Notes under the pieces: generated by a model
Databases searched by the model: none
Seen by the model: the letters and a program-made list of their open reading frames with translations, nothing else
Told to the model about the DNA's origin: nothing
NCBI GenBank assembly: GCA_017794925.1
Contig: CP051238.1
Coordinates: 4,203,021 to 4,267,020 of the forward strand
Direction: 5' to 3'
From: Aestuariibacter sp.
GTDB taxonomy: Bacteria > Pseudomonadota > Gammaproteobacteria > Enterobacterales > Alteromonadaceae
DNA length: 64,000 nucleotides
Position numbers and translations under genes: made by a program
Shown: positions 1-64,000 of the stretch, one piece after another
Layout: each line of letters begins with the position of its first letter
How positions within the stretch are numbered: the stretch's first letter is position 1

Positions 1-2
1 AA

Positions 3-79
3 TGGTCGGTGAGACAGGATTTGAACCTGCGACCCCTTGTACCCAAAACAAGTGCGCTACCAAGCTGCGCCACTCACCG
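3..79 (-). tRNA. tRNA-Pro (anticodon UGG)
   Basis: Read on the minus strand, this 77-base stretch folds as a cloverleaf. The acceptor stem is CGGTGAG paired with CTCACCG, followed by discriminator A and an encoded CCA at 3-5. The anticodon stem CTTGT/ACAAG encloses loop TTTGGGT, which gives anticodon TGG. The T arm contains the canonical GGTTCAAATCC. The first pair is C1-G72, as expected for bacterial tRNA-Pro. It is transcribed away from folD, and a strong promoter lies just upstream. Confidence 0.97.
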
Positions 80-122
80 ACTGTGTTTCGAGAGTAAATT
101 TCCCTCTCGTTACGGGGGGCGC

Positions 123-151
123 ATGTTACCGATTTGCCCCTACCTCGTCAA
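123..151 (-). promoter_or_regulatory. Sigma-70 promoter of tRNA-Pro with GC-rich discriminator
   Basis: On the minus strand, TTGACG (146-151) and TAACAT (123-128) are separated by exactly 17 bases. They are followed by a very GC-rich discriminator (about 113-122, GCGCCCCCC). The start site would fall about 35 bases upstream of the mature tRNA 5' end. A GC-rich discriminator is the known hallmark of stringently controlled stable-RNA promoters; that this one is under such control is inferred. Confidence 0.75.
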
Positions 152-293
152 ACACTTTTTTCATGCAAAATGTTCGTATGCTCATTAACTCAGCAACTGA
201 GTTAATTTTTCATCAATTCATCGACAATAAACGCAGTAATATATTGGTGACTACAATAGGCGCTGACGATGCCCGAGCGCAATAATAGACAGA

Positions 294-321
294 TTGCTAA
301 CTTCCTAAGCTACACTATTTA
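294..321 (+). promoter_or_regulatory. Possible folD promoter
   Basis: TTGCTA (294-299) is followed after 16 bases by TATTTA (316-321), about 55 bases before the folD start. Both hexamers are only moderate matches to sigma-70. Apart from this and the tRNA promoter, I see nothing else in the divergent gap 80-374. Confidence 0.35.
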
Positions 322-374
322 TGTGAAAATATTAGCACTTCCCTTTTTTAATTCAGTAGAAGCAGCAAGTAACT

Positions 375-1229
375 ATGACCGCGCACCTAATAGACGGCAA
401 ACAAATTGCCAAGCAAGTCCGACAAGACGTCGCCAGTTATGTAAAATCATTGAAAGAAGCCGGTAAGCGTCAACCCGGTCTGGCAGTAGTACTGGTAGGT
501 GCCGATCCTGCTTCACAGGTATATGTATCAAACAAGCGAAAAGCATGTGAAGAAGTCGGCTTTTTATCGCGTTCATTCGATTTACCTGCTGACAGTAATC
601 AGGAAGAGCTGATTGCACTGGTAGATAAACTCAATGACGACCCGGAAATTGATGGCATTCTGGTACAGTTGCCCCTGCCAGCCGGCCTTAATGCAGAAGC
701 GATTCTGGAGCGTATTCATCCTCACAAAGACGTGGATGGTTTCCACCCTTACAATATTGGTCGCCTTGCACAACGTATTCCAGCCCTACGTCCATGTACG
801 CCCAAAGGGATTATGACCATGATCGAAGCCACCAAGCGTCCGGTTAAAGGCCTGGATGCAGTGATCGTTGGCGCGTCAAATATCGTAGGCCGTCCCATGT
901 CTCTGGAGTTACTGCTGGCTGGTTGCACAGTCACCACCTGTCATAAGTTTACCCAGGACTTAAAAGCACATGTAAGCCGCGCGGATCTGCTGGTTGTTGC
1001 TGTAGGTAAACCTGCGTTTATACCAGGTGACTGGATTAAACCCGGCGCTATCGTCATTGATGTAGGTATTAATCGCACGGCTGAAGGTGGTCTGGTCGGT
1101 GATGTCGAATTTGATAAAGCAAAAGATCGTGCCGGCTACATCACACCTGTCCCTGGTGGCGTTGGCCCAATGACAGTAGCCAGCCTGATTGAAAACACGC
1201 TGGAAGCCTACGTTAAGTTCCATTCATGA
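375..1229 (+). CDS. folD: Bifunctional methylenetetrahydrofolate dehydrogenase/cyclohydrolase FolD
   Basis: The 284-residue product has the usual FolD length. It interconverts 5,10-methylene-, methenyl- and 10-formyl-tetrahydrofolate in the cytoplasm, feeding purine, thymidylate and formyl-Met-tRNA synthesis. The conserved [13 protein letters not shown] segment near residue 50 carries the Tyr and Lys of the active site. PLPAGLN near residue 98 and the NADP-binding GASNIVGRP near residue 166 are present, as is the C-terminal [10 protein letters not shown] signature. The stop overlaps the start of the next gene by 4 bases, so the two are probably translated together. The ribosome binding site is weak. 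Confidence 0.97.
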
Positions 1230-1783
1230 GCATGACACCATTCACCCCAGCCAGTCTGCACGTGCAGCGCTGGCTGGATACGATGGTTATCGCCCACAAC
1301 TTTTGCCCTTTCGCCAGTTACGTCCGCGATAATAATCAAATCCGTTACGCTGAATGTCAAAGCACTGATATGGCTGACGTGTTAACCGTTTTGCAAAGGG
1401 AGTGTGAATTACTGGATAGCGAGCCTGCAATCGCTACTACTTTGCTAATTTTACCTACAGGCTGGTCAACCTTTGATGACTTTTTGTTGCTCATTGACAT
1501 GGCCCAACAATGCATCGGGCATTGGGGTTACAGCGGAGTTTACCAGCTAGCGACATTTCACCCGGATTACTTATTTGAAGGCGAGTCGCCTGAAAGTGCC
1601 AGCCATTTTACTAATCGCGCGCCACACCCTGTTCTACACATTATCAGAGAAAAAGACATCACCCGAGCATTAGCGCACTATGGTGATCCCGAGTCTATCC
1701 CAGAAAATAATATTGCTAAGGCGGAAGCATTGGGCTGCCCCCACCTGGCTGCCCAATTAGAGGCTTGCAAAGATTCGATGTAA
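1226..1783 (+). CDS. DUF1415 family protein
   Basis: This 185-residue soluble protein matches what I recall of the DUF1415 family: an N-terminal [15 protein letters not shown] segment, a central [10 protein letters not shown] segment, and [13 protein letters not shown] followed by a C-terminal NIAKAEALG-type helix. No biochemical function is known to me for this family. It overlaps folD by 4 bases (ATGA), so it is very probably co-transcribed with it. There is no signal peptide or membrane segment. The family call rests on motif memory. Confidence 0.8.
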
Positions 1784-1814
1784 TAACCATGCCCGCTTTT
1801 GCAGGCATCACTGG

Positions 1815-2804
1815 TTAGTTAGTGTCGGGGGTTTTAATTAAATCAGAACGATGAGTTAGCAATCCCCTCGCCTGAAAGTCAGTCAGTTGAAATACCCAGT
1901 TATCGATACCTGAATAAACCCAGTCATTTGCACTTTCATTCTCGATGCTCATGGTAACAACGTAGCCAGTGGTACCTTCTCCAGCCTGAAACACTAAAAT
2001 ACTAAGCGCCTGTTCACTGCTTTTTAAGGTAATAGACTGAACGACTTCCCCGAGTGCCTCATCAGGTAAACGCGCTCTGACGTCGTCATAACTCATATTC
2101 ACAACATCATTCAGGGTTTGGGCCAGAATACCTGGGTAAACAAGTTCTGATGTTGCAACGTCAAACAGCTGCCAATCGCCGTTGTCGCTACGCAACAGGG
2201 TGAAAGGCTCCGGCCCGTCTACTACCATTTCTGACAAAGCGTTAGCTGACACAGAGATAACCTGCCTGGCTAACCAGTCAGCGTTACCAACAGGTAATTC
2301 CAGTGGCTTGTCAATAAGGTAACTTCGTTGCTGAGAAGGCTCTCGCACATAGCGCCCCATCCCACTGCTAGCCAGGTTGCCCAGTAACACCCGCCATTGT
2401 TTTGTGTCTGAAGCAAGTGTGACTAGCGTTCCCTGTGAACCAGGTTGTGAAACAGGCTCGACCCCCAAACGAGGATATTGATTCGCTTTAGCTGTTTTAG
2501 CTTCCAGAACCTTAGCCTGGGTTAACTCACTGACAAAATCAGATAGTGCGGTCATGTCTACGGGAAAGGTAAGCATACTATCCAGATGGGTTGCTACCCA
2601 CTGGTCCTGTTTTTTCCGAGCGCTAAACACAATGCCTTCAGCGGTTTCAATCGTCACGGTTGTCAGGGAGGCGGCATTTTCTTCCAACCCTCCCAGCAGC
2701 ACATGCGCAGGCACAGTGGCAGACTGCCCCCGGATAGCAGTAAGGTAATAAGCACCGCTTACCGACAACACCACCAGAATACTGAGAACTATGATGCGCT
2801 TCAT
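1815..2804 (-). CDS. DUF4340 protein, last gene of a Gld-like ABC operon
   Basis: The start chosen is the ATG at 2804 (MKRIIVLS), which overlaps the stop of the upstream gene as ATGA; an upstream in-frame start at 2867 would overlap it by 67 bases. The 329-residue product has one N-terminal membrane anchor (about residues 4-24) and then an extracytoplasmic region rich in beta-strand-like repeats, as in DUF4340 proteins. These proteins recur beside GldG-like ABC auxiliary subunits. The likely role is an extracytoplasmic accessory of the transporter; the substrate is unknown. Confidence 0.8.
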   Translation of the reverse strand: MKRIIVLSILVVLSVSGAYYLTAIRGQSATVPAHVLLGGLEENAASLTTVTIETAEGIVFSARKKQDQWVATHLDSMLTFPVDMTALSDFVSELTQAKVLEAKTAKANQYPRLGVEPVSQPGSQGTLVTLASDTKQWRVLLGNLASSGMGRYVREPSQQRSYLIDKPLELPVGNADWLARQVISVSANALSEMVVDGPEPFTLLRSDNGDWQLFDVATSELVYPGILAQTLNDVVNMSYDDVRARLPDEALGEVVQSITLKSSEQALSILVFQAGEGTTGYVVTMSIENESANDWVYSGIDNWVFQLTDFQARGLLTHRSDLIKTPDTN

Positions 2805-4666
2805 GCCGCTAATTCCTCTTTCACCTTTTTCCCTGCCCGACGTCTGAACAATCGTGCGCTCAGCCACAACAAAGTCACTAACACCAATGGCGCAACGGCG
2901 ATGTTAACTAACTTCAGATAATTCCCCAGGGTATCGATGTCGCGCTCAAGCTGATACCTGACATCCCTCAATTCCCGTCGAATAGTTGCACGTTGGGCAA
3001 TGAATTCATCCAATGCCGCTTGCTGCTCAGGGGTAAGCGTCAATGCACCGGATTCGCTTTGGACATTTTGTAATTCAGCCAATTGCGCTTCGGTTTGTTG
3101 TAACTGAGCCTGTAAACGCTCTTCCTGCTCCCTGAAACGCGCTTCTGCTTGCGCTTCCAGCGCTTGAACTACCTCAAACGGTCGGGCATAGGTTCCACGC
3201 CCGCGTATACTGATCAACGCGCTGCTGCCAGCCAGATTCTCACTGGCGTTAATCACCGCATCACCGTTGTTCGCAAACGGCGTAAATAAAGTTTCACCAA
3301 AGAAGTTACTTTGTTGTACCCAAAAGCGATCTGCCAGTAAGTCGGCATCAGTAAATACAATCAAATTAAGCTGTGACGTCTGACTCACATGTGCAGACTG
3401 AATGGCATTGGCCTCTTCAAACTTCGGCGCGCTTTGAAATGCCGATGTTGTTGCGCCTGAAATTCTTGCTGCCAGCGTAAATTGTTGCTTGGTTGTATCA
3501 AGCATTCGCTGCAACGCAGCAGGTTCCCGGGTAAGTGCATAATCGTTACTGTTTACTGCCACGCCATCTTCAGATGAATATGCCAGTGGCGTTAAACGTA
3601 GCCTGCTGTTAGCGCTTAAGGCAAGAGGAGCAAATGACGATCCGTTTATCAATTCTAAATTTGCCGTCACAATATCTTCGCGGTTTAACTGCTCCCCGGT
3701 TAATCCAATAATACCCGGATGTCTTGTTACGCCGCCTTCAGGCGTTCGAATATCCAGTCCCAACCGGGCATCCAACACCACCTTACTGATATCGACGTCA
3801 ACTCCCCACTCATCAAGCAGCGGAAACACAGACGCATTGGCCCCCATGGCACTCATCATCGCGCCCGGATCTGATTCATAGTGACTGTCCATAAACAACA
3901 AAATGCGCCCTTGTTTCATGGCAAATTGATCTATGGAATACAAAAGCGATTCAGAAATATTCTGAGGATGTACCACAACGAGCACATCAGTATCTTCGGG
4001 GAGTTGTGACGCTTCACTGGTGATAGTAGTGACATCATACAATTGATTTAATTGGCTGTAGAATGTCATTGGCGGCGTGTATTGCCCTGATACAGGGTTC
4101 TGACCACCCAGTAAATTCAAATCGGTCAACAGGGTAACAGAAACCGGATCTGGGTCGCTTAACTGGAATATGAGCTTACTGATATCATATTCCAGAAACG
4201 TTTCTTGCTGAGGGTCAAAAAAGCCGATACTAAACTGATCGTCAACGGCGTTTGTGCCAGCTAACCCAAAATATATAGCTTCGCCAATCGGCCCTAGTGT
4301 TGCGCCTGTTAAACCGAACTGAACGGCCAGATCTTCGGACTCGGAAAATGGTTCAGGATCAATAACCTTTAGGGTGATTTTGCCGTTAGATCTTGAACTG
4401 TACTCTTCTAATAAACTCTGCACACGATTGGCATAATTGCGCAATGCTGTCATGCCTTTCGACGCTGAGTCAGAAAAAAAGAAGTACAGGACAATAGGCT
4501 CATCCAATTCATCCAGTACTTTCTGGCTGCCAGGCGACAGCGAATAGACCTTGTCTTCAGTCAAATCCACGCGGTAGTGCCCTAACAGTTCATTGTTGAT
4601 CACCACCACACCAAAAAACAACACAATGAGTAATGCCAGCGTAACTATGGAAGTTGAGTTTCTCAT
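2801..4666 (-). CDS. GldG-like ABC transporter auxiliary subunit
   Basis: The 621-residue protein belongs to the family annotated as ABC-type uncharacterised transport system involved in gliding motility, auxiliary component. It has an N-terminal membrane helix (about 8-28), then a large periplasmic region with the YSLSPGSQKVLDELDEPI start typical of the family. A coiled-coil stretch rich in Gln, Glu and Leu covers about residues 505-585, and a second membrane helix near 590-610 leads to a basic tail. It lies 2 bases after the permease gene and overlaps the DUF4340 gene. In Bacteroidetes, GldG works with GldA and GldF; gliding is not implied here. Confidence 0.88.
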   Translation of the reverse strand: MRNSTSIVTLALLIVLFFGVVVINNELLGHYRVDLTEDKVYSLSPGSQKVLDELDEPIVLYFFFSDSASKGMTALRNYANRVQSLLEEYSSRSNGKITLKVIDPEPFSESEDLAVQFGLTGATLGPIGEAIYFGLAGTNAVDDQFSIGFFDPQQETFLEYDISKLIFQLSDPDPVSVTLLTDLNLLGGQNPVSGQYTPPMTFYSQLNQLYDVTTITSEASQLPEDTDVLVVVHPQNISESLLYSIDQFAMKQGRILLFMDSHYESDPGAMMSAMGANASVFPLLDEWGVDVDISKVVLDARLGLDIRTPEGGVTRHPGIIGLTGEQLNREDIVTANLELINGSSFAPLALSANSRLRLTPLAYSSEDGVAVNSNDYALTREPAALQRMLDTTKQQFTLAARISGATTSAFQSAPKFEEANAIQSAHVSQTSQLNLIVFTDADLLADRFWVQQSNFFGETLFTPFANNGDAVINASENLAGSSALISIRGRGTYARPFEVVQALEAQAEARFREQEERLQAQLQQTEAQLAELQNVQSESGALTLTPEQQAALDEFIAQRATIRRELRDVRYQLERDIDTLGNYLKLVNIAVAPLVLVTLLWLSARLFRRRAGKKVKEELAA

Positions 4667-4668
4667 CG

Positions 4669-5403
4669 TTAGTCCGCCTTCTTATTTTCAATGACAACCA
4701 GACTGGCATAAAGCCAGATCACCATAATAATCAGAAAGTAACCAACATCATTCATTGCCAGCACACCCTTTGCCATGGCTTCAAAATGAGTAAGAAAACT
4801 AAAACTTGCGACGGTATCCAGAACCAGGTTACCGGCCCACGGCTCAAACGCATCCAACACAATGCCACTGCCGGAGACCACAAACAAAAAGCACACGACT
4901 ACCGCAAGAATAAAAGCAACCACCTGATTACGGGTAAACGCAGACATGCAAGTACTGATGGCCAGAAACGCGCCAGACATCAACCAACTACCAATGTAGG
5001 CAGCCAATATAATGCCATTGTCCGGTTGCCCCAAATGATTAACACTCAACCACAATGGGAACGTCAGCATTAGCGATAGTGCCAGAATAAACCAGGCAGC
5101 CAGAAACTTGCCTAATACCGCCTCGCCGATGCTTACAGGCAATGTCATCAGCAACTCAATGGAACCGGACTTACGCTCCTCTGCCCAACTCCTCATGGCC
5201 ATTGCCGGCACCAGGAACAAATACAACCAGGGATGGAAATTAAAAAACGGAATGAGATCGGCTTGCCCGCGCTCATACAAGTTACCAATAAAGAAGGTAA
5301 ACACGCCCGATAACATCAGAAAAATGGCAATAAACACATATGCCACCGGCGTCGCGAAAAAACTGCTGAATTCGCGGCGCGCAATAAACCATACATTAGC
5401 CAT
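4669..5403 (-). CDS. ABC transporter permease (GldF/NosY-like)
   Basis: This 244-residue integral membrane protein has about six hydrophobic helices and begins with the ABC-2 type FIARREFSSFFATPVAYVFI segment. The MRSWAEERKSGSIELLMTLP motif near residue 70 is characteristic of the GldF/NosY permease group. It overlaps the upstream ATPase gene by 8 bases and precedes the GldG-like gene by 2 bases, so the four genes form one operon. The exported substrate is not known. Confidence 0.9.
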   Translation of the reverse strand: MANVWFIARREFSSFFATPVAYVFIAIFLMLSGVFTFFIGNLYERGQADLIPFFNFHPWLYLFLVPAMAMRSWAEERKSGSIELLMTLPVSIGEAVLGKFLAAWFILALSLMLTFPLWLSVNHLGQPDNGIILAAYIGSWLMSGAFLAISTCMSAFTRNQVVAFILAVVVCFLFVVSGSGIVLDAFEPWAGNLVLDTVASFSFLTHFEAMAKGVLAMNDVGYFLIIMVIWLYASLVVIENKKAD

Positions 5404-6325
5404 GCGATACCTCCCGGGTAGTAATGTCCCGAAACACCTCGTCCAGGCGACCTTGCTCCAGCGTAAGCGTTTCTACTGGCAGGCGACGCTGAGTGACGTA
5501 CTCATTAATCACATGAAAAATATGTTTCCCCGGCTCCGGGAACAAGGTAACCAGGCCAGTTTTGCGGTCTATTTCCATTTCCTCGACGCCTTCAAGTTCA
5601 GCAAGGCCTGAAATATCGGCTGCGTAACTCATTTTCAGGCTAACGGCATTGCAAAAACGTGACTGGTGGCGCAACGCATTCGGCGTATCGTCGAAGCGTA
5701 ACTGCCCGTTGGCAATAATCATCACCCTGTTACAGACCGCTGTGACTTCTTCTAGAATATGGGTAGAGATCACCACAATTTTTTCTTTCGATAAATCTTC
5801 GATTAGCTGTCGGACATGGTGCTTTTGATTTGGATCCAATCCGTCTGTTGGCTCGTCCAGAATCAGGATATCGGGATCGTGCAAAATAGCCTGAGCCAAT
5901 CCTACCCGCCGTTTAAACCCCTTAGACAAATTATCAATGGGGCGATTCAACACCTCAGCCAATTCCACTCTGGCAATCACATCGTAGAGCCGTTGTTTAC
6001 GAGATTCACCTTTCAGGCCTCGCACGTCGGCGATGAAGTGTAAAAATTGCCAGACCGTCATATCACCGTACGCAGGCGCACCTTCAGGCAAGTATCCAAT
6101 GCTACGCTGAATAGCCTTAGCATCGGTGGCATAACGCTTTTCCTGAATGATAATGTCTCCTGACGTAGGCGGTAAAAAGCCCGTCAGCATTTTCATGGTA
6201 GTGGATTTTCCGGCACCGTTTGGCCCCAAAAAGCCGACAATATTGCCCGGGACAATATCGAAAGACAAATCATCAACCGCTTTAAACTGGTTGTAATGTT
6301 TGGATAAGTTTTTAACTGAGATCAT
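5396..6325 (-). CDS. ABC transporter ATP-binding protein (GldA-like)
   Basis: The 309-residue ATPase energises the adjoining permease. The Walker A GPNGAGKST is near residue 35, the signature LSKGFKRRVGLAQA near 134, Walker B ILILDEPTDGLDP near 154 and the switch His in STHILEE near 190. A C-terminal extension of about 90 residues follows the ATPase core. I prefer the ATG at 6325 to the one at 6331: AGGA then sits 5 bases upstream, whereas the earlier ATG abuts it. It is the first gene of the leftward four-gene operon. Confidence 0.9.
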   Translation of the reverse strand: MISVKNLSKHYNQFKAVDDLSFDIVPGNIVGFLGPNGAGKSTTMKMLTGFLPPTSGDIIIQEKRYATDAKAIQRSIGYLPEGAPAYGDMTVWQFLHFIADVRGLKGESRKQRLYDVIARVELAEVLNRPIDNLSKGFKRRVGLAQAILHDPDILILDEPTDGLDPNQKHHVRQLIEDLSKEKIVVISTHILEEVTAVCNRVMIIANGQLRFDDTPNALRHQSRFCNAVSLKMSYAADISGLAELEGVEEMEIDRKTGLVTLFPEPGKHIFHVINEYVTQRRLPVETLTLEQGRLDEVFRDITTREVSHG

Positions 6326-6529
6326 AGTCATCCTATTACGATCTGCGACGCTTATTCTTTTCGTTTTCTATAACAGTAAAGCTTTAGTCGCGAAGGTTAT
6401 CGCTCGCGACAATGCAGCTACGCTATTGTGCGGATGATATATAGTGACACACGAGGAAATTTCAATCATGTGTTATGTGATGAATTCACTAAATAATACT
6501 TTTTTGGTGTGAGACGAAAGCAGAATGGG

Positions 6530-6561
6530 AAAAAATGTCGCCAGCCATAAAGACTGGCGAC
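6530..6561 (-). terminator. Intrinsic terminator of the candidate small RNA
   Basis: GTCGCCAG (6561-6554) pairs perfectly with CTGGCGAC (6544-6537) across a 9-base loop. One base later come six uninterrupted T residues (6535-6530) on the minus strand. No T run follows in the plus direction, so the orientation is clear. Confidence 0.85.
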
Positions 6562-6660
6562 CAAATGCTATGTCCAGGGAGGACGTGGTCGGGCTGACCC
6601 GTGGCACTACGTTAATATCATTGCCTTCGGGATCGCACTAACGGGATAGCTAAGGTAAGA
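6530..6660 (-). ncRNA. Candidate small RNA upstream of the ABC operon
   Basis: On the minus strand this region ends in a textbook intrinsic terminator, although no protein gene lies between it and the divergent trmO start. Two more hairpins precede the terminator: CGGG/CCCG (6598-6601 with 6590-6593) and GTCC/GGAC (6581-6584 with 6572-6575). A further pairing of CGTTA with TAACG upstream is possible. A TTGACA hexamer lies at 6685-6690, but no good -10 follows at the right distance, so the 5' end is undetermined. I do not recognise it as 6S, SRP, Spot 42, RyhB or CsrB-type RNA. The right boundary is approximate. Confidence 0.45.
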
Positions 6661-6715
6661 TACACAACAAATGTGTGTGTAATGTGTCAAAACCACTACA
6701 AAAGTGTTGCAAACT

Positions 6716-7429
6716 ATGACAAAGCCTGATGTTTATTCCATTGAGCCCATTGGCGTACTTGAGTCGCCGTTTAAGCAAAAATTTGCTATTCCAAGGCAAC
6801 CTGCACTGGCCAAAGCCAAGGGGAAAGTGAAATTGCTGGCGCCCTACAATGACATCAATGCGCTGAGATCAATAGACACATACAGCCACCTTTGGTTGTT
6901 GTTTTTATTTCATGAAAACTTGCACAAAGGCTGGTCCCCCACCGTCAGAGCACCACGACTCGGCGGTAATACCCGCACCGGAGTCTTTGCAACGCGAAGT
7001 ACCTTTCGCCCAAACGGTATAGGTATGTCTGCCGTAGAGAATTTAGGGGTAGAAAATACTACATCAGGACTTTACCTGCATGTAGGTAATATCGATCTGT
7101 TACACAACACGCCAATCATCGATATAAAACCTTATATTCCCTACAGTGATGCGGTGCAACATGCCCACGCGACACTATTGGACGACAAGCCTGTCCCAAC
7201 GTTAGCCGTTAACTTTACAGACCATGCCCGCCGACAGTTAGCTCAACAACCCTATGAAGATTTGCCATTATTAATAGAAAATTGCTTGTCGCAAGACCCG
7301 CGTCCGGCGTACAAACAGTCCCACCAGGACGACCCTAAAACCTACCAGGTACAGCTTTATGATGCCGATATTCACTGGCAGGTATCTGACGGTGCCGTAT
7401 GGGTAACCGCAATAGAATCGTTATCCTAG
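6716..7429 (+). CDS. trmO: tRNA (N6-threonylcarbamoyladenosine37-N6)-methyltransferase TrmO
   Basis: The protein (237 residues from ATG 6716; a start at 6704 adds four residues) is a member of the TsaA/TrmO (UPF0066) family. It methylates t6A37 in tRNAs using S-adenosylmethionine. Family features are IGVLESPFKQKFAIPRQP near the N-terminus, DTYSHLWLLFLFH near residue 55, and the block with PRLGGNTRTGVFATRSTFRPN followed by GMSAV. A C-terminal domain with PYIPYSDA follows. It is the gene before proS and is read in the same direction. Confidence 0.93.
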   Translation: MTKPDVYSIEPIGVLESPFKQKFAIPRQPALAKAKGKVKLLAPYNDINALRSIDTYSHLWLLFLFHENLHKGWSPTVRAPRLGGNTRTGVFATRSTFRPNGIGMSAVENLGVENTTSGLYLHVGNIDLLHNTPIIDIKPYIPYSDAVQHAHATLLDDKPVPTLAVNFTDHARRQLAQQPYEDLPLLIENCLSQDPRPAYKQSHQDDPKTYQVQLYDADIHWQVSDGAVWVTAIESLS

Positions 7430-7439
7430 ATAACAGGCT

Positions 7440-7467
7440 TTGTAAGCGTCGTTAACGCTGCTAGAAT
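7440..7467 (+). promoter_or_regulatory. Probable proS promoter
   Basis: TTGTAA (7440-7445) and TAGAAT (7462-7467) are separated by 16 bases and followed by the GC-rich ACGCGGG. The predicted transcript begins about 30 bases before the proS start. Confidence 0.5.
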
Positions 7468-7505
7468 ACGCGGGTTTAATAATCAGAGATAGGTAAACAC
7501 TACCA

Positions 7506-9074
7506 ATGCGTACCAGCCAGTATTTGTTATCCACGCAAAAAGAAACACCTGCTGATGCAGAAGTCATTAGCCACCAGCTTATGCTGCGTGCGGGTATGAT
7601 CCGCAAGCTAGCAGCCGGTATGTACACCTGGCTGCCAACTGGCCTGCGTGTGCTGAATAAAGTTGCCAACATTGTTCGTGAAGAAATGAACAAGTCCGGT
7701 GCCATTGAAGTGCTGATGCCAGTCGTTCAGCCTGCTGACCTTTGGGAAGAATCAGGACGCTGGGAAGAATACGGCCCTGAGCTGCTTCGCATTAAAGACC
7801 GCCACCAGCGCGATTTTGTGCTTGGTCCTACTCACGAAGAAGTAATTACTGCGCTGGTTCGCAACGAAATTAGCAGCTACAAGCAATTGCCAATCAATCT
7901 GTACCAAATTCAAACCAAATTCCGTGACGAAGTGCGCCCGCGCTTTGGCATCATGCGTGGCCGTGAGTTCACCATGAAAGACTCATACAGCTTCCATTTG
8001 AGTCAGGACTGTCTGCAAGACACTTATGATGTGATGTACAAAACCTATTGCAGCATCTTTGAAAGAATGGGTCTGGACTATCGCGCCGTTATCGCGGATT
8101 CGGGATCTATTGGTGGTAGCGTTTCACATGAATTCCACGTACTGGCCGACTCAGGCGAAGATGCAATTGCCTTCTCTACAGAATCAGACTACGCAGCAAA
8201 CGTTGAAATGGCACAAACACTGCCAGTTGAGTCAGCCGATGCGCAAGCTCTGCAATACGTGTTGGTGCAGGGAGTATCAGAAGATGACGCTGACAACTGG
8301 GTACTATTAGCCCTTTCTGCACAACACACATTGAATGACATTAAAGCAGAAAAACTGCCTCAGGTTGCCAGCCCGTTAGTCGTAGCCAGTGACGAAAAAG
8401 CACAATCTGTGCTGGGCGTGACACTAAGCGACGTTGACGTAACCTCTGTCTCTGTGCCTGTAGTGGCGGACTATGTTGCAGCTGCAGTACTGGGCGATTC
8501 ATTCTCAGGTGAATCAGTAGATCTGCGGAATATTGAAGCAGGCGATCCGTCTCCGGATGGCAATGGCAATATCGAAATCAAACGCGGTATTGAAGTAGGC
8601 CATATTTTCCAGCTTGGTGATAAGTATTCCAAGGCGATGAACTGCGGTGTACTGAGTGAGACCGGCAAACATGAAATTTTATCGATGGGATGTTATGGCA
8701 TTGGTGTGTCTCGTATTGTCGCAGCGGCAATTGAACAGAACCACGACAAATACGGTATCATCTGGCCAGATCCTATTGCACCGTTCAAAGTAGCCCTGAT
8801 TCCAATGAACATGCACAAGTCTCAGCGAATCAAAGAGGCTGCAGAAGCAATATATGCGCAATTGGTTGAACTGGGTGTCGAAGTCTTATTCGACGATCGC
8901 AAAGAGCGCCCGGGTGTCATGTTTAACGATATGGAGCTGGTAGGCATTCCACACAGTATCGTTGTTGGAGAGCGCAATCTGGATAATCAGCAAGTAGAGT
9001 ACAAAAATCGACGCACAGGTGAAAAAACTCTATTAGACTTAACAGAAGTTGCCAATTTTATTAGAACGCTTTAA
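7506..9074 (+). CDS. proS: Prolyl-tRNA synthetase with a reduced INS editing domain
   Basis: The 522-residue class II synthetase charges tRNA-Pro. The motif 2 region with [19 protein letters not shown] is at about 137-155, motif 3 with [11 protein letters not shown] at about 395-405, and the anticodon-binding domain follows from about 425. E. coli ProRS has 572 residues. The shortfall lies entirely in the INS editing domain, here about residues 224-345 against roughly 180 residues in E. coli. The helix before the TLLVKA-like strand is missing, the GPGSLGP loop is not conserved, and the segment with GKHYFG and its catalytic-site His is absent. LPQVASPL and GDPSPDG, which flank these losses, are intact. 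The frame is open throughout, so this is not a sequencing frameshift. Aminoacylation should be normal; editing of Ala-tRNA-Pro is predicted to be impaired. Confidence 0.95.
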
Positions 9075-9091
9075 TAATAAGAAAAAGACTA

Positions 9092-9120
9092 CGCCTCATT
9101 AGCGTTTGCTTAATGAGGCG
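9092..9120. other. Perfect inverted repeat after proS
   Basis: CGCCTCATTA (9092-9101) and TAATGAGGCG (9111-9120) form a perfect 10-bp stem with a 9-base loop between proS and the MBL-fold gene. No T run follows on the plus strand, so it is not a canonical terminator for proS. It may stabilise the proS 3' end or act as a weak terminator. Confidence 0.5.
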
Positions 9121-9140
9121 AACAAGCGAAAGGAGCGAAC

Positions 9141-9986
9141 ATGCAACTCACCTTCTATGGTGTGCGAGGTTCTATACCCACACCCGGCGAAGACTTTGTG
9201 CGATACGGTGGCAACACCGCCTGTGTGCATGTCGTCCCCAGTGACGGTACCGATATCATTTTAGATTCCGGTACCGGCATACGCTTACTGGGCGAGTCGT
9301 TAATCAAGAAAGCAACACCAATCCACATTCTGCTAACCCACAATCACTGGGACCACATACAGGGCTTTCCGTTTTTTACACCGATATACCAACCGGATCG
9401 TGAGATTAATATCACCCCCGGATTAACTACGCTGCCAGAATACGATGCCATTATTAAGCAAATGCAGGGTTCTGTCTTTCCGGTACCTTACAGTGCATTG
9501 CAGTCAAACATTTCCATCAACCCGGTTCCAGAAACAACAAACCACTGGCAAATTGGCAGTGCCAGTATTGCACGTTTACCTATGAATCATCCGGGTAAAG
9601 GCAGCGCATATTCCATTACGGATAAGGGAATTAAGATCGCTTACATTACAGATAACGAACTGTACCCTCCCTATAAAAAAGAAACCGACTTTTTAACCTT
9701 TGTCGATTTTGCCCGGGATGCCGATCTTATCATTCACGACGCACAATACATGACATCAGACATGCCGGCTAAAAGTGGATGGGGCCATTCTGTGGCAGAA
9801 GAAGCGGTAAAACTGGCAATGGCCTGTAATGCTAAGCGCCTGGCACTATACAGTCACGATCCCAGCCGAACAGACAAAGACATTGATGATATTGTGGCTC
9901 ATTGCAATCAGTTCATTACGGTCGCAGAGTCGCCACTGGATATGTTTGCTGCCTATGAAGGACTCACCATTGATTTTAGCGAGTAA
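9141..9986 (+). CDS. MBL-fold metallo-hydrolase
   Basis: The 281-residue metallo-beta-lactamase-fold hydrolase starts with the GVRGSIPTPG segment found in a phosphodiesterase/RNase Z-like subgroup. The metal-binding motif THNHWDH is near residue 69. Later ligands are the His of MNHPGKGS, the Asp of IAYITDNE and LIIHDAQY, and the His of LALYSHDP. It is probably a dinuclear Zn or Mn phosphodiesterase; the substrate cannot be told. AAGGAG lies 7 bases before the ATG. Its 3' end overlaps the start of pldA. Confidence 0.85.
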   Translation: MQLTFYGVRGSIPTPGEDFVRYGGNTACVHVVPSDGTDIILDSGTGIRLLGESLIKKATPIHILLTHNHWDHIQGFPFFTPIYQPDREINITPGLTTLPEYDAIIKQMQGSVFPVPYSALQSNISINPVPETTNHWQIGSASIARLPMNHPGKGSAYSITDKGIKIAYITDNELYPPYKKETDFLTFVDFARDADLIIHDAQYMTSDMPAKSGWGHSVAEEAVKLAMACNAKRLALYSHDPSRTDKDIDDIVAHCNQFITVAESPLDMFAAYEGLTIDFSE

Positions 9987-10923
9987 GTCGTTTGCTATTT
10001 CGCGATATCTGTTTAACCTGGGATGTTTCATTTCAATACTTTTTGTGGCGCCACTTTGCGCTCAGGAAACAAATGCGACACAGCAATTAGAACAAGAGCC
10101 AGGCGTCGTCGCCAAACCCAGTATTTTAACCAAACGGTTTGAGTCTGATCGCACTGCTCTGGCGAACGCGTTTTCTATTACTCAATTTAACCGAAATTAT
10201 ATTCTGCCTTTTAGTCATGTTACTAACCCCAATGCACTGGGCAATGAAGCGTTGACCAGCGACAACATCGATAACAACGAAGCCAAGTTTCAATTGAGTA
10301 TTAAACTGCCCCTCTACAATCAGGAAGGCTCGGTAGAAGGCTTATACTTCGGTTTTACACTCACCTCTTTCTGGCAGCTATACAACAGCGAAGTGTCCAA
10401 GCCTTTTCGCGAAACAAACTACGAGCCCGAAGTGTTCTATCAGTGGAATAGCGACATTCGCATCCTGGGCTTTCAATTTAATGCGGTTCAACTTGGCTTT
10501 AATCACATGTCCAATGGCCAAAGTGGCATTCGCTCCCGCAGTTGGAACAGGGTAACGCTCACATCCTTGTTCAGTGACGAGGACGATGTTTACTACCTGA
10601 AGACCTGGTACAGGATCCCCGAGGACGAAAAAGTCGATGTGAATGACACCAGTGGCGATGATAACCCGGATATTAGCCATTACTATGGCAGGCTTGAGAT
10701 TGGATACGGCACCCGAATAAACGATTGGGGCATTCTGCTGCGGTTCCGCAATAATCTGGAATGGTCGAAAAATCGCGGTAGTGCTGGTTTATCTATAAGC
10801 TACCCGGTTTCGCCACGATATGAAGTCGTACTGGATTACTTTAACGGCTATGGCGACTCGCTGATTGACTACAATCGCAAGCAAGAACGCATTGGCATTG
10901 GCTTTCAGTTAGCCCTGTTTTAG
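9955..10923 (+). CDS. pldA: Outer membrane phospholipase A (OMPLA, PldA)
   Basis: This is a phospholipase A1 family beta-barrel that hydrolyses mislocalised phospholipids in the outer leaflet. The catalytic signature is clear: GFNHMSNGQSGIRSRSWNR contains the His, Ser and Asn triad of OMPLA. An N-terminal signal peptide ends near VAPLCAQE. Two starts are possible. ATG at 9955 has no ribosome binding site. TTG at 9970 has AAGGA (9958-9962) 7 bases upstream and gives a more typical signal peptide. Either start overlaps the MBL-fold gene, suggesting coupled translation. The convergent neighbour ends 4 bases inside. Confidence 0.92.
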   Translation: MKDSPLILASKSFAISRYLFNLGCFISILFVAPLCAQETNATQQLEQEPGVVAKPSILTKRFESDRTALANAFSITQFNRNYILPFSHVTNPNALGNEALTSDNIDNNEAKFQLSIKLPLYNQEGSVEGLYFGFTLTSFWQLYNSEVSKPFRETNYEPEVFYQWNSDIRILGFQFNAVQLGFNHMSNGQSGIRSRSWNRVTLTSLFSDEDDVYYLKTWYRIPEDEKVDVNDTSGDDNPDISHYYGRLEIGYGTRINDWGILLRFRNNLEWSKNRGSAGLSISYPVSPRYEVVLDYFNGYGDSLIDYNRKQERIGIGFQLALF

Positions 10924-11846
10924 TTTGCCTGGTTTTTGTTTACCTCACATACCCCCGCAGCATGAAAAAGCTGCAGATGCACATCTACCAGTGCCGCTAT
11001 ATCGCGCTGATATCCTCCTCCGATAACACACGCGACGGGAAGGCCTGAATGTTTGCAGATGTTGATCACCATTTGGTCTCGCGCGAATACGCCCTCAGTG
11101 GTAATGTTTAAGTGGCCAAGATCATCGTTCTCATGAATATCCACGCCGGCATCATAAATCACCGCGTCGGGGGTAAAGGTACGCAGCGCCAGTGATAGCG
11201 CTTCATCAACAACATTCAGATACACCTCATCTTCGGTGCCTTTAGGTAAAGGAAAGTCCAAATCAGATTGTTGCTTACGGTGCGGGAAGTTTTTCTCACC
11301 GTGCAGTGAGAGTGTAATGACACTGTCGTCCTGTTGTGCCAGTAAAGCGGTACCATCACCCTGATGCACATCCAAATCGACGATGAGTATCCTGTCGATA
11401 CCAGGCTCCTGCAACATACGCTTTGCTGCCAGATACAGATCGTTGAACAAACAAAACCCGGATCCAAAATCTGCTGCAGCATGATGATAGCCACCAGTGA
11501 GGTTTAACGCGATTCCGTGTTTGAGCGCCTGCTCTGCGGTGGCTATCGTTCCCCCCACCGCCGTTAAACTTCGTCTGATCAGCTGTTCAGACCAGGGAAA
11601 ACCTATGCGACGCATCGCCTGTCTGTCCAGCACGCCTGTTACCAGCGCATTTACATACTCTGGCGAGTAATGCGCATTGAGTAAAGACACAGGGACCTGC
11701 TTAGGCGTAACGAAACGTTCGGGGTTCACGCCCCGTAATAGCAGAGCGTCATAAATTCCCTGATATTTTTCGATAGGAAACCGATGCCTTACTGGCAAGT
11801 TTAACTGGCTGTAGATGGGGTGAAACGTCAGATTATTTAACAGCAT
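10920..11846 (-). CDS. Histone deacetylase family hydrolase
   Basis: The 308-residue protein belongs to the bacterial arginase/deacetylase fold family, which includes acetylpolyamine amidohydrolases and acetoin-utilisation proteins. GGYHHAAADFGSGFCLFNDL (about 117-136) holds the catalytic His pair, and DLDVHQGDGT (about 157-166) and a later Asp-rich segment (YDAGVDIHENDDLG) supply Zn ligands. The natural substrate is unknown; a protein-lysine or polyamine deacetylase role is inferred from the family. It lies 51 bases after the chemoreceptor gene, possibly on the same transcript. Confidence 0.9.
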   Translation of the reverse strand: MLLNNLTFHPIYSQLNLPVRHRFPIEKYQGIYDALLLRGVNPERFVTPKQVPVSLLNAHYSPEYVNALVTGVLDRQAMRRIGFPWSEQLIRRSLTAVGGTIATAEQALKHGIALNLTGGYHHAAADFGSGFCLFNDLYLAAKRMLQEPGIDRILIVDLDVHQGDGTALLAQQDDSVITLSLHGEKNFPHRKQQSDLDFPLPKGTEDEVYLNVVDEALSLALRTFTPDAVIYDAGVDIHENDDLGHLNITTEGVFARDQMVINICKHSGLPVACVIGGGYQRDIAALVDVHLQLFHAAGVCEVNKNQAN

Positions 11847-11897
11847 GCTGCCCTTTGCTGCGTTATGTTTTCCCCATTGTACGCCAAATAAAGGGAT

Positions 11898-13517
11898 TTA
11901 GCTCAGAGCGGATACTACCGAGGTCACATTCTGAGACATTTGACCAATTGCTTTAGAGATACCATCACTTTTCGCTAACGTGTGATATTCCTCTGAAGAA
12001 CGCATAACTTTACTTGTCACAGCGTCTAACTGTTTCACGATTTCAGACTGTTCACCAGCAGCGTCATTAAGTGCCGCGACAACACTTTGTGTTTCTTCGA
12101 TATAACGCACCAAATCATTAAGCAACACCAGTGCTCGCTGAGCACTCTGCGCATTAGCGTCCGCATGCTGCTGACCATTCTGCATGGCACTCACAGCGTT
12201 GTTAGCGTCAGATTCGAATGCGCTCAAAATACCGTTAATTTGCTGCGTTGATTGCTGTGTTTTAGCCGCTAAAGCACGAACTTCGTCAGCGACTACCGCA
12301 AAACCTCTGCCATGCTCGCCAGCTCGGGCAGCCTCAATGGCCGCATTCAATGCAAGCAGGTTTGTTTGATCTGCAATTTCATTGATTACATTCACGACGG
12401 TGAGGATGCTGGCGCTTCTTGCCTGTAACTCATTCACGATCTGGCTTGCGTCGGCAACCGTTTGAGCCAATTTCGCAAACCCTTCATTAGCAGACTCAAA
12501 TGTTTGATAACATTCATTTACCTGGGTTTGTGAATTACCAGACGCTACAGACACCTGAGTAGTTATAGCAACCAGGCTTTTCACAATTTCATCGAGCTTA
12601 GTATTTGCAGTTGATAGCGCATTCGATGAATCGTGCTGAGTTTGAGCTCCTCGCTCAATGGCATGACTGACGTCGTCTAACGTATCGTGAGAACGCTGCA
12701 TTTGCAGTTGGGCATCAGAAAGCAAGGTAACCGTATCCTGCAATTTGGTTTGTAAATGACGGGTTGCGCTGGCAACGGCGCCCAACTCATGTTCACTGCG
12801 ATAAGATAAACGATAATCGTAATGTTTCTGTTCCATTTGCTGCAAACAGGCTGCAATGTCCCTGGTTGGCTTTACGACATTTTTTCGCAAGTTCACTACC
12901 AGATACCAAATGCACAAAATACTCACCACGACCGACACCAGCAATATCATCCAGAGTCGTTGGCGGGTTTGACTGGCGACAGTTTCTTTTGCGTTCTGTG
13001 AAAGTAGCGCAATGCGATCGGCTAATTGCTGGAGTAGCTTGGCAGGTTCCCGATCAATACCACGTACATAATTGTCACCTACTTTGGGCTCAAATTCAGA
13101 AGAAACAAACGCTTGATAACCTTCACGGTACTTTTTACCCATATTGGCATGTGCAGACAGAAATGCTTCGATGGTTGCGATTTGCTCCGCATGTAATTGT
13201 TGTTGGCTAACCAGCTGACTTAACTGTGTTCGAACGCCTTGCTCTCGCTCCTGAAAACGTTGCCAGTATTTATTGCGGTCTTTTTCAACACTGCCTCTCA
13301 ACAAGACGTTTTTCCATTCCTGCACCTGAGTTTTGAATTCAGAGAGTACCTCACTGATTTGACGTTCAGATTCCACATGGGTTTGCTCCACTATCTCAAT
13401 GTCGTCAATAAGCGAGAATGCGATAGATAAAGACAGGGTGTTGAGCAATACTAAAATGCTGATGATGGCCATGACTGGCGTCATAACCAAACGGTTGATA
13501 CTGGTGAAACGTATCAT
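11898..13517 (-). CDS. Methyl-accepting chemotaxis protein
   Basis: This 539-residue chemoreceptor has TM1 at about 12-36 and a roughly 150-residue helical periplasmic sensor (about 37-187) with no recognisable PAS or Cache motif. TM2 is at about 188-210, a HAMP region follows to about 265, and the cytoplasmic signalling coiled coil contains the hairpin signature [21 protein letters not shown] near residue 388. It would signal through CheW/CheA, which are not in this window. A GGAG ribosome binding site precedes the ATG. A Pho box lies 75 bases upstream, suggesting expression under phosphate starvation. Confidence 0.95.
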
Positions 13518-13575
13518 GTGGATCTCCGGAATTTACAGTGAAGTCGGACAACCACCGTCCGTGCACAGTGTACTT

Positions 13576-13609
13576 ATTAAATAACGGTTCAATGACACTT
13601 TTGTGACAG
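13576..13609 (-). promoter_or_regulatory. Pho box and -10 element upstream of the chemoreceptor gene
   Basis: On the minus strand, two TGTCA-containing 7-mers (CTGTCAC and GTGTCAT) are separated by AAAA at 13592-13609. This matches the PhoB consensus direct repeat at 16 of 18 positions by my count. A TTTAAT -10 element (13576-13581) begins exactly 10 bases after the box, the spacing expected at PhoB-activated promoters that lack a -35. The gene starts about 58 bases further on. Confidence 0.6.
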
Positions 13610-13735
13610 CATGTTCAATAAGCGTGCAAACGATATCCCGGACAGTCAGCCAAAACGCCTTAGCGCTACCCTTACTTTTGTCATTAGTTAAACAAGCAAA
13701 CGCGATCTGTTGCTAAAAAATCATTTAAGACTGAC

Positions 13736-13758
13736 AAAAAAGCTGCCTGGCGGCAGCT
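13736..13758 (-). terminator. Intrinsic terminator of the glycosyltransferase gene
   Basis: On the minus strand, AGCTGCC and GGCAGCT form a perfect 7-bp stem with a 4-base loop (13741-13758), followed by a run of T (13741-13736). It lies 24 bases beyond the glycosyltransferase stop codon and separates that gene from the chemoreceptor. Confidence 0.9.
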
Positions 13759-13781
13759 GTTATATTCTTTCCGTACTATGG

Positions 13782-15347
13782 TTAGCTATACGTTCGGGCG
13801 ACTTCCACCAGCTTGTCATACATTCTGGCTATTTGCGAAGCCGAATCCAGATTATCAATAAAGTGCTGCTTACTCGCCTGCCCTTCATGGGTCAAAAAAT
13901 CTGAATTTTGTTGTAACGTATTGGCGTAGTCGAAATAGGCATTCCAATCTGCATGTCGCTTGTTCTCCGGCACAATGGCACTGATATGGCCAAAATTCAG
14001 CGTAACTACGGGTAGCCCGTTTAACATTGCAGTCTGAGAGCTGGTTCCACCACCTGCTCTTTTGGGGTTTAGGAAAACATCACACATGGCAGATACCGAC
14101 GGTAAGTCTTCCTGAAAGCCGATATTAACGACTTTACGCTGAGCAATTAACCGTGCGTCAAAATGTCTGGTAAGATCCAGGCTAGGCGTACCTGAGAATA
14201 AAATCTTAGCGTGCGGGTTTGACTCAAGGAGCCTATTGCATACGTCACAAAACTCGTCATGTAGCTCATCGGACATTCGGGTACCGACCACAAGAAACAG
14301 GAAATCATCCTCAGCCAGATTGAATTTCTCTCTTTCAGCCGCGAACTCAGCCTGCCCTTGTGGCGTAACAAGCATATTTTCCATCATAAAATTTTCATGG
14401 TTATATTTATCTGCTATTGATTTAGCGCGATCATCAAATAATTGTTCAGGCACGAAATAGGCATCGCAATGGTTGAATGGCACAACACTCCCCGTCGTTG
14501 CAAAGATGGAAGGATAAAAGCCATGTAAACTCTCCATAACAAGTAAGTTTTCCCCATGGGCAATAACCGCTTCAATATTTAGTTGCTGAAGTACATTTGC
14601 AATCTGCGCAATCTTTTGTGTGCTCATAGGGCCAGCCTCAAAACTAATCGTATTCACGCTGCTTTTAAATTGCATATATTCAACAGGGACTTTGTTTTGT
14701 CCTGCCAGTACTTCATTCGTTTGAAACAGCGATTTCATGAGTAGGTTCAACTGATCGCAGTTAGCATAATTCATCGCATTGGTATTCAGGATATAGGTTT
14801 CACAATCGTGATAATGGTCGAGATGCAAGGCAATATTAAACGCCTCCCGAGTGGGCGAATGTCGCATATTTAAAATCTGAGGCACAATAATCGCAATTCG
14901 CATGGGAGGTTTAAAATTAAACGCTCGGGATATCAACCCCCTGCTTTGAAGAAATGACCTGGCCTTTTGAGCCACGCGGTAAAATCGCTCTCTCAACGCA
15001 ATGTGAATCCTTTCTCCGCCGGACGAACGGGTGAATAGGCGCTTGGACATGTTCCAATAAAATTCATAGAACCACGGCACCGACGGCGATTCTGGCATCA
15101 AGGGAATCGTCGCTTCCAGAAAGCGAATATCGTCAAAACAATCATAAAGGAAAAACAACAAAGGGATTTCATTGTCCGGCGGCAGGGAATGCTCAAGCAA
15201 TGTATCTGATATTCGCGCTTTCTGACCATGAGGCATTTTCTTCGCTTCGGTATGAATAAGCGACAAATGCGATCTTTCATTATCTGCGATATTCGGGCTG
15301 CTAAAAAGTGCGTCTAATGCGCCAAAGATCTGTTGTTCAATACTCAA
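13782..15347 (-). CDS. GT-B glycosyltransferase (GT41/HMW1C-like C-terminus)
   Basis: The 521-residue protein has a helical N-terminal region of about 145 residues, then a Rossmann start (MRIAIIVPQILN near 150) and a C-terminal donor-binding domain. The latter includes FLVVGTRMSDELHD, KILFSGTPSL and RAGGGTSSQTAMLNGLPVVTLN. The last block resembles the nucleotide-sugar loop of GT41 (OGT/HMW1C) enzymes, which often glycosylate proteins such as adhesins or flagellins. Donor and acceptor are unknown and no obvious target gene is adjacent. It appears to start at TTG with AAGGTGG upstream. It stands alone with its own terminator. Confidence 0.7.
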   Translation of the reverse strand: MSIEQQIFGALDALFSSPNIADNERSHLSLIHTEAKKMPHGQKARISDTLLEHSLPPDNEIPLLFFLYDCFDDIRFLEATIPLMPESPSVPWFYEFYWNMSKRLFTRSSGGERIHIALRERFYRVAQKARSFLQSRGLISRAFNFKPPMRIAIIVPQILNMRHSPTREAFNIALHLDHYHDCETYILNTNAMNYANCDQLNLLMKSLFQTNEVLAGQNKVPVEYMQFKSSVNTISFEAGPMSTQKIAQIANVLQQLNIEAVIAHGENLLVMESLHGFYPSIFATTGSVVPFNHCDAYFVPEQLFDDRAKSIADKYNHENFMMENMLVTPQGQAEFAAEREKFNLAEDDFLFLVVGTRMSDELHDEFCDVCNRLLESNPHAKILFSGTPSLDLTRHFDARLIAQRKVVNIGFQEDLPSVSAMCDVFLNPKRAGGGTSSQTAMLNGLPVVTLNFGHISAIVPENKRHADWNAYFDYANTLQQNSDFLTHEGQASKQHFIDNLDSASQIARMYDKLVEVARTYS

Positions 15348-15582
15348 AATGCCACCTTCCGTTGGTAATTCAGGGTATAGACCCTCTCCATTTCTGTATA
15401 TTTATTAATCGGCAGGTACTAAGAATTGATGAGTATTAAATAATCACTTTTTGCTAAAATTTGAGGATTCGTTGGAATCAGGCTGGTTAAATTCGATTTC
15501 CTATCAGGTCACATTATAAGATAGTACTTGCTCAGTTTTGCTCCGTTTGCTCCTCGTGAAAATACGAACACACTTCCGCCCC

Positions 15583-15609
15583 AAAAAAAAGCCTTGCTAT
15601 GCAAGGCTT
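15583..15609 (-). terminator. Intrinsic terminator of guaA
   Basis: On the minus strand, GCCTTGC and GCAAGGC (15607-15591) pair around a 3-base loop and run directly into eight T residues (15590-15583), 30 bases beyond the guaA stop. The rest of 15348-15638, upstream of the glycosyltransferase gene, shows nothing else I can name. Confidence 0.95.
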
Positions 15610-15638
15610 TAGTTCATTTCCAATTAGCGTTTAACGCA

Positions 15639-17216
15639 CTATTCCCACTCTATGGTAGCCGGCGGCTTGCCGGAAATGTCATACACTACGCGGGAAATAC
15701 CGTCGATTTCGTTGATAATGCGGTTCGACACATTACCCAGGAAGTCATAAGGCAAGTGTGCCCAGTGAGCGGTCATAAAGTCGATAGTTTCTACTGCGCG
15801 CAGTGATACAACCCAGTCATACTTTCTGGCATCGCCCATTACGCCCACCGATTTCACCGGCAGGAATACAGTGAAAGCCTGGCTGACTTTGTTGTACAAA
15901 TCGGCTTTGTACAGCTCTTCAATAAAGATAGCGTCTGCACGGCGCAATAAGTCACAGTACTCTTTCTTGATTTCGCCCAGTACGCGCACACCTAAGCCTG
16001 GTCCAGGGAACGGATGGCGATACAGCATGTCGTAAGGTAAGCCCAGCTCCAGGCCAATCTTGCGCACTTCGTCTTTAAACAACTCGCGCAGTGGCTCAAC
16101 CAAACCCAGCTCCATGTCTTCCGGTAGTCCACCTACGTTATGGTGAGATTTGATCACATGGGCTTTACCGGTTTTCGAACCCGCAGATTCAATCACGTCC
16201 GGATAAATAGTGCCTTGCGCTAACCATTTTGCATTGACACGCTTGCTGGCTTCTTCGTCAAATACGTACACAAACTCGTTACCAATTACTTTGCGCTTGG
16301 CTTCCGGATCTTCCACACCAGCCAGTTTGGCCAGGAAGCGGTCTTCTGCATCCACTTTTATGATGTTCAGACCAAAGTGGTCGCCAAACATATCCATGAC
16401 CTGTTCGCCTTCGTTCAAACGCAGCAAGCCGTTGTCTACAAAGACACACGTCAGGCGGTCGCCAATAGCACGGTGTAACAACATAGCCGTTACTGAAGAA
16501 TCAACGCCACCAGACAAGCCCAGAATGACTTCGTCTTCACCAACCTGTTTTTTAATACGTTCAATCGCATCGTCGATGATCGCACCAGGCGTCCACAGTT
16601 TTTCGCACTTACAGATATCCAGCACGAAGTGTGACAGCAGGCGCATCCCCTGGCGGGTATGCGTCACTTCCGGGTGGAACTGCACACCGTAGAATTGCTT
16701 CTCTTCGTTTGCCATTGCTGCATGCGGGCAAGACGGTGTTAACGCAACGGTTTCGAACCCTTCAGGGATGGTAATCACCTTATCGCCGTGGCTCATCCAC
16801 ACATCCAGCAAGGCATTGCCATTGTCGTTCAGGTGATCTTCGATTTGCGCCAGTAAAGCACTGGACTTCACCACTTCAACCTGAGCGTACCCAAATTCGC
16901 GCTTGTCAGAGCCCTGCACCTGACCACCAAGTTGCTGCGCCATGGTCTGCATACCGTAGCAGATACCCAGTACAGGCACGCCTGCTTCGTACACATATTC
17001 CGGAGCACGAGGAGAGCCAGCCTCAGTCACCGACTCCGGTCCACCTGATAAGATGATGCCGGTTGGGTCAAACTCTTTAATTTGCTCTTCGCTGACATCC
17101 CATGCCCAGAGTTCACAATATACGCCAATTTCACGCACGCGGCGGGCAATGAGCTGTGTGTATTGCGATCCAAAATCCAAAATAAGAATTCGATGCTTAT
17201 GGATGTTTTGTGTCAT
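15639..17216 (-). CDS. guaA: GMP synthase (glutamine-hydrolysing)
   Basis: GMP synthase aminates XMP to GMP with ATP and glutamine. The start at 17216 (MTQNIHKHR) gives 525 residues, the E. coli length; the in-frame start at 17231 adds five. The N-terminal class I amidotransferase has the nucleophile motif GICYGMQ near residue 84 and HPEV near 180. The ATP-pyrophosphatase P-loop GLSGGVDSS is near residue 232, and the C-terminal dimerisation domain ends in the characteristic PPATIEWE. It lies downstream of guaB, the enzyme before it in the pathway. Confidence 0.98.
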
Positions 17217-17242
17217 GGTCTTCGCCTTCAAATAAAAATAAG

Positions 17243-17265
17243 CAGGCTGGTATAAAACCAGCCTG
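17243..17265 (-). other. Hairpin between guaB and guaA
   Basis: CAGGCTGGT and ACCAGCCTG form a perfect 9-bp stem with a 5-base loop. On the minus strand it is followed by CTTATTTTTATTTG, an interrupted T run. It lies in the 71-base gap between guaB and guaA and could act as a leaky terminator that lowers guaA relative to guaB. Confidence 0.6.
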
Positions 17266-17287
17266 TGATAATCGCTTTGGGATGTGC

Positions 17288-18757
17288 TTAGCCTAAACGG
17301 TAGTTAGGCGCTTCTTTGGTAATGCTAACATCGTGTACGTGAGACTCACCCATACCCGCTGCTGTTACCCGCACAAATTGTGGCTTGGTGTTCAGCTCAG
17401 CAATGGTTGCACAACCTGTCAGACCCATAGCCGACCGTAAGCCGCCCATTTGCTGGTGAATGATATTCGCAATAGGACCTTTATACGCCACACGACCTTC
17501 GATACCTTCTGGTACCAGCTTCTCAGCGTTGTCGCTTTCCTGGAAGTAACGGTCAGATGAACCATTGCGTTGGTTCATGGCACCCAGTGACCCCATGCCG
17601 CGATACGACTTGTAGTAACGGCCTTGATAAAGTTCAACTTCACCTGGTGCTTCTTCGGTTCCGGCCAGCATGCTGCCTACCATGACGCAGCTCGCACCCG
17701 CTACCAATGCTTTTGCAATATCACCAGAGAAGCGGATACCGCCGTCAGCAATAACCGGGATACCCGTACCTTCCAGCGCCGCTACGGCGTCAGAAATCGC
17801 AGTAATTTGTGGTACACCACAGCCTGTAACAATACGGGTTGTACAAATTGAGCCTGGACCAATACCCACTTTAACGGCATCCACACCCGCGTCTGCCAGC
17901 GCTTTTGCACCGTCGCCAGTCGCAACGTTACCCGCGATGATTTGTAACTCAGGGTATTTGGCTCGAACGGTTTTAACGCGATCGATAACACCTTGCGAGT
18001 GACCGTGAGAAGTATCGATTAACAACACATCCACACCAGCCTCAACCAGTAGTTCAATGCGCTCGTCGGTACCCGGGCCCACCCCCACTGCAGCACCAAC
18101 ACGTAAGCGACCCAATGAATCTTTACAGGCATTGGGCTTGCTTTCGGCTTTTTGGAAATCTTTTACCGTGATCAAACCTGACAGTTTAAACGCGTCGTCG
18201 ACAACCAGGATCTTTTCAATACGGTGTTCATGCATCAGCTCAAGTACTTCTTCAGAGCTGGCACCTTCTTTAACCGTAACCAAACGATCTTTTGGCGTCA
18301 TGACTTTACCCACCGGTAAATCAAGGCGATTCTCAAAGCGCAGGTCGCGACCGGTTACAATACCGATCAGGTTGTTTTCTTTGTCGGTGACCGGGAATCC
18401 GGAATACCCCATGCGTTTACTTAGCGCAATGACGTCGCCAAGCTTGTCAGTTTCTGATACGGTTACCGGATCAGACACTACGCCACTTTCGTATTTCTTC
18501 ACTTCGCGAACGTGCTTGGCTTGTTCTTCCGGCGTCATATTTTTATGAACGAAACCGATGCCGCCTTCCTGGGCAAGGGCGATCGCCAAACGCGCTTCAG
18601 AAACCGTATCCATTGCGGCTGAAACCATAGGAATATTAAGTGTGACCTCGCGGGTCAGTCGGGTTTGTAAACTTGCCGTGTGCGGTAGCACTGTGGAGTG
18701 CGCAGGAACCAATAGAACATCGTCAAAGGTTAGCGCTTCTTGAGCGATTCTGAGCAT
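17288..18757 (-). CDS. guaB: IMP dehydrogenase
   Basis: The 489-residue enzyme oxidises IMP to XMP with NAD, the first committed step to GMP. Two CBS domains (about residues 93-205) are inserted in the TIM barrel. The catalytic loop [15 protein letters not shown] near residue 298 carries the active-site Cys, and the flap region near 395-415 includes [10 protein letters not shown]. Length and domain order are standard. It is the promoter-proximal gene of guaBA and is divergent from xseA. Confidence 0.98.
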
Positions 18758-18784
18758 GCAATAACACCTGTGTAGTAAAGGCCT

Positions 18785-18825
18785 AATTGCGGCGCAATTG
18801 TAGTGTTTTTTCAGTTTCAGGTAAA
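18785..18825 (-). promoter_or_regulatory. guaB promoter with overlapping palindrome
   Basis: On the minus strand, TTTACC (18820-18825) and TACAAT (18797-18802) are separated by exactly 17 bases and followed by GC-rich TGCGCCGC. The palindrome AATTGC-GGC-GCAATT (18785-18799) overlaps the end of the -10 and the predicted start site. It is not the PurR consensus. Stringent-type control through the GC-rich discriminator is known for guaB in other bacteria; here it is inferred. Confidence 0.7.
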
Positions 18826-18860
18826 CTGTATTTGTATTAAAGCTGAGGTTTTTTCATTCG

Positions 18861-20234
18861 ATGGTTAGCAACACCGCTCCTCAGGGGCAAAAAATTCACA
18901 CGGTAACAACACTAAATCGCCTTGCACGCAACATTTTAACCAGTGAAATCGGTCTGGTGTGGCTCACTGCTGAAATTTCGAATTTCGTTCGTGCGGCATC
19001 TGGTCACTGGTACTTCACCCTCAAAGATGACAAGGCGCAGGTACGGGCAGCCATGTTCCGTACTGCCAACCGGATTGTTCGTCAGCCTCCGCGAGAAGGT
19101 GACCGCGTGTTAGTAAGAGCCAGTGTTGGCCTTTACGAACCTCGGGGGGACTATCAGCTGGTTGTAGAAACGTTACAACCCGAAGGCGAAGGCCAACTGA
19201 AGCTTGCTTTTGAAAAATTAAAATTTTCTTTACAAGCTGAAGGGTTATTTGATCAAAGTCGTAAACAATCCTTGCCAAAAGTCATTAAGCGCGTCGGTGT
19301 TATTACATCAGCACAAGGTGCTGCCCTTCATGACGTATTAAGCGTATTAAAACGCCGTAGCCCGGCAACCGAAATCATTGTGTACCCGTCCATGGTACAA
19401 GGTGAACAAGCCAGCAGGCAGCTAATGCATCAGCTTTGGGTTGCCAATCAACGCAATGAAGTAGACGTAATACTCCTCACCCGTGGTGGTGGCTCCATGG
19501 AAGATCTGTGGTGCTTTAACGATGAATCTCTGGCACGGGAAATTGCCCGCTCTGCGATACCGGTCGTCAGCGCAGTGGGTCATGAGGTCGATGTCACCAT
19601 TGCCGACTTTGTAGCTGATTTGCGTGCGCCAACACCGTCTGCGGCAGCTGAGCTGGTGTCTATGGACCAGACGGAGTCTTTGTCGCAAATCCATAACCTG
19701 ACACGCAGGTTGTCTCAATCGACGCAGTCGCTGATTCAGCGCCAGACCCATCGGTTAATGACACTGGAGCAGCGCTTAATTCGTCGTCACCCGTCGGCCC
19801 AGCTAAATCAGCAAAGCCAGAGCATTGACCGCCTCGAGCAGCGATTGCATCAGGCGATGTCGCGAAAACTTACTCAGGCTCAACAGGTCGTGCAATCTCA
19901 GTCCCATCGCTTGCAACGACAGCATCCGGAAATACGGCTTGAAGCCTTGCGTAGCCGGTGTCATCATAGCCACCAACGATTACTCTCTCTTATGCAGCGC
20001 AAACTGGAATCCTATGGGCAACGACTCGCGTCGATGGCACACTTATTACAGTCTGTGAGCCCATTAGCAACGTTATCGCGTGGTTATTCTATTACCTTAA
20101 ATAATGATAAAGCGGTAACATCCGTAACTCACGCTGCTGCACAAGATACGTTGGTGACCCGTGTTAAAGACGGTGAGATCACCAGTGTCGTGACGCACTG
20201 CCAGCCTCTTGTGGATAGTGACACGTCACAATAA
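18861..20234 (+). CDS. xseA: Exodeoxyribonuclease VII large subunit
   Basis: The 457-residue protein is the large subunit of ExoVII, which degrades single-stranded DNA to short oligonucleotides with several XseB subunits. The N-terminal OB fold includes SGHWYFTLKDDKAQVRAAMF (about residues 46-65). The catalytic region contains GVITSAQGAALHDV and VILLTRGGGSMEDLWCFNDE, and the helical C-terminal half ends in a LSRGYSI segment. xseB is not in the window. It is divergent from guaB, the usual arrangement in gammaproteobacteria. Confidence 0.96.
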   Translation: MVSNTAPQGQKIHTVTTLNRLARNILTSEIGLVWLTAEISNFVRAASGHWYFTLKDDKAQVRAAMFRTANRIVRQPPREGDRVLVRASVGLYEPRGDYQLVVETLQPEGEGQLKLAFEKLKFSLQAEGLFDQSRKQSLPKVIKRVGVITSAQGAALHDVLSVLKRRSPATEIIVYPSMVQGEQASRQLMHQLWVANQRNEVDVILLTRGGGSMEDLWCFNDESLAREIARSAIPVVSAVGHEVDVTIADFVADLRAPTPSAAAELVSMDQTESLSQIHNLTRRLSQSTQSLIQRQTHRLMTLEQRLIRRHPSAQLNQQSQSIDRLEQRLHQAMSRKLTQAQQVVQSQSHRLQRQHPEIRLEALRSRCHHSHQRLLSLMQRKLESYGQRLASMAHLLQSVSPLATLSRGYSITLNNDKAVTSVTHAAAQDTLVTRVKDGEITSVVTHCQPLVDSDTSQ

Positions 20235-20245
20235 GGAACCCGTGT

Positions 20246-21325
20246 TTGTTTAAATCTAGTTGTCGATGGATAGCAACAGCCTCTGTGCTCTGTATCCTGG
20301 GTTGTGCACAGCAGGTCATTCAGCCGATACCGGCTCAACCAATATTACCTGCGCCTGAAAAAACGCCAATTGCATTGGATATTAACGTATTTTCGTCGTA
20401 TTTGAGTCAGGAAGGTATTGCTGCTTGCGCAAACAACATACCGGCATATTATGACTGTAAAAATGACGGTATTCCCGCAGGCGACTTTCTGGCAGCGCTA
20501 AACTCATTGAACCTGTTTAAGAGTCTCAGCCCGTCGGTTAGCCGTCATGACTACGAATTACTTATCGGTAACCAGCTGTCAGAGCCTAAAAACAGCGATT
20601 CAGCATCCCGTCCCCGCAAGAGCATTACTGAATTTTCTATTGAATGGCGCGGCGTATCTATCGACTCCTTTTCAGTAGAATACTGGCATCAAGGTAATGG
20701 CAATATAACTGCAGCAGATGTTAATCAGATTATCTTAAGATGGTGGCAGCATATTGAGCAACAGCAAGTATTCAGCGCAAATTACCTCTATGCTGCAATG
20801 GGGGCCAGTGATTACGACACGTTGCTGACGTTGCCGGCTTCACTTGACGATTTTCAGTTATCGCAACGGTACATGTATCCGGATCCGTTTCGCGGCATCA
20901 TTGCTCGCTATACGCACCCTGAATTTGAAGAGGCAATACTGGACATTGCGGTTTACCCAATACTCTCTGCACTATCACCGTCGACCGGCGATGTCGTTAC
21001 TGCTGAGTTAAAAAAAGCGGTAGACACAGCAAATGATGTAGCAAAAGCGAGAGCAATGGCTGTGACTATGCAGCAGTCATTCACGCCTGTTGAGTCCGAG
21101 TTTTTGTCCGGTAACGGCGTAATGGCAGAGATTTTTGCAGAAAGCGAAACGGGAGAGTCCCTGTTTGCCAGTATCTATGTCTTCAAAGTGGAAGACAAAT
21201 TTGTCAAATTCAGTACCACCTTCCCCGCTCGCATTGGCGATCCGTTGGTTCATGCTGCATTGCCTCAGCTTCAGGTACCGCCTGAGTCCTTACTCATGAA
21301 AGAGATTCGCAGGGCGCTTAAATAG
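20246..21325 (+). CDS. Uncharacterised lipoprotein
   Basis: I do not recognise this 359-residue protein. It begins at a TTG with AGGA 8 bases upstream and sits 11 bases after xseA, so co-transcription is likely. The N-terminus is a lipoprotein signal ending in CILGC. The mature part is soluble, with no further membrane helix. Two Cys residues close to the N-terminus (ACANNIPAYYDC) could form a disulfide. Residues from about 290 on (VFKVEDKFVKFSTTFP) look like beta strands. The residue after the lipidated Cys is Ala, so outer-membrane sorting is plausible. Confidence 0.8.
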   Translation: MFKSSCRWIATASVLCILGCAQQVIQPIPAQPILPAPEKTPIALDINVFSSYLSQEGIAACANNIPAYYDCKNDGIPAGDFLAALNSLNLFKSLSPSVSRHDYELLIGNQLSEPKNSDSASRPRKSITEFSIEWRGVSIDSFSVEYWHQGNGNITAADVNQIILRWWQHIEQQQVFSANYLYAAMGASDYDTLLTLPASLDDFQLSQRYMYPDPFRGIIARYTHPEFEEAILDIAVYPILSALSPSTGDVVTAELKKAVDTANDVAKARAMAVTMQQSFTPVESEFLSGNGVMAEIFAESETGESLFASIYVFKVEDKFVKFSTTFPARIGDPLVHAALPQLQVPPESLLMKEIRRALK

Positions 21326-21347
21326 CAGCGCTTTGACTAGAGTAAAC

Positions 21348-21382
21348 AAAAAAGCGAAAGTCATCGGACTTTCGCTTTTTTT
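21348..21382. terminator. Bidirectional terminator between the lipoprotein gene and der
   Basis: AGCGAAAGTC (21353-21362) and GACTTTCGCT (21367-21376) pair around a 4-base loop, with A and T runs on the two sides. It should end transcripts of the rightward xseA-lipoprotein unit and the leftward der operon. Confidence 0.93.
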
Positions 21383-21401
21383 ATATGCAGGGTAAACCGG
21401 C

Positions 21402-22847
21402 TTATTTTTTCGTTTTGTGATAAGCCATCAGGCGTTTACGCTTGCGTTGTTGTGCCAGAGTAAGCTGATTCTTTTTGCCTTCAAATGGGTTAGCGCCTTC
21501 ACGGAATTCAATCTTTATAGGCGTTCCCATGACATCAAGCGCTTTGCGGAAATAGTTCATCAGGTAGCGCTTGTAAGAACTGGGTAAATCGTCAACCTGG
21601 TTACCGTGTATAACGATAACAGGTGGATTGTAGCCCCCGGCGTGCGCATATTTCATTTTTACACGACGTCCCCGAACCAGTGGCGGTTGATGATCGTCCT
21701 GAGCCATTTCCATAATTTGTGTCAGCATAGACGTATTGATGCGCTTGGTCGCGCTTCTGTATGCTTCATTGACCGACTCAAACAGGTTACCTACGCCGGT
21801 ACCATGCAGGGCCGAGATAAAGTGAAGGCGGGCGAAATCAACAAAGCCAAGGCGACGGTCAAGCTCACGCTTGATATCGTCTTTTATGTCGGTATCCAGA
21901 CCATCCCATTTGTTCACGGCAATCACCAGCGAACGACCTGAATTGAGTACAAAGCCTAACAGGCTCAAATCCTGGTCGGCAATGCCTTCACGGGCATCAA
22001 TTACCAACAACACAACATTCGCTTCTTCAATGGCTTTGAGGGTTTTTACAATAGAGAACTTCTCAATTGCTTCTGAGACTTTCTTGCGTTTTCTGACCCC
22101 TGCCGTATCGATTAATACGTATTCACGTTCGTCACGGGTCAGCGGAATGTAAACACTGTCTCGCGTAGTACCTGGCATGTCGTACACAACAACACGGTCT
22201 TCACCGAGAATTCGGTTAGTTAATGTAGACTTCCCGACATTGGGCTTACCCACAATGGCCAGTTTGATAGGCAGATTTTGTAATTGCTCTAACTGCTCTT
22301 CAGGATCAAGTTCAGACTTTTCTTCGTCTTTACGAACCGCCATTTCCGGAAATTCTTCATCCAGTGGTTCCAACGCGTCCTGAATTAGCTTTGCAACACC
22401 TCTGCCATGTGCAGCAGCGATTTGGTGAATGTCGCCCAAACCCATAGAGTAGAATTCCGCGCTCTCACTGTCACCGTCGATGCCATCCACTTTATTAGCC
22501 AATACAAAGACTTGTTTGTCTGTTTTTCTTAAATGATCGGCGATCATTTGATCTGCAGGCAATAACCCCGCCCTGGCATCAACCAGAAAGAACACCACAT
22601 CGGCTTCTTCGATAGCTTGCAATGACTGCGCAGCCATTCGGGCATCAATACCTTCCTCGTCGCCGGTTATACCGCCGGTATCCACTACGATGAACTGACG
22701 CTGCTCATAACTCGCCTGACCGTATTGACGGTCCCGAGTCAGGCCAGGAAAATCGGCAACCAGTGCGTCCCGGGTATGAGTTAATCGATTAAACAAGGTG
22801 GACTTACCCACATTGGGCCGGCCAACCAGCGCCACAACAGGCAACAT
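21402..22847 (-). CDS. der: Ribosome biogenesis GTPase Der (EngA)
   Basis: Der is a double-GTPase needed for 50S subunit maturation. Starting at ATG 22847, with AAGGA 8 bases upstream, gives 481 residues; the longer start at 22874 lacks such a site. The two G domains show P-loops GRPNVGKST (near 8) and GKPNVGKST (near 203), with DTAG/DTGG switches and NKVDG/NKWDG specificity motifs. A KH-like domain follows, ending in a basic tail. It is the last gene of the leftward pilF-der run. Confidence 0.97.
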
Positions 22848-22878
22848 AGTGATGTTCCTTACAGAGTTAAACAAACAG

Positions 22879-22903
22879 ACGGCCGCGTCATAGACGCGGC
22901 CGT
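22879..22903 (-). other. GC-rich hairpin between bamB and der
   Basis: ACGGCCGCGTC and GACGCGGCCGT form a perfect 11-bp stem around a 3-base loop. On the minus strand CTGTTTGTTTAA follows. The T run is broken, so it is probably a partial terminator or an mRNA stabiliser in the bamB-der gap rather than a full stop. Confidence 0.65.
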
Positions 22904-22944
22904 GTAATTATATATAAATATTGCGCATTAATCAGCGCTGGGGA

Positions 22945-24219
22945 TTATTTTGCAGACAACGCAGCAACATCTCCGTCACGGGTGATAGTGACGACCAGAT
23001 CGTTTACGACAACAGGCGCAGCATAAATTGCTTCATCTTCGTCATCACCACCTAAGTCATAACGCGCCACCAAATTGCCTTCTTCCTGGTCAATCCAGTG
23101 CAGCAGGCCCCATCGATCGCCTACAACAATGTGTTTATCCGTAACAACCGGCGCGGTGAGGTTTCGTTGCTTTAATCCACCCTGCGACCAGAGTTCAACA
23201 CCGTTTCGACGATCTAATGCATAAACAATAGATCGGTTATCAACAACATAAATCTTGTTGCCACTCACAGCGAGATCGCGGTATGAACCGTATTCGCGCT
23301 TCCACATAATGCGGCCGCTGCGAAGCTCCAGCGCTGCTAACGTACCGTCGTATGACACAATATAGACTGTAGTGCCAAACACGACTGGCGTAGAATCAAC
23401 ATCAATAATGCGCTCAAGTTCCGTCGCCCCGGCTGGTGCAGTAATCGCTGTTTCCCAGGCTGGAATACCGCTGTTGAGAATATTAACTTGTAACTTACCG
23501 GTTGGCGTACCTACCAGCGCACCACCGTTTGAAGCGGCAGGACCAGAAATACCACGCAGGCTTAAAGGTGGGACATCTGTTTCACTGCGCCATAGCTGTT
23601 CACCCGTTTTAACATCCAAACCAAACAAAATGCCGGCGCCGGTGTTCAAAACAAGAATCCCTTCGTCCATTGCTGGGGTGGCCAGTATTTCACCGGGCAC
23701 TGACGCTTCCCAAATAGTTTCGCCCGTGTCCACATTGAGCGCCCGCACCAAGCCGTCTTCAGAAGCGACAAACAGCATGTTATAGCCGGCCGCAACGGCA
23801 CTTAATTTTGCCGACGCACCACTGCGCCACAAGCGCGCAATGCCATCCCAAAAAGAGTCATCCGGGAAGATTGCAAAATTTTTGTGCCAAAGTGCTTTTC
23901 CGGTATCAGGGGCAAGAGCTGCTACTTCACCATGTCGCTCTGCTACGAATACTTTGTCGTTGGCAAACACCGGACGTAAACGCGAGTAATAGCCGTTAAC
24001 ACCGTCACCCAGGTTATAGTCCCAGACTACTTGTGGCGTAACCTGATTCTGAATGGCCGGAATCCGACGAATTTTCAGTTCTTCTTCGTCAGCAAACCAA
24101 TCAGACATGGTTGTACACCCTGTCAAACCAATCATTATTGCGCCAACGACGACCCGCTTAAACATACGGCTACACAGTAATGCGCGGTTCTGTGAGATGT
24201 TTCGAGTTATTGCTGTCAT
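22945..24219 (-). CDS. bamB: Outer membrane assembly lipoprotein BamB
   Basis: BamB is a lipoprotein of the BAM complex that inserts beta-barrel proteins in the outer membrane. The lipobox is LTGC. The rest is an eight-bladed PQQ-type propeller with repeated units such as GKALWHKNF, GETIWEASVP, GEQLWRSE and GRIMWKREY. The ATG at 24219 has AGGA 6 bases upstream and gives 424 residues with a long n-region. An internal ATG at 24165 would give a more typical 406-residue precursor but has no visible ribosome binding site. It lies 3 bases after yfgM. Confidence 0.95.
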   Translation of the reverse strand: MTAITRNISQNRALLCSRMFKRVVVGAIMIGLTGCTTMSDWFADEEELKIRRIPAIQNQVTPQVVWDYNLGDGVNGYYSRLRPVFANDKVFVAERHGEVAALAPDTGKALWHKNFAIFPDDSFWDGIARLWRSGASAKLSAVAAGYNMLFVASEDGLVRALNVDTGETIWEASVPGEILATPAMDEGILVLNTGAGILFGLDVKTGEQLWRSETDVPPLSLRGISGPAASNGGALVGTPTGKLQVNILNSGIPAWETAITAPAGATELERIIDVDSTPVVFGTTVYIVSYDGTLAALELRSGRIMWKREYGSYRDLAVSGNKIYVVDNRSIVYALDRRNGVELWSQGGLKQRNLTAPVVTDKHIVVGDRWGLLHWIDQEEGNLVARYDLGGDDEDEAIYAAPVVVNDLVVTITRDGDVAALSAK

Positions 24220-24222
24220 TCA

Positions 24223-24840
24223 CTATCCTGCTGTTACTGCAAGGTTGTCGAGTTTCATTTGCAGTAAACGGTTGTTGGTATTTTTTTCTAAAGCAGAAGA
24301 GTAGGCCATACGAGCCTTATCAAAGTTCCCTTGTGCGGCAAAAATATCGCCTTTTGTTTCTTCAACTTGCGCTACAAACGCATCATCTTTAGCAATATCC
24401 AGTGTCGCCAGTGCCTTGTCATGCTGTTCCAAAGCCAGTTGCACCCGAGCTAAACGCACAGCGGCTACTTGCTTTAAGCTCTCATCACTGCCATTGGTTG
24501 CGACTTTTGACAAATAGCTTGCAGCGACTTCCAATTCGCCTTTATCAGCGGCTTGTTTCGCTGCAATCAGGCTGGCCAGGTCACTGTAGCCACTTGCTTC
24601 ACCTGATTCAATGAGCGCCGAAATAGGGCCTGCATTGTCGTCAGAAACCATCGTTTCAAGCGCACTTTGATAGCTAATGGACGCGGCTTCTTTCGCTGCC
24701 ATTTGCGATTCGCTGTAATATTGCCAGCCAAATAAACCCGCCAGGCCTAGCACCGCACCTAAAATGAGTGACGTGCCATGGTCTTTCCAAAACTGCTTGA
24801 TCGCTTCTACTTGTTGATCTTCTGTAGCGAATTGTTCCAT
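24223..24840 (-). CDS. yfgM: YfgM, ancillary SecYEG translocon subunit
   Basis: The 205-residue protein has a single N-terminal membrane helix (about 25-42) after the conserved start EDQQVEAIKQFWKDHG, then TPR-like helical pairs in the periplasm. In E. coli, YfgM binds the SecYEG translocon and works with PpiD in handing proteins to periplasmic chaperones. It sits between hisS and bamB, its usual place. Confidence 0.93.
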   Translation of the reverse strand: MEQFATEDQQVEAIKQFWKDHGTSLILGAVLGLAGLFGWQYYSESQMAAKEAASISYQSALETMVSDDNAGPISALIESGEASGYSDLASLIAAKQAADKGELEVAASYLSKVATNGSDESLKQVAAVRLARVQLALEQHDKALATLDIAKDDAFVAQVEETKGDIFAAQGNFDKARMAYSSALEKNTNNRLLQMKLDNLAVTAG

Positions 24841-24871
24841 GTTTTACCTCTGTAAATTGATATTGCCTGGT

Positions 24872-26152
24872 TTACCCGGCAAGCATACCAGTCAAAACCT
24901 GCGGCAGTTCAGTGGCTGCCACCGTGATTTGTTCCCCATTGTTGCGCAATGGTTTAACGGACACCTGCCCGGCTGCCATTTCGTCACTGCCAATTAACAA
25001 TGCAACGACGGCACCGGCTTTATCAGCCCGTTTAAGTTGTTTTTTAAAGTTGCCACCGCCGCAATGCAACATCACCCGCCAATCAGGCTTTTGATCACGC
25101 AGGGCTTCAGCAACCCGACTTGCATAAGCCAGTGTGTCATCGCCCATCGCGGTAACATAAATTTCTGCTGCGGCGTCATTGGCCTCTATTTTATCCAGTG
25201 TTTCCAGTAGCAATACCAGACGCTCCAGACCTAAGGCAAAGCCAACCGCAGGCGCGGCTTTTCCGCCCAGTTGTTCTACCAGACCGTCATAACGACCACC
25301 AGCACAAACCGTACCTTGTGCACCCAGACTGTCGGTGACCCATTCAAATACGGTGCGATTGTAATAATCCAGACCACGTACCAGCTTCGGATTAACTTCG
25401 TATCGGATTCCGGCTGCGTCCAGAAGTTCACACAATTTTTTGAAATGTGCTTCTGATTCTTCGTCCAGGTGATCCAGTAACGAAGGTGCGTTAGCAACCA
25501 CTTCCTGAACCTGAGGATTCTTACTGTCCAGCACGCGCAGAGGATTGGATTCCAAACGGCGCAGCGAGTCTTCGTCTAATTGCGACTTGTGCGCGCTTAA
25601 ATACTCAATCAGGGTTTGTTTGTAAGCCTGGCGTGCTTCATTAGAGCCCAAAGAATTGATTTGCAGTGATACCGCATCTTCAATGCCAAACAGTTTCCAC
25701 AATCTGGCAGACAACAAAATCACTTCAGCATCGATATCGGCACTTTCTAACCCATAGGTTTCTACACCAAACTGGTGGAACTGGCGATAACGGCCTTTTT
25801 GCGGACGTTCATGGCGGAACATAGGTCCCATATACCACAGGCGCTGTTGCTGATTGTAAATAAGACCGTGTTCATTACCGGCACGAACGGCACTGGCGGT
25901 TCCTTCCGGACGCAGCGTCAGGCTATCGCCATTGCGGTCCTCAAAGGTATACATTTCTTTTTCAACGATATCGGTAACTTCACCGATAGAGCGCTTGAAC
26001 AAGTCGGTGCTTTCAACGATGGGAGTACGTATTTCCTGGTAACCATAACTCGCCACAACCTGACGAAGTACAGATTCTACCTTCTGCCATGTACCGGAAA
26101 TCTCCGGTAGGCAGTCATTCATGCCTCGAATTGCCTGAATAGTCTTAGCCAC
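24872..26152 (-). CDS. hisS: Histidyl-tRNA synthetase
   Basis: The 426-residue class II synthetase charges tRNA-His. Motif 2, [21 protein letters not shown], is near residue 111. The histidine-specific [15 protein letters not shown] is near 258 and motif 3, [11 protein letters not shown], near 303. The C-terminal anticodon-binding domain follows. Length and order are standard. Confidence 0.98.
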
Positions 26153-26180
26153 GTGAAATTCTCATACTGCTAAATAGTGA

Positions 26181-26204
26181 AAAGCCCCGCATTATAGGGG
26201 CTTT
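26181..26204 (-). other. Hairpin between ispG and hisS
   Basis: AAAGCCCC and GGGGCTTT form an 8-bp stem with an 8-base loop. On the minus strand only four T residues follow the CCCC arm's partner before CACTATTTAG. This is a weak terminator at best, consistent with partial read-through from ispG into hisS. Confidence 0.55.
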
Positions 26205-26260
26205 AGCACTAAACAACAAACATTCTTGCCGATTATATCGGCACTGAAAAACGGCCTGCT

Positions 26261-27379
26261 TTAGTCTTTCTGTGTTACCGCAATGGCATTGCGCTCATCT
26301 AACATTGCCGCTTTCGCACGTATACGTTTTTCCAGTTGGTCAACCAGGTCATCATTTGCCAAGCGCTCTTTCTGACGCTTGCCATCAAGGTAATAGCCAC
26401 TCATATTGCGCGCGCCGGTAAGGCCCAGATCTGAGACTTCAGCTTCACCGGGACCGTTTACCACGCATCCGATAATGGAAACGTCCATAGGCGTTAATAC
26501 ATCTTCCAGGCGCTGCTCCAGTGCGTTGACGGTACCAATAACGTCGAATTCCTGACGAGAGCAACTTGGGCAGGCAATAAAGTTGATGCCGCGAGACCGA
26601 ATACGCAGTGATTTCAATATGTCGAAACCCACTTTGATTTCTTCTACCGGATCGGCCGCCAGCGATACGCGCAAGGTGTCACCAATACCTTCGGCCAACA
26701 GCATGCCCAAACCTACAGCACTTTTCACTGCGCCAGCCCGCTGTCCACCAGCTTCGGTTATACCCAAATGCAGTGGCTGGTCGATTTCTTTGGCCAACAA
26801 ACGGTAAGCGCCAACGGCTAAGAACACGTCAGAGGCTTTTACCGATACCTTAAACTGGTCGAAGTTGAGCTTGTCGAGGATATCAACGTGGCGCATGGCG
26901 GATTCCAGCAAAGCTTCTGGCGTAGGTTCACCGTACTTTTCCTGCAGGTCTCGCTCTAATGAGCCGCCATTGACGCCAATCCGAATAGGAATATTTTTGT
27001 CACGAGCGCAGTCAACAACCGCTTTTACCCGTTCGATATTGCCGATATTACCGGGGTTAATGCGTAAACAGTCCACACCGTATTCCGCCACTTTCAGCGC
27101 AATGCGGTAATCAAAGTGAATATCAGCGATTAACGGGATATCTACCTGCTGACGGATTTGCTTAAACGCTTCTGCCGCATCCATAGTGGGAATAGATACA
27201 CGGACAATCTCGCCTCCCACCGCTTTAATGCGATTAATTTGCGCGACGGTCGCCTCTACATCGGTAGTCGGTGTATTTGTCATCGACTGCACGGCAATGG
27301 GCGCACCATCACCAATCGGCACCTTGCCAACATAAATACGAGTAGATTTTCTGCGCGTAATAGGGCTATCAGCAAACAT
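26261..27379 (-). CDS. ispG: 4-hydroxy-3-methylbut-2-enyl diphosphate synthase IspG (GcpE)
   Basis: The 372-residue [4Fe-4S] enzyme of the MEP isoprenoid pathway converts MEcPP to HMBPP. The N-terminal TIM barrel begins with [23 protein letters not shown]. The C-terminal cluster domain has the cysteines of IACPSCSR (near 271) and [11 protein letters not shown] (near 306). Its stop overlaps the last base of the rodZ stop region, so translation is tightly linked. It depends on Fe-S assembly of the kind encoded at 31-39 kb. Confidence 0.97.
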
Positions 27380-28350
27380 TATTGTTCCTGCATAGGTAAG
27401 TAAAACTTCGCGGTACGTTTGGGATCAAACCCAGACATATCGACCGCATCACCATCATAATCAATTTGTACAACATGGGGCGCGCCCAGTGTAACCTCGA
27501 AGGGCGGCACACCCGATACCGACATTACATAACCTTCGGCTTTGATGCCAAAGGCCAGTGCTTCGCCGGTTGAGTCTGTGACATTGACCCAACACTCTCC
27601 TGCGAAAGTAAATGTCAGTGCAACGTTGCCGGCTTTATCCTGACTTATTTCCGGATTTAGCACAGGTAGTGCAAGTCGGCTTTCTAATCCTGTTGCTACC
27701 GCATCGTTAACATCCGACTCCTCGGCTGAGACAGTATTGGTATCCAAATCTTCAGGTGTTTCCAATAGCTCGTCCTGATATGTCTCGTCTTCTAGAGTTT
27801 CTTCTTCATCTGCCACTAGAGCTTCTGACGGCTCGGTATTGGTATTTTGTGCTGTACTCAATGTAGGTTGAGAAGTTGGTAACGAACTGGTCGTTGTAGA
27901 CGAGGAAGGGACGAAGTCATCTTCGTTCGCTGGTTGCTGATACCACCATACAACAACACCAGCCAATAATATGAGCGCAATGATGTACGTAACCATCATC
28001 CAGCGGTCGTCATGGGCCTGTTTAGCGACACGCTTTGAAAAACTCTGTAGCTTGGCTGGCGGCTTTGGCGCGGTATGGTATTGCTCAAACAGCGCAATTA
28101 ACTCTTCCGGGTTCAACCCAATATTTTTGGCGTAAAGTCTGACATACCCTTTGAAAAAGGTGACCGAGGTATTCTCGTCTAAACGGTTTTCTTCCAGGTC
28201 AGAAATGATATTGACCCGCAGAAACAGTTTGTCAGCAATGGCTTGTTGTGAAAGCCCCTGCTTTTCCCGGCCTTCCCGCAATAATTGTCCCGGGCTTGGT
28301 GTGGCCGGCACGTGCTGTTCATCAGCTTCTAGCAGCTGCTCTTTATCCAT
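27379..28350 (-). CDS. rodZ: Cytoskeleton protein RodZ
   Basis: RodZ links MreB filaments to the cell-wall elongation machinery. The 323-residue protein has an N-terminal cytoplasmic helix-turn-helix (about residues 20-85, [22 protein letters not shown]). A basic juxtamembrane segment and one membrane helix (about 117-135) follow. Next is a Ser/Thr- and Asp/Glu-rich linker (about 140-225) and then a periplasmic DUF4115 domain (about 235-320). It lies 13 bases after pilF. Confidence 0.96.
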
Positions 28351-28363
28351 TTATTTACCCAGG

Positions 28364-29500
28364 TTACTGTGTCTGCTCAGCTGGCGGTACCAGCCATAAC
28401 TTCGTTCCGATTTTGATAGACCCGTTATTGTCGAGGTTATTCCACGCTTTCAGGGTATCAAGCTTTATATTGTATTTCAGTGACAGCCGATAGAGATTTT
28501 CCTTGGGCTGAACAATGTGAAACTTAACAGATTCGTCCGTCGCCATCGCCTGAGAAGTTGTTTCTGACTCAGTAGCGACGGCCGGCAAGCTATTTTCAGG
28601 CTCTGCTTTAGTTACAGTATTTTCAGCCGCAGGTGTTGTTGCTTCACTGTTCGACTCTGTGCTGGCTTGCAAGTCTGCCACACTCACGGTATCCGGCTTC
28701 ACAATTTGCTGCGGCTTGGTTTTAACCTTAATCACCGGCTGAGGCAGTTTCTGTTGTCGGTCGATATAGAGTTTAGTAAGCGGGCTATCGGGATACATGG
28801 TTAACAGCATGTCGCCGTAGCCGTTCGCGGTTAATATGTCGCCTTTGCCCGTTGCTATTTCAATAGCCATCCACAGAGAATCAGGCGATACACGGGCGAC
28901 TTTTTCGTATTTACGCAACGTTTGCTCAGCGAGGTCATACTGCTCGGTAGCCACGTACATTTCCGTGAGAATAAACAGTGTTTTTGCCCGGCCAGGCTGA
29001 TGTTTGAGGGCACTGTTGAGGTATTCGATGGCATCTTCCCCCTGCCCCTGGCTTTGAGCACACAGCGCCATGTTCTCGTAAGTCGCCGCTGAATTTGCGT
29101 ATTGCTTGGAATTCACGGCCTGCAGGAAAAAGGTTTTGGCTTCTTCGTAGTCGCCTTGCTGACACAGAAACGCGCCATAGCTGTTGGCGATATCGGCGTT
29201 GCGTGGTGCCAGACTCATTGCGGTTTCGTATGCTTCCCTTGCCCGCTCTACCTCGCCGACGACCTGATAATAATACGCCAGCCCGTAATGACTGTCGGCC
29301 AGGCGTGGTGCAAACGACAAGGCTTTATCCAGATTCATTTTTGCCTGGGTATAGTTGCCGTTTTTCAAATAGGTCAGACCCAGTGAAATGCGGGTTTTCG
29401 CCGCTTCATTCTGATCGAACTCGGCGCTGAAATTGCCGCCCTGATTTTCGCTAACACAGCCTGATAACCACAGTAGCGTTACTAGCATTACTATTCTCAT
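28364..29500 (-). CDS. pilF: Type IV pilus pilotin PilF/PilW with C-terminal LysM domain
   Basis: This 378-residue lipoprotein (lipobox LSGC, Cys at residue 15) has TPR repeats at about 33-245, as in PilF/PilW, the pilotin that helps the secretin PilQ assemble. Classical PilF ends after the TPRs at about 250 residues. Here a Thr/Glu/Ala-rich linker (about 255-325) leads to a LysM-type domain at about 328-372 (HIVQPKENLYRLSLKYNI and IGTKLWLVPP), which should bind peptidoglycan. The gene lies between rlmN and rodZ, the usual location of pilF. Confidence 0.9.
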   Translation of the reverse strand: MRIVMLVTLLWLSGCVSENQGGNFSAEFDQNEAAKTRISLGLTYLKNGNYTQAKMNLDKALSFAPRLADSHYGLAYYYQVVGEVERAREAYETAMSLAPRNADIANSYGAFLCQQGDYEEAKTFFLQAVNSKQYANSAATYENMALCAQSQGQGEDAIEYLNSALKHQPGRAKTLFILTEMYVATEQYDLAEQTLRKYEKVARVSPDSLWMAIEIATGKGDILTANGYGDMLLTMYPDSPLTKLYIDRQQKLPQPVIKVKTKPQQIVKPDTVSVADLQASTESNSEATTPAAENTVTKAEPENSLPAVATESETTSQAMATDESVKFHIVQPKENLYRLSLKYNIKLDTLKAWNNLDNNGSIKIGTKLWLVPPAEQTQ

Positions 29501-29531
29501 TGCGGGCGCTAACCTCTTTTTGTCCTTTATA

Positions 29532-30650
29532 TTATTGAGACATTTTTACCGAAATCGACTCGCCCTTCATCTGTTTTTTTAACATGCGCTTAGTCCGGTC
29601 TACGACATCACCGACTAATTGGCCGCAAGCGGCGTCAATATCGTCGCCTCTTGTCTTACGCACAATCACGGTAAAGCCATATTCCATCAACACTTTGGCG
29701 AACCTATCGATACGCGAGTTACTGGAACAGGTATACGGCGAGCCCGGATACGGATTAAACGGAATTAAGTTAATCTTACAGGGCGTTTCTTTCATTACCT
29801 TGGCAAGTTGGTGAGCGTGATCGGTAGAATCATTGATTTGATTCAGCATCACGTACTCAACCGTAACCTTACCCTGGTTCGCCTTTGACTTGCTTAAATA
29901 ACGGCGTACACCGGCAAGGAAGGTTTCGATATTGTATTTCTTATTGATAGGCACGATTTCGTTGCGCAGCTCGTCATTCGGCGCGTGAAGTGAAATGGCA
30001 AGGGCAACGTCTATCTGATCGCCCAGCATATCCAGTGCAGGTACAACACCTGAGGTACTGAGTGTGACACGGCGCTTAGACAAACCAAAACCAAAGTCGT
30101 CCATCATGATGTCCATGGCTGGCACAACGTTTTTCAGGTTCAGTAAAGGTTCACCCATACCCATCATCACAACGTTAGTTACCGGACGCTTCGCTGTGTC
30201 TTTAGACAAGCCCAGTGTAGTAGCGACGCGCCATACCTGACCGATAATTTCGCTCACAGACAAGTTGCGGTTAAAGCCTTGCTGTGCGGTTGAGCAAAAC
30301 GTACATTCCAATGCACAGCCAACCTGAGAAGAGACACACAGTGTGGCGCGATCTGATTCCGGGATCCACACGGTCTCCACTTCCTGACCGCCCTCTAAAC
30401 GCAAGGCAAACTTTATGGTGCCGTCGGTTGCGTTTTGCTGATAGGCGATTTCAGGCGCAACAATCTCACAATGTTCAATGAGTTTGGCGCGCAGGTGTTT
30501 GTTCAGATTACTCATCTGCTCAAAATCACTGACACCCTGCTGATAGATCCACTTCATGACCTGATCAGCACGGAACGGCTTTTCGCCCATCTCCGCGAAA
30601 AACTCGCGCATTCCCTGCCGATTTAAATTCAATAAATTCGTTTTAGCCAT
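29532..30650 (-). CDS. rlmN: Dual-specificity 23S rRNA/tRNA methyltransferase RlmN
   Basis: This radical-SAM enzyme makes 2-methyladenosine at position 2503 of 23S rRNA and position 37 of some tRNAs. The 372-residue protein has the cluster motif [14 protein letters not shown] near residue 111 and the SAM-binding GMGEPLLN near 168. The C-terminal region ([15 protein letters not shown]) carries the methyl-transferring Cys near residue 345. It is read in the same direction as pilF, 31 bases upstream. Confidence 0.97.
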
Positions 30651-30731
30651 AAAGCACTTAACCTACTGTGAACATCGTTAACGTTGCAACCTGCATAGAA
30701 TACCACGGGATAACCCGTGACGCACAGACGC

Positions 30732-30755
30732 AAAAGGGAGCCGAAGCTCCCTTTT
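30732..30755 (-). terminator. Terminator of ndk with UUCG tetraloop
   Basis: On the minus strand, AAAAGGGAGC and GCTCCCTTTT pair around a TTCG tetraloop, which stabilises RNA hairpins, and end in four T residues. It lies between ndk and rlmN. The A/T symmetry means it could also work in the opposite direction. Confidence 0.85.
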
Positions 30756-30773
30756 TAATCAAAATCCGGCGTC

Positions 30774-31205
30774 TTATCGAGTGCGTGGGCAGATTTCTTC
30801 TTCAGAGAAGAAGTAAGCAATTTCGCGAGCCGCTGATTCAGGTGCGTCAGAACCGTGAACTGCGTTTTCGTCGATTGATACCGCGTAGTCAGCGCGCAGA
30901 GTACCCGCAGCTGCTTCAGCTGGGTTAGTTGCACCCATGATTTCACGGTTTTTAACAACGGCGTTTTCGCCTTCTAATACCTGAACCATTACCGGGCCAG
31001 ATGTCATGAAGTCAACCAGAGCACCAAAGAAAGGACGCTCTTTGTGTTCTGCATAAAAACCTTCTGCTTGTTCTTTGCTCATGTGAACCATTTTAGAAGC
31101 AACGATGCGCAGACCTGCAGATTCAAAACGATTGTAGATTGCACCGATCACGTTCTTAGCAACGGCATCAGGCTTAATAATTGAAAAAGTACGCTCAAGA
31201 GCCAT
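30774..31205 (-). CDS. ndk: Nucleoside diphosphate kinase
   Basis: The 143-residue enzyme exchanges gamma-phosphates between nucleoside tri- and diphosphates. The start at 31205 ([15 protein letters not shown]) follows a GGAGACAGAAG stretch and gives the standard length; a longer in-frame start at 31256 adds 17 residues with no family similarity. The active-site His is in the [16 protein letters not shown] signature near residue 117. Confidence 0.97.
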
Positions 31206-31245
31206 CTTCTGTCTCCGGTTGTAATAGTAAAAATTTTGGCCGCGA

Positions 31246-31274
31246 ATTATAGGCAATCTTTTGCGCTGTGCCTA
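31246..31274 (-). promoter_or_regulatory. Promoter of ndk
   Basis: A perfect TATAAT (31246-31251 on the minus strand) is followed by a GC-rich CGCGG discriminator and preceded after 17 bases by TAGGCA (31269-31274, 4 of 6 matches). The inverted repeat GCTGTGCC/GGCACAGC (31265-31284) overlaps the -35 and may be part of the end of the suf transcript or an operator. Confidence 0.7.
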
Positions 31275-31326
31275 GGGGCACAGCAACAATTATCAAAAAA
31301 TCTTCACAATTGGGGGAAATAGGCGT

Positions 31327-31737
31327 TTACGCGGTTTGCTTCGCCAGGGTTTGAATTTTACCTACAATTGCGCGTAACCCATTGCCGCGGGTAGGAGAAA
31401 TATGACGTTCAAGGTCGAGCGCCTCGAAATAACCATCAATATCAAAATCCAGAATTTGTTGCGGTGTTTTGTCGTTATAAGCCGCCATGACCAGCGCCAG
31501 CAGACCATGCACAATCACTGCATCGCTGTCAGCATCGAAGTGCAGTTTGCCCGCATCAACCGAAGTTACCAGCCACACACTGCTTTGGCAGCCTTTTACC
31601 AAACGCTCAGGGGTTTTCTGTTCGTCCTGTAAGCGCGGCAACGCCTTGCCCAGGTCAATAATATACTGGTATCGCTGTTCCCAATCATCGAAAAAGGCTA
31701 AGTCTTCAATGATTTCTTCGCTTGAGGGTAATGACAT
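31327..31737 (-). CDS. sufE: SufE sulfur acceptor
   Basis: The 136-residue protein accepts persulfide sulfur from SufS and passes it to SufB. The acceptor Cys is in VKGCQSSVWL near residue 49, and the family's N-terminal SEEIIEDLAFFDDWEQRYQY is present. It is the last gene of the suf cluster, 27 bases after sufT. Confidence 0.93.
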   Translation of the reverse strand: MSLPSSEEIIEDLAFFDDWEQRYQYIIDLGKALPRLQDEQKTPERLVKGCQSSVWLVTSVDAGKLHFDADSDAVIVHGLLALVMAAYNDKTPQQILDFDIDGYFEALDLERHISPTRGNGLRAIVGKIQTLAKQTA

Positions 31738-31764
31738 AATCGGGATTACTTATCGTTACTGAAA

Positions 31765-32298
31765 TTAAAAAAACAGGCCGGCTTCAAGTTGCGCTTCTTC
31801 GCTCATCATCTCTCTGGACCAGGGCGGATCAAACACCAACTCTACCTTAACGGATTTAACATGAGGCACTAAGCCAACGCGATACTCTACATCACCCACT
31901 AATACCGGGCCCATGCCACAACCTGGTGCGGTAAGCGTCATATCAATCGTTACGGCGCCTTGCTCCTGGTCAAGCTTAACCGCGTAGATGAGGCCCAGAG
32001 ACACCAGATTAATGGGAATCTCCGGATCGTAAATAGTTTCCAGCGCGTCCCAGACTTGTTGCTCAGCAATATTCCCATCAGCGGGCGCTTCAAAATCAAG
32101 TTCTTGTGGCTTTCTGCCTATCGCATCGGCATCTGTACCATCGATACGCAGCATGTTACCGCGCCAGGTAACCGTGTAGTTGCCGCCCAGGTCCTGGGTA
32201 AGATTGACGAATTCGCCGCCCGGTATCATTACTTTTTCGCCGGAGGGGACTTTGCGTGACCGTACTTCGCGTTCGGTCACTACCATTTTTTGTTTCAT
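31765..32298 (-). CDS. sufT: SufT, Fe-S maturation factor with DUF59 (MIP18-like) domain
   Basis: The 177-residue protein has an N-terminal region of about 75 residues specific to the SufT group and a DUF59/MIP18 domain from about 85. Motifs include DPEIPINLVSLGLIY and LTAPGCGMGPVL, with the Cys that is the hallmark of the family. Known SufT proteins help mature Fe-S proteins under high cluster demand. It ends in the FDPPWSREMMSEEA segment. It sits 9 bases after the sufA-like gene. Confidence 0.92.
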   Translation of the reverse strand: MKQKMVVTEREVRSRKVPSGEKVMIPGGEFVNLTQDLGGNYTVTWRGNMLRIDGTDADAIGRKPQELDFEAPADGNIAEQQVWDALETIYDPEIPINLVSLGLIYAVKLDQEQGAVTIDMTLTAPGCGMGPVLVGDVEYRVGLVPHVKSVKVELVFDPPWSREMMSEEAQLEAGLFF

Positions 32299-32307
32299 TC
32301 TGCAGGG

Positions 32308-32664
32308 TTACCCGACGTTAAAGCTTTCACCACAACCGCATTCATCCACAACATTCGGATTGTGGTACTTAATGACGCCGTTTATACCTTCTTGTACATA
32401 GTCAATTTCGGTATTGCGAATTAACTGCAGGGCATCTTTAGCAACAGCAACGGTAAGCAGGTCTGATACGTTGAGAATTTCGTCGTCGTCTTTGCTGCCG
32501 TCGGCAAAGTCCAGCACGTAGGCATAGCCAGTACAACCGCTGACCTTAGTCGACAAACGAATGATTTTACCCGGCTGCTTTGCCAGTTTTGATTCAAAGT
32601 GTTTAATTGCGCTATCAGTGAGCGTCACCACATCCTGACTGGGCACAAAGGTTTCAACGGTCAT
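32308..32664 (-). CDS. sufA: SufA/IscA-type iron-sulfur carrier
   Basis: The 118-residue A-type carrier contains the three conserved cysteines: one in KVSGCTGYAY near residue 44 and two in DECGCGESF near the C-terminus. It transfers clusters from the SufBCD scaffold to target proteins. The position between sufS and sufT favours a SufA role, though the sequence alone does not separate SufA from IscA or ErpA. Confidence 0.9.
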   Translation of the reverse strand: MTVETFVPSQDVVTLTDSAIKHFESKLAKQPGKIIRLSTKVSGCTGYAYVLDFADGSKDDDEILNVSDLLTVAVAKDALQLIRNTEIDYVQEGINGVIKYHNPNVVDECGCGESFNVG

Positions 32665-32676
32665 TGTATGCTCCTG

Positions 32677-33894
32677 TTAAGCCAACATGCTTTGTGCCTT
32701 GCGAAGCGCGACAAAAAACGCGTCCACTTCGTCAAGGGTATTATATAAAGAAAACGATGCACGGGCGGTGCCATTTATACCTAATCGGTTCATCAGCGGC
32801 TGCGCACAGTTGTCGCCGGTACGGATTGCCACGCCCTGGCGGTCCAGAATAAAGCCGACATCTGCCGGATGGGCATTATCCATTACAAAACTCAGGATCC
32901 CCACTTTGTTAGCGGCGGTGCCGATTAAACGCATGCCTTCGATGTCCTGAGCCTGCTTCATGGCAGCGTCAATCAATGACTTTTCGTGCGCCTGAACAGC
33001 TGCTAAATCAAGGCCACTGAACCACTCAACTGCCGCCCCCAGGCCAATAGCGCCCGCGATGTGCGGTGTACCAGCTTCAAGACGATTTGGCAGATTACCC
33101 CAGGTTGCTGTTTGGTACGTCACGTCGGCGATCATCTCACCGCCTGTTAGCCAAACCGGCCAGTCAGCCAGAATAGATTTGCGGCCCCACAATACACCAA
33201 TGCCAGTTGGGCCAAATAACTTGTGTCCGGAGAAGGCATAGAAATCACAGCCTAAATCCTGTACGTCAACGCCGCCATGAGCAATGCCTTGAGCACCGTC
33301 AACCAGCACCAGTGCACCGTATCGCTTGGCCATTTGTACCAGTTCTTTCACCGGATTCACGGTACCCAACGCATTAGATACATGCGGGAAAGCAACCATA
33401 CGTGTATTCGGGCCAAGGTAAGTTTGGAACGTTTCGATATCCAACTCGCCGTTATCAAAGATGGGCGCAACACGAAGTGTGGCACCACTTTGTATGCAGG
33501 CTTGCTGCCAGGTAACCAGGTTCGCGTGGTGTTCCATTTCGGTAACAACCACTTCATCACCGGCTTCCAGTTGTTTGGTCAGGCCATGGGCTACCATATT
33601 GATACTTTCGGTAGTACCCGCTGTCCAGATCACTTCTTCACGACTATTTGCATTAATGAACGAAGTAACCTGATCACGTGCTTTTTCGTATCGGCGTGTC
33701 GCTTCATCCGATAGCTTGTGCGCGCCGCGATGCACATTGGCGTTCGTTTGCGTGTAAAAGCTCATCAGCGCGTCGATAACCGCCTGCGGCTTTTGCGTTG
33801 TCGCGGCGTTATCCAGATAAACCAGCGGCTTACCGTCTACCTGTTGTGACAATATTGGAAACTGCGCGCGGATGGCCTGAACGTCGAAAATCAT
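32677..33894 (-). CDS. sufS: Cysteine desulfurase SufS
   Basis: This PLP enzyme (405 residues, class V aminotransferase fold, group II desulfurase) releases sulfur from cysteine as a persulfide. The PLP Lys lies in FYAFSGHKLFGPTGIG near residue 227, and the active-site Cys in RTGDNCAQPLM near residue 365. It overlaps sufD by 4 bases. A second, IscS-type desulfurase is encoded in the same cluster. Confidence 0.96.
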   Translation of the reverse strand: MIFDVQAIRAQFPILSQQVDGKPLVYLDNAATTQKPQAVIDALMSFYTQTNANVHRGAHKLSDEATRRYEKARDQVTSFINANSREEVIWTAGTTESINMVAHGLTKQLEAGDEVVVTEMEHHANLVTWQQACIQSGATLRVAPIFDNGELDIETFQTYLGPNTRMVAFPHVSNALGTVNPVKELVQMAKRYGALVLVDGAQGIAHGGVDVQDLGCDFYAFSGHKLFGPTGIGVLWGRKSILADWPVWLTGGEMIADVTYQTATWGNLPNRLEAGTPHIAGAIGLGAAVEWFSGLDLAAVQAHEKSLIDAAMKQAQDIEGMRLIGTAANKVGILSFVMDNAHPADVGFILDRQGVAIRTGDNCAQPLMNRLGINGTARASFSLYNTLDEVDAFFVALRKAQSMLA

Positions 33895-35147
33895 TTGACC
33901 TCCATGCTCACGAAGCGCTCACGCAAACGGTGTAGCAACCAGTCGCTTACTGCGGCATTTGGAATTTGTGTAATCAATTCCTGAATGAAACCGAAGTTCA
34001 GCATGATCAATGCCTGGCTGCGACTGATTCCGCGCGTTAACAGGTAATACAGTGCCTTTTCTTCGATTTCAGCCACGGTAGCACCGTGAGCACAGCGCAC
34101 GTCGTCAGCGTAGATTTCAAGCTCTGGCTTGGTGTTGACCACCGCACGGCGTGACAACAACAAATTGCGGTTGTTAAGTTCTGCCAGGGTTTTCTGGGCA
34201 TCGCGGTGAATGTGAATCCGCCCATTAAATACCGCTTTAGCACGGTCACCAACGATACCGCGGGCATTTTCTTCGGTAGTACAATTGGGCACAGCGTGCT
34301 CAATGGTAGAGTGCAGATCGAAAAGCTCGCCTTCCGCCAACAAATAAATGGCGTTCAGGTTTGCATTCGCAAATTCACCTGTGTATTCCACATCCACGTC
34401 AAGACGCGACAAAACACTGCCGTAACCAACGATATTACTGGTTAACTGCGCTTTCTCTGCCACTTTGAAATGACAGCTTCCCACATGCATAGCTTGTTGG
34501 GTATACATGGCAAAGCGATAATGCTCCAGTTCAGCCTGGGCTTCCAGTACATATTCACTAACAAAGGTATTCAGGCTGTCGGCATCGCCGAAGCCATCTT
34601 CAATCACAGAGACTTTAGCACCGGCTTCAATATGCACCAGTACGCGTAAATGCTGATCACCCGCGCTGGCCGCCAATTGGGTTAATCGAATTGGTGTGTC
34701 AATGACGGTATTAGCCGGTACATGAATGTACACGCCTTCTGTCAGCAGGGCATCGTTGACCTGACCAAACAAATGATGAGACGGCTTAACCTGGCCTAAT
34801 AGCGCCTGGATACTGGCTTGTTGTGCTTCATCTGCTTTTGAGAACAACGTAAACGTAAGCCCTTCCGGCACCTGGCCTTGCTCATCGCTTAACTGATTGC
34901 CTGTAAAGGAGAGGCTGTAAGCTTCGAGTCCGTCTATGACAGGCGCTGTAGATTGCTGTTCTGACGGTCCAGCCAGACTAACGGTACGCTTTTCAACCGG
35001 CACCAATGGTGTGAAACGCCAGGCTTCCTGACGGCGCACGGGCCATTTAACGTTAGCTAACGCTGCCGTTGCTTGCTGACGATTGCCTGACAACCAGTCA
35101 CTTTGACGTTGGCCTTCAGCAATTACTTCTGACAGCCACTGGCTCAT
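33891..35147 (-). CDS. sufD: SufD, scaffold component of SufBCD
   Basis: The 418-residue protein forms a beta-helix partner of SufB in the SufBC2D scaffold. Conserved features include HIEAGAKVSVIEDG near the middle and the C-terminal DDVRCAHGATV with the His implicated in cluster assembly. The RGISRSQALIML segment follows. It overlaps sufC upstream and sufS downstream by 4 bases each, so the three are translationally coupled. Confidence 0.95.
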   Translation of the reverse strand: MSQWLSEVIAEGQRQSDWLSGNRQQATAALANVKWPVRRQEAWRFTPLVPVEKRTVSLAGPSEQQSTAPVIDGLEAYSLSFTGNQLSDEQGQVPEGLTFTLFSKADEAQQASIQALLGQVKPSHHLFGQVNDALLTEGVYIHVPANTVIDTPIRLTQLAASAGDQHLRVLVHIEAGAKVSVIEDGFGDADSLNTFVSEYVLEAQAELEHYRFAMYTQQAMHVGSCHFKVAEKAQLTSNIVGYGSVLSRLDVDVEYTGEFANANLNAIYLLAEGELFDLHSTIEHAVPNCTTEENARGIVGDRAKAVFNGRIHIHRDAQKTLAELNNRNLLLSRRAVVNTKPELEIYADDVRCAHGATVAEIEEKALYYLLTRGISRSQALIMLNFGFIQELITQIPNAAVSDWLLHRLRERFVSMEVK

Positions 35148-35905
35148 GCCTCGCTCTCCTCGTAGGCTTTACCCAGGAACGCATAACCTGATTTTTCGAC
35201 TTCCAATGCCAGCGATGCATCACCGCTTTTGACGATTTTACCGTCGGCCAGAATGTGAACGAAGTCGGGCTTGATGTAGTCAAGCAGACGCTGGTAGTGA
35301 GTCACAACGATAAAGCTACGCTCGCCGTCACGTTGGCTGTTCACGCCATCAGCAACCACTTGCAAAGCGTCTACGTCGAGGCCTGAATCGGACTCATCGA
35401 GTATGCACAGTGATGGTTCAAGCAAAATCATTTGCATGATTTCGTTACGCTTTTTCTCACCACCAGAGAAACCTTCGTTAACGCCGCGCTTCAGAAAGTC
35501 CAGAGGTAACTGCACTTGTTTACAGGCTGCTTTGGCTTTCTTCAAGAATTCAGCGGCCGTCAGAGGCTCTTCACCGCGGTGTTCGCGTAGCGCGTTCACG
35601 GATTCTTTCAGGAATTCCATGTTACTTACGCCAGGAATTTCTACCGGATACTGGAATGCCAGAAACAAGCCTTCGCGGGCACGCTCCTCAACTTCCAGTT
35701 CCAACAGGTCTTTGCCATTTAACGTTGCACTGCCGTCGTTTACTTCGTAACCGTCACGGCCAGACAATACATAACCCAGCGTACTTTTACCGGCGCCGTT
35801 AGGTCCCATGATGGCATGAACTTCACCAGGTTTAATCTCCAGGTTTAACCCTTTGATGATTTGCTTTTCTTCAACACTGGCGTGTAAATTATTGATGGAT
35901 AACAT
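35144..35905 (-). CDS. sufC: SufC, ATPase of SufBCD
   Basis: The 253-residue ABC-type ATPase drives conformational change in SufBCD. Walker A is GPNGAGKSTLG (near 34), the SufC-specific signature NEGFSGGEKKRNEI is near 144, Walker B is LCILDESDSGLD near 168 and the switch His is in VVTHYQRLL near 202. It is cytosolic with no transmembrane partner, as usual for SufC. Confidence 0.97.
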   Translation of the reverse strand: MLSINNLHASVEEKQIIKGLNLEIKPGEVHAIMGPNGAGKSTLGYVLSGRDGYEVNDGSATLNGKDLLELEVEERAREGLFLAFQYPVEIPGVSNMEFLKESVNALREHRGEEPLTAAEFLKKAKAACKQVQLPLDFLKRGVNEGFSGGEKKRNEIMQMILLEPSLCILDESDSGLDVDALQVVADGVNSQRDGERSFIVVTHYQRLLDYIKPDFVHILADGKIVKSGDASLALEVEKSGYAFLGKAYEESEA

Positions 35906-35913
35906 TAAATTCT

Positions 35914-37350
35914 TTACCCCACAGAACCTTCTAAACTAATTTCAAGTAGCTTGCCGGCTTCTACCGCAAACTCCATAGGTAACTCTTTAAAGACTTCCTT
36001 ACAGAAGCCGTTGACGATCATTGATACCGCCTTTTCTGCATCCAGGCCGCGTTGCTGACACAGGAACATTTGCTCATCACTGACTTTAGAGGTGGTGGCT
36101 TCGTGTTCTACAATGGCGGATGGATTGCGGCTTTCAATGTATGGGAACGTGTGAGCACCGCACTGATCGCCAATGAGCAGTGAATCACACTGCGTAAAAT
36201 TACGTGCGTTATCGGCTTTTGGACCCATTTGAACCAGACCGCGATACGCGTTGTTACTCTTACCCGCTGAGATCCCTTTCGAGATGATGGTAGAGCGCGT
36301 GTTCTTACCCAGGTGGATCATCTTCGTTCCTGTGTCGGCCTGCTGGCGTCCACGGGTCAGTGCTACCGAGTAAAACTCGCCAATACTGTTATCGCCTTTC
36401 AATACGCAGCTAGGGTATTTCCAGGTAACTGACGAACCGGTCTCTACCTGAGTCCACGAAATTTTCGCATCGTTATGGCAAATACCGCGTTTGGTGACGA
36501 AGTTATAAATACCGCCCTTGCCGTTTTCATCGCCCGGGTACCAGTTCTGCACAGTTGAGTACTTAATATTGGCTTTATCCAGCGCAACCAGTTCTACAAC
36601 CGCCGCGTGCAATTGGTTTTCATCGCGCTGTGGTGCGGTACAGCCTTCCAGGTAGCTTACGTGACTGCCTTCATCAGCAACAATCAGCGTTCGCTCGAAC
36701 TGACCGGTATTTTGTTCGTTGATACGGAAGTAAGTGGACAGCTCCATTGGGCAACGCACGCCCTTTGGAATATAAACAAATGAACCGTCAGTAAACACGG
36801 CGCTGTTAAGCGCAGCGAAGTAGTTGTCGGTACGAGGAACCACAGAGCCAATGTATTTCTTCACCAGTTCCGGGTACTTTTGGATAGCCTCAGAAATAGG
36901 GCAGAAGATAACGCCCGCTTCTTCCAGCTTTTCGCGGAAGGTGGTTACCACCGACACCGAGTCAAATACCGCATCCACGGCGACACCAGCAAGCATTTCC
37001 TGCTCGTGCAAAGGAATACCCAGCTTGTTGTAAACGTCCAATAAGTCCGGATCGACTTCGTCCAACGACTTCGGCTTATCCTTCATGCTCTTTGGCGACG
37101 AATAATAAGAAATAGCCTGGTAATCCACCTTTTCATAGTCGACATGGGCCCACTCGGGCTCTTCCATTTCTAACCATGAACGATACGCTTTTAAACGCCA
37201 CTCAAGCATCCACTCAGGCTCATTTTTAATAGCCGAAATACGTCGTATAACTGACTCGTCCAAGCCATTTTCGAAGGTATCGGACTCGATTTCAGAGTAG
37301 AAACCCGCCTCATATTGTTTCGACAATGCCTGTTCGATCTGATCGCTCAT
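35914..37350 (-). CDS. sufB: SufB, scaffold component of SufBCD
   Basis: The 478-residue protein is the main cluster-building subunit of the SufBC2D complex. Recognisable blocks are [42 protein letters not shown] with an important Cys, and [19 protein letters not shown] near the C-terminus with the cysteine that joins the assembly site. It starts a new transcription unit: a well-formed promoter under an IscR box lies about 106 bases upstream. Confidence 0.97.
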
Positions 37351-37406
37351 TGACTCATCTCACTTAACTGGTCTTTGATTGCACGCCTTTTGTGGGTGCG
37401 GTGTAC

Positions 37407-37425
37407 CCGATAGTCAGGCTATCGG
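37407..37425 (-). other. Hairpin in the sufB leader
   Basis: CCGATAG and CTATCGG pair perfectly around a 5-base loop, between the predicted sufB transcription start and the start codon. No T run follows, so it is not a terminator. It may affect stability or translation of the sufB message. Confidence 0.4.
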
Positions 37426-37455
37426 ACGCCATGTATCCCTTATTTTTCGCGCGGT

Positions 37456-37488
37456 ATTCTATAATACCTGAGTATTTCACTCAACTAT
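37456..37488 (-). promoter_or_regulatory. sufB promoter overlapped by a type 1 IscR site
   Basis: On the minus strand, TTGAGT (37479-37484) and TAGAAT (37456-37461) are 17 bases apart. The 25-base segment 37464-37488, read on the plus strand, matches the type 1 IscR consensus at 23 of 25 positions. The two mismatches are symmetric: GAG for GAC on one side and CTC for GTC on the other, so dyad symmetry is kept. The site covers the -35 and most of the spacer, which predicts repression by [2Fe-2S]-IscR. Confidence 0.75.
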
Positions 37489-37500
37489 TGAGCGAAATAC
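37472..37500. repeat. 29-base near-perfect palindrome at the sufB promoter
   Basis: Arms 37472-37484 and 37488-37500 match at 12 of 13 positions around a 3-base centre (GTATTTCaCTCAA with TTGAGcGAAATAC). It overlaps the right half of the IscR box and the -35, but its axis differs from that of the box. It may be an additional operator. Confidence 0.5.
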
Positions 37501-37620
37501 CTGTCATAAAGCGAATCCATTGCTTGCGTTATTATTCTGTACGGGCATCTGGGGGCTGGGGATCTTGCACTATTCTCCTTCAAACTGCAAACCTTGACTG
37601 GCCGCCCTACGCCGGAAGTC

Positions 37621-38799
37621 TTACCCGTTGCCAGCTGGCCTTGCTTGCCTCAAACGTGTTACTACATCGATGACCGTTGAAGCGGCAAAATCCATCTCAG
37701 CTTCGGTGGTAAACCGCCCCGCTGAAAAACGAATTCCTGCATGCGCTAGTTCCGCGCTTCGCCCTAATGCAGTTAATACATAAGAGGGCTCCAGACTGGC
37801 AGAGGTGCAGGCCGATCCGGTTGAGATAGCAAGATCGGCTAATCCCATTACCAGGCTTTCACCGTCTACGCCACCAAAACTAATGTTTATGATACCTGGC
37901 GCACGCAGAGTTAAATGGCCATTAAGGGTAACCTCGTCTAACTGGCTGATTCGTTCCCAGAATGCTTCAGTTAACTGACGTAAACGGGCACCTTCTTCCT
38001 CGAGTTTTTGACCCGCAAGTTCACAGGCCGTACCAAAGCCAACAATTTGATGGGTAGGTAACGTGCCGGAGCGCATCCCTCTCTCGTGGCCACCACCATG
38101 CATTTGCTCAGCGAGTAAAGTACGTGGACGGCGACGGACAAATAAGGCGCCGATCCCTTTTGGTCCGTAGCACTTGTGTGCAGAAAACGACATCAGGTCA
38201 ACAGGTAACGCTTGTAAATCGATAGGTATTTTGCCCAGGCTTTGCGCCGCATCCACATGGAATACGATACTGTGTTGACGACACAGGTTGCCGATACCTT
38301 CAATATCCTGCACGACTCCAATTTCGTTATTGACGTGCATCACAGACACCAGGATGGTGTCCTCTCGCAATGCCTTTGTAATCTGCTCTACTGAAACCAG
38401 CCCTTGTGCATCGGGAGTCAAATAGGTTACGTCGAAGCCCTGCTCCGCCAAATAATCACAGGTGTCTAAAATAGCTTTGTGCTCAGTGCTCACCGTAATA
38501 ATGTGATTGCCCTTGCTGCGATACTGCTGCGCCGCACCTTTAAGCGCCAGGTTATCTGATTCGGTTGCGCCGGACGTAAAGACAATCTCCCGCGGATCAC
38601 AGTTAACCAGTTCGGCTATTTGATTACGCGCCACATCTACGGCTTCTTCTGCCTGCCAACCAAACCGGTGAGAGCGAGAAGCCGGGTTACCAAAGGTGCC
38701 GTCCAGGGTCAGACACTTCGCCATTTCACTGGCCACTGCTGGATCAACCGGTGTGGTAGAGGCATAATCTAAATAAATGGGGGTTTTAACCTTGCTCAT
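37621..38799 (-). CDS. iscS: IscS-type cysteine desulfurase without the IscU-docking tail
   Basis: The 392-residue PLP enzyme is a group I desulfurase. The PLP Lys lies in [15 protein letters not shown] near residue 202. The long catalytic loop [15 protein letters not shown] near 327 has the mobile Cys and is nearly identical to that of IscS. The protein stops shortly after [11 protein letters not shown] and lacks about 20 residues that end E. coli IscS, the region known to help dock IscU. No iscU, hscBA or fdx follows; sufB comes next after 270 bases. It is adjacent to iscR. Confidence 0.9.
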
Positions 38800-39279
38800 T
38801 TACAGTCGAATGCTCACTTGAATTTCTTTATCGAGTACCGAGCGCTGCTTATCCTGTCGACCGGCCACAGCCTGAACATCGCCTTTTGCCATTAATTCGC
38901 CCAGACTAATACTGTCAAGAAAATGCCCGATACGATCACTGAGGTCCTGCCACAAACTGTGTGTTAAACAGCGTTCGCCAGCCTGACAATCGCCCTGCCC
39001 CTGGCATCTGGTAGCGTCAACGGATTCATCAACGGCTCGGATCACTTCACCAATGGCAATATTGAACGCATCGCGCCCGAGTTTGTATCCACCACCGGGA
39101 CCTCGCACACTTTTGACCAAGGTTTCTTTCCTTAGTCTGGAAAACAATTGCTCCAGGTACGACAGCGATATTTCCTGCCTGGCAGAAATATCTGCAAGCG
39201 ACACCGGACCTTGTTGAGAGTGGAGTGCCACGTCCAGCATGGCGGTCACCGCATAGCGGCCTTTGGATGTGAGTTTCAT
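38800..39279 (-). CDS. iscR: Fe-S sensing Rrf2 regulator IscR
   Basis: The 159-residue winged-helix regulator has the three cluster cysteines at residues 92, 98 and 104 and the His at 107, exactly as in E. coli IscR. The recognition region is [15 protein letters not shown], and [13 protein letters not shown] is the wing. With a [2Fe-2S] cluster it should repress promoters carrying type 1 sites. Two such sites abut in front of this gene and one lies before sufB. It is followed directly by the iscS-like gene. Confidence 0.97.
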
Positions 39280-39309
39280 AGCGGGCAGCGATAGTCTAAC
39301 ATGTGTAAA

Positions 39310-39342
39310 ATTGTTCCATACCCGACTAAAATGGTCAAGTAT
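39310..39342 (-). promoter_or_regulatory. iscR promoter overlapped by a type 1 IscR site
   Basis: On the minus strand, TTGACC (39333-39338) and AACAAT (39310-39315) are 17 bases apart. The 25 bases 39318-39342 match the type 1 IscR consensus at 24 of 25 positions. The box lies 3 bases from the -10 and extends 4 bases past the -35, exactly as at the sufB promoter. The start site would be about 25 bases before iscR, giving feedback repression. Confidence 0.85.
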
Positions 39343-39367
39343 AAAACCTAGTAAATTAGTCAGGTAT
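39343..39367 (-). promoter_or_regulatory. Second, upstream IscR-like site abutting the first
   Basis: On the minus strand, ATACCTGACTAATTTAC begins a 25-base segment that matches the type 1 consensus at about 21 of 25 positions, with the left half near-perfect and the right half degenerate. It follows the stronger site with no spacing, so two dimers would be side by side. Confidence 0.55.
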
Positions 39368-39391
39368 TAGAACACATGATAAGTGTTCGCT

Positions 39392-40216
39392 TTAGATATG
39401 CGGGTCAAATGCGTCGTGCTTTTGCTGTTGTGTTTTCGGTGCAACGGGAGATAAACCAGTGCAAGCGAAGTCTTCTTCTGACATGCCTTCCAGTTTATCG
39501 GTATTGATGTTGCCGCCCAGGGTTTGAATAACCTGGCACAACTCAACGATGCGTTCATCCATGGCATGAATATGCTCGACCATGACCCCCATTGCACTGG
39601 CAACAGGATCCGGATTGTCGGTGGCAACAGCATACGCATCGAAGCCATATTTTGCGGCGATTTCACTGCGCTTGTTCTCACTACCTTCGTTAGGGACAGG
39701 CGCAGATTGCACAATGCGCCCAGGTATACCGACAACAGTGGCTCCAGCCGGCGTATCCTTCACAACCACGGAGTTCGAGCCAATCTTAGCGCCTTCGCCT
39801 ATTTCGATAGGCCCAAGTACTTTTGCCCCCGCACCAACAACCACATTGTTACACAAAGTTGGGTGACGTTTGCCTGCTTTCCAGCTTGTTCCGCCGAGCG
39901 TCACGCCGTGATACAGGGTCACGTCATCACCAATTTCTGCCGTTTCGCCAATGACAACGCCCATACCATGGTCAATAAAAAATCGCTTACCGATAGTTGC
40001 GCCCGGGTGGATTTCTATGCCGGTCAGCCAGCGACTAAACGTCGATAAGGTTCTTGCCAGCCATTTTAATTCCATCTTCCAGAGTTTATGGCTCAGGCGA
40101 TGAAACCAGACTGCGTGTAAGCCCGGGTAGTTAGTCAGGACTTCAAAGGTATTTCTGGCTGCAGGATCCCGATCAAAGACACCGGCAATGTCCTCCTTGA
40201 TTCGCGTGAACATCAC
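39392..40216 (-). CDS. cysE: Serine O-acetyltransferase
   Basis: The 274-residue enzyme makes O-acetylserine, the precursor of cysteine, which the neighbouring desulfurases consume. It has the N-terminal helical region and a left-handed beta-helix of hexapeptide repeats (about residues 70-170). The catalytic [29 protein letters not shown] is near residue 90, followed by [18 protein letters not shown]. The C-terminus, about residues 185-274, is longer than in short SATs. It ends about 25 bases before the IscR sites, and its start overlaps trmJ by 4 bases. Confidence 0.95.
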
Positions 40217-40932
40217 TTATCCTCGCTGGATTTATCAATAGCCGCGAGAATACCGCGAAGAATGTTCAACTCCTGCGCTTCAGGTCTTGCACGGTTAAAC
40301 AATCTGCGTAAGCGGGTCATCACGATACCCGGGTGATTTTCGTTGATAAACTTCACATTACTCAGTGTGGATTCAAGATGCACATAAAAGCGCTCAAGAT
40401 CTTCACTCAGCGGGTATTCTGATTCTTCCTGAGGAATGCGTGTTTTATTCAGATAGGCCATGCGAATTTCATAGCACAGGGTTTGCACAGCAGCAGCCAG
40501 ATTCAGTGAACTGTATTCCGGATTTGCTGGAATACATACGTGGAAATGGCATTGCTGCAGTTCTTCGTTGGTCAAGCCGTTGTTTTCCCGACCGAAAACG
40601 AGGGCTACCGGGTATTGTCCTACTTCAGCAACCAGTTTTTCTCCGCACTCACGCGGCTCAAGCATTGGCCAGCTCAATGTTCTTGAACGGGCCGACGTGC
40701 CAACAACAAGCCCGCAGTCTGCTACAGCTTCACTCAGTGTCTTTACAATTTTCGCATTCGCCAGCACGTCACCCGCACCAGCAGCTAGCGCACTGGCCTG
40801 CCCATCAGGCTCATCTACCGGGTCTACCAAATACAACTGACTTAACCCCATGGTCTTCATTGCCCTTGCCGCCGAGCCAATGTTGCCCGTATGAGACGTG
40901 TTAACCAGGATGATTCTTATCTGTTCAAGCAT
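40213..40932 (-). CDS. trmJ: tRNA (cytidine/uridine-2'-O)-methyltransferase TrmJ
   Basis: This SPOUT-family enzyme methylates position 32 in the tRNA anticodon loop. From ATG 40932 ([26 protein letters not shown]) it has 239 residues, close to the E. coli length; an in-frame extension to 41082 has no family similarity. SAM-knot motifs are [16 protein letters not shown] near residue 115 and [17 protein letters not shown] near 133. It overlaps cysE by 4 bases, the conserved trmJ-cysE-iscR order. Confidence 0.95.
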
Positions 40933-41083
40933 GTGTAAATCGTTGTTAGCCGTTAATTGGCCGAGAGTGTAGCACAGCAGTATCGAATTCGCAGCGGTAG
41001 GCTGTCTTCGTTTACCTACCGAGATGACATCAACGCCTGTAACGATTGATGAACTTTCAATCAATTCAATAATGCGAATCACA

Positions 41084-41111
41084 TTGCATTATCAGAAGTA
41101 ACTGGTACACT
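41084..41111 (+). promoter_or_regulatory. suhB promoter
   Basis: TTGCAT (41084-41089) and TACACT (41106-41111) are 16 bases apart and followed by a GCGCGCC discriminator, which suggests growth-rate or stringent control. The start codon is about 43 bases downstream. Confidence 0.7.
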
Positions 41112-41154
41112 GCGCGCCGTTTTCTATTCGATCTTTTACAATTGGTGGTTCCTA

Positions 41155-41934
41155 ATGCATCCGATGCTGAACATTGCGGTGCGCGCAGCGCGCGTGGCTG
41201 GCTCTATTATTGTGCGTGGTTTTGAAAACCGGGCTGAGCTGGTAAAAGAAGTCAAAGGCAGTAACGATTACGTTACTCAAATAGACAAAGAAGCCGAAAT
41301 GGCAATCATTCACAAGATTCAACAATCTTATCCTACCCATAGTTTCCTTGGTGAGGAAAGTGGTGAAGTCGTCGGTGAAGCGCCAGAGTTTCAGTGGATC
41401 ATCGACCCATTGGATGGAACAACCAATTTCATTAAAGGCATTCCGCATTTTGCGGTATCAATTGCCCTTCTCCATAAAGGCCGCCTGGATCAGGCTGTCG
41501 TTTTCGACCCCATTCGCGGCGAACTCTTCACGGCATCCCGTGGTCAGGGCGCACAGTTAAACGGCTATCGAATTCGCACAAGTAAGCCTCGCGATTTAGC
41601 AGAAACCGTACTCGCAACTGGCCTGCCGTTTAAAAACAAAAGCCAGTACGCTGATTTCGCACTGCGTTTAAACAAAATTTTCCACGACTGTGGCGACATT
41701 CGTCGTGCTGGAAGTGCTGCACTTGATTTAGCTTATGTGGCAGCTGGTCGCCACGACGGTTACTGGGAACGCGGCATTAAGCCTTGGGATATTGCAGCCG
41801 GTGAGTTACTTGTTCGCGAATCTGGCGGCCTGGTAACCGATTTCTCTGGTGGTAACGATCCACTTTACAAAGGCGAGATTGTTGCGGGTAGCGTTAAAGT
41901 CGTTCAAGGCTTAGTAAAACATCTGAAAGCCTAA
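41155..41934 (+). CDS. suhB: Inositol-1-monophosphatase family protein SuhB
   Basis: The 259-residue Mg-dependent phosphatase has the metal-site motifs GEESGEV near residue 65, IDPLDGTTNFIKGIPHF near 84 and WDIAAGELLVRESGG near 213. In E. coli, SuhB is mainly a subunit of the rRNA transcription antitermination complex that binds NusA and RNA polymerase; that role is likely here too. It is divergent from trmJ and has its own terminator. Confidence 0.96.
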   Translation: MHPMLNIAVRAARVAGSIIVRGFENRAELVKEVKGSNDYVTQIDKEAEMAIIHKIQQSYPTHSFLGEESGEVVGEAPEFQWIIDPLDGTTNFIKGIPHFAVSIALLHKGRLDQAVVFDPIRGELFTASRGQGAQLNGYRIRTSKPRDLAETVLATGLPFKNKSQYADFALRLNKIFHDCGDIRRAGSAALDLAYVAAGRHDGYWERGIKPWDIAAGELLVRESGGLVTDFSGGNDPLYKGEIVAGSVKVVQGLVKHLKA

Positions 41935-41960
41935 TCGGGCATTACTGTAAAGCTAAAATT

Positions 41961-41988
41961 AAAAAGCCTCCGACTCGGAGGCTTTTTT
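41961..41988. terminator. Bidirectional terminator between suhB and galU
   Basis: AAAAAGCCTCCG (41961-41972) and CGGAGGCTTTTTT (41976-41988) pair around a 3-base loop. With T runs on both strands it should end both suhB and the leftward galU transcript. Confidence 0.95.
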
Positions 41989-42003
41989 CGTTAATGGATT
42001 CGA

Positions 42004-42897
42004 TTAACCATTTAATGATGCAAGGTATTCTTTAAATTCTGCACCTAGTGAAGGGTGACGCAGGGCATATTCAACATTCGCTTTCATATAGCCCAGCTTG
42101 CTACCGCAGTCATGGCTCTTACCTTTCATATAGTAAGCATCAACCTGCTCGACCTTCATCAGTGAAGAAATAGCGTCCGTCAGCTGAATTTCGCCGCCTG
42201 CACCAGGAGGGGTGAACTCAAGCAGTGACCAGATTTCCTGGGACAATACGTAACGGCCTACAACAGCAAGGTCTGATGGCGCTTCTTCCAAAGGTGGCTT
42301 TTCTACCATGTCATAAATCTTGGCGGATTCACCTGGTTTAATGGTTGCCCCTTCAAGATCAACGATACCGAATTTAGAAATGCTTTCCTGAGGCACTTGC
42401 TCAACCATAACCTGACTAACGCGACTGGTGTTAAATCGGGATACCATTTCGGCAAGGTTGTCTTTTTTAGGGTTGCTGGTGTACTCATCGATGATAACAT
42501 CTGGCAGTACCACTGCAAAAGGATCATCACCCACCATTGGATGCGCACACATAATTGCATGACCCAATCCTTTAGCAGCGCCCTGACGAACGTGCATAAT
42601 GGTGACATCCTTCGGGCAAATAGACTGCACTTCTTCCAGTAACTGACGTTTTACACGTTGCTCAAGGGTTGTTTCTAGCTCGAACGACGTGTCAAAGTGG
42701 TTTTCGATACTATTTTTACTGGCGTGAGTCACCAGAATAATTTCTTTCAAACCCGCCTGTACGCATTCACTGACCACGTACTGAATTAGAGGTTTGTCTA
42801 CCACAGGCAACATTTCTTTCGGGATGGCCTTGGTGGCGGGCAACATACGTGTACCCAACCCTGCTACAGGTATGACGGCTTTTTTTACCTGACTCAT
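42004..42897 (-). CDS. galU: UTP-glucose-1-phosphate uridylyltransferase
   Basis: The 297-residue enzyme makes UDP-glucose. The nucleotide-binding start [26 protein letters not shown] and the internal [11 protein letters not shown] motif near residue 130 are typical. It overlaps ugd by 4 bases, so the UDP-glucose product is probably channelled at expression level to UDP-glucuronate. It also supplies GalE, encoded 11 kb away. Confidence 0.97.
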
Positions 42898-44240
42898 AAT
42901 TTTTGTCCTTTTATTGAAAGTCCTCGACCTATCGCATAGTAATGCAATCCGTATTCCGACATTATTTTCGGATCATATAAATTACGACCATCGAAAATAA
43001 GGGGTAGCGATAGTTTTTCTTTAATTAAATCAAAATCAGGGGCACGGAAGGATTGCCACTCAGTACATACCACCAGGAAATCTGCACCATCCAAAGCGGC
43101 TTCCTTGGTGCCAGTGAGCTTAAGGTCTGAACGACTGCCGTAAATACGTTGCGTTTCTTCCATGGCTTCAGGGTCGTAGGCTTGTACAATGGCCCCTTTT
43201 TCCCACAGTAATTCCATCAATACACGACTGGAGGCCTCACGCATATCATCGGTATTTGGTTTGAATGACAGGCCCCAAAGCGCAACCGTTTTACCCGCTA
43301 CATCCCCGTCGAAATGGTTCATGATATATTCGAACAACTTTTCTTTCTGTGAGTAGTTCACCGCTTCCACTGACTCTAAAATTTTTGCTTCGTAACCGAC
43401 CTGGTTTGCACTACGAATGAGCGCTTGCACATCTTTGGGGAAACAAGAACCGCCATAACCACACCCAGGATAGATAAACTGGTAACCAATACGAGGGTCA
43501 GAACCAATACCACGACGCACGTTTTCGATATCTGCGCCAAAGTGCTCAGCCAAGTTTGCCATTTCGTTCATGAAGCTGATTTTGGTCGCTAACATACAGT
43601 TTGCTGCATATTTTGTTAACTCAGCAGAACGAATGTCCATGGTAATGACTTTATCGTGGTTACGGTTAAACGGTGCGTATAATTCACGTAGTTTCTTTTC
43701 AGCTTTTTCGCTATCCGTACCAAGTACAATCCGGTCAGGTCGCATGCAGTCATTGACTGCGGCCCCTTCCTTCAAGAACTCAGGATTAGATACCACGTCG
43801 AATGTAGTGGATTTACTCAGCTCGGCAAGCGTATCAGTGACTTTCGCTTTGACTTTGTCAGCAGTCCCTACCGGAACCGTCGATTTATTAATAATGATCT
43901 TGTGGTTTTGCATGTGGGTAGCGATGGTGCCGGCTACGGCGAGGACATATTTAAGGTCCGCAGAGCCGTCTTCATCGGGAGGCGTACCTACTGCGATAAA
44001 AATCAATTCACCGTGCTCTACGCCGCGCTTTGCATCAGTCGTAAAATCAACCCGACCACCTTCATAGTTACTGGTTACAAGGGGAGTGAGGCCTGGCTCG
44101 TAAATAGGAATGATTCCTTTCTTCAGGTTGTCAACCTTGTTCTGATCAACATCCACACAGACTACATCGTGGCCAACTTCCGCAAGCACTGCCGCTTGCA
44201 CAAGACCAACATAACCAATTCCAAATACTGTTACCTTCAC
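42894..44240 (-). CDS. ugd: UDP-glucose 6-dehydrogenase
   Basis: The 448-residue enzyme oxidises UDP-glucose to UDP-glucuronate with NAD. The N-terminal dinucleotide fold [20 protein letters not shown], the catalytic Cys in [16 protein letters not shown] near residue 268 and the C-terminal domain with [16 protein letters not shown] are present. UDP-glucuronate is a common building block of acidic capsules, in keeping with the export genes at 48-52 kb. Confidence 0.97.
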
Positions 44241-44370
44241 TTGCTCATTTCCTTAATTGTCTCATCGCAGGTATTCAACACGCGATATCCCGATAATTTA
44301 CTCTGGTTTCATTAAAGCATCATGACGAAACGGGCTCAACTGAAAGTTTTAAGCTCACTTCATCATCGGA

Positions 44371-45228
44371 CTACTTTAAAGGACCGGTCACACGCCGAAG
44401 CCCATCCCTGATACCACGCCACATGAATTCCCCTCTGTCCTTGCCGTTATCCAAGCAAAAACGATTAACCAGCCAACGACACGGTAATGCCATGATATTT
44501 CTAAATTTCCAGTAGAGTGGAACATAACTTCTTGGCAAGAGTAGTAATACATTCCTGAACTGATAATACAAACGAACAGGCTGTCCCACTTTAAAACTGA
44601 CGCCAAGAATATTCTTCCTAGCATCACCTTGTTTGTGAACCATTTTCAAGTTGCTGTCAATCATGACTTCATAGCCATGCATTCTTGCCCGCCAACACCA
44701 CTCATGGTCAACGCCATCAATAAATAAAGCCGATTCCTTAAACCCTACTTCATCCAGGCAGTCCAGGCTTAACACCATGCCGGAAGCGATTATCTGTTTG
44801 GTGGAGTAATAACCTTGGGTCATTACTTTTGGTTTTTGGATGGCAGGTACTACTGCTTTGTTATCAAACTCACTCACAATTGCAGGCCCAATAGCAGCCA
44901 GTTTTTTTGTAATCGTCTTTGCTCGTTTAATACTACCTTGTAAACCCGTAAGTAGTGTTGCAGAAAGCAGACTATCCTGATCGAGCAACAGAACGTATTC
45001 CCGCCCTTCAGCTGTTGCTTCGCGTAACCCAATATTTTGTGCTTCCGCTATACCTTCGTTGTCAGGGCAATGTGTGTAACTAACATAGTCTGGTAACCAA
45101 CAGGCATGGGATTCAGGCGAATTATCAATGACAATGGTGCCCCACCCCGTTTCACGCAAGAGGGAAATGTTATCCAGTAATCGGGATTTGTCCGGGTGAT
45201 AGAGAATAATAACGCAGGAAAACATCAA
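44371..45228 (-). CDS. Family 2 glycosyltransferase, rhamnosyltransferase-like
   Basis: The 285-residue GT-A enzyme begins CVIILYHPDKSRLLDNISLL. The donor-binding DxD-type motif is LLLDQDSLL near residue 84, and the acceptor region includes IDGVDHEWCWRARMHGYEV near residue 170. This layout is typical of RfbF/WbbL-like rhamnosyltransferases. It lacks membrane helices. It overlaps the next upstream glycosyltransferase gene by 4 bases. Donor and linkage are not determined by sequence. Confidence 0.85.
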   Translation of the reverse strand: MMFSCVIILYHPDKSRLLDNISLLRETGWGTIVIDNSPESHACWLPDYVSYTHCPDNEGIAEAQNIGLREATAEGREYVLLLDQDSLLSATLLTGLQGSIKRAKTITKKLAAIGPAIVSEFDNKAVVPAIQKPKVMTQGYYSTKQIIASGMVLSLDCLDEVGFKESALFIDGVDHEWCWRARMHGYEVMIDSNLKMVHKQGDARKNILGVSFKVGQPVRLYYQFRNVLLLLPRSYVPLYWKFRNIMALPCRWLVNRFCLDNGKDRGEFMWRGIRDGLRRVTGPLK

Positions 45229-46112
45229 TGCTTAATAAATTTTTCTAAGTAGTGGCGATCAAGCTTGTAGGCAAGTTTTACAATACTTGCAGGCATCAAC
45301 CTTAGAATTAATACTGAAACCGCATAGAACAGGTTATACACCGACATTCGCTTTAACTTACGTAGCGCTCTAAACCTGGCTCGAAACTCGTTAAACGACT
45401 TAACAAAGCCACGGCGTTTATAAAAATCACCAACTCGTCTGAACTTCAACAACTTATCTTTCAGATTACAAAAAATATAGCCATGAGACGCAAGCTCAAT
45501 CCAAAGCAAGTAATCTTCGACAAATCGCAAACTATCGTCATACCGGTGCCCGTCATTAAACACCTTATATCGAATGCAAACCGTAGGATGGTTGACAGCA
45601 CATCGGCGAGGCAGAAGTCGCGTAATTTGTTTGTTAGCCAGCGGCATTACCCGTGAACCTACTTTTTTGTCGACTTCATTTATCTCGGTGAGTCCCGTAC
45701 CAAGAATTGAAACATGCGCGTGTTTTTCCAGATAAGTCACTTGCTTTTCGAATCTGTCAGGCTCAGATATGTCATCGGCGTCCATCCTAAAAAAGTAGGA
45801 TGGCTGGAGCGATAGTGACCAATCAATAGCAAAATTCATGCAGGTAGCAAGACCACAATTTTCTTTGCCTTCTACAACGACTAATCGATCGTCATCATCT
45901 GCATGCCGCATAATTACTGACATCAGTGTTTCGGGAATAGCCCCATCAATGACGATGACATAAAGATAGTCTGAATAAGACTGTTGACGAATACTTTCTA
46001 TTGAATGGTCAAGCCAATGTGGGTTATCGCGGCAGTAAACCCCCATTGCCACAATTGATTCAACACGGTGAACCTGGTAGCGACTATGCTTGATGGAAAA
46101 ATTTGGGGTCAA
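45225..46112 (-). CDS. Family 2 glycosyltransferase
   Basis: The 295-residue GT-A enzyme has VAMGVYCRDNPHWLDHSIESI, then the DxD region FFRMDADDISEPDRFEKQV near residue 113 and a catalytic-base region FVEDYLLWIELASHG near 200. The C-terminal hydrophobic stretch (about 262-278) may touch the membrane. It seems to start at TTG and lacks a strong ribosome binding site; a GTG or ATG a few residues on is possible. It is presumably involved in the same surface glycan as its neighbours. Confidence 0.82.
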   Translation of the reverse strand: MTPNFSIKHSRYQVHRVESIVAMGVYCRDNPHWLDHSIESIRQQSYSDYLYVIVIDGAIPETLMSVIMRHADDDDRLVVVEGKENCGLATCMNFAIDWSLSLQPSYFFRMDADDISEPDRFEKQVTYLEKHAHVSILGTGLTEINEVDKKVGSRVMPLANKQITRLLPRRCAVNHPTVCIRYKVFNDGHRYDDSLRFVEDYLLWIELASHGYIFCNLKDKLLKFRRVGDFYKRRGFVKSFNEFRARFRALRKLKRMSVYNLFYAVSVLILRLMPASIVKLAYKLDRHYLEKFIKH

Positions 46113-46160
46113 TGGTTTGTCCGCGATGAATTACTGGCGAAGAGTGTAACGAAAAACAGT

Positions 46161-46180
46161 ACTAGTTTGCACTAGTTTGA
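46161..46180. repeat. Short tandem repeat, 2 x 10 bases
   Basis: ACTAGTTTGC is followed at once by ACTAGTTTGA in the 73-base gap between the WecA-like gene and the glycosyltransferase gene. It may be incidental. Confidence 0.6.
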
Positions 46181-46185
46181 AGCAT

Positions 46186-47262
46186 TTATTTCCCCAAAAA
46201 CAAACGCTTTGTATCTCTAACCACCCGAATTATCTTCCAAATGTTCATTATAGCAGCAGTGTAAACGACCAATAGCGCCATAAAAGACCAGAACATAACG
46301 TAGTCAGGGACCTGATATACTTCACCTAAAATACCAACCACACAATAGCAGGCACCGAGGCATAATATTGCAACCAACGAACGACGTGAATTGAGGCCTG
46401 CCCTCATAAAAATATTGTGCAAATGCTTGCGATCAGGACGCAGTACTGACTGGCCCTTCCTGGCTCGCCGGAACATGATTGCAGCCATATCCATAAGAGG
46501 CAACCCAATTAACCACACCCCGGTTATCGGACGCAGAGACGCCGCGGCTCCCTGTGTATGGTCAACCAACAACCATACAATGGTAAGACCCACGAACATG
46601 CTGCCCGCATCACCCATAAATATTTTATTGCCTTTGAAGCCTTTAAGACTCAAATTAAATGCTAGGAAAGGTACAATAGCGGCGATGATAACTAACGGTT
46701 CCATAATTGCCGCGCCGTTACCCGAAATCAGTAATAACGACACAACACTGGCAAGCACTATCAGACTCATGCCTCCGGCAAGACCGTCAATACCATCTAT
46801 CATGTTTATGGCGTTTATGACGCCAACGACACAAATCAATGTAAAGAAGTAACCACCCAGCCCAAGGTATACCGAACCAAATCCGAATATATCACCGAGG
46901 GAAGTAATGTAATTTTGCGCACTCCAAGCCATAATTGAAGCCACGCCAAACTGACACATCAAGCGACCTTTCGCGCTCAAATCGAACCTGTCGTCAAGCA
47001 TGCCCAGAAGTACTATAAAAGCAGAGGCGGTGAAAAAGAGAGGATTGTTTTTCATCCACACATCGGTCATGACGCTCGCAACAAGCACAGCGACAAAAAT
47101 AGCAACCCCCCCCGTTAGCGGCACAATTCCGCTGTGGCGCTTGCGGTAAGACGGCTGATCAACCAAGCCAAATTGATGTGCAAGGGGCGTCATCACCACC
47201 AACAAAATCAGGGCGACAAAAAAAGCCGTAAATAACGGAATGAACTGAAGATACGTCAACAT
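46186..47262 (-). CDS. WecA-like undecaprenyl-phosphate GlcNAc-1-phosphate transferase
   Basis: This polytopic membrane enzyme (358 residues from ATG 47262; a GTG at 47292 would add ten) starts glycan synthesis on undecaprenyl phosphate. It has about ten helices and the family motifs: KRHSGIVPLTGG near residue 40, the Mg-binding NMIDGIDGLAGG near 155, GNKIFMGDAGSMFVG near 213 and the cytoplasmic DRKHLHNIFMRAG near 275. WecA is the closest group by motif, but the sugar is not proven. It is divergent from the export genes. Confidence 0.88.
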   Translation of the reverse strand: MLTYLQFIPLFTAFFVALILLVVMTPLAHQFGLVDQPSYRKRHSGIVPLTGGVAIFVAVLVASVMTDVWMKNNPLFFTASAFIVLLGMLDDRFDLSAKGRLMCQFGVASIMAWSAQNYITSLGDIFGFGSVYLGLGGYFFTLICVVGVINAINMIDGIDGLAGGMSLIVLASVVSLLLISGNGAAIMEPLVIIAAIVPFLAFNLSLKGFKGNKIFMGDAGSMFVGLTIVWLLVDHTQGAAASLRPITGVWLIGLPLMDMAAIMFRRARKGQSVLRPDRKHLHNIFMRAGLNSRRSLVAILCLGACYCVVGILGEVYQVPDYVMFWSFMALLVVYTAAIMNIWKIIRVVRDTKRLFLGK

Positions 47263-47573
47263 TCGATCACAGTCTCCACTGTTTCCCAGCACATAAACCC
47301 GTCACACTATCTACCCTGTAAAAAGGACAATCCATTAACCCACCAACTCCATTGAGATTTCTGACGAACAAATTATGTTTCGTGGAGAGATATCTGAAAA
47401 CTCGTCCTATAATAGTAAACATTAGTATAACTGACTACCCCTGTTCGAAAATTTAAGTCTGATTGGCGCTTTTTTACACGCTTGAGCGCGATTTCACTCA
47501 CATCTCCTATAACAAATCAAACTTTACATGTGTTTTATTACGTTTATGGTATTCTTAGCGTTTCTTTAAACGG
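47263..47573. other. Divergent intergenic region of the polysaccharide locus
   Basis: This AT-rich stretch separates the leftward WecA-like gene from the rightward export genes and must hold promoters for both. I find no RfaH ops element (GGCGGTAGC) and no terminator. TTTACA at 47522-47527 could be a -35 for the rightward operon, but its -10 is unclear. Confidence 0.5.
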
Positions 47574-47957
47574 ATGTATGCCAAGTACGATATGAAATTA
47601 CTTATCGCCGCTGTTTGGGTTACTGGATTAGTTGGTTTAACAGGTTGTGCCTCTCAGCCTGCCGATGTTAAAGCCAACCTCCCCCTTATTGGTGCAGGTC
47701 AGTTAACCCCAATAAAACAATTACCCGCTTCGAGAACTAAAGCAAAAGCCATTCCAGAGTTGACTATCTCGTCAGGTAAAACAACCATCGAAAATATTGA
47801 ATATCAGCTTTCGAAGCAATATTTGTCTGCTTTAGGATTGACGTGTTATCAGTTAAGAACGGATAAATATGAGGAAGCAGGTCAGGCCAGAACGCTATGT
47901 CGTAAAGACAGCTATTGGTTGCTGTATCCTCTAACAATGGCATCCAACGCACAGTAA
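47574..47957 (+). CDS. Small lipoprotein at the head of the export operon
   Basis: This is a lipoprotein of 127 residues (121 if it starts at the second ATG, 47592). The signal MKLLIAAVWVTGLVGLTGC places the lipidated Cys at a canonical lipobox, followed by Ala-Ser, which favours outer-membrane sorting. Two further Cys residues in the C-terminal half (LTCYQLRT and TLCRKDSYWLLYPL) could form a disulfide. I do not know its function. Small lipoproteins of this kind often precede Wza/KpsD-type exporters. Confidence 0.75.
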   Translation: MYAKYDMKLLIAAVWVTGLVGLTGCASQPADVKANLPLIGAGQLTPIKQLPASRTKAKAIPELTISSGKTTIENIEYQLSKQYLSALGLTCYQLRTDKYEEAGQARTLCRKDSYWLLYPLTMASNAQ

Positions 47958-47970
47958 GATCAGGATTTAT

Positions 47971-49770
47971 ATGAACGTTAACAGGTACATTGTTGGCTTG
48001 TCATTGGCTTCTATCATGTTAGCCGGACAAGTCTTAGGACAAAGCGCTGAGCAAATACAGCAAATCCAACAACAATTAGAAAGAGAAAATGGCAATTCAG
48101 CGGCGTCTCATACTAGTGGAATAAGCCCAATGCAACTGGGTATGTCACCTACTTTACCCGCTTCATCAGGCAGCGCCACTAGAGCCAGTGCAGGACAATA
48201 TAATAGCAGCCCCAGAAATGGCATGATATTACCTGGTGAGCCTACAATAGATATGGTTTACCCGCTTCAGGAAAAAATGCCAAACCCACCTTTTGCGGCA
48301 AATTTATTCATTGGTGGCTTTGAATCTGAGCGAGTGTCCAGTGTCAATGAGAATTACCTGGTAGCGCCTGGCGATCAGATATCTGTTTGGATGTGGGGCG
48401 CCATAAACTTTTCAGATGTTGTTACCGTAGACAGCCAGGGTAATATCTTTCTACCGAATATTGGCCCGGTTAAGCTAATGAATGTGCCTGCCAGTCAGGT
48501 TAACCAGGTTGTGACCCAGAGTATCAAATCAGTCTATACCAATGACGTAAACACCTACGTTAACTTACTCACCGCCACACCTATTTCGCTCTATGTTTCA
48601 GGCCCGGTTCTCCGTCCCGGTCAGTATGCTGGTCAGGCGACAGATAGTGTTCTCTACTATTTAAAGCGCGCGGGAGGAATTGATTTTCTACGGGGCAGTT
48701 TCCGAAAAATTGACGTTATTAGAAATGGCGAAGTCATTGAAACCGTTGATTTATATGATTTTGTTACCAATGGAAAGCTACCTGCTTTTTCTTTTCAGGA
48801 TAAAGACGTTATTTTAGTCAAACCAATTGGCTCAACGGTTATTGTTAGTCAGGGTGCCCGGAACAGCTTCACATTTGAACTATCTGAATATGAAGTATCT
48901 GGCGAGACATTGATAAAATACGCAAAACCAGGTGATTTTATCAGTCATGTTTCAGTGAGCGGTCTTCGCAACCAAAAGCATTTTGCAAAATACAGTAAAC
49001 TCCAGGAATTTCAGGAATTAACGTTACAAGCGGGTGACCACATTGAATTTAAAAATGATCACGAAGTACAGATTTATCCCGTCAATATAGCAGGAAGCTT
49101 TAAAGGTGAATCGCGCTACATGGTCGAAAAAGGCGCTCGGTTACATCAGGTCTTGAGTAACATCGAAGTGGATCCTCAACTATCAGACTTTAACAGTATC
49201 TATCTGCTTCGCCAAAGTGTCGCAGAACAGCAACAGCAGATTATCAACCAAGCGCTGGATCGCCTCGAACGAAGTATTTATACAGCACCAGTTACCTCAA
49301 CCGGCGAGGGTGCAATTCGGGTACAGGAAGCCCAACTGATATCAGACTTCATCGCACGTGCCAGAAGAATCAAGCCGTTAGGTAAAGTTATCGTGTCAGA
49401 TGGCCCTAATGTCGCCGATATTCTTTTAGAGGCAAACGACACTATTGTTATTCCAGCCAAAACCGATCTGGTTCACATTGGCGGTGAAGTATTAATGCCA
49501 CAGTCGGTCGTTTTCAACCAGGATGCGTTATTAGAAGACTATGTAGCCTGGGCTGGCGGATTTAGCGAACGAGCGAATGATGACAGAATTTTAATTATTC
49601 GCGCCAATGGCATGGTTGATTTCTACGAAGTTGACGATGAGTCTGTCATTAAGTCTGGCGATCAGGTGGTTGTTCTGCCGCGTATTGATGCAAAAACGCT
49701 ACAGGCAGTCAAAGATATCACTCAAATTATCTATCAGATTGCCGTCGCGGCAAACGTCGCACTCAATTAA
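47971..49770 (+). CDS. Capsule polysaccharide export outer-membrane protein (KpsD/Wza family)
   Basis: The 599-residue protein has a cleavable signal peptide (residues 1-23), a Gln-rich segment, and the PES domain (about 128-215) that begins LVAPGDQISVWMWG. Several SLBB domains follow, with ISLYVSGPVLRPGQY near 205 and LVHIGGEVLMPQSVVFN near 500. Length and lack of a lipobox fit KpsD better than Wza. It should form the outer-membrane exit for the polymer. AGGA lies just upstream and the permease gene starts 1 base into its stop. Confidence 0.9.
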   Translation: MNVNRYIVGLSLASIMLAGQVLGQSAEQIQQIQQQLERENGNSAASHTSGISPMQLGMSPTLPASSGSATRASAGQYNSSPRNGMILPGEPTIDMVYPLQEKMPNPPFAANLFIGGFESERVSSVNENYLVAPGDQISVWMWGAINFSDVVTVDSQGNIFLPNIGPVKLMNVPASQVNQVVTQSIKSVYTNDVNTYVNLLTATPISLYVSGPVLRPGQYAGQATDSVLYYLKRAGGIDFLRGSFRKIDVIRNGEVIETVDLYDFVTNGKLPAFSFQDKDVILVKPIGSTVIVSQGARNSFTFELSEYEVSGETLIKYAKPGDFISHVSVSGLRNQKHFAKYSKLQEFQELTLQAGDHIEFKNDHEVQIYPVNIAGSFKGESRYMVEKGARLHQVLSNIEVDPQLSDFNSIYLLRQSVAEQQQQIINQALDRLERSIYTAPVTSTGEGAIRVQEAQLISDFIARARRIKPLGKVIVSDGPNVADILLEANDTIVIPAKTDLVHIGGEVLMPQSVVFNQDALLEDYVAWAGGFSERANDDRILIIRANGMVDFYEVDDESVIKSGDQVVVLPRIDAKTLQAVKDITQIIYQIAVAANVALN

Positions 49771-50552
49771 TGAAAGTGTCGATTAGAAAACAACTCAACG
49801 TATGGAAAAGCGTGCTATTCGCGCTTTTCCTACGTGAATTGCAATCGCAGTTCAATGATAAATTAGGATTAGCCTGGGCGTTTATTGAACCATTTGCGTT
49901 TATTTTTGGTTTATCTTATATGCGGAGTATGATGGGGGGAGGAGATGTCCACTCTATTCCCGTATTTGTATTTATGATGATTGGCATGATTAGTATTCAG
50001 TCATTTATTACTCCCATAAACTCAACTTCAGCTGCTTTTAAGCGAAATCGACCATTATATGCGTTCAGGCAAGTTCAGCCTATCTCGGGCCTCCTTGTAT
50101 CCTGCTTTATAGAGTTTACAATCAAACTCGTTGTTATAATTTTAGCTTCTGTAGCTTTATATCTTTTGAAAACTCCTACTCATCTCGATGATCCACTGCT
50201 GCTGATAGCGATCTATCTGACACTTTGGGTTTTCACATTTAGCGCAAGCTGTATACTGGGGATCATTACGGCCTATGTACCAGAAGTAAACAAAATTACC
50301 GGCTTACTAACCAGGCCATTATTTTTCATTTCATGTACCTTTTTTAGTTTGCAAGATATCCCCATGGAATATTGGCACTATCTAACGTGGAACCCGTTAG
50401 TTCATTTTATTGAGCTGGCTAGATTTGCATGTTTTGAATCATACGGAGACCAAGGAGTATCCTTTAGTTATGCACTTGCAAATGCATTTACAGCATTCTT
50501 TTTTGCCGTTTGCCTGTACCATCTAACCTGGAAAGGCATCTTATCCAGATGA
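49770..50552 (+). CDS. Polysaccharide ABC transporter permease (KpsM family)
   Basis: The 260-residue ABC-2 permease has six hydrophobic segments and the conserved FALFLRELQSQFNDKLGLAWAFIEP start, followed by LSYMRSMMG. ABC transporters of the KpsMT type export the finished polymer across the inner membrane. It is tightly packed between the KpsD-like gene (1 base overlap) and the ATPase (ATGA overlap). By eye this gene and the next are richer in A/T than the housekeeping genes, as is common in capsule loci. Confidence 0.92.
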   Translation: MKVSIRKQLNVWKSVLFALFLRELQSQFNDKLGLAWAFIEPFAFIFGLSYMRSMMGGGDVHSIPVFVFMMIGMISIQSFITPINSTSAAFKRNRPLYAFRQVQPISGLLVSCFIEFTIKLVVIILASVALYLLKTPTHLDDPLLLIAIYLTLWVFTFSASCILGIITAYVPEVNKITGLLTRPLFFISCTFFSLQDIPMEYWHYLTWNPLVHFIELARFACFESYGDQGVSFSYALANAFTAFFFAVCLYHLTWKGILSR

Positions 50553-51199
50553 CCATTGAACTAAGAAATTTAACAAAGTCTTACCCAAGTAAACTGGGGC
50601 CTCAATACATTTTCAGAGACCTGAACTTTACAATTCCAACAGAAAATAACGTTGCTATTTTGGGAAAAAATGGGGCGGGTAAATCCACTCTTTTCAGAAT
50701 ATTAGCAAAAAGTGAGTATCCTGATTCGGGTAAAATTTTAACAAATAAATCAATGTCTTGGCCTGTGGCACTCGCGACCGGCGTTCATCCGCAAATGACT
50801 GGTCGTGAAAATACCCGGTTTATTGGAAGAATCAATAATGTACCAAACCTAAAGAAATACGAGAAAAAAGTTCAAGAATTCGCTGAACTGGACAAACGCT
50901 ATGACTTACCTGTCAAAACATACTCTTCAGGCATGCGGGCACGTCTTGTATTTGCCTGCTGTATCAATATCGATTTTGACATCTATCTTATTGACGAGGC
51001 TACATCAGTTGGCGATCCTAAATTCAGGAAAAAAGCACGGGAAGCATTAGAAGTGAAAGCAAAGGAAGCAGGCTTAATCATGGTAAGTCATGAAATTGAC
51101 CAGATTCGTGAATTTTGTAAATCAGCCATTCTGTTAGATCAAGGCCAACTTACTTATTACAGCGATTTAGAAGAAGCCATAAAAATATACATGGGATAA
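50549..51199 (+). CDS. Polysaccharide ABC transporter ATP-binding protein (KpsT family)
   Basis: The 216-residue ATPase (start at ATG 50549 overlapping the permease stop) has Walker A GKNGAGKST near residue 40, the signature YSSGMRARLVFA near 128, Walker B IYLIDEATSVGD near 148, and the switch SHEID near 184. The short length without the extra C-terminal carbohydrate-binding domain of Wzt points to a KpsT-like, capsule-type transporter. Confidence 0.93.
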   Translation: MTIELRNLTKSYPSKLGPQYIFRDLNFTIPTENNVAILGKNGAGKSTLFRILAKSEYPDSGKILTNKSMSWPVALATGVHPQMTGRENTRFIGRINNVPNLKKYEKKVQEFAELDKRYDLPVKTYSSGMRARLVFACCINIDFDIYLIDEATSVGDPKFRKKAREALEVKAKEAGLIMVSHEIDQIREFCKSAILLDQGQLTYYSDLEEAIKIYMG

Positions 51200-51210
51200 C
51201 GAGAATTAAC

Positions 51211-52329
51211 ATGTTGAAAGAATACTTAACTCGAGCGCAAGCTTTAATCAAAAAACGACCTTTGGTGCTCGTTATCGTGCCATGGCTAGTATATGCAATC
51301 TATTTAACACTCATTGCAGCACCCAAATACGAAAGCACCAGTCAATTAGTTGTTAAATCCGCTGATGGCGCAAACAGCTTTGACCCTTCAGCGTTATTGA
51401 TGTCAGGAATGACAGGGGCAGCAACATCAAATGAAAGCCAACTTGTCGTAGCCTTCATCCAGTCCAATGACATGTTGCTATATCTCGATAAAGCAATAAA
51501 GCTTAGTGATCATTACAGCTCATCCCAAGGTGACTTTATTAGCAAGCTCGGCAGTAATTATAGCCAGGAAGCGTTTTTGGAGTATTATCTGAATAACATT
51601 GATGTGCTCATTAATTCAGATTCCAGTGTTATTGAACTCTCCGTGCGTGCCTACGACCCAGAATACGCACAACTCATCAGTCAGACCATCGTAAAACGTG
51701 CAGAACAGTTTATAAACGAGATCAATAATAACCTGGCAAAATCACGACTTGCCTTTGCTCAGAGTGAGCACGATATCGTTGAAGAAAAACTGCAACAGGC
51801 TAAGCTGGCATTAATTAATTTCCAATCAAAATACAATGTTTTAGATCCAACTGCCGAAGGTGCAGCGTTCCAGCAAATTGCCTTTTCGATGGAAGCTACG
51901 CTAGCGCAGAAACAGGCTGAGCTTAGTACATTATCCAGCATCATGTCTGATACGGCCCCTGAAATCGTGACGCTGAAGCGACAAATTAAAGCGCTGGAAA
52001 AACAAATTAATGAGCAGAAAACCAAAATCAACGATACACAGGGCGGCAATGCGTCGCTGTCGATTAACCAGATGATGGCGCAGTATTCTAATCTGCAGGT
52101 TCAGGTAGAACTGGCATTACAAGCGTATGGTTCATCGTTGATGACGTTGGAGAACGCGCGGGTTGATACCTATCAGCAGTTACAACACCTGGTGACAGTC
52201 GAATCTCCAACCCTACCAGATGACGCCACCTACCCTAAAGTACTCTACAACCTGGTGTTGCTTGGCGTGCTACTAAGCATGGCATTCATTGCCATTCGCA
52301 TTGTCGTTGCCACAATCAGGGAATTGTAG
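51211..52329 (+). CDS. Capsule export inner-membrane protein (KpsE/BexC family)
   Basis: The 372-residue polysaccharide co-polymerase-like protein has an N-terminal helix (about 18-34) and a C-terminal helix (about 345-365), with a long periplasmic coiled-coil region between them (about 170-290). The family's APKYESTSQLVVKS opening and the PTLPDDATYPKVLYN segment before TM2 are present. It spans the periplasm to connect the KpsMT transporter to the KpsD-type exit. It is the last gene of the operon. Confidence 0.92.
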   Translation: MLKEYLTRAQALIKKRPLVLVIVPWLVYAIYLTLIAAPKYESTSQLVVKSADGANSFDPSALLMSGMTGAATSNESQLVVAFIQSNDMLLYLDKAIKLSDHYSSSQGDFISKLGSNYSQEAFLEYYLNNIDVLINSDSSVIELSVRAYDPEYAQLISQTIVKRAEQFINEINNNLAKSRLAFAQSEHDIVEEKLQQAKLALINFQSKYNVLDPTAEGAAFQQIAFSMEATLAQKQAELSTLSSIMSDTAPEIVTLKRQIKALEKQINEQKTKINDTQGGNASLSINQMMAQYSNLQVQVELALQAYGSSLMTLENARVDTYQQLQHLVTVESPTLPDDATYPKVLYNLVLLGVLLSMAFIAIRIVVATIREL

Positions 52330-52386
52330 TTCAGCAGTTGTTCAACCTTCACAAATGCCGAATTTATAAGCTATCCCACCGCGAAC

Positions 52387-52408
52387 AGGTTGTCTCATCG
52401 GGCAACCT
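52387..52408. other. Inverted repeat after the export operon
   Basis: AGGTTG and CAACCT form a 6-bp stem with a 10-base loop 58 bases beyond the KpsE-like stop. There is no T run, so termination is doubtful. Nothing else stands out in the 166-base gap 52330-52495. Confidence 0.3.
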
Positions 52409-52495
52409 CTAGTATAAGAATGACTACAATGGTGTGTTTAACCCTTCCAACCTAAATACACCTATTTACCAATAATAACTATACGGAACTCTGTT

Positions 52496-54025
52496 GTGAC
52501 AACAAAAAATTCTAACGACACCAGTTTCTTTGGCCATCCAAATGGTCTGAGAACGTTATTTTTTACCGAAATGTGGGAGCGCATGAGTTACTACGGCATG
52601 CGTGCTCTGCTCGTGCTGTTTATGACCGCAAGCCTGCAGACACAAGGCCTTGGCTTCACTGTCGCATCAGCCGGTGCTATTTATGGTTTATACACTGGGG
52701 CGGTGTATTTTCTTGGCTTACCGGGAGGCTGGCTCGCAGACCGACTTATTGGCGGTAAAAAAGCGGTTTGGTATGGCGGAATAATTATCTTCGCCGGACA
52801 TATTGTACTTGCAGTAGACCTTCAAAACCTGTTCTTTGTCGGCCTGATTCTGGTAGCTACCGGTACAGGGTTACTTAAGCCAAACATTTCGGCCATGGTT
52901 GGCCAGCAATATGATGACGATGACAGCCGTCGTGACAGTGGTTATGCGCTATACTACATGGGTATTAACATCGGTTCGTTGATCGCCTATCTGGTCACTG
53001 GTTACCTGCAGGAAAACTGGGGCTGGCACTATGCATTTGGTGCCGCTGCCGTCGGCATGGGTTTAGGACTTATTCAGTACTACTTTACAAACCGCTCTTT
53101 GGCTACCGAATCAGTCGCTCCAGCAAACCCTTATGTTGGTGCCGCAAGGCAGCGTGCCTGGTTATGTGTTTTAGGCGTGTTAGCAGTAGCTGTTGTGGTT
53201 ATTATTCTGGCCCATCTGGGCACCATCGTAATCGAGCCAGTCGCGCTTGCTGAAAAAGTCGCTATTATTTTCACCGCAATATTCTTTATTTATTTTGGCT
53301 TTATCTACTTCAAAGGTGAGTTAAACGATAATGAAAAGCAACGTATGTGGGCACTTTTTTTAGTATGTGTTGCCTCTGCATGCTTTTGGTCTGGTTTTGA
53401 ACAAGCTGGCTCGTCCCTTAATTTATTTGCGCAGAACTATACCGATCGCGCGCTGGAAAGCGGCTCATGGCTAACGTCATTGTTTGGAATGGACGCTATC
53501 CCTACCGTATGGTTCCAGCTTTCTAACTCTCTCTTTATTATCATTTTGTCGCCATTCTTTGCCGCCCTTTGGATTAACCTTGCCAAGCGCATGATTGACC
53601 CTTCTTATACCATTAAGTGTGCAATTGGTATTGTGATTATGGCATCAGGCTTCCTTGTTATGTTTATGGCATCCCAATATGCGGCGCAAGGACTTAAAGT
53701 AGCCCCTATGTGGCTAGTAACGACTTACTTCCTGCATACAGTAGGTGAACTTTGCCTTAGCCCTGTAGCACTTAGTGCGGTCAGTAAATTGTCTCCGAAG
53801 CGTTTTGCAGGTCAGATGATGGGCGTATTTGTACTGACCTACTCTATCGGTAATATTATTGCTGGTTTGCTCTCGGGTAACTTTGATCCTGAGAACGTGC
53901 AAGAAATGCCAAACCTGTATCTTCAAATCGCACTCTTTAGTATTGCTATTGCTATTGTAATTGGTTTGATGAGCTTCAAATCAAGATTCTGGGAAAAAGC
54001 CGGTATCCAGGAAAAAGCACAATAA
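52496..54025 (+). CDS. Proton-coupled peptide transporter (POT/PTR family)
   Basis: The 509-residue MFS transporter has about 12-14 membrane helices. The POT signature FFTEMWERMSYYGMRALLVLFM near residue 28 holds the ExxER motif used for proton coupling, and GGWLADRLIGGKK near 77 is the MFS loop motif. Another family block, GYALYYMGINIGSLIAYLVTGYL, lies near residue 150. It should import di- or tripeptides. The start is GTG with only a GGAA nearby. It is unrelated to the polysaccharide genes around it. Confidence 0.93.
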   Translation: MTTKNSNDTSFFGHPNGLRTLFFTEMWERMSYYGMRALLVLFMTASLQTQGLGFTVASAGAIYGLYTGAVYFLGLPGGWLADRLIGGKKAVWYGGIIIFAGHIVLAVDLQNLFFVGLILVATGTGLLKPNISAMVGQQYDDDDSRRDSGYALYYMGINIGSLIAYLVTGYLQENWGWHYAFGAAAVGMGLGLIQYYFTNRSLATESVAPANPYVGAARQRAWLCVLGVLAVAVVVIILAHLGTIVIEPVALAEKVAIIFTAIFFIYFGFIYFKGELNDNEKQRMWALFLVCVASACFWSGFEQAGSSLNLFAQNYTDRALESGSWLTSLFGMDAIPTVWFQLSNSLFIIILSPFFAALWINLAKRMIDPSYTIKCAIGIVIMASGFLVMFMASQYAAQGLKVAPMWLVTTYFLHTVGELCLSPVALSAVSKLSPKRFAGQMMGVFVLTYSIGNIIAGLLSGNFDPENVQEMPNLYLQIALFSIAIAIVIGLMSFKSRFWEKAGIQEKAQ

Positions 54026-54066
54026 CGACACCTGTCGTTTTAAACACTGACAGATTGCCATACAAT

Positions 54067-54099
54067 AACCGCCGTGACGTCATGTTCCGGCGGTTTTTT
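54067..54099 (+). terminator. Intrinsic terminator of the peptide transporter gene
   Basis: AACCGCCG (54067-54074) and CGGCGGTT (54088-54095) pair across a 13-base loop, which itself has a small internal palindrome, and are followed by a T run. It lies 41 bases after the transporter stop and just before the next small gene. Confidence 0.9.
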
Positions 54100-54113
54100 A
54101 TTAAGAGTACTTT

Positions 54114-54416
54114 ATGCAATTCTATTTTTCGACGCGCAATATTCCTGGTTTATCAGGTCTTCCTCTGGCAGAGCGTATGCGCTTACTGGAGCGGGCTGCC
54201 AAAAAACTTACGGTCCCGGAAAAAACTGTACTGAATATACTTAAACTGCTGGTGATTGTGCCAGCGTTTACACTACTTCTTCGCGTAGCAGCCGACTGGA
54301 CGTCTTTATTGTGGGCGTTGCTAGTTTTCCTGCTGTATCCCATTATCGTGAAACCTGTACAATACTCTTTAAGCGCAAAATATTTAGAATCGTTGTCACA
54401 AAAGGATAAGCAATGA
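54114..54416 (+). CDS. Small membrane protein of unknown function
   Basis: The 100-residue protein has two adjacent membrane helices (about residues 40-59 and 62-80) between a basic N-terminal region ([15 protein letters not shown]) and a short charged tail. I do not recognise a characterised family. Its stop overlaps the galE start as ATGA, so it is translationally coupled to galE. The close coupling supports it being a real gene. Confidence 0.75.
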
Positions 54417-55432
54417 AAACAATACTTGTCACCGGTGGGGCTGGGTATATCGGCAGTCACACCGTACTGCAATTACTGGAAGAAAACTACGATGTCGTGG
54501 TATTCGATAACTTATGTAATGCCTCTCAGGAGTCTCTGCGCCGTGTAACAGCAATCACGGGTAAGCCGGTCACTTTTATAAAAGGTGACATCTGCGATTC
54601 TGACGCATTAGACCAGGTATTTTCAGAGCATGATATTCACTCTGTCATCCACTTCGCGGGGTTAAAAGCCGTAGGTGAATCCGTACAGAAGCCACTGGAA
54701 TATTACCAAAACAACGTTTATGGCTCGGTTAACCTTTGCAACGCCATGCGTCGCCACAGCGTGAAGAACCTCGTTTTCAGCTCGTCAGCAACGGTCTACG
54801 GCGATCCTGTATCACTCCCTCTGCGTGAAGACTCGGCCACAGGCCATCCGACAAATCCCTATGGTATGTCTAAGTTGATGGTCGAGAATATTCTCAAAGA
54901 TCTGTACAAGTCTGATGAGGAATGGAACATCGTACTCCTTCGTTACTTCAACCCGGTGGGGGCACACCCGTCAGGTCAGATTGGCGAAGACCCGAACGGT
55001 ATCCCGAACAACCTGATGCCTTATATCTCACAGGTTGCTTCAGGCAAACTGGCTCAGTTAGCCGTATTTGGTGACGATTACGATACCGTCGACGGTACTG
55101 GTGTACGTGACTACATTCACGTGGAAGACCTTGCTAATGGCCACTTAAAAGCCATCGAACGACTGTCACTGAGCATGGGCCTGGACATCTATAACCTGGG
55201 CACAGGGCAGGGTTATTCAGTGCTTGAGATGATAGCTGCCTTTGAGAAAGCCTGCGGAAAAGCGATCAACTACAAAATTGCGCCGCGTCGGGAAGGTGAT
55301 GTAGCCGCATGTTATGCTGACCCAACGAAAGCGGCTTCTGAACTTAACTGGCATGCGAAGAAAACCCTAGAGGACATGTGTACCAATGCCTGGAATTGGC
55401 AATCTCAAAATCCAATGGGTTACGAAAATTAA
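54413..55432 (+). CDS. galE: UDP-glucose 4-epimerase
   Basis: The 339-residue SDR enzyme interconverts UDP-glucose and UDP-galactose. The NAD fold [16 protein letters not shown] is at the N-terminus, the catalytic SSSATVYG and YGMSK are near residues 123 and 149, and [12 protein letters not shown] is near 181. Length is standard. Together with galU and ugd it supplies nucleotide sugars to the locus. Confidence 0.97.
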
Positions 55433-55446
55433 CTTTCGCCTAATAT

Positions 55447-55477
55447 AAAAAAACCGCTGACATCAGCGGTTTTTTTA
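55447..55477. terminator. Bidirectional terminator between galE and mlaA
   Basis: A perfect inverted repeat, AAAAAAACCGCTGA and TCAGCGGTTTTTTT, encloses a 2-base centre (55461-55462). It should stop galE rightward and the mlaA/ccm transcript leftward. Confidence 0.95.
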
Positions 55478-55492
55478 ACTTTGTTGAGCAAG

Positions 55493-56332
55493 TTACTTCG
55501 GTTCTGGCTCAACCTGCAAATCTTCCTCTAAGTTGACATCATCAAACATCGATTCAAACTCTTCAAAGTCCTCTAACTGCTCTTCATCAGGGCCTTCTTC
55601 CACGCTCTTACCATCCGTGACCCGGAACTCAAGATTTTGGAAGTATATATTCTTCACCATCTCATAGTCGTCAACTGCGTTCTCAATTTGACCTTCCTGA
55701 CCGAGCAACTGAGCTCGCCCTTCCAATGCACTGATAGTAAAACGCGCTACGTTCATGTTTCCGGTTAAGACTGAGAGCGGAAAATACAAATTGTCTACTA
55801 CATCACCCGTGAAGCTACGTGCGTCTGTTGGCCCTCTGGCGGGCAGCATTACGAATGGCCCCGTATCAATACCCCACACGCCCAATACTTCACCAAATTC
55901 TTCTTCCTGACGCTGCAGTCCCATCGCACCCGCCACGTCAAACAAACCAACTACACCCACGGTAGAATTGATCACGAAACGCGTTAAGCTATCGAAAGAC
56001 GGGCCTACTTTGCCTTGTAATAGATTATTTACCATGTTGCCCGGCTCGGAGAGATTCTCAACAGCATTTGAGAGGCCGGTTCTGGCAAAACCTGGCATTA
56101 CCGTTACGTAGGCTGTTGCAGCGGGCTTCAGTAAAAAGCGGTCCAATACTTCCCAGTTTAAATCCCACATCACCCTGTTAACGGGCTCAAAGGGGTCCCT
56201 GGGGTCGCTTTGTGTTGTATTCGTTGTGTTTGTTGTGCTTGCAGTCTGTTCTGTTGAAGGCTTTGTTGCGCAGCCACCTACTAATGCAGCGCAAACAATA
56301 AGAGCAGACAGCTTACTGTTAATCGATATCAC
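55493..56332 (-). CDS. mlaA: Outer-membrane lipoprotein MlaA (VacJ)
   Basis: MlaA removes phospholipids from the outer leaflet and passes them to MlaC for return to the inner membrane. The 279-residue lipoprotein has lipobox VGGC and the family's DPFEPVNRVMWDLNWEVLDRFLLKP start near residue 45. GLFDVAGAMGLQRQEEEFGEVLG lies near 128 and GPFVMLPARGPTDAR near 157. An acidic C-terminal tail of about 40 residues is unusually rich in Asp and Glu. The gene overlaps the ccmI stop by 4 bases, so it is the last gene of the ccm operon; mlaFEDCB are not in the window. Confidence 0.94.
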   Translation of the reverse strand: MISINSKLSALIVCAALVGGCATKPSTEQTASTTNTTNTTQSDPRDPFEPVNRVMWDLNWEVLDRFLLKPAATAYVTVMPGFARTGLSNAVENLSEPGNMVNNLLQGKVGPSFDSLTRFVINSTVGVVGLFDVAGAMGLQRQEEEFGEVLGVWGIDTGPFVMLPARGPTDARSFTGDVVDNLYFPLSVLTGNMNVARFTISALEGRAQLLGQEGQIENAVDDYEMVKNIYFQNLEFRVTDGKSVEEGPDEEQLEDFEEFESMFDDVNLEEDLQVEPEPK

Positions 56333-57570
56333 ATGATTTCCTTGTTGATCACTATCGTTGCGTCCAGAATATTGCCCTGAACAACTTCACTATTCCTCAC
56401 GCCTTCCAGGTCACCGGTAACGGCTGGCGCCTCCTGATCAGCCGACACCCTGGCCATTAATTTGACTTCAGACAACTGCGCCAGAGAATAATTCGGTGTC
56501 ATAGCATTTTCTTGCGTCAGCGTGACTGTTGCAGGTAACGTTGACAATGGCATTCTGAGCACTGCAGCAGGCATGCGATTGTCACTATTTGCGTCCTGCG
56601 CAAACACGAATAAAAATCCGTTCTCTGGTAGCTTCGCTGCCAACTCATCGCTAATGCTAATTTCAATATTAAACCCTGTTAGTTGCTGTGCTTCTGTCGA
56701 TGATTCAGGCGCCTCCCCCCGAAGCTGGTTCAACCGTGATTGCAGTTGCACCATTAACGGGTTGTCTGCTGGTAGCAGGCCATCTAACTTCCTCAAATTC
56801 GACGCCAGCACAGCTTCATCGCCTAACCTGCCGGCGACCACAGCTAACATGAGGACCAAATTGCTGTTATCCGGCTCATCCTGCAATAGCGACGACAATA
56901 ACTGTCGGGCACTTTGTAATCGTCCCTTGTCATCACTGGCCATCAAGGCTCTGGCATAATTGGTTCTAACATTACTATCGCCCGGCGCATAATGAATGGC
57001 TTTTTCATAGGCTGCGAATGCCTGGTCCTGCTGGTCCAGCGCCATCCAAATGCGTCCTAAATACATCCAGCCCTGTCCGTCTTCCGGTTCCATTTGCAAC
57101 CGCTTTCGGATAGCTAACGTCAACTGCTGAAAGTCCTTCGGCGTAAAGTTCTCACCGTTTCCCTGAGCCAATTTAGTGCTAAGACCGGGCAATGCATCAA
57201 TGGCTTCCTGCGTTGCTTGCAGCCGGTCGAGATTATTAGCCCGACTATAAGCCCAACCCCCTACTCCCAACGCAACCAATGCACCTAATAGTAATACCAA
57301 ACCACCAGAGGTAACCGACCTGTTTTCATCCTGCGCTTCATCAACCAATGCCACTTTTATCTCGTCACTGGCCTGTCGCATGTCCTGTTCGGTAAGCAAG
57401 CCTTCAGACACTTCGCGCTCTAATTCCGCTAGCCGTTGCTTCACGACAGAGACATTGGCCGATGACACATTTTCCTGCTCTGCGCCGCGACGAAACCAGG
57501 GCAGCGCAATCAGTATTAACAATACAGCGACTAACGCCGCAACAGACAATCCAAACTCTAACCAGGACAC
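56329..57570 (-). CDS. ccmI: Cytochrome c biogenesis protein CcmI
   Basis: The 413-residue protein holds apocytochrome for haem ligation. Two membrane helices flank a cytoplasmic segment (about 6-26 and 92-111), with the Leu-zipper-like VVKQRLAELEREVSEGLLTEQD between them. TPR repeats follow in the periplasm (about 150-290) and the C-terminal part is a beta-rich apocytochrome-binding domain. It starts directly at the ccmH stop (1-base overlap). Confidence 0.93.
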   Translation of the reverse strand: MSWLEFGLSVAALVAVLLILIALPWFRRGAEQENVSSANVSVVKQRLAELEREVSEGLLTEQDMRQASDEIKVALVDEAQDENRSVTSGGLVLLLGALVALGVGGWAYSRANNLDRLQATQEAIDALPGLSTKLAQGNGENFTPKDFQQLTLAIRKRLQMEPEDGQGWMYLGRIWMALDQQDQAFAAYEKAIHYAPGDSNVRTNYARALMASDDKGRLQSARQLLSSLLQDEPDNSNLVLMLAVVAGRLGDEAVLASNLRKLDGLLPADNPLMVQLQSRLNQLRGEAPESSTEAQQLTGFNIEISISDELAAKLPENGFLFVFAQDANSDNRMPAAVLRMPLSTLPATVTLTQENAMTPNYSLAQLSEVKLMARVSADQEAPAVTGDLEGVRNSEVVQGNILDATIVINKEIM

Positions 57571-58013
57571 TACTTATCTTGCTCCAACATTGCTTCTGCT
57601 TTTGCCAGTTTTGCCGCCATATCTTCAGGGGGCGTGGTACGTCTGCGAAGAAATACGACTAATAAGGCGATAATCGAAAACAGGATAGGCGCCAGCCATA
57701 ACCACATGGTCACAGGCGTTACCGGTGGTTTGTAGTGAATAAAATCACCATATCGTGACTTCATATAGCCAATGATTTCTTCTTCATTCTTGCCCTGCTT
57801 TATCAGGGTATACACCTTACGGCGCATATCATGAGAAATCATTGCATCCGAATCGGCAATATTCTGATTCTGACACATCGGACAGCGCAGCTCAGCTGTC
57901 AGTGTCTGAAACAGCAAGCGTTGCTGAAGCGTATCAAATTCATAAGCCTCTTCTGTTGCCTGTGCAACTAAACTGGCAAACAGCAATGCGATAAAAAGCA
58001 GCCCTCGTTTCAT
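57570..58013 (-). CDS. ccmH: Cytochrome c biogenesis protein CcmH (short form)
   Basis: The 147-residue thiol-redox protein reduces apocytochrome c before haem attachment. It has a signal peptide, the conserved LRCPMCQNQNIADSDA motif near residue 41 with its CxxC, and one C-terminal membrane helix (about 100-123). The TPR half fused to CcmH in E. coli is a separate gene here (ccmI). Confidence 0.95.
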   Translation of the reverse strand: MKRGLLFIALLFASLVAQATEEAYEFDTLQQRLLFQTLTAELRCPMCQNQNIADSDAMISHDMRRKVYTLIKQGKNEEEIIGYMKSRYGDFIHYKPPVTPVTMWLWLAPILFSIIALLVVFLRRRTTPPEDMAAKLAKAEAMLEQDK

Positions 58014-58603
58014 TGTGGTTGCCCCGCTAGTTCTTGATGTAACTGGTGATACAGCGGTCCTACTTTATTTCTCCACACCCGCTCATTAATATCGCCGATG
58101 TGATGCATGCGAATAACCCCGTTGCTGTCGATTAAAAAGTGCTCGGGTGCGCCGGTTACGCCCAAATCGAGTGACGTATCACGAAATACATCAAAGATAT
58201 GGAACTGGTATGGGTTGCCAAACTGACTAGTGATTTCAACCACTTCCTGTTGAACGCGCTCAATGGTTTTAGTACCAAAATCCGGGTCTAAGTCCTGGTC
58301 GAAATACAGGCCTACAATGTTAACCTGCTCTTGTTCTACAAGCTGAGTCAGATAAGGCAGTTCGACCGCGCAGGTCACACACCACACACCCCACACATTC
58401 AATAGCGTCACCTTGCCTTTAAACACGTCTGGCGTATAGGTTTGCGCAGGGTTCATTAAATCAGGTAAGGAAAAATCCGGTACCGGTTTTCCTTTTACCT
58501 GAGAGTCCAACGCTCGCGGGTCAGAGAATAATCCGCTGAACAAAAAGCCAACCAGGATAACAAACGCAAGTAGCGGTACGCCAAACACTATCCAACGCTT
58601 CAT
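58010..58603 (-). CDS. ccmG: Thiol:disulfide interchange protein CcmG (DsbE)
   Basis: The 197-residue membrane-anchored thioredoxin-fold protein keeps the CcmH/apocytochrome pathway reduced. It has an N-terminal helix (about 6-26), the active site GVWCVTCAVELPYL near residue 75, and GVTGAPEHFLIDSNG near 150 with the cis-Pro region. It overlaps ccmF and ccmH by 4 bases each. Confidence 0.96.
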   Translation of the reverse strand: MKRWIVFGVPLLAFVILVGFLFSGLFSDPRALDSQVKGKPVPDFSLPDLMNPAQTYTPDVFKGKVTLLNVWGVWCVTCAVELPYLTQLVEQEQVNIVGLYFDQDLDPDFGTKTIERVQQEVVEITSQFGNPYQFHIFDVFRDTSLDLGVTGAPEHFLIDSNGVIRMHHIGDINERVWRNKVGPLYHQLHQELAGQPQ

Positions 58604-60594
58604 GCACTTTCTCCTGCTACAACATTGCCGGGGGTTACGGCCTTTTTTACTTTTGCCAGCTTAGCCATGCGATAACGTCTGTCACTGATTGAACACACGC
58701 CGCCTAATGCCATAAATACTGCCCCCGCCCAAATCCAGGTAACAAAGGGTTTTATATAAACGCGAATCGCCCAAGCGTCATCATCCAAAGGCTCGCCCAT
58801 CGCAATAAACAAATCACGGAAAACAGTAGAGTAAATACCCGCTTCCGTCATCGGCATACGCTGTACAATGTAAAGCCGCTTTTCAGGTTCGAGGTGAACG
58901 AGTTTCTCACCGTCCTGATACACATCAAAAATGCCCACATCTGCGGTGTAATTTGGCCCGTTACGAGACTCAACACGCTGAAAAGCGAATTCATAACCGC
59001 CCAGCGTTACCGACTCTCCCGGCACCATGCGCACATCACGTTCAACTTCGTAGTTACTCACCAGCGTGATGCCGATGATGGTTACTGCAAAGCCAAGGTG
59101 ACCAAGGATCATTCCCCAGTGACTAGGCGTCAGCTTGCGAAGTCGCTCGAACAGTGAGCCCGACGATAACGCATTTACCCGCTGCAATATTTCCTGAGTC
59201 GTAGTAACAAGAATCCATGCACTTAACACCAGCCCCAACGCCGCAAAATACGTTGGTGCATCATAGCTAAAGTTAATCAGAATACCGGCGCTTACACTTA
59301 GTCCTAAAGCCAGTAGTATCGTTTTTTGAATCTGCGCTACGGGCTGATGCTTCCAACGCGTTAATGGCCCAAGTCCTAACATAAAGACAAAGGGCACAAT
59401 CAACCATGTAAACATCTGATTAAAGAACGGTGCCCCCACCGATATGGAACCAAGCCCCAGTTCTTTATGCACCAAGGGTAACAGTGTACCCAAAAACACC
59501 ACCAGGGTGGCAGCGCACAGAAATACGTTGTTACCAATTAGCAATACTTCCCGTGAAAACGGTTGATAACGTCCGGGGCTTTTTAGCTGCTGCGCGCGCA
59601 TTGCGTACAACACCAGGCTTAAGCCTGTTAAGACAACTAATATGCCCAGTATGAACAGCCCACGAGAGGGGTCACTGGCGAAAGAGTGAACCGACACAAT
59701 AACGCCGGAACGAACCAAAAACGTGCCTAGCAAACTCAGCGAAAAAGCAGCAATAGCCAACAGTACTGTCCAGGACTTAAACGCTTTACGCTTTTCCGTT
59801 ACCGCCAAAGAGTGCATGAGTGCAGTCCCGACCAACCAAGGCATAAATGAGGCATTTTCTACCGGATCCCAGAACCACCAGCCGCCCCAACCGAGCTCGT
59901 AATAGGCCCACCAGCTTCCCAGTGCAATACCTACCGACAGAAAACTCCAGGCCGCGATAACCCAGGGGCGAGACCATCGCGCCCAGGTCGAATCCAACTG
60001 TCCTGAAATAAGAGCAGAAACGGCAAACGCAAAGGCAACAGAAAATCCAACATAGCCCATGTACAGCATGGGCGGGTGAATGATCATGCCGAAGTCCTGA
60101 AGCAGCGGATTCAAATCACGTCCATCTACCGGGAAAAACGGCAACATACTGTCAAACGGGTTACTGGTAAGTAACATAAACAGATAAAAGCCGATGGCTA
60201 CCATGCCCAGGACCGACAGCACTCGCGCTACCATCACGCGCGGAATCCCTGAGCTAAAAATAGCCACAGCCACTGTCCATAGCGAAAGCATCAATACCCA
60301 GAGTAAGAATGAACCTTCATGCCCACCCCATACCGCCGTGACTTTGTAATAGACAGGCAAGCGGCTATTAGAATGCTGAGCCACATAATTCAGCGAGAAA
60401 TCATCGGTAACAAAGGCGTAGATAAGACAACCAAAAGCAATCGCAGTAAATCCAAACAAACTTACTGCCAGAGGGCGGGCTGTTGCCATCAATGCAACGT
60501 GCCCTTTCTGTGCTCCCCATAGCGGATAAACCGCCAGTAAAATAGACGCAATAAGCGCAAGCACCAGCGAGATATTGCCAATTTCAGGTATCAC
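58600..60594 (-). CDS. ccmF: Haem lyase CcmF
   Basis: The 664-residue polytopic protein attaches haem from CcmE to apocytochrome c. The tryptophan-rich WWD motif GGWWFWDPVENASFMPWL is near residue 235. Conserved His residues flank it, including IHPPMLYMGYVGFSVAFAF near 172. It is the largest gene of the ccm operon. Confidence 0.97.
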   Translation of the reverse strand: MIPEIGNISLVLALIASILLAVYPLWGAQKGHVALMATARPLAVSLFGFTAIAFGCLIYAFVTDDFSLNYVAQHSNSRLPVYYKVTAVWGGHEGSFLLWVLMLSLWTVAVAIFSSGIPRVMVARVLSVLGMVAIGFYLFMLLTSNPFDSMLPFFPVDGRDLNPLLQDFGMIIHPPMLYMGYVGFSVAFAFAVSALISGQLDSTWARWSRPWVIAAWSFLSVGIALGSWWAYYELGWGGWWFWDPVENASFMPWLVGTALMHSLAVTEKRKAFKSWTVLLAIAAFSLSLLGTFLVRSGVIVSVHSFASDPSRGLFILGILVVLTGLSLVLYAMRAQQLKSPGRYQPFSREVLLIGNNVFLCAATLVVFLGTLLPLVHKELGLGSISVGAPFFNQMFTWLIVPFVFMLGLGPLTRWKHQPVAQIQKTILLALGLSVSAGILINFSYDAPTYFAALGLVLSAWILVTTTQEILQRVNALSSGSLFERLRKLTPSHWGMILGHLGFAVTIIGITLVSNYEVERDVRMVPGESVTLGGYEFAFQRVESRNGPNYTADVGIFDVYQDGEKLVHLEPEKRLYIVQRMPMTEAGIYSTVFRDLFIAMGEPLDDDAWAIRVYIKPFVTWIWAGAVFMALGGVCSISDRRYRMAKLAKVKKAVTPGNVVAGESA

Positions 60595-61061
60595 TATTCG
60601 TAGCTCCCCTCGCTGGGTTTAACGTGTTTGATCCCTTTCATCTGTTCAGCCAACTCCGGTGGCATGTACTCTTCGTCATGTTTAGCCAGCACTTCTTCTG
60701 CCTGAATAACACCGGCTTCGGCTAACACGCCGGTTGCCACAATGCCCTGACCTTCACGAAACAAATCCGGCAGGATACCGGCATACGTCACGGTAACCTG
60801 TGGCCCGGTATCAATTAATTTAAAAGTCACTTCGAGACTCTCACTGTCGCGGGAGACACTCCCCGGCACGACCATACCACCGATTCGCAAACGTTGACCG
60901 ACGGTTGGCTTCACTCCGTCTTTTCCTTCGACGATTTCAGATGGCGTGTAAAACAGGTCGATATTGTCGGTTAAAGCAAACAGCATCAGTGCAACAGCCC
61001 CAACAATTAACAGTCCGGCACCGCCTACCGCGGCCAGTCTGCGTTGACGTCTTGGATTCAT
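60594..61061 (-). CDS. ccmE: Haem chaperone CcmE
   Basis: The 155-residue protein carries haem in the periplasm. After one N-terminal membrane helix (about 11-30) comes an OB-fold domain. The covalent haem-binding His is in [14 protein letters not shown] near residue 132. The gene overlaps ccmD by 4 bases and meets ccmF with a 1-base overlap. Confidence 0.97.
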
Positions 61062-61282
61062 ACTTCCTCTCCGGTCAGATTCTGTTTAGTTGCCTGTTTC
61101 GCGGTCGCGATCCGCTGTTGTCGGGCGGCTTCCTGAGCCACTTCTTTGAGTAATTTTTTGTGTGTCATCATGCTATTCAACACTATCAGGCCCATAGCCA
61201 GGAAAGTAACGCCAAAGGACGCCCACACATAAAAGGCATAGCCGCCCATGTGCCAAAAGGCCTGCCAACTATCAAACTGCAT
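61058..61282 (-). CDS. ccmD: Haem exporter subunit CcmD
   Basis: The 74-residue protein has one membrane helix (about residues 16-37) that begins [21 protein letters not shown], typical of CcmD, and then a basic cytoplasmic tail rich in Lys, Ala and Gln. It helps release holo-CcmE from the CcmABC complex. It overlaps ccmC by 11 bases. Confidence 0.94.
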
Positions 61283-62030
61283 GATTGGTCTCCTTTGCGC
61301 TCTGAACCATCTCTTTCACCCAGGGGCGATGATATTCTCTACGAATTATTTCATTTTTCATGCGCATTACGGTTACCGCAGCAATAAATAAGGCGAACCC
61401 GAGTAATGCAATAAGTAGCGGCCAAAGCATTTCAGGCGCTATCGACGGTTTATCGAATTTGCTGATGGTGGCCCCCTGATGAAGCGTGTTCCACCATTCT
61501 ACGGAGTAGTGGATAATAGGCACATTGACGACGCCAACAAGTGCCATGACGCCTGCAGCTTTTCCTGCCTGTTGCTTGTCTTCAAAGGCGCCATAAAGTG
61601 ACATTACCCCAAGATATAAGAACAGCAATATAAGCTCAGACGTCAGACGCGCGTCCCACACCCACCAGGTGCCCCACATTGGTTTGCCCCAGGCGGCGCC
61701 GGTAAACAATGCAATAAAGGTAACCACTGCACCCACTGGCGCCATTGCGATCATTGCCATAAAGGCGGTGCGCCATTGCCATACAATTCCCACGAGTGCC
61801 GCGACAGCCATTGCGACATAAGTACTCATCGACAAAATTGCACTGGGCACGTGAATGTAGATAATTCGGAACGAATCGCCCTGTTGATAGTCCTGCGGCG
61901 CAAACGCCAGTCCCCAGACCGAACCAACCAGAATACACAATACAGCCGGCCAGAAAAAATAAGGCTGGAGTGTTGAACACAGCTGATAAGCCCGCTCAGG
62001 TTTTGCGTAGGGATGTAACCACTTCCACAT
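61272..62030 (-). CDS. ccmC: Haem exporter protein CcmC
   Basis: The 252-residue protein has six membrane helices and the WWD motif WGTWWVWDARLTSELILLFLYLG near residue 125, with flanking His residues that hold haem for transfer to CcmE. It meets ccmB at a 1-base overlap. Confidence 0.97.
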   Translation of the reverse strand: MWKWLHPYAKPERAYQLCSTLQPYFFWPAVLCILVGSVWGLAFAPQDYQQGDSFRIIYIHVPSAILSMSTYVAMAVAALVGIVWQWRTAFMAMIAMAPVGAVVTFIALFTGAAWGKPMWGTWWVWDARLTSELILLFLYLGVMSLYGAFEDKQQAGKAAGVMALVGVVNVPIIHYSVEWWNTLHQGATISKFDKPSIAPEMLWPLLIALLGFALFIAAVTVMRMKNEIIRREYHRPWVKEMVQSAKETNHAV

Positions 62031-62698
62031 TAGTTTTGACTCACTTTTAAAGCATACGCAATTGCCATGGGCGCAGCCGCCATGGCTGCTAATAGCATGG
62101 CGCCAATAATAGCAAGATGCGCACGGTAAGGTAATTGTAACGCAGCGGCATCAACCGCCGAGGTGGCAAAAATCAGCAACGGAATGAACACCGGTATCAG
62201 CAATAAAGCCAGTAACACCCCGCCCCGTTGCAAGCCAACCGTCAGCCCGACCGCTATCGCCCCAACCAGGGATAACAAGGGCGTACCCAGCAGCAGCGTT
62301 AGCATCAGTGCCGTGTACATCTGTACGGTTAAATTCAGAAAAAGTGCTAATAGCGGCGATAAAATCAACAGCGGCACAAAACTCACCAGCCAGTGCACCA
62401 GTACCTTCACTGCCGAAATGGCCCAGACAGACTGTCCACTAAGCAGATACTGCTCCATGGAGCCGTCCCAAAAATCGTCGCGAAACATACGATCCATGGC
62501 CAGAAGCGACGACAATATGGCCGCAATCCAAATGACACCTGGACCGATCTTTTGCAGCGTGGCAGGCCCCGGGCCTACTCCAAGCGGAAAAAGGGTTACC
62601 ACCATCAACAAAAACATCAGGGGTTGCGCAAGTTCAGAGCGCTGCCGAAATGCCAGAGCTAAGTCACGCTTAAAAATACCGCTCCAGAGCGCCTTCAT
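62030..62698 (-). CDS. ccmB: Haem exporter protein CcmB
   Basis: The 222-residue permease has six hydrophobic segments and the family opening FKRDLALAFRQRSELAQPLMFL. LDRMFRDDFWDGSMEQYLLSG-like sequence lies near residue 68. It works with CcmA and CcmC. Confidence 0.96.
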   Translation of the reverse strand: MKALWSGIFKRDLALAFRQRSELAQPLMFLLMVVTLFPLGVGPGPATLQKIGPGVIWIAAILSSLLAMDRMFRDDFWDGSMEQYLLSGQSVWAISAVKVLVHWLVSFVPLLILSPLLALFLNLTVQMYTALMLTLLLGTPLLSLVGAIAVGLTVGLQRGGVLLALLLIPVFIPLLIFATSAVDAAALQLPYRAHLAIIGAMLLAAMAAAPMAIAYALKVSQN

Positions 62699-63324
62699 AT
62701 ACGGTACTCCAGATCCAATAACGTAACCGGCCCGGCAACCTCACTTAACGCTTGATGCGAAGTCGTAATCACTGTACCACCTTGTTCAACATGAGACCTC
62801 ATGTGTGTTTCGAGCAATTTGATACCGTTTACGTCGAGCGCAGTAAAAGGCTCATCCAATATCCACACGTCAGCAGACTTTAACCATAAGCGGGCCAATG
62901 CCACTCTGCGCTGCTGACCGGCCGATAGCATGCGAATGGGAATATCCTCAAGCCCGACTAAACCTAATGTCGTTAATACCTTGTACGCGGTATCGAGTGA
63001 AAAGCCAATGCTATGTTGGGCACTCCAGTACTGCAGGTTCTCAACTGCAGACAAGGCACTGTTTAGTCCGGGTTTATGACCGATATAGGTAAGTGAAGCG
63101 TGAAACTGGGGGAGACATTCCGCGATGGGCACATCGTTAAACAGGATCTCCCCTTGCTCAGGAGGCGACAGTCCGGTAAGCAGTCGAAGTAAGCTGGTTT
63201 TACCTGCACCATTGGGGCCACGCAGATACGTCAGACTGCCTGCCGGCAAGGTAAACGACAAGTCAGCAAACAACACTCTGTCCCGTTTTACACAAGTTAG
63301 CGTATGTGCAGTTAGTCCTGCCAA
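62695..63324 (-). CDS. ccmA: Haem exporter ATPase CcmA
   Basis: The 209-residue ATPase has Walker A GPNGAGKTSLLRLL near residue 36, the signature LSAGQQRRVALARLW near 137 and Walker B VWILDEPFTALDVNG near 155. It powers release of haem-loaded CcmE. It is the first gene of the nine-gene ccm operon; its promoter must lie in 63325-63547, where I could not define it. Confidence 0.97.
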   Translation of the reverse strand: MAGLTAHTLTCVKRDRVLFADLSFTLPAGSLTYLRGPNGAGKTSLLRLLTGLSPPEQGEILFNDVPIAECLPQFHASLTYIGHKPGLNSALSAVENLQYWSAQHSIGFSLDTAYKVLTTLGLVGLEDIPIRMLSAGQQRRVALARLWLKSADVWILDEPFTALDVNGIKLLETHMRSHVEQGGTVITTSHQALSEVAGPVTLLDLEYRI

Positions 63325-63547
63325 GATAATTCCTGTTTCACTTCGTTAAAAAAATCGCAGCATTCTACCATATTTAGGTGTAATCGCATCTTACCTGAAA
63401 GACTGTTCGGCGAATTTCTGATCTAATTCAAACTTCTGAAGGATTGACAGCGTTAAATTGCAGGAGGAAACATGAGTCTGATAATTTCTCTTTCTCATAA
63501 CAAGCCCGTTATACTCATATAATTGCAAAAGGCGTCGATAACGATTT

Positions 63548-64000
63548 ATGCAACTGACTCCATCCACACAAAGCTTGCCACCTGAGTCCAGGCAGGCACT
63601 GTTATCCGCACTCAGCGAAGCCGGCATGAAGCCTGAAGCCGTTGCGCGTTTTGCGCAATTGATGCAAGTCGCCCAGCCTGCACAGTCAAACGGTCTTCGC
63701 ACTTCTTTTACCACGCTGCAAAATATCGACAAGACGTTGTTGGTGGAGGTTGCAAAACAATTAGCAATAAAACCACGCGACCAATTATTACTATTACGCT
63801 TGCCAACGACCTTGCCTATAATAAACGCACAAGGACTGCCACAATCCCTGGCACAACTGGCACCAACCCTGACACTCCCTACTGATGTAACATTGCTTGC
63901 CAAACTAGACCAGCAACGCATCTCACAACCTATCGACAATGCTTTATTACAACATTTGTCGAGGCAACTCACTGCCGGGGCAATTCAACCCCTGCAGATC
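63548..64000 (+). CDS. FliK-like protein, 5' part only
   Basis: An open frame starting at ATG 63548 runs to the window edge (151 codons, no stop). The product is rich in Gln, Leu, Thr and Pro and has no signal peptide. A gene for a FliK-like protein is often found divergent to ccmA in Alteromonadales and relatives, usually followed by a short FlhB-like gene, so this identity is inferred from position and composition. The diagnostic C-terminal FliK domain lies outside the window. An overlapping antisense frame (63391-63972) looks like a shadow. Confidence 0.65.
   Translation, partial: MQLTPSTQSLPPESRQALLSALSEAGMKPEAVARFAQLMQVAQPAQSNGLRTSFTTLQNIDKTLLVEVAKQLAIKPRDQLLLLRLPTTLPIINAQGLPQSLAQLAPTLTLPTDVTLLAKLDQQRISQPIDNALLQHLSRQLTAGAIQPLQI

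Follow-up and report, generated by a model that had tools for sequence, protein, structure and literature searches.

The gene proS lies on the forward strand of the 64,000-nucleotide stretch of DNA analysed here (the window) and encodes a prolyl-tRNA synthetase (ProRS) of the bacterial type. With the NCBIfam profiles the product scored 731 bits (NF006625) and 715 bits (TIGR00409), both above the cut-off, and Pfam recognized the class II core (PF00587) and the anticodon domain (PF03129), again above the cut-off. The features by which a bacterial-type ProRS is identified, a match to TIGR00409 or NF006625, motifs 2 and 3, an anticodon-binding domain and an insertion between the motifs, are all present. 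The alignment also located a further segment of 15 residues in the window enzyme. In E. coli the gene directly upstream of proS is tsaA/trmO; the gene setting upstream of the window proS resembles that of E. coli and looks conserved. A search for proS in the genome from which the window was taken (the source genome) counted three matches, and among the matches listed only proS and the ThrRS gene occur. The features of the locus are collected in Table 1.

Table 1. Features of proS and its surroundings in the window
Feature	Position	Strand	Basis
ORF upstream of proS	6704..7429	+	identity inferred by reading
proS, prolyl-tRNA synthetase of bacterial type, 522 aa	7506..9074	+	PF00587, PF03129, NF006625, TIGR00409, all above cut-off
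Motif 2 (16 residues), residues 140-155, present	7923..7970	+	alignment
Eroded INS (editing) domain, residues 224-360, 137 aa versus 184 in E. coli	8175..8585	+	alignment to E. coli ProS (L170); PF04073 match absent
First deletion site (29 residues lost behind residue 245); Gln250, aligned with E. coli Lys279	8238..8255	+	alignment to E. coli ProS
SDVDV, residues 308-312, in place of the E. coli GSLGP loop	8427..8441	+	alignment
Asp322, equivalent of E. coli Asp350	8469..8471	+	alignment; conserved in 59/59 genus genomes
Second deletion site, 20 residues, after residue 335 (G335); His369 segment removed	8508..8522	+	alignment; G335 ends at 8510
Motif 3 (10 residues), residues 394-403, present	8685..8714	+	alignment

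The initial annotation of this DNA, made from the letters alone, had described ProS as an enzyme of 522 residues, compared with 572 in E. coli, with a shrunken INS domain. Alignment with E. coli ProS, which that annotation had proposed as a check, bore this out. Residues 224 to 360 of the window enzyme align to residues 224 to 407 of E. coli; the span to which the change had been assigned, 8175 to 8541, runs from residue 224 into residue 346. The loss had been placed entirely within the INS domain, a claim that holds for 47 of the 50 missing residues. About 30 residues including the region of Lys279 had been thought absent. A deletion of 29 residues was indeed found, but the Lys279 position itself is still there, occupied by Gln250 (8253 to 8255), so that this residue has been substituted and not deleted. 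The replacement of the GPGSLGP loop by unrelated residues was confirmed, positions 336 to 340 (E. coli numbering) reading S-D-V-D-V in the window enzyme, as was the deletion of the GKHYFG stretch with His369, 20 residues being gone after Gly335 of the window enzyme. Motifs 2 and 3, which the annotation had called intact, are present, and Cys443 is retained.

The GSLGP loop and His369 have roles in editing. None of the markers of active INS editing (a PF04073 match, Lys279, GSLGP and His369) is retained in the window enzyme: PF04073 gave no match at E ≤ 1, whereas E. coli ProS scored 92 bits. Chance or a sequencing error was rejected as the source of the short protein, the short form being shared by 12 genomes. 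An error is unlikely because an enzyme of 522-528 aa occurs in 11 other genomes of the genus, in one of them with 94% identity.

The state of the INS domain was compared across the genus, taken to be Alteromonas (59 genomes), 57 other sequences of the family and 24 chosen enterobacteria. The 57 family sequences are what remained of 59 after two (L200, L213) had been lost to the start-codon pattern; several genera are repeated among them, and one genome contributes two copies. Alteromonas is free-living, and its genomes measure 3.5-5.2 Mb. ProS occurs in the genus in three lengths: a short form of 522-528 aa (12 genomes), a middle form of 552-554 aa (8 genomes) and a full-length form of 563-574 aa (39 genomes). 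The 528 aa form was found in A. lipolytica, A. alba and A. oceani, one ground for taking the genus as Alteromonas. PF04073 scored 28.8-53.6 bits with three longer Alteromonas enzymes and 30.2 bits with one middle form, and it did not match the short form of A. lipolytica.

His369 and Gly339 are retained in none of the 59 genus genomes, compared with 49 and 57 of the 57 other family sequences, respectively. Gly336 and Arg351 are each retained in a single genus genome (50/57 and 48/57 in the rest of the family), Pro340 in 23 (56/57) and Lys279 in 26 (55/57). Asp350 is present in every sequence of the genus (59/59) and of the rest of the family (57/57). Each of these residues is found in 24/24 enterobacteria. 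All 12 short enzymes have Gln at position 279; counted over the whole genus, 33 of the 59 genomes have Q, S, R, N or T there. In the neighbouring genus g20 both sequences (L003, L004) are without Lys279 and His369. Judged from these alignments, the shrinkage of INS in the window would be the end point of an erosion seen throughout the genus.

A core tree was built from 79 sequences with the INS columns excluded. The 12 short enzymes form one clade (support 100/98). The eight middle forms sit at two places, a single clade being allowed (p-AU 0.098). A single origin of the short and middle forms as one clade was rejected (p-AU 0.0034). The presence of Lys279 requires eight changes on this tree. 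Recent horizontal replacement of proS was considered and found unsupported: on the core tree the short clade is surrounded by other Alteromonas and by g20, a nearby group, the fork of the tree being open there.

The ratio of INS distance to core distance had genus medians of 3.24 (short), 3.50 (middle) and 4.02 (full length). It was 1.79 in enterobacteria, 1.56 in Pseudoalteromonas, 2.50 between genera for family members with His369 and Lys279, and 2.93 in Colwellia relatives, where three of the seven sequences have Ser for His369. The genus INS domain thus diverges, relative to the core, about twice as fast as that of enterobacteria, a contrast that is weaker against the other references. Median dN/dS values for INS and core were 0.14 and 0.036 in the short clade (8 pairs), 0.073 and 0.016 in the full-length genus enzymes (13 pairs), and 0.09 and 0.05 in enterobacteria (23 pairs); with dS at about 1 to 1.9 these values are rough. 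They suggest that INS is under constraint in the short clade. dN/dS shows constraint everywhere, and by itself it does not single out the genus.

Changes at His369 were seen elsewhere in the family. Six sequences of Colwellia and its relatives (L122, L128, L165, L006, L219, L222, of which L122 and L219 are on equally long contigs and may come from one genome) have Ser for His369 and Thr or Ser for Gly336, and retain Lys279; this is possibly a second way in which INS has changed within the family. In three of the genomes of this type YbaK was the sole free-standing relative above threshold. A genome of another genus carries a second ProRS gene (L208, G018 C30:9430-11310) with Tyr in place of His369, the first copy having His.

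Changes in the synthetic part of the enzyme were sought with a filter for core positions whose residue is shared by at least 93% of 58 sequences from outside the genus and is retained by no more than a quarter of the short clade. Only positions 189 and 470 (E. coli numbering) passed. At position 189 Gly is replaced by Gln in 10 of the 12 short enzymes; at position 470 Ala is replaced by Pro in all 12, and this position is also altered in most of the remaining genus. A changed synthetic site as the explanation of editing loss found nothing beyond these two positions under the filter. As far as the core residues indicate, nothing points to an amino-acid pocket remodelled to exclude alanine.

The fold of the window enzyme was modelled with AlphaFold from 40 sequences, a second check proposed with the initial annotation. 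Mean pLDDT was 81.8. Residues 1-42 and 142-152, both outside INS, had values below 50, and the INS remnant itself was modelled at pLDDT 84-92 in blocks of ten. The model superposed on P. aeruginosa ProRS with Z 32.5 and rmsd 3.7 over 490 residues, and on the mini-INS ProRS of R. palustris (PDB 2i4l) with Z 29.8 and rmsd 2.6 over 386 residues. In the model the remnant seems to be folded as a domain, and it exceeds its alphaproteobacterial counterpart in size.

A separate ProXp-ala enzyme had been proposed in the initial annotation as the implied replacement. PF04073, which covers the INS superfamily, was searched at E ≤ 0.001 in the 59 genus genomes. This limit can miss weak matches, as the degenerate INS domains of three genomes (G068, G024, G181) were found only at E ≤ 10; the laxer limit covered 20 of the 59, in one set of 16 genus genomes including the source genome and another of 12 genomes, five of them of the genus. 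As a control, matches at genome level were obtained in 12 of 14 control genomes, including Caulobacter. In the source genome (one contig, 4.74 Mb, completeness estimated at 95.5%) profile searching found no free-standing ProXp-ala. A single PF04073 protein was detected at E ≤ 0.001, and still only one at E ≤ 10. This protein (G000 C1:2814146-2814481) is YbaK: it scored 190.7 bits on TIGR00011 (cut-off 153.25) and 186.3 bits on NF007951, below the cut-off of 243. The implied ProXp-ala was thus not borne out, the sole INS-superfamily protein found in the genome being YbaK.

Of the 59 genus genomes, 56 encode a free-standing PF04073 protein in an open reading frame. There are 57 such proteins, G179 having two, and all match both YbaK models at E ≤ 0.001; the matching was read per family by best E-value, and the TIGR00011 cut-off was passed by three proteins scored. 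The second YbaK of G179 (L251, C54; short clade; 87% complete and 4% contaminated by estimate) differs from the first, is similar to the YbaK of another Alteromonas group and may stem from contamination. In G187 (L250, L259; C1:2237248-2237588) YbaK is split over two frames, which may mean that the gene is a pseudogene or that its sequence contains an error. No free-standing INS relative was found at E ≤ 10 in two genus genomes, G159 and G194 (L248, L246), whose completeness is estimated at 100% and 99%; ProRS is degenerate in both. These two appear to be without both known proline proofreaders.

Similar cases were found outside the genus. In G028 (L215) and G060 (L031), from other genera, only their own ProRS was found at E ≤ 10, and these enzymes have Trp and Phe, respectively, in place of His369. 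In one genus genome (G068) and five outside it (G019, G065, G034, G038, G130), all with an altered INS domain, only YbaK and ProRS were above threshold. Sub-threshold PF04073 matches of 13.1 bits were noted in G038 and G171.

We propose, with a probability of about 0.7, that ProS of this Alteromonas has lost post-transfer editing of Ala-tRNA(Pro) without replacement and that the INS remnant serves as a scaffold for proline activation. His369 and the GSLGP loop would have been lost first, in the ancestor of the genus or earlier. Lys279 would then have been replaced repeatedly, and the two deletions of the short clade would represent the last stage. The shrunken INS domain would be retained as a structural element on which the catalytic domain relies when it activates proline. 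The lost activity would not be taken over in trans by any Ala-tRNA(Pro) deacylase of the known superfamily; the accuracy at Pro codons would then depend on the synthetic site and on the proline to alanine ratio of the cell, and some Pro to Ala mistranslation would be tolerated. We read the remnant as an inactive domain kept for the catalytic site because E. coli ProRS with the K279A substitution is described as defective in editing (PMC3973320), and because removal of INS from the E. coli enzyme is reported to lower amino acid activation 1200-fold (PMC12547528). The longer Alteromonas enzymes may still edit, since Lys279 is present in 26 and Asp350 in 59 of the 59 genomes. With less assurance, we lean slightly towards the wider claim that the whole genus (59/59), free-living and with large genomes, has given up proofreading of Ala-tRNA(Pro) with nothing in its place, and that two species in it are also without the known Cys-tRNA(Pro) proofreader; the consequence would be either measurable Pro to Ala mistranslation or a metabolism in which editing is dispensable.

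The second of these outcomes is a special case of editing loss without replacement: discrimination against alanine, or the proline pool, would be high enough to make editing dispensable, with no extra mistranslation. We regard it as possible, short of favouring it. E. coli ProRS is reported to discriminate against Ala 23,000-fold, a value that falls to an effective 1,200 given the Ala/Pro pools (PMC10164551), and one review states that editing is needed below a discrimination of about 3,000 (PMC7373986). An approximately threefold higher Pro to Ala ratio would pass this line. By these E. coli figures, a cell with moderately more proline relative to alanine could do without editing; failing that, a degree of Pro to Ala mistranslation is to be expected. 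Two observations speak against dispensability: no core position suggests an altered amino-acid pocket, and the editing residues persist in most of the rest of the family.

It is unlikely that the genus INS domain has been changed without being inactivated, and is still a deacylase with a remodelled pocket and perhaps another substrate. Such a domain would fit the invariance of Asp350 (59/59), the low dN/dS of INS, and six positions, including W293, A327 and A338, at which the full-length genus enzymes show new conservation. The five different replacements of Lys279, the variability of the loop and of position 369, and the repeated shortening form instead a pattern of drift. In addition, 21 of 53 reference-conserved INS positions are kept at less than 90% in the full-length genus enzymes, some of them barely below this limit; the 50 reference sequences had been selected for Lys279 and His369, and the set is not independent of those residues.

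An unknown editor outside the INS superfamily might clear Ala-tRNA(Pro) in trans, which we consider improbable. A precedent dates from 2025, when an OB-fold tRNA-binding domain with no known homology to editing domains was reported to act as an Ala-tRNA deacylase in trypanosomes and yeast (PMC12021450). Domains of this kind occur in the source genome in two frames, 682 and 799 aa long, that were read as MetRS and PheT. OB-fold domains are however present in all 14 control genomes, and nothing links them to proline here. PF07973 matched two frames only in the source genome, giving no additional AlaX-type protein. One frame carries HSATH and CGGTH, the other HSCAH and CRGPH, which we take to be the editing motifs of AlaRS and ThrRS, respectively; by their sequence, both sets of motifs look intact.

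Finally, it is very unlikely that the free-standing YbaK of Alteromonas, guided by ProRS, clears Ala-tRNA(Pro) as well as Cys-tRNA(Pro): YbaK is the sole INS-superfamily protein found in the source genome and is present with its frame open in all but three of the 59 genomes, and a ProRS-YbaK-tRNA complex has been published (PMC6344894), but none was found in G159 and G194 despite their degenerate ProRS, the G187 copy lies in two frames, the source genome's protein scores 190.7 bits on the ordinary YbaK model, and YbaK is described as using a thiol-specific chemistry (PMC11295145), whereas alanine has no thiol to offer.

Editing loss without a replacement found, if true, is unusual for free-living bacteria with large genomes. 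According to one review, free-living bacteria retain robust editing (PMC10057733); losing the editing function of synthetases is described as characteristic of host-restricted bacteria, whose genomes are small (PMC10057733, PMC7373986). Degeneration of INS is already known: as of December 2013, 34% of bacteria were stated to encode a ProRS without a functional editing domain, many of them using ProXp-ala (PMC3973320). The new pattern would be loss throughout a genus with no replacement found; a search of open-licence papers returned nothing on ProRS editing loss in Alteromonas, and an earlier mention elsewhere is possible. Free-living, cultivable and with large genomes, Alteromonas lends itself to a natural test of the conditions under which proline proofreading is required. 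Its enzymes span the stages from a full-length enzyme with Lys279 to one with two deletions, which makes the order of losses and the scaffold role of INS testable. A. macleodii has been grown in the laboratory (PMC13096806). Its ribosome is reported to accept D-amino acids better than the E. coli ribosome (PMC13096806, 2026).

Among known systems, E. coli ProRS has the same architecture and synthetic motifs as the window enzyme and a similar setting after tsaA/trmO; it differs in its INS domain, which has 184 residues compared with 137 and contains the Lys279, GSLGP and His369 that are absent from the window enzyme. Translation in Mycoplasma and other host-restricted bacteria is also naturally defective in editing: in the Mollicutes editing by variants of LeuRS, PheRS and ThrRS is missing without a substitute, and no homologues of YbaK, ProX or AlaX are reported (PMC4014445). 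Mollicute ProRS is, however, of another type without INS (PMC4014445), and Alteromonas is free-living, with genomes of 3.5-5.2 Mb. YbaK is a homologue of INS and is present in the source genome; it differs in being free-standing, with Cys-tRNA(Pro) as its published substrate. The alphaproteobacterial mini-INS enzymes of Rhodopseudomonas palustris (2i4l) and Caulobacter crescentus share a truncated INS domain with the window enzyme. C. crescentus is reported to have ProXp-ala (PMC10164551), whereas none was found in the source genome. The mini-INS enzymes also belong to another lineage, and the 2i4l chain has 458 aa compared with 522 aa in the window, where the remnant of the domain is larger.
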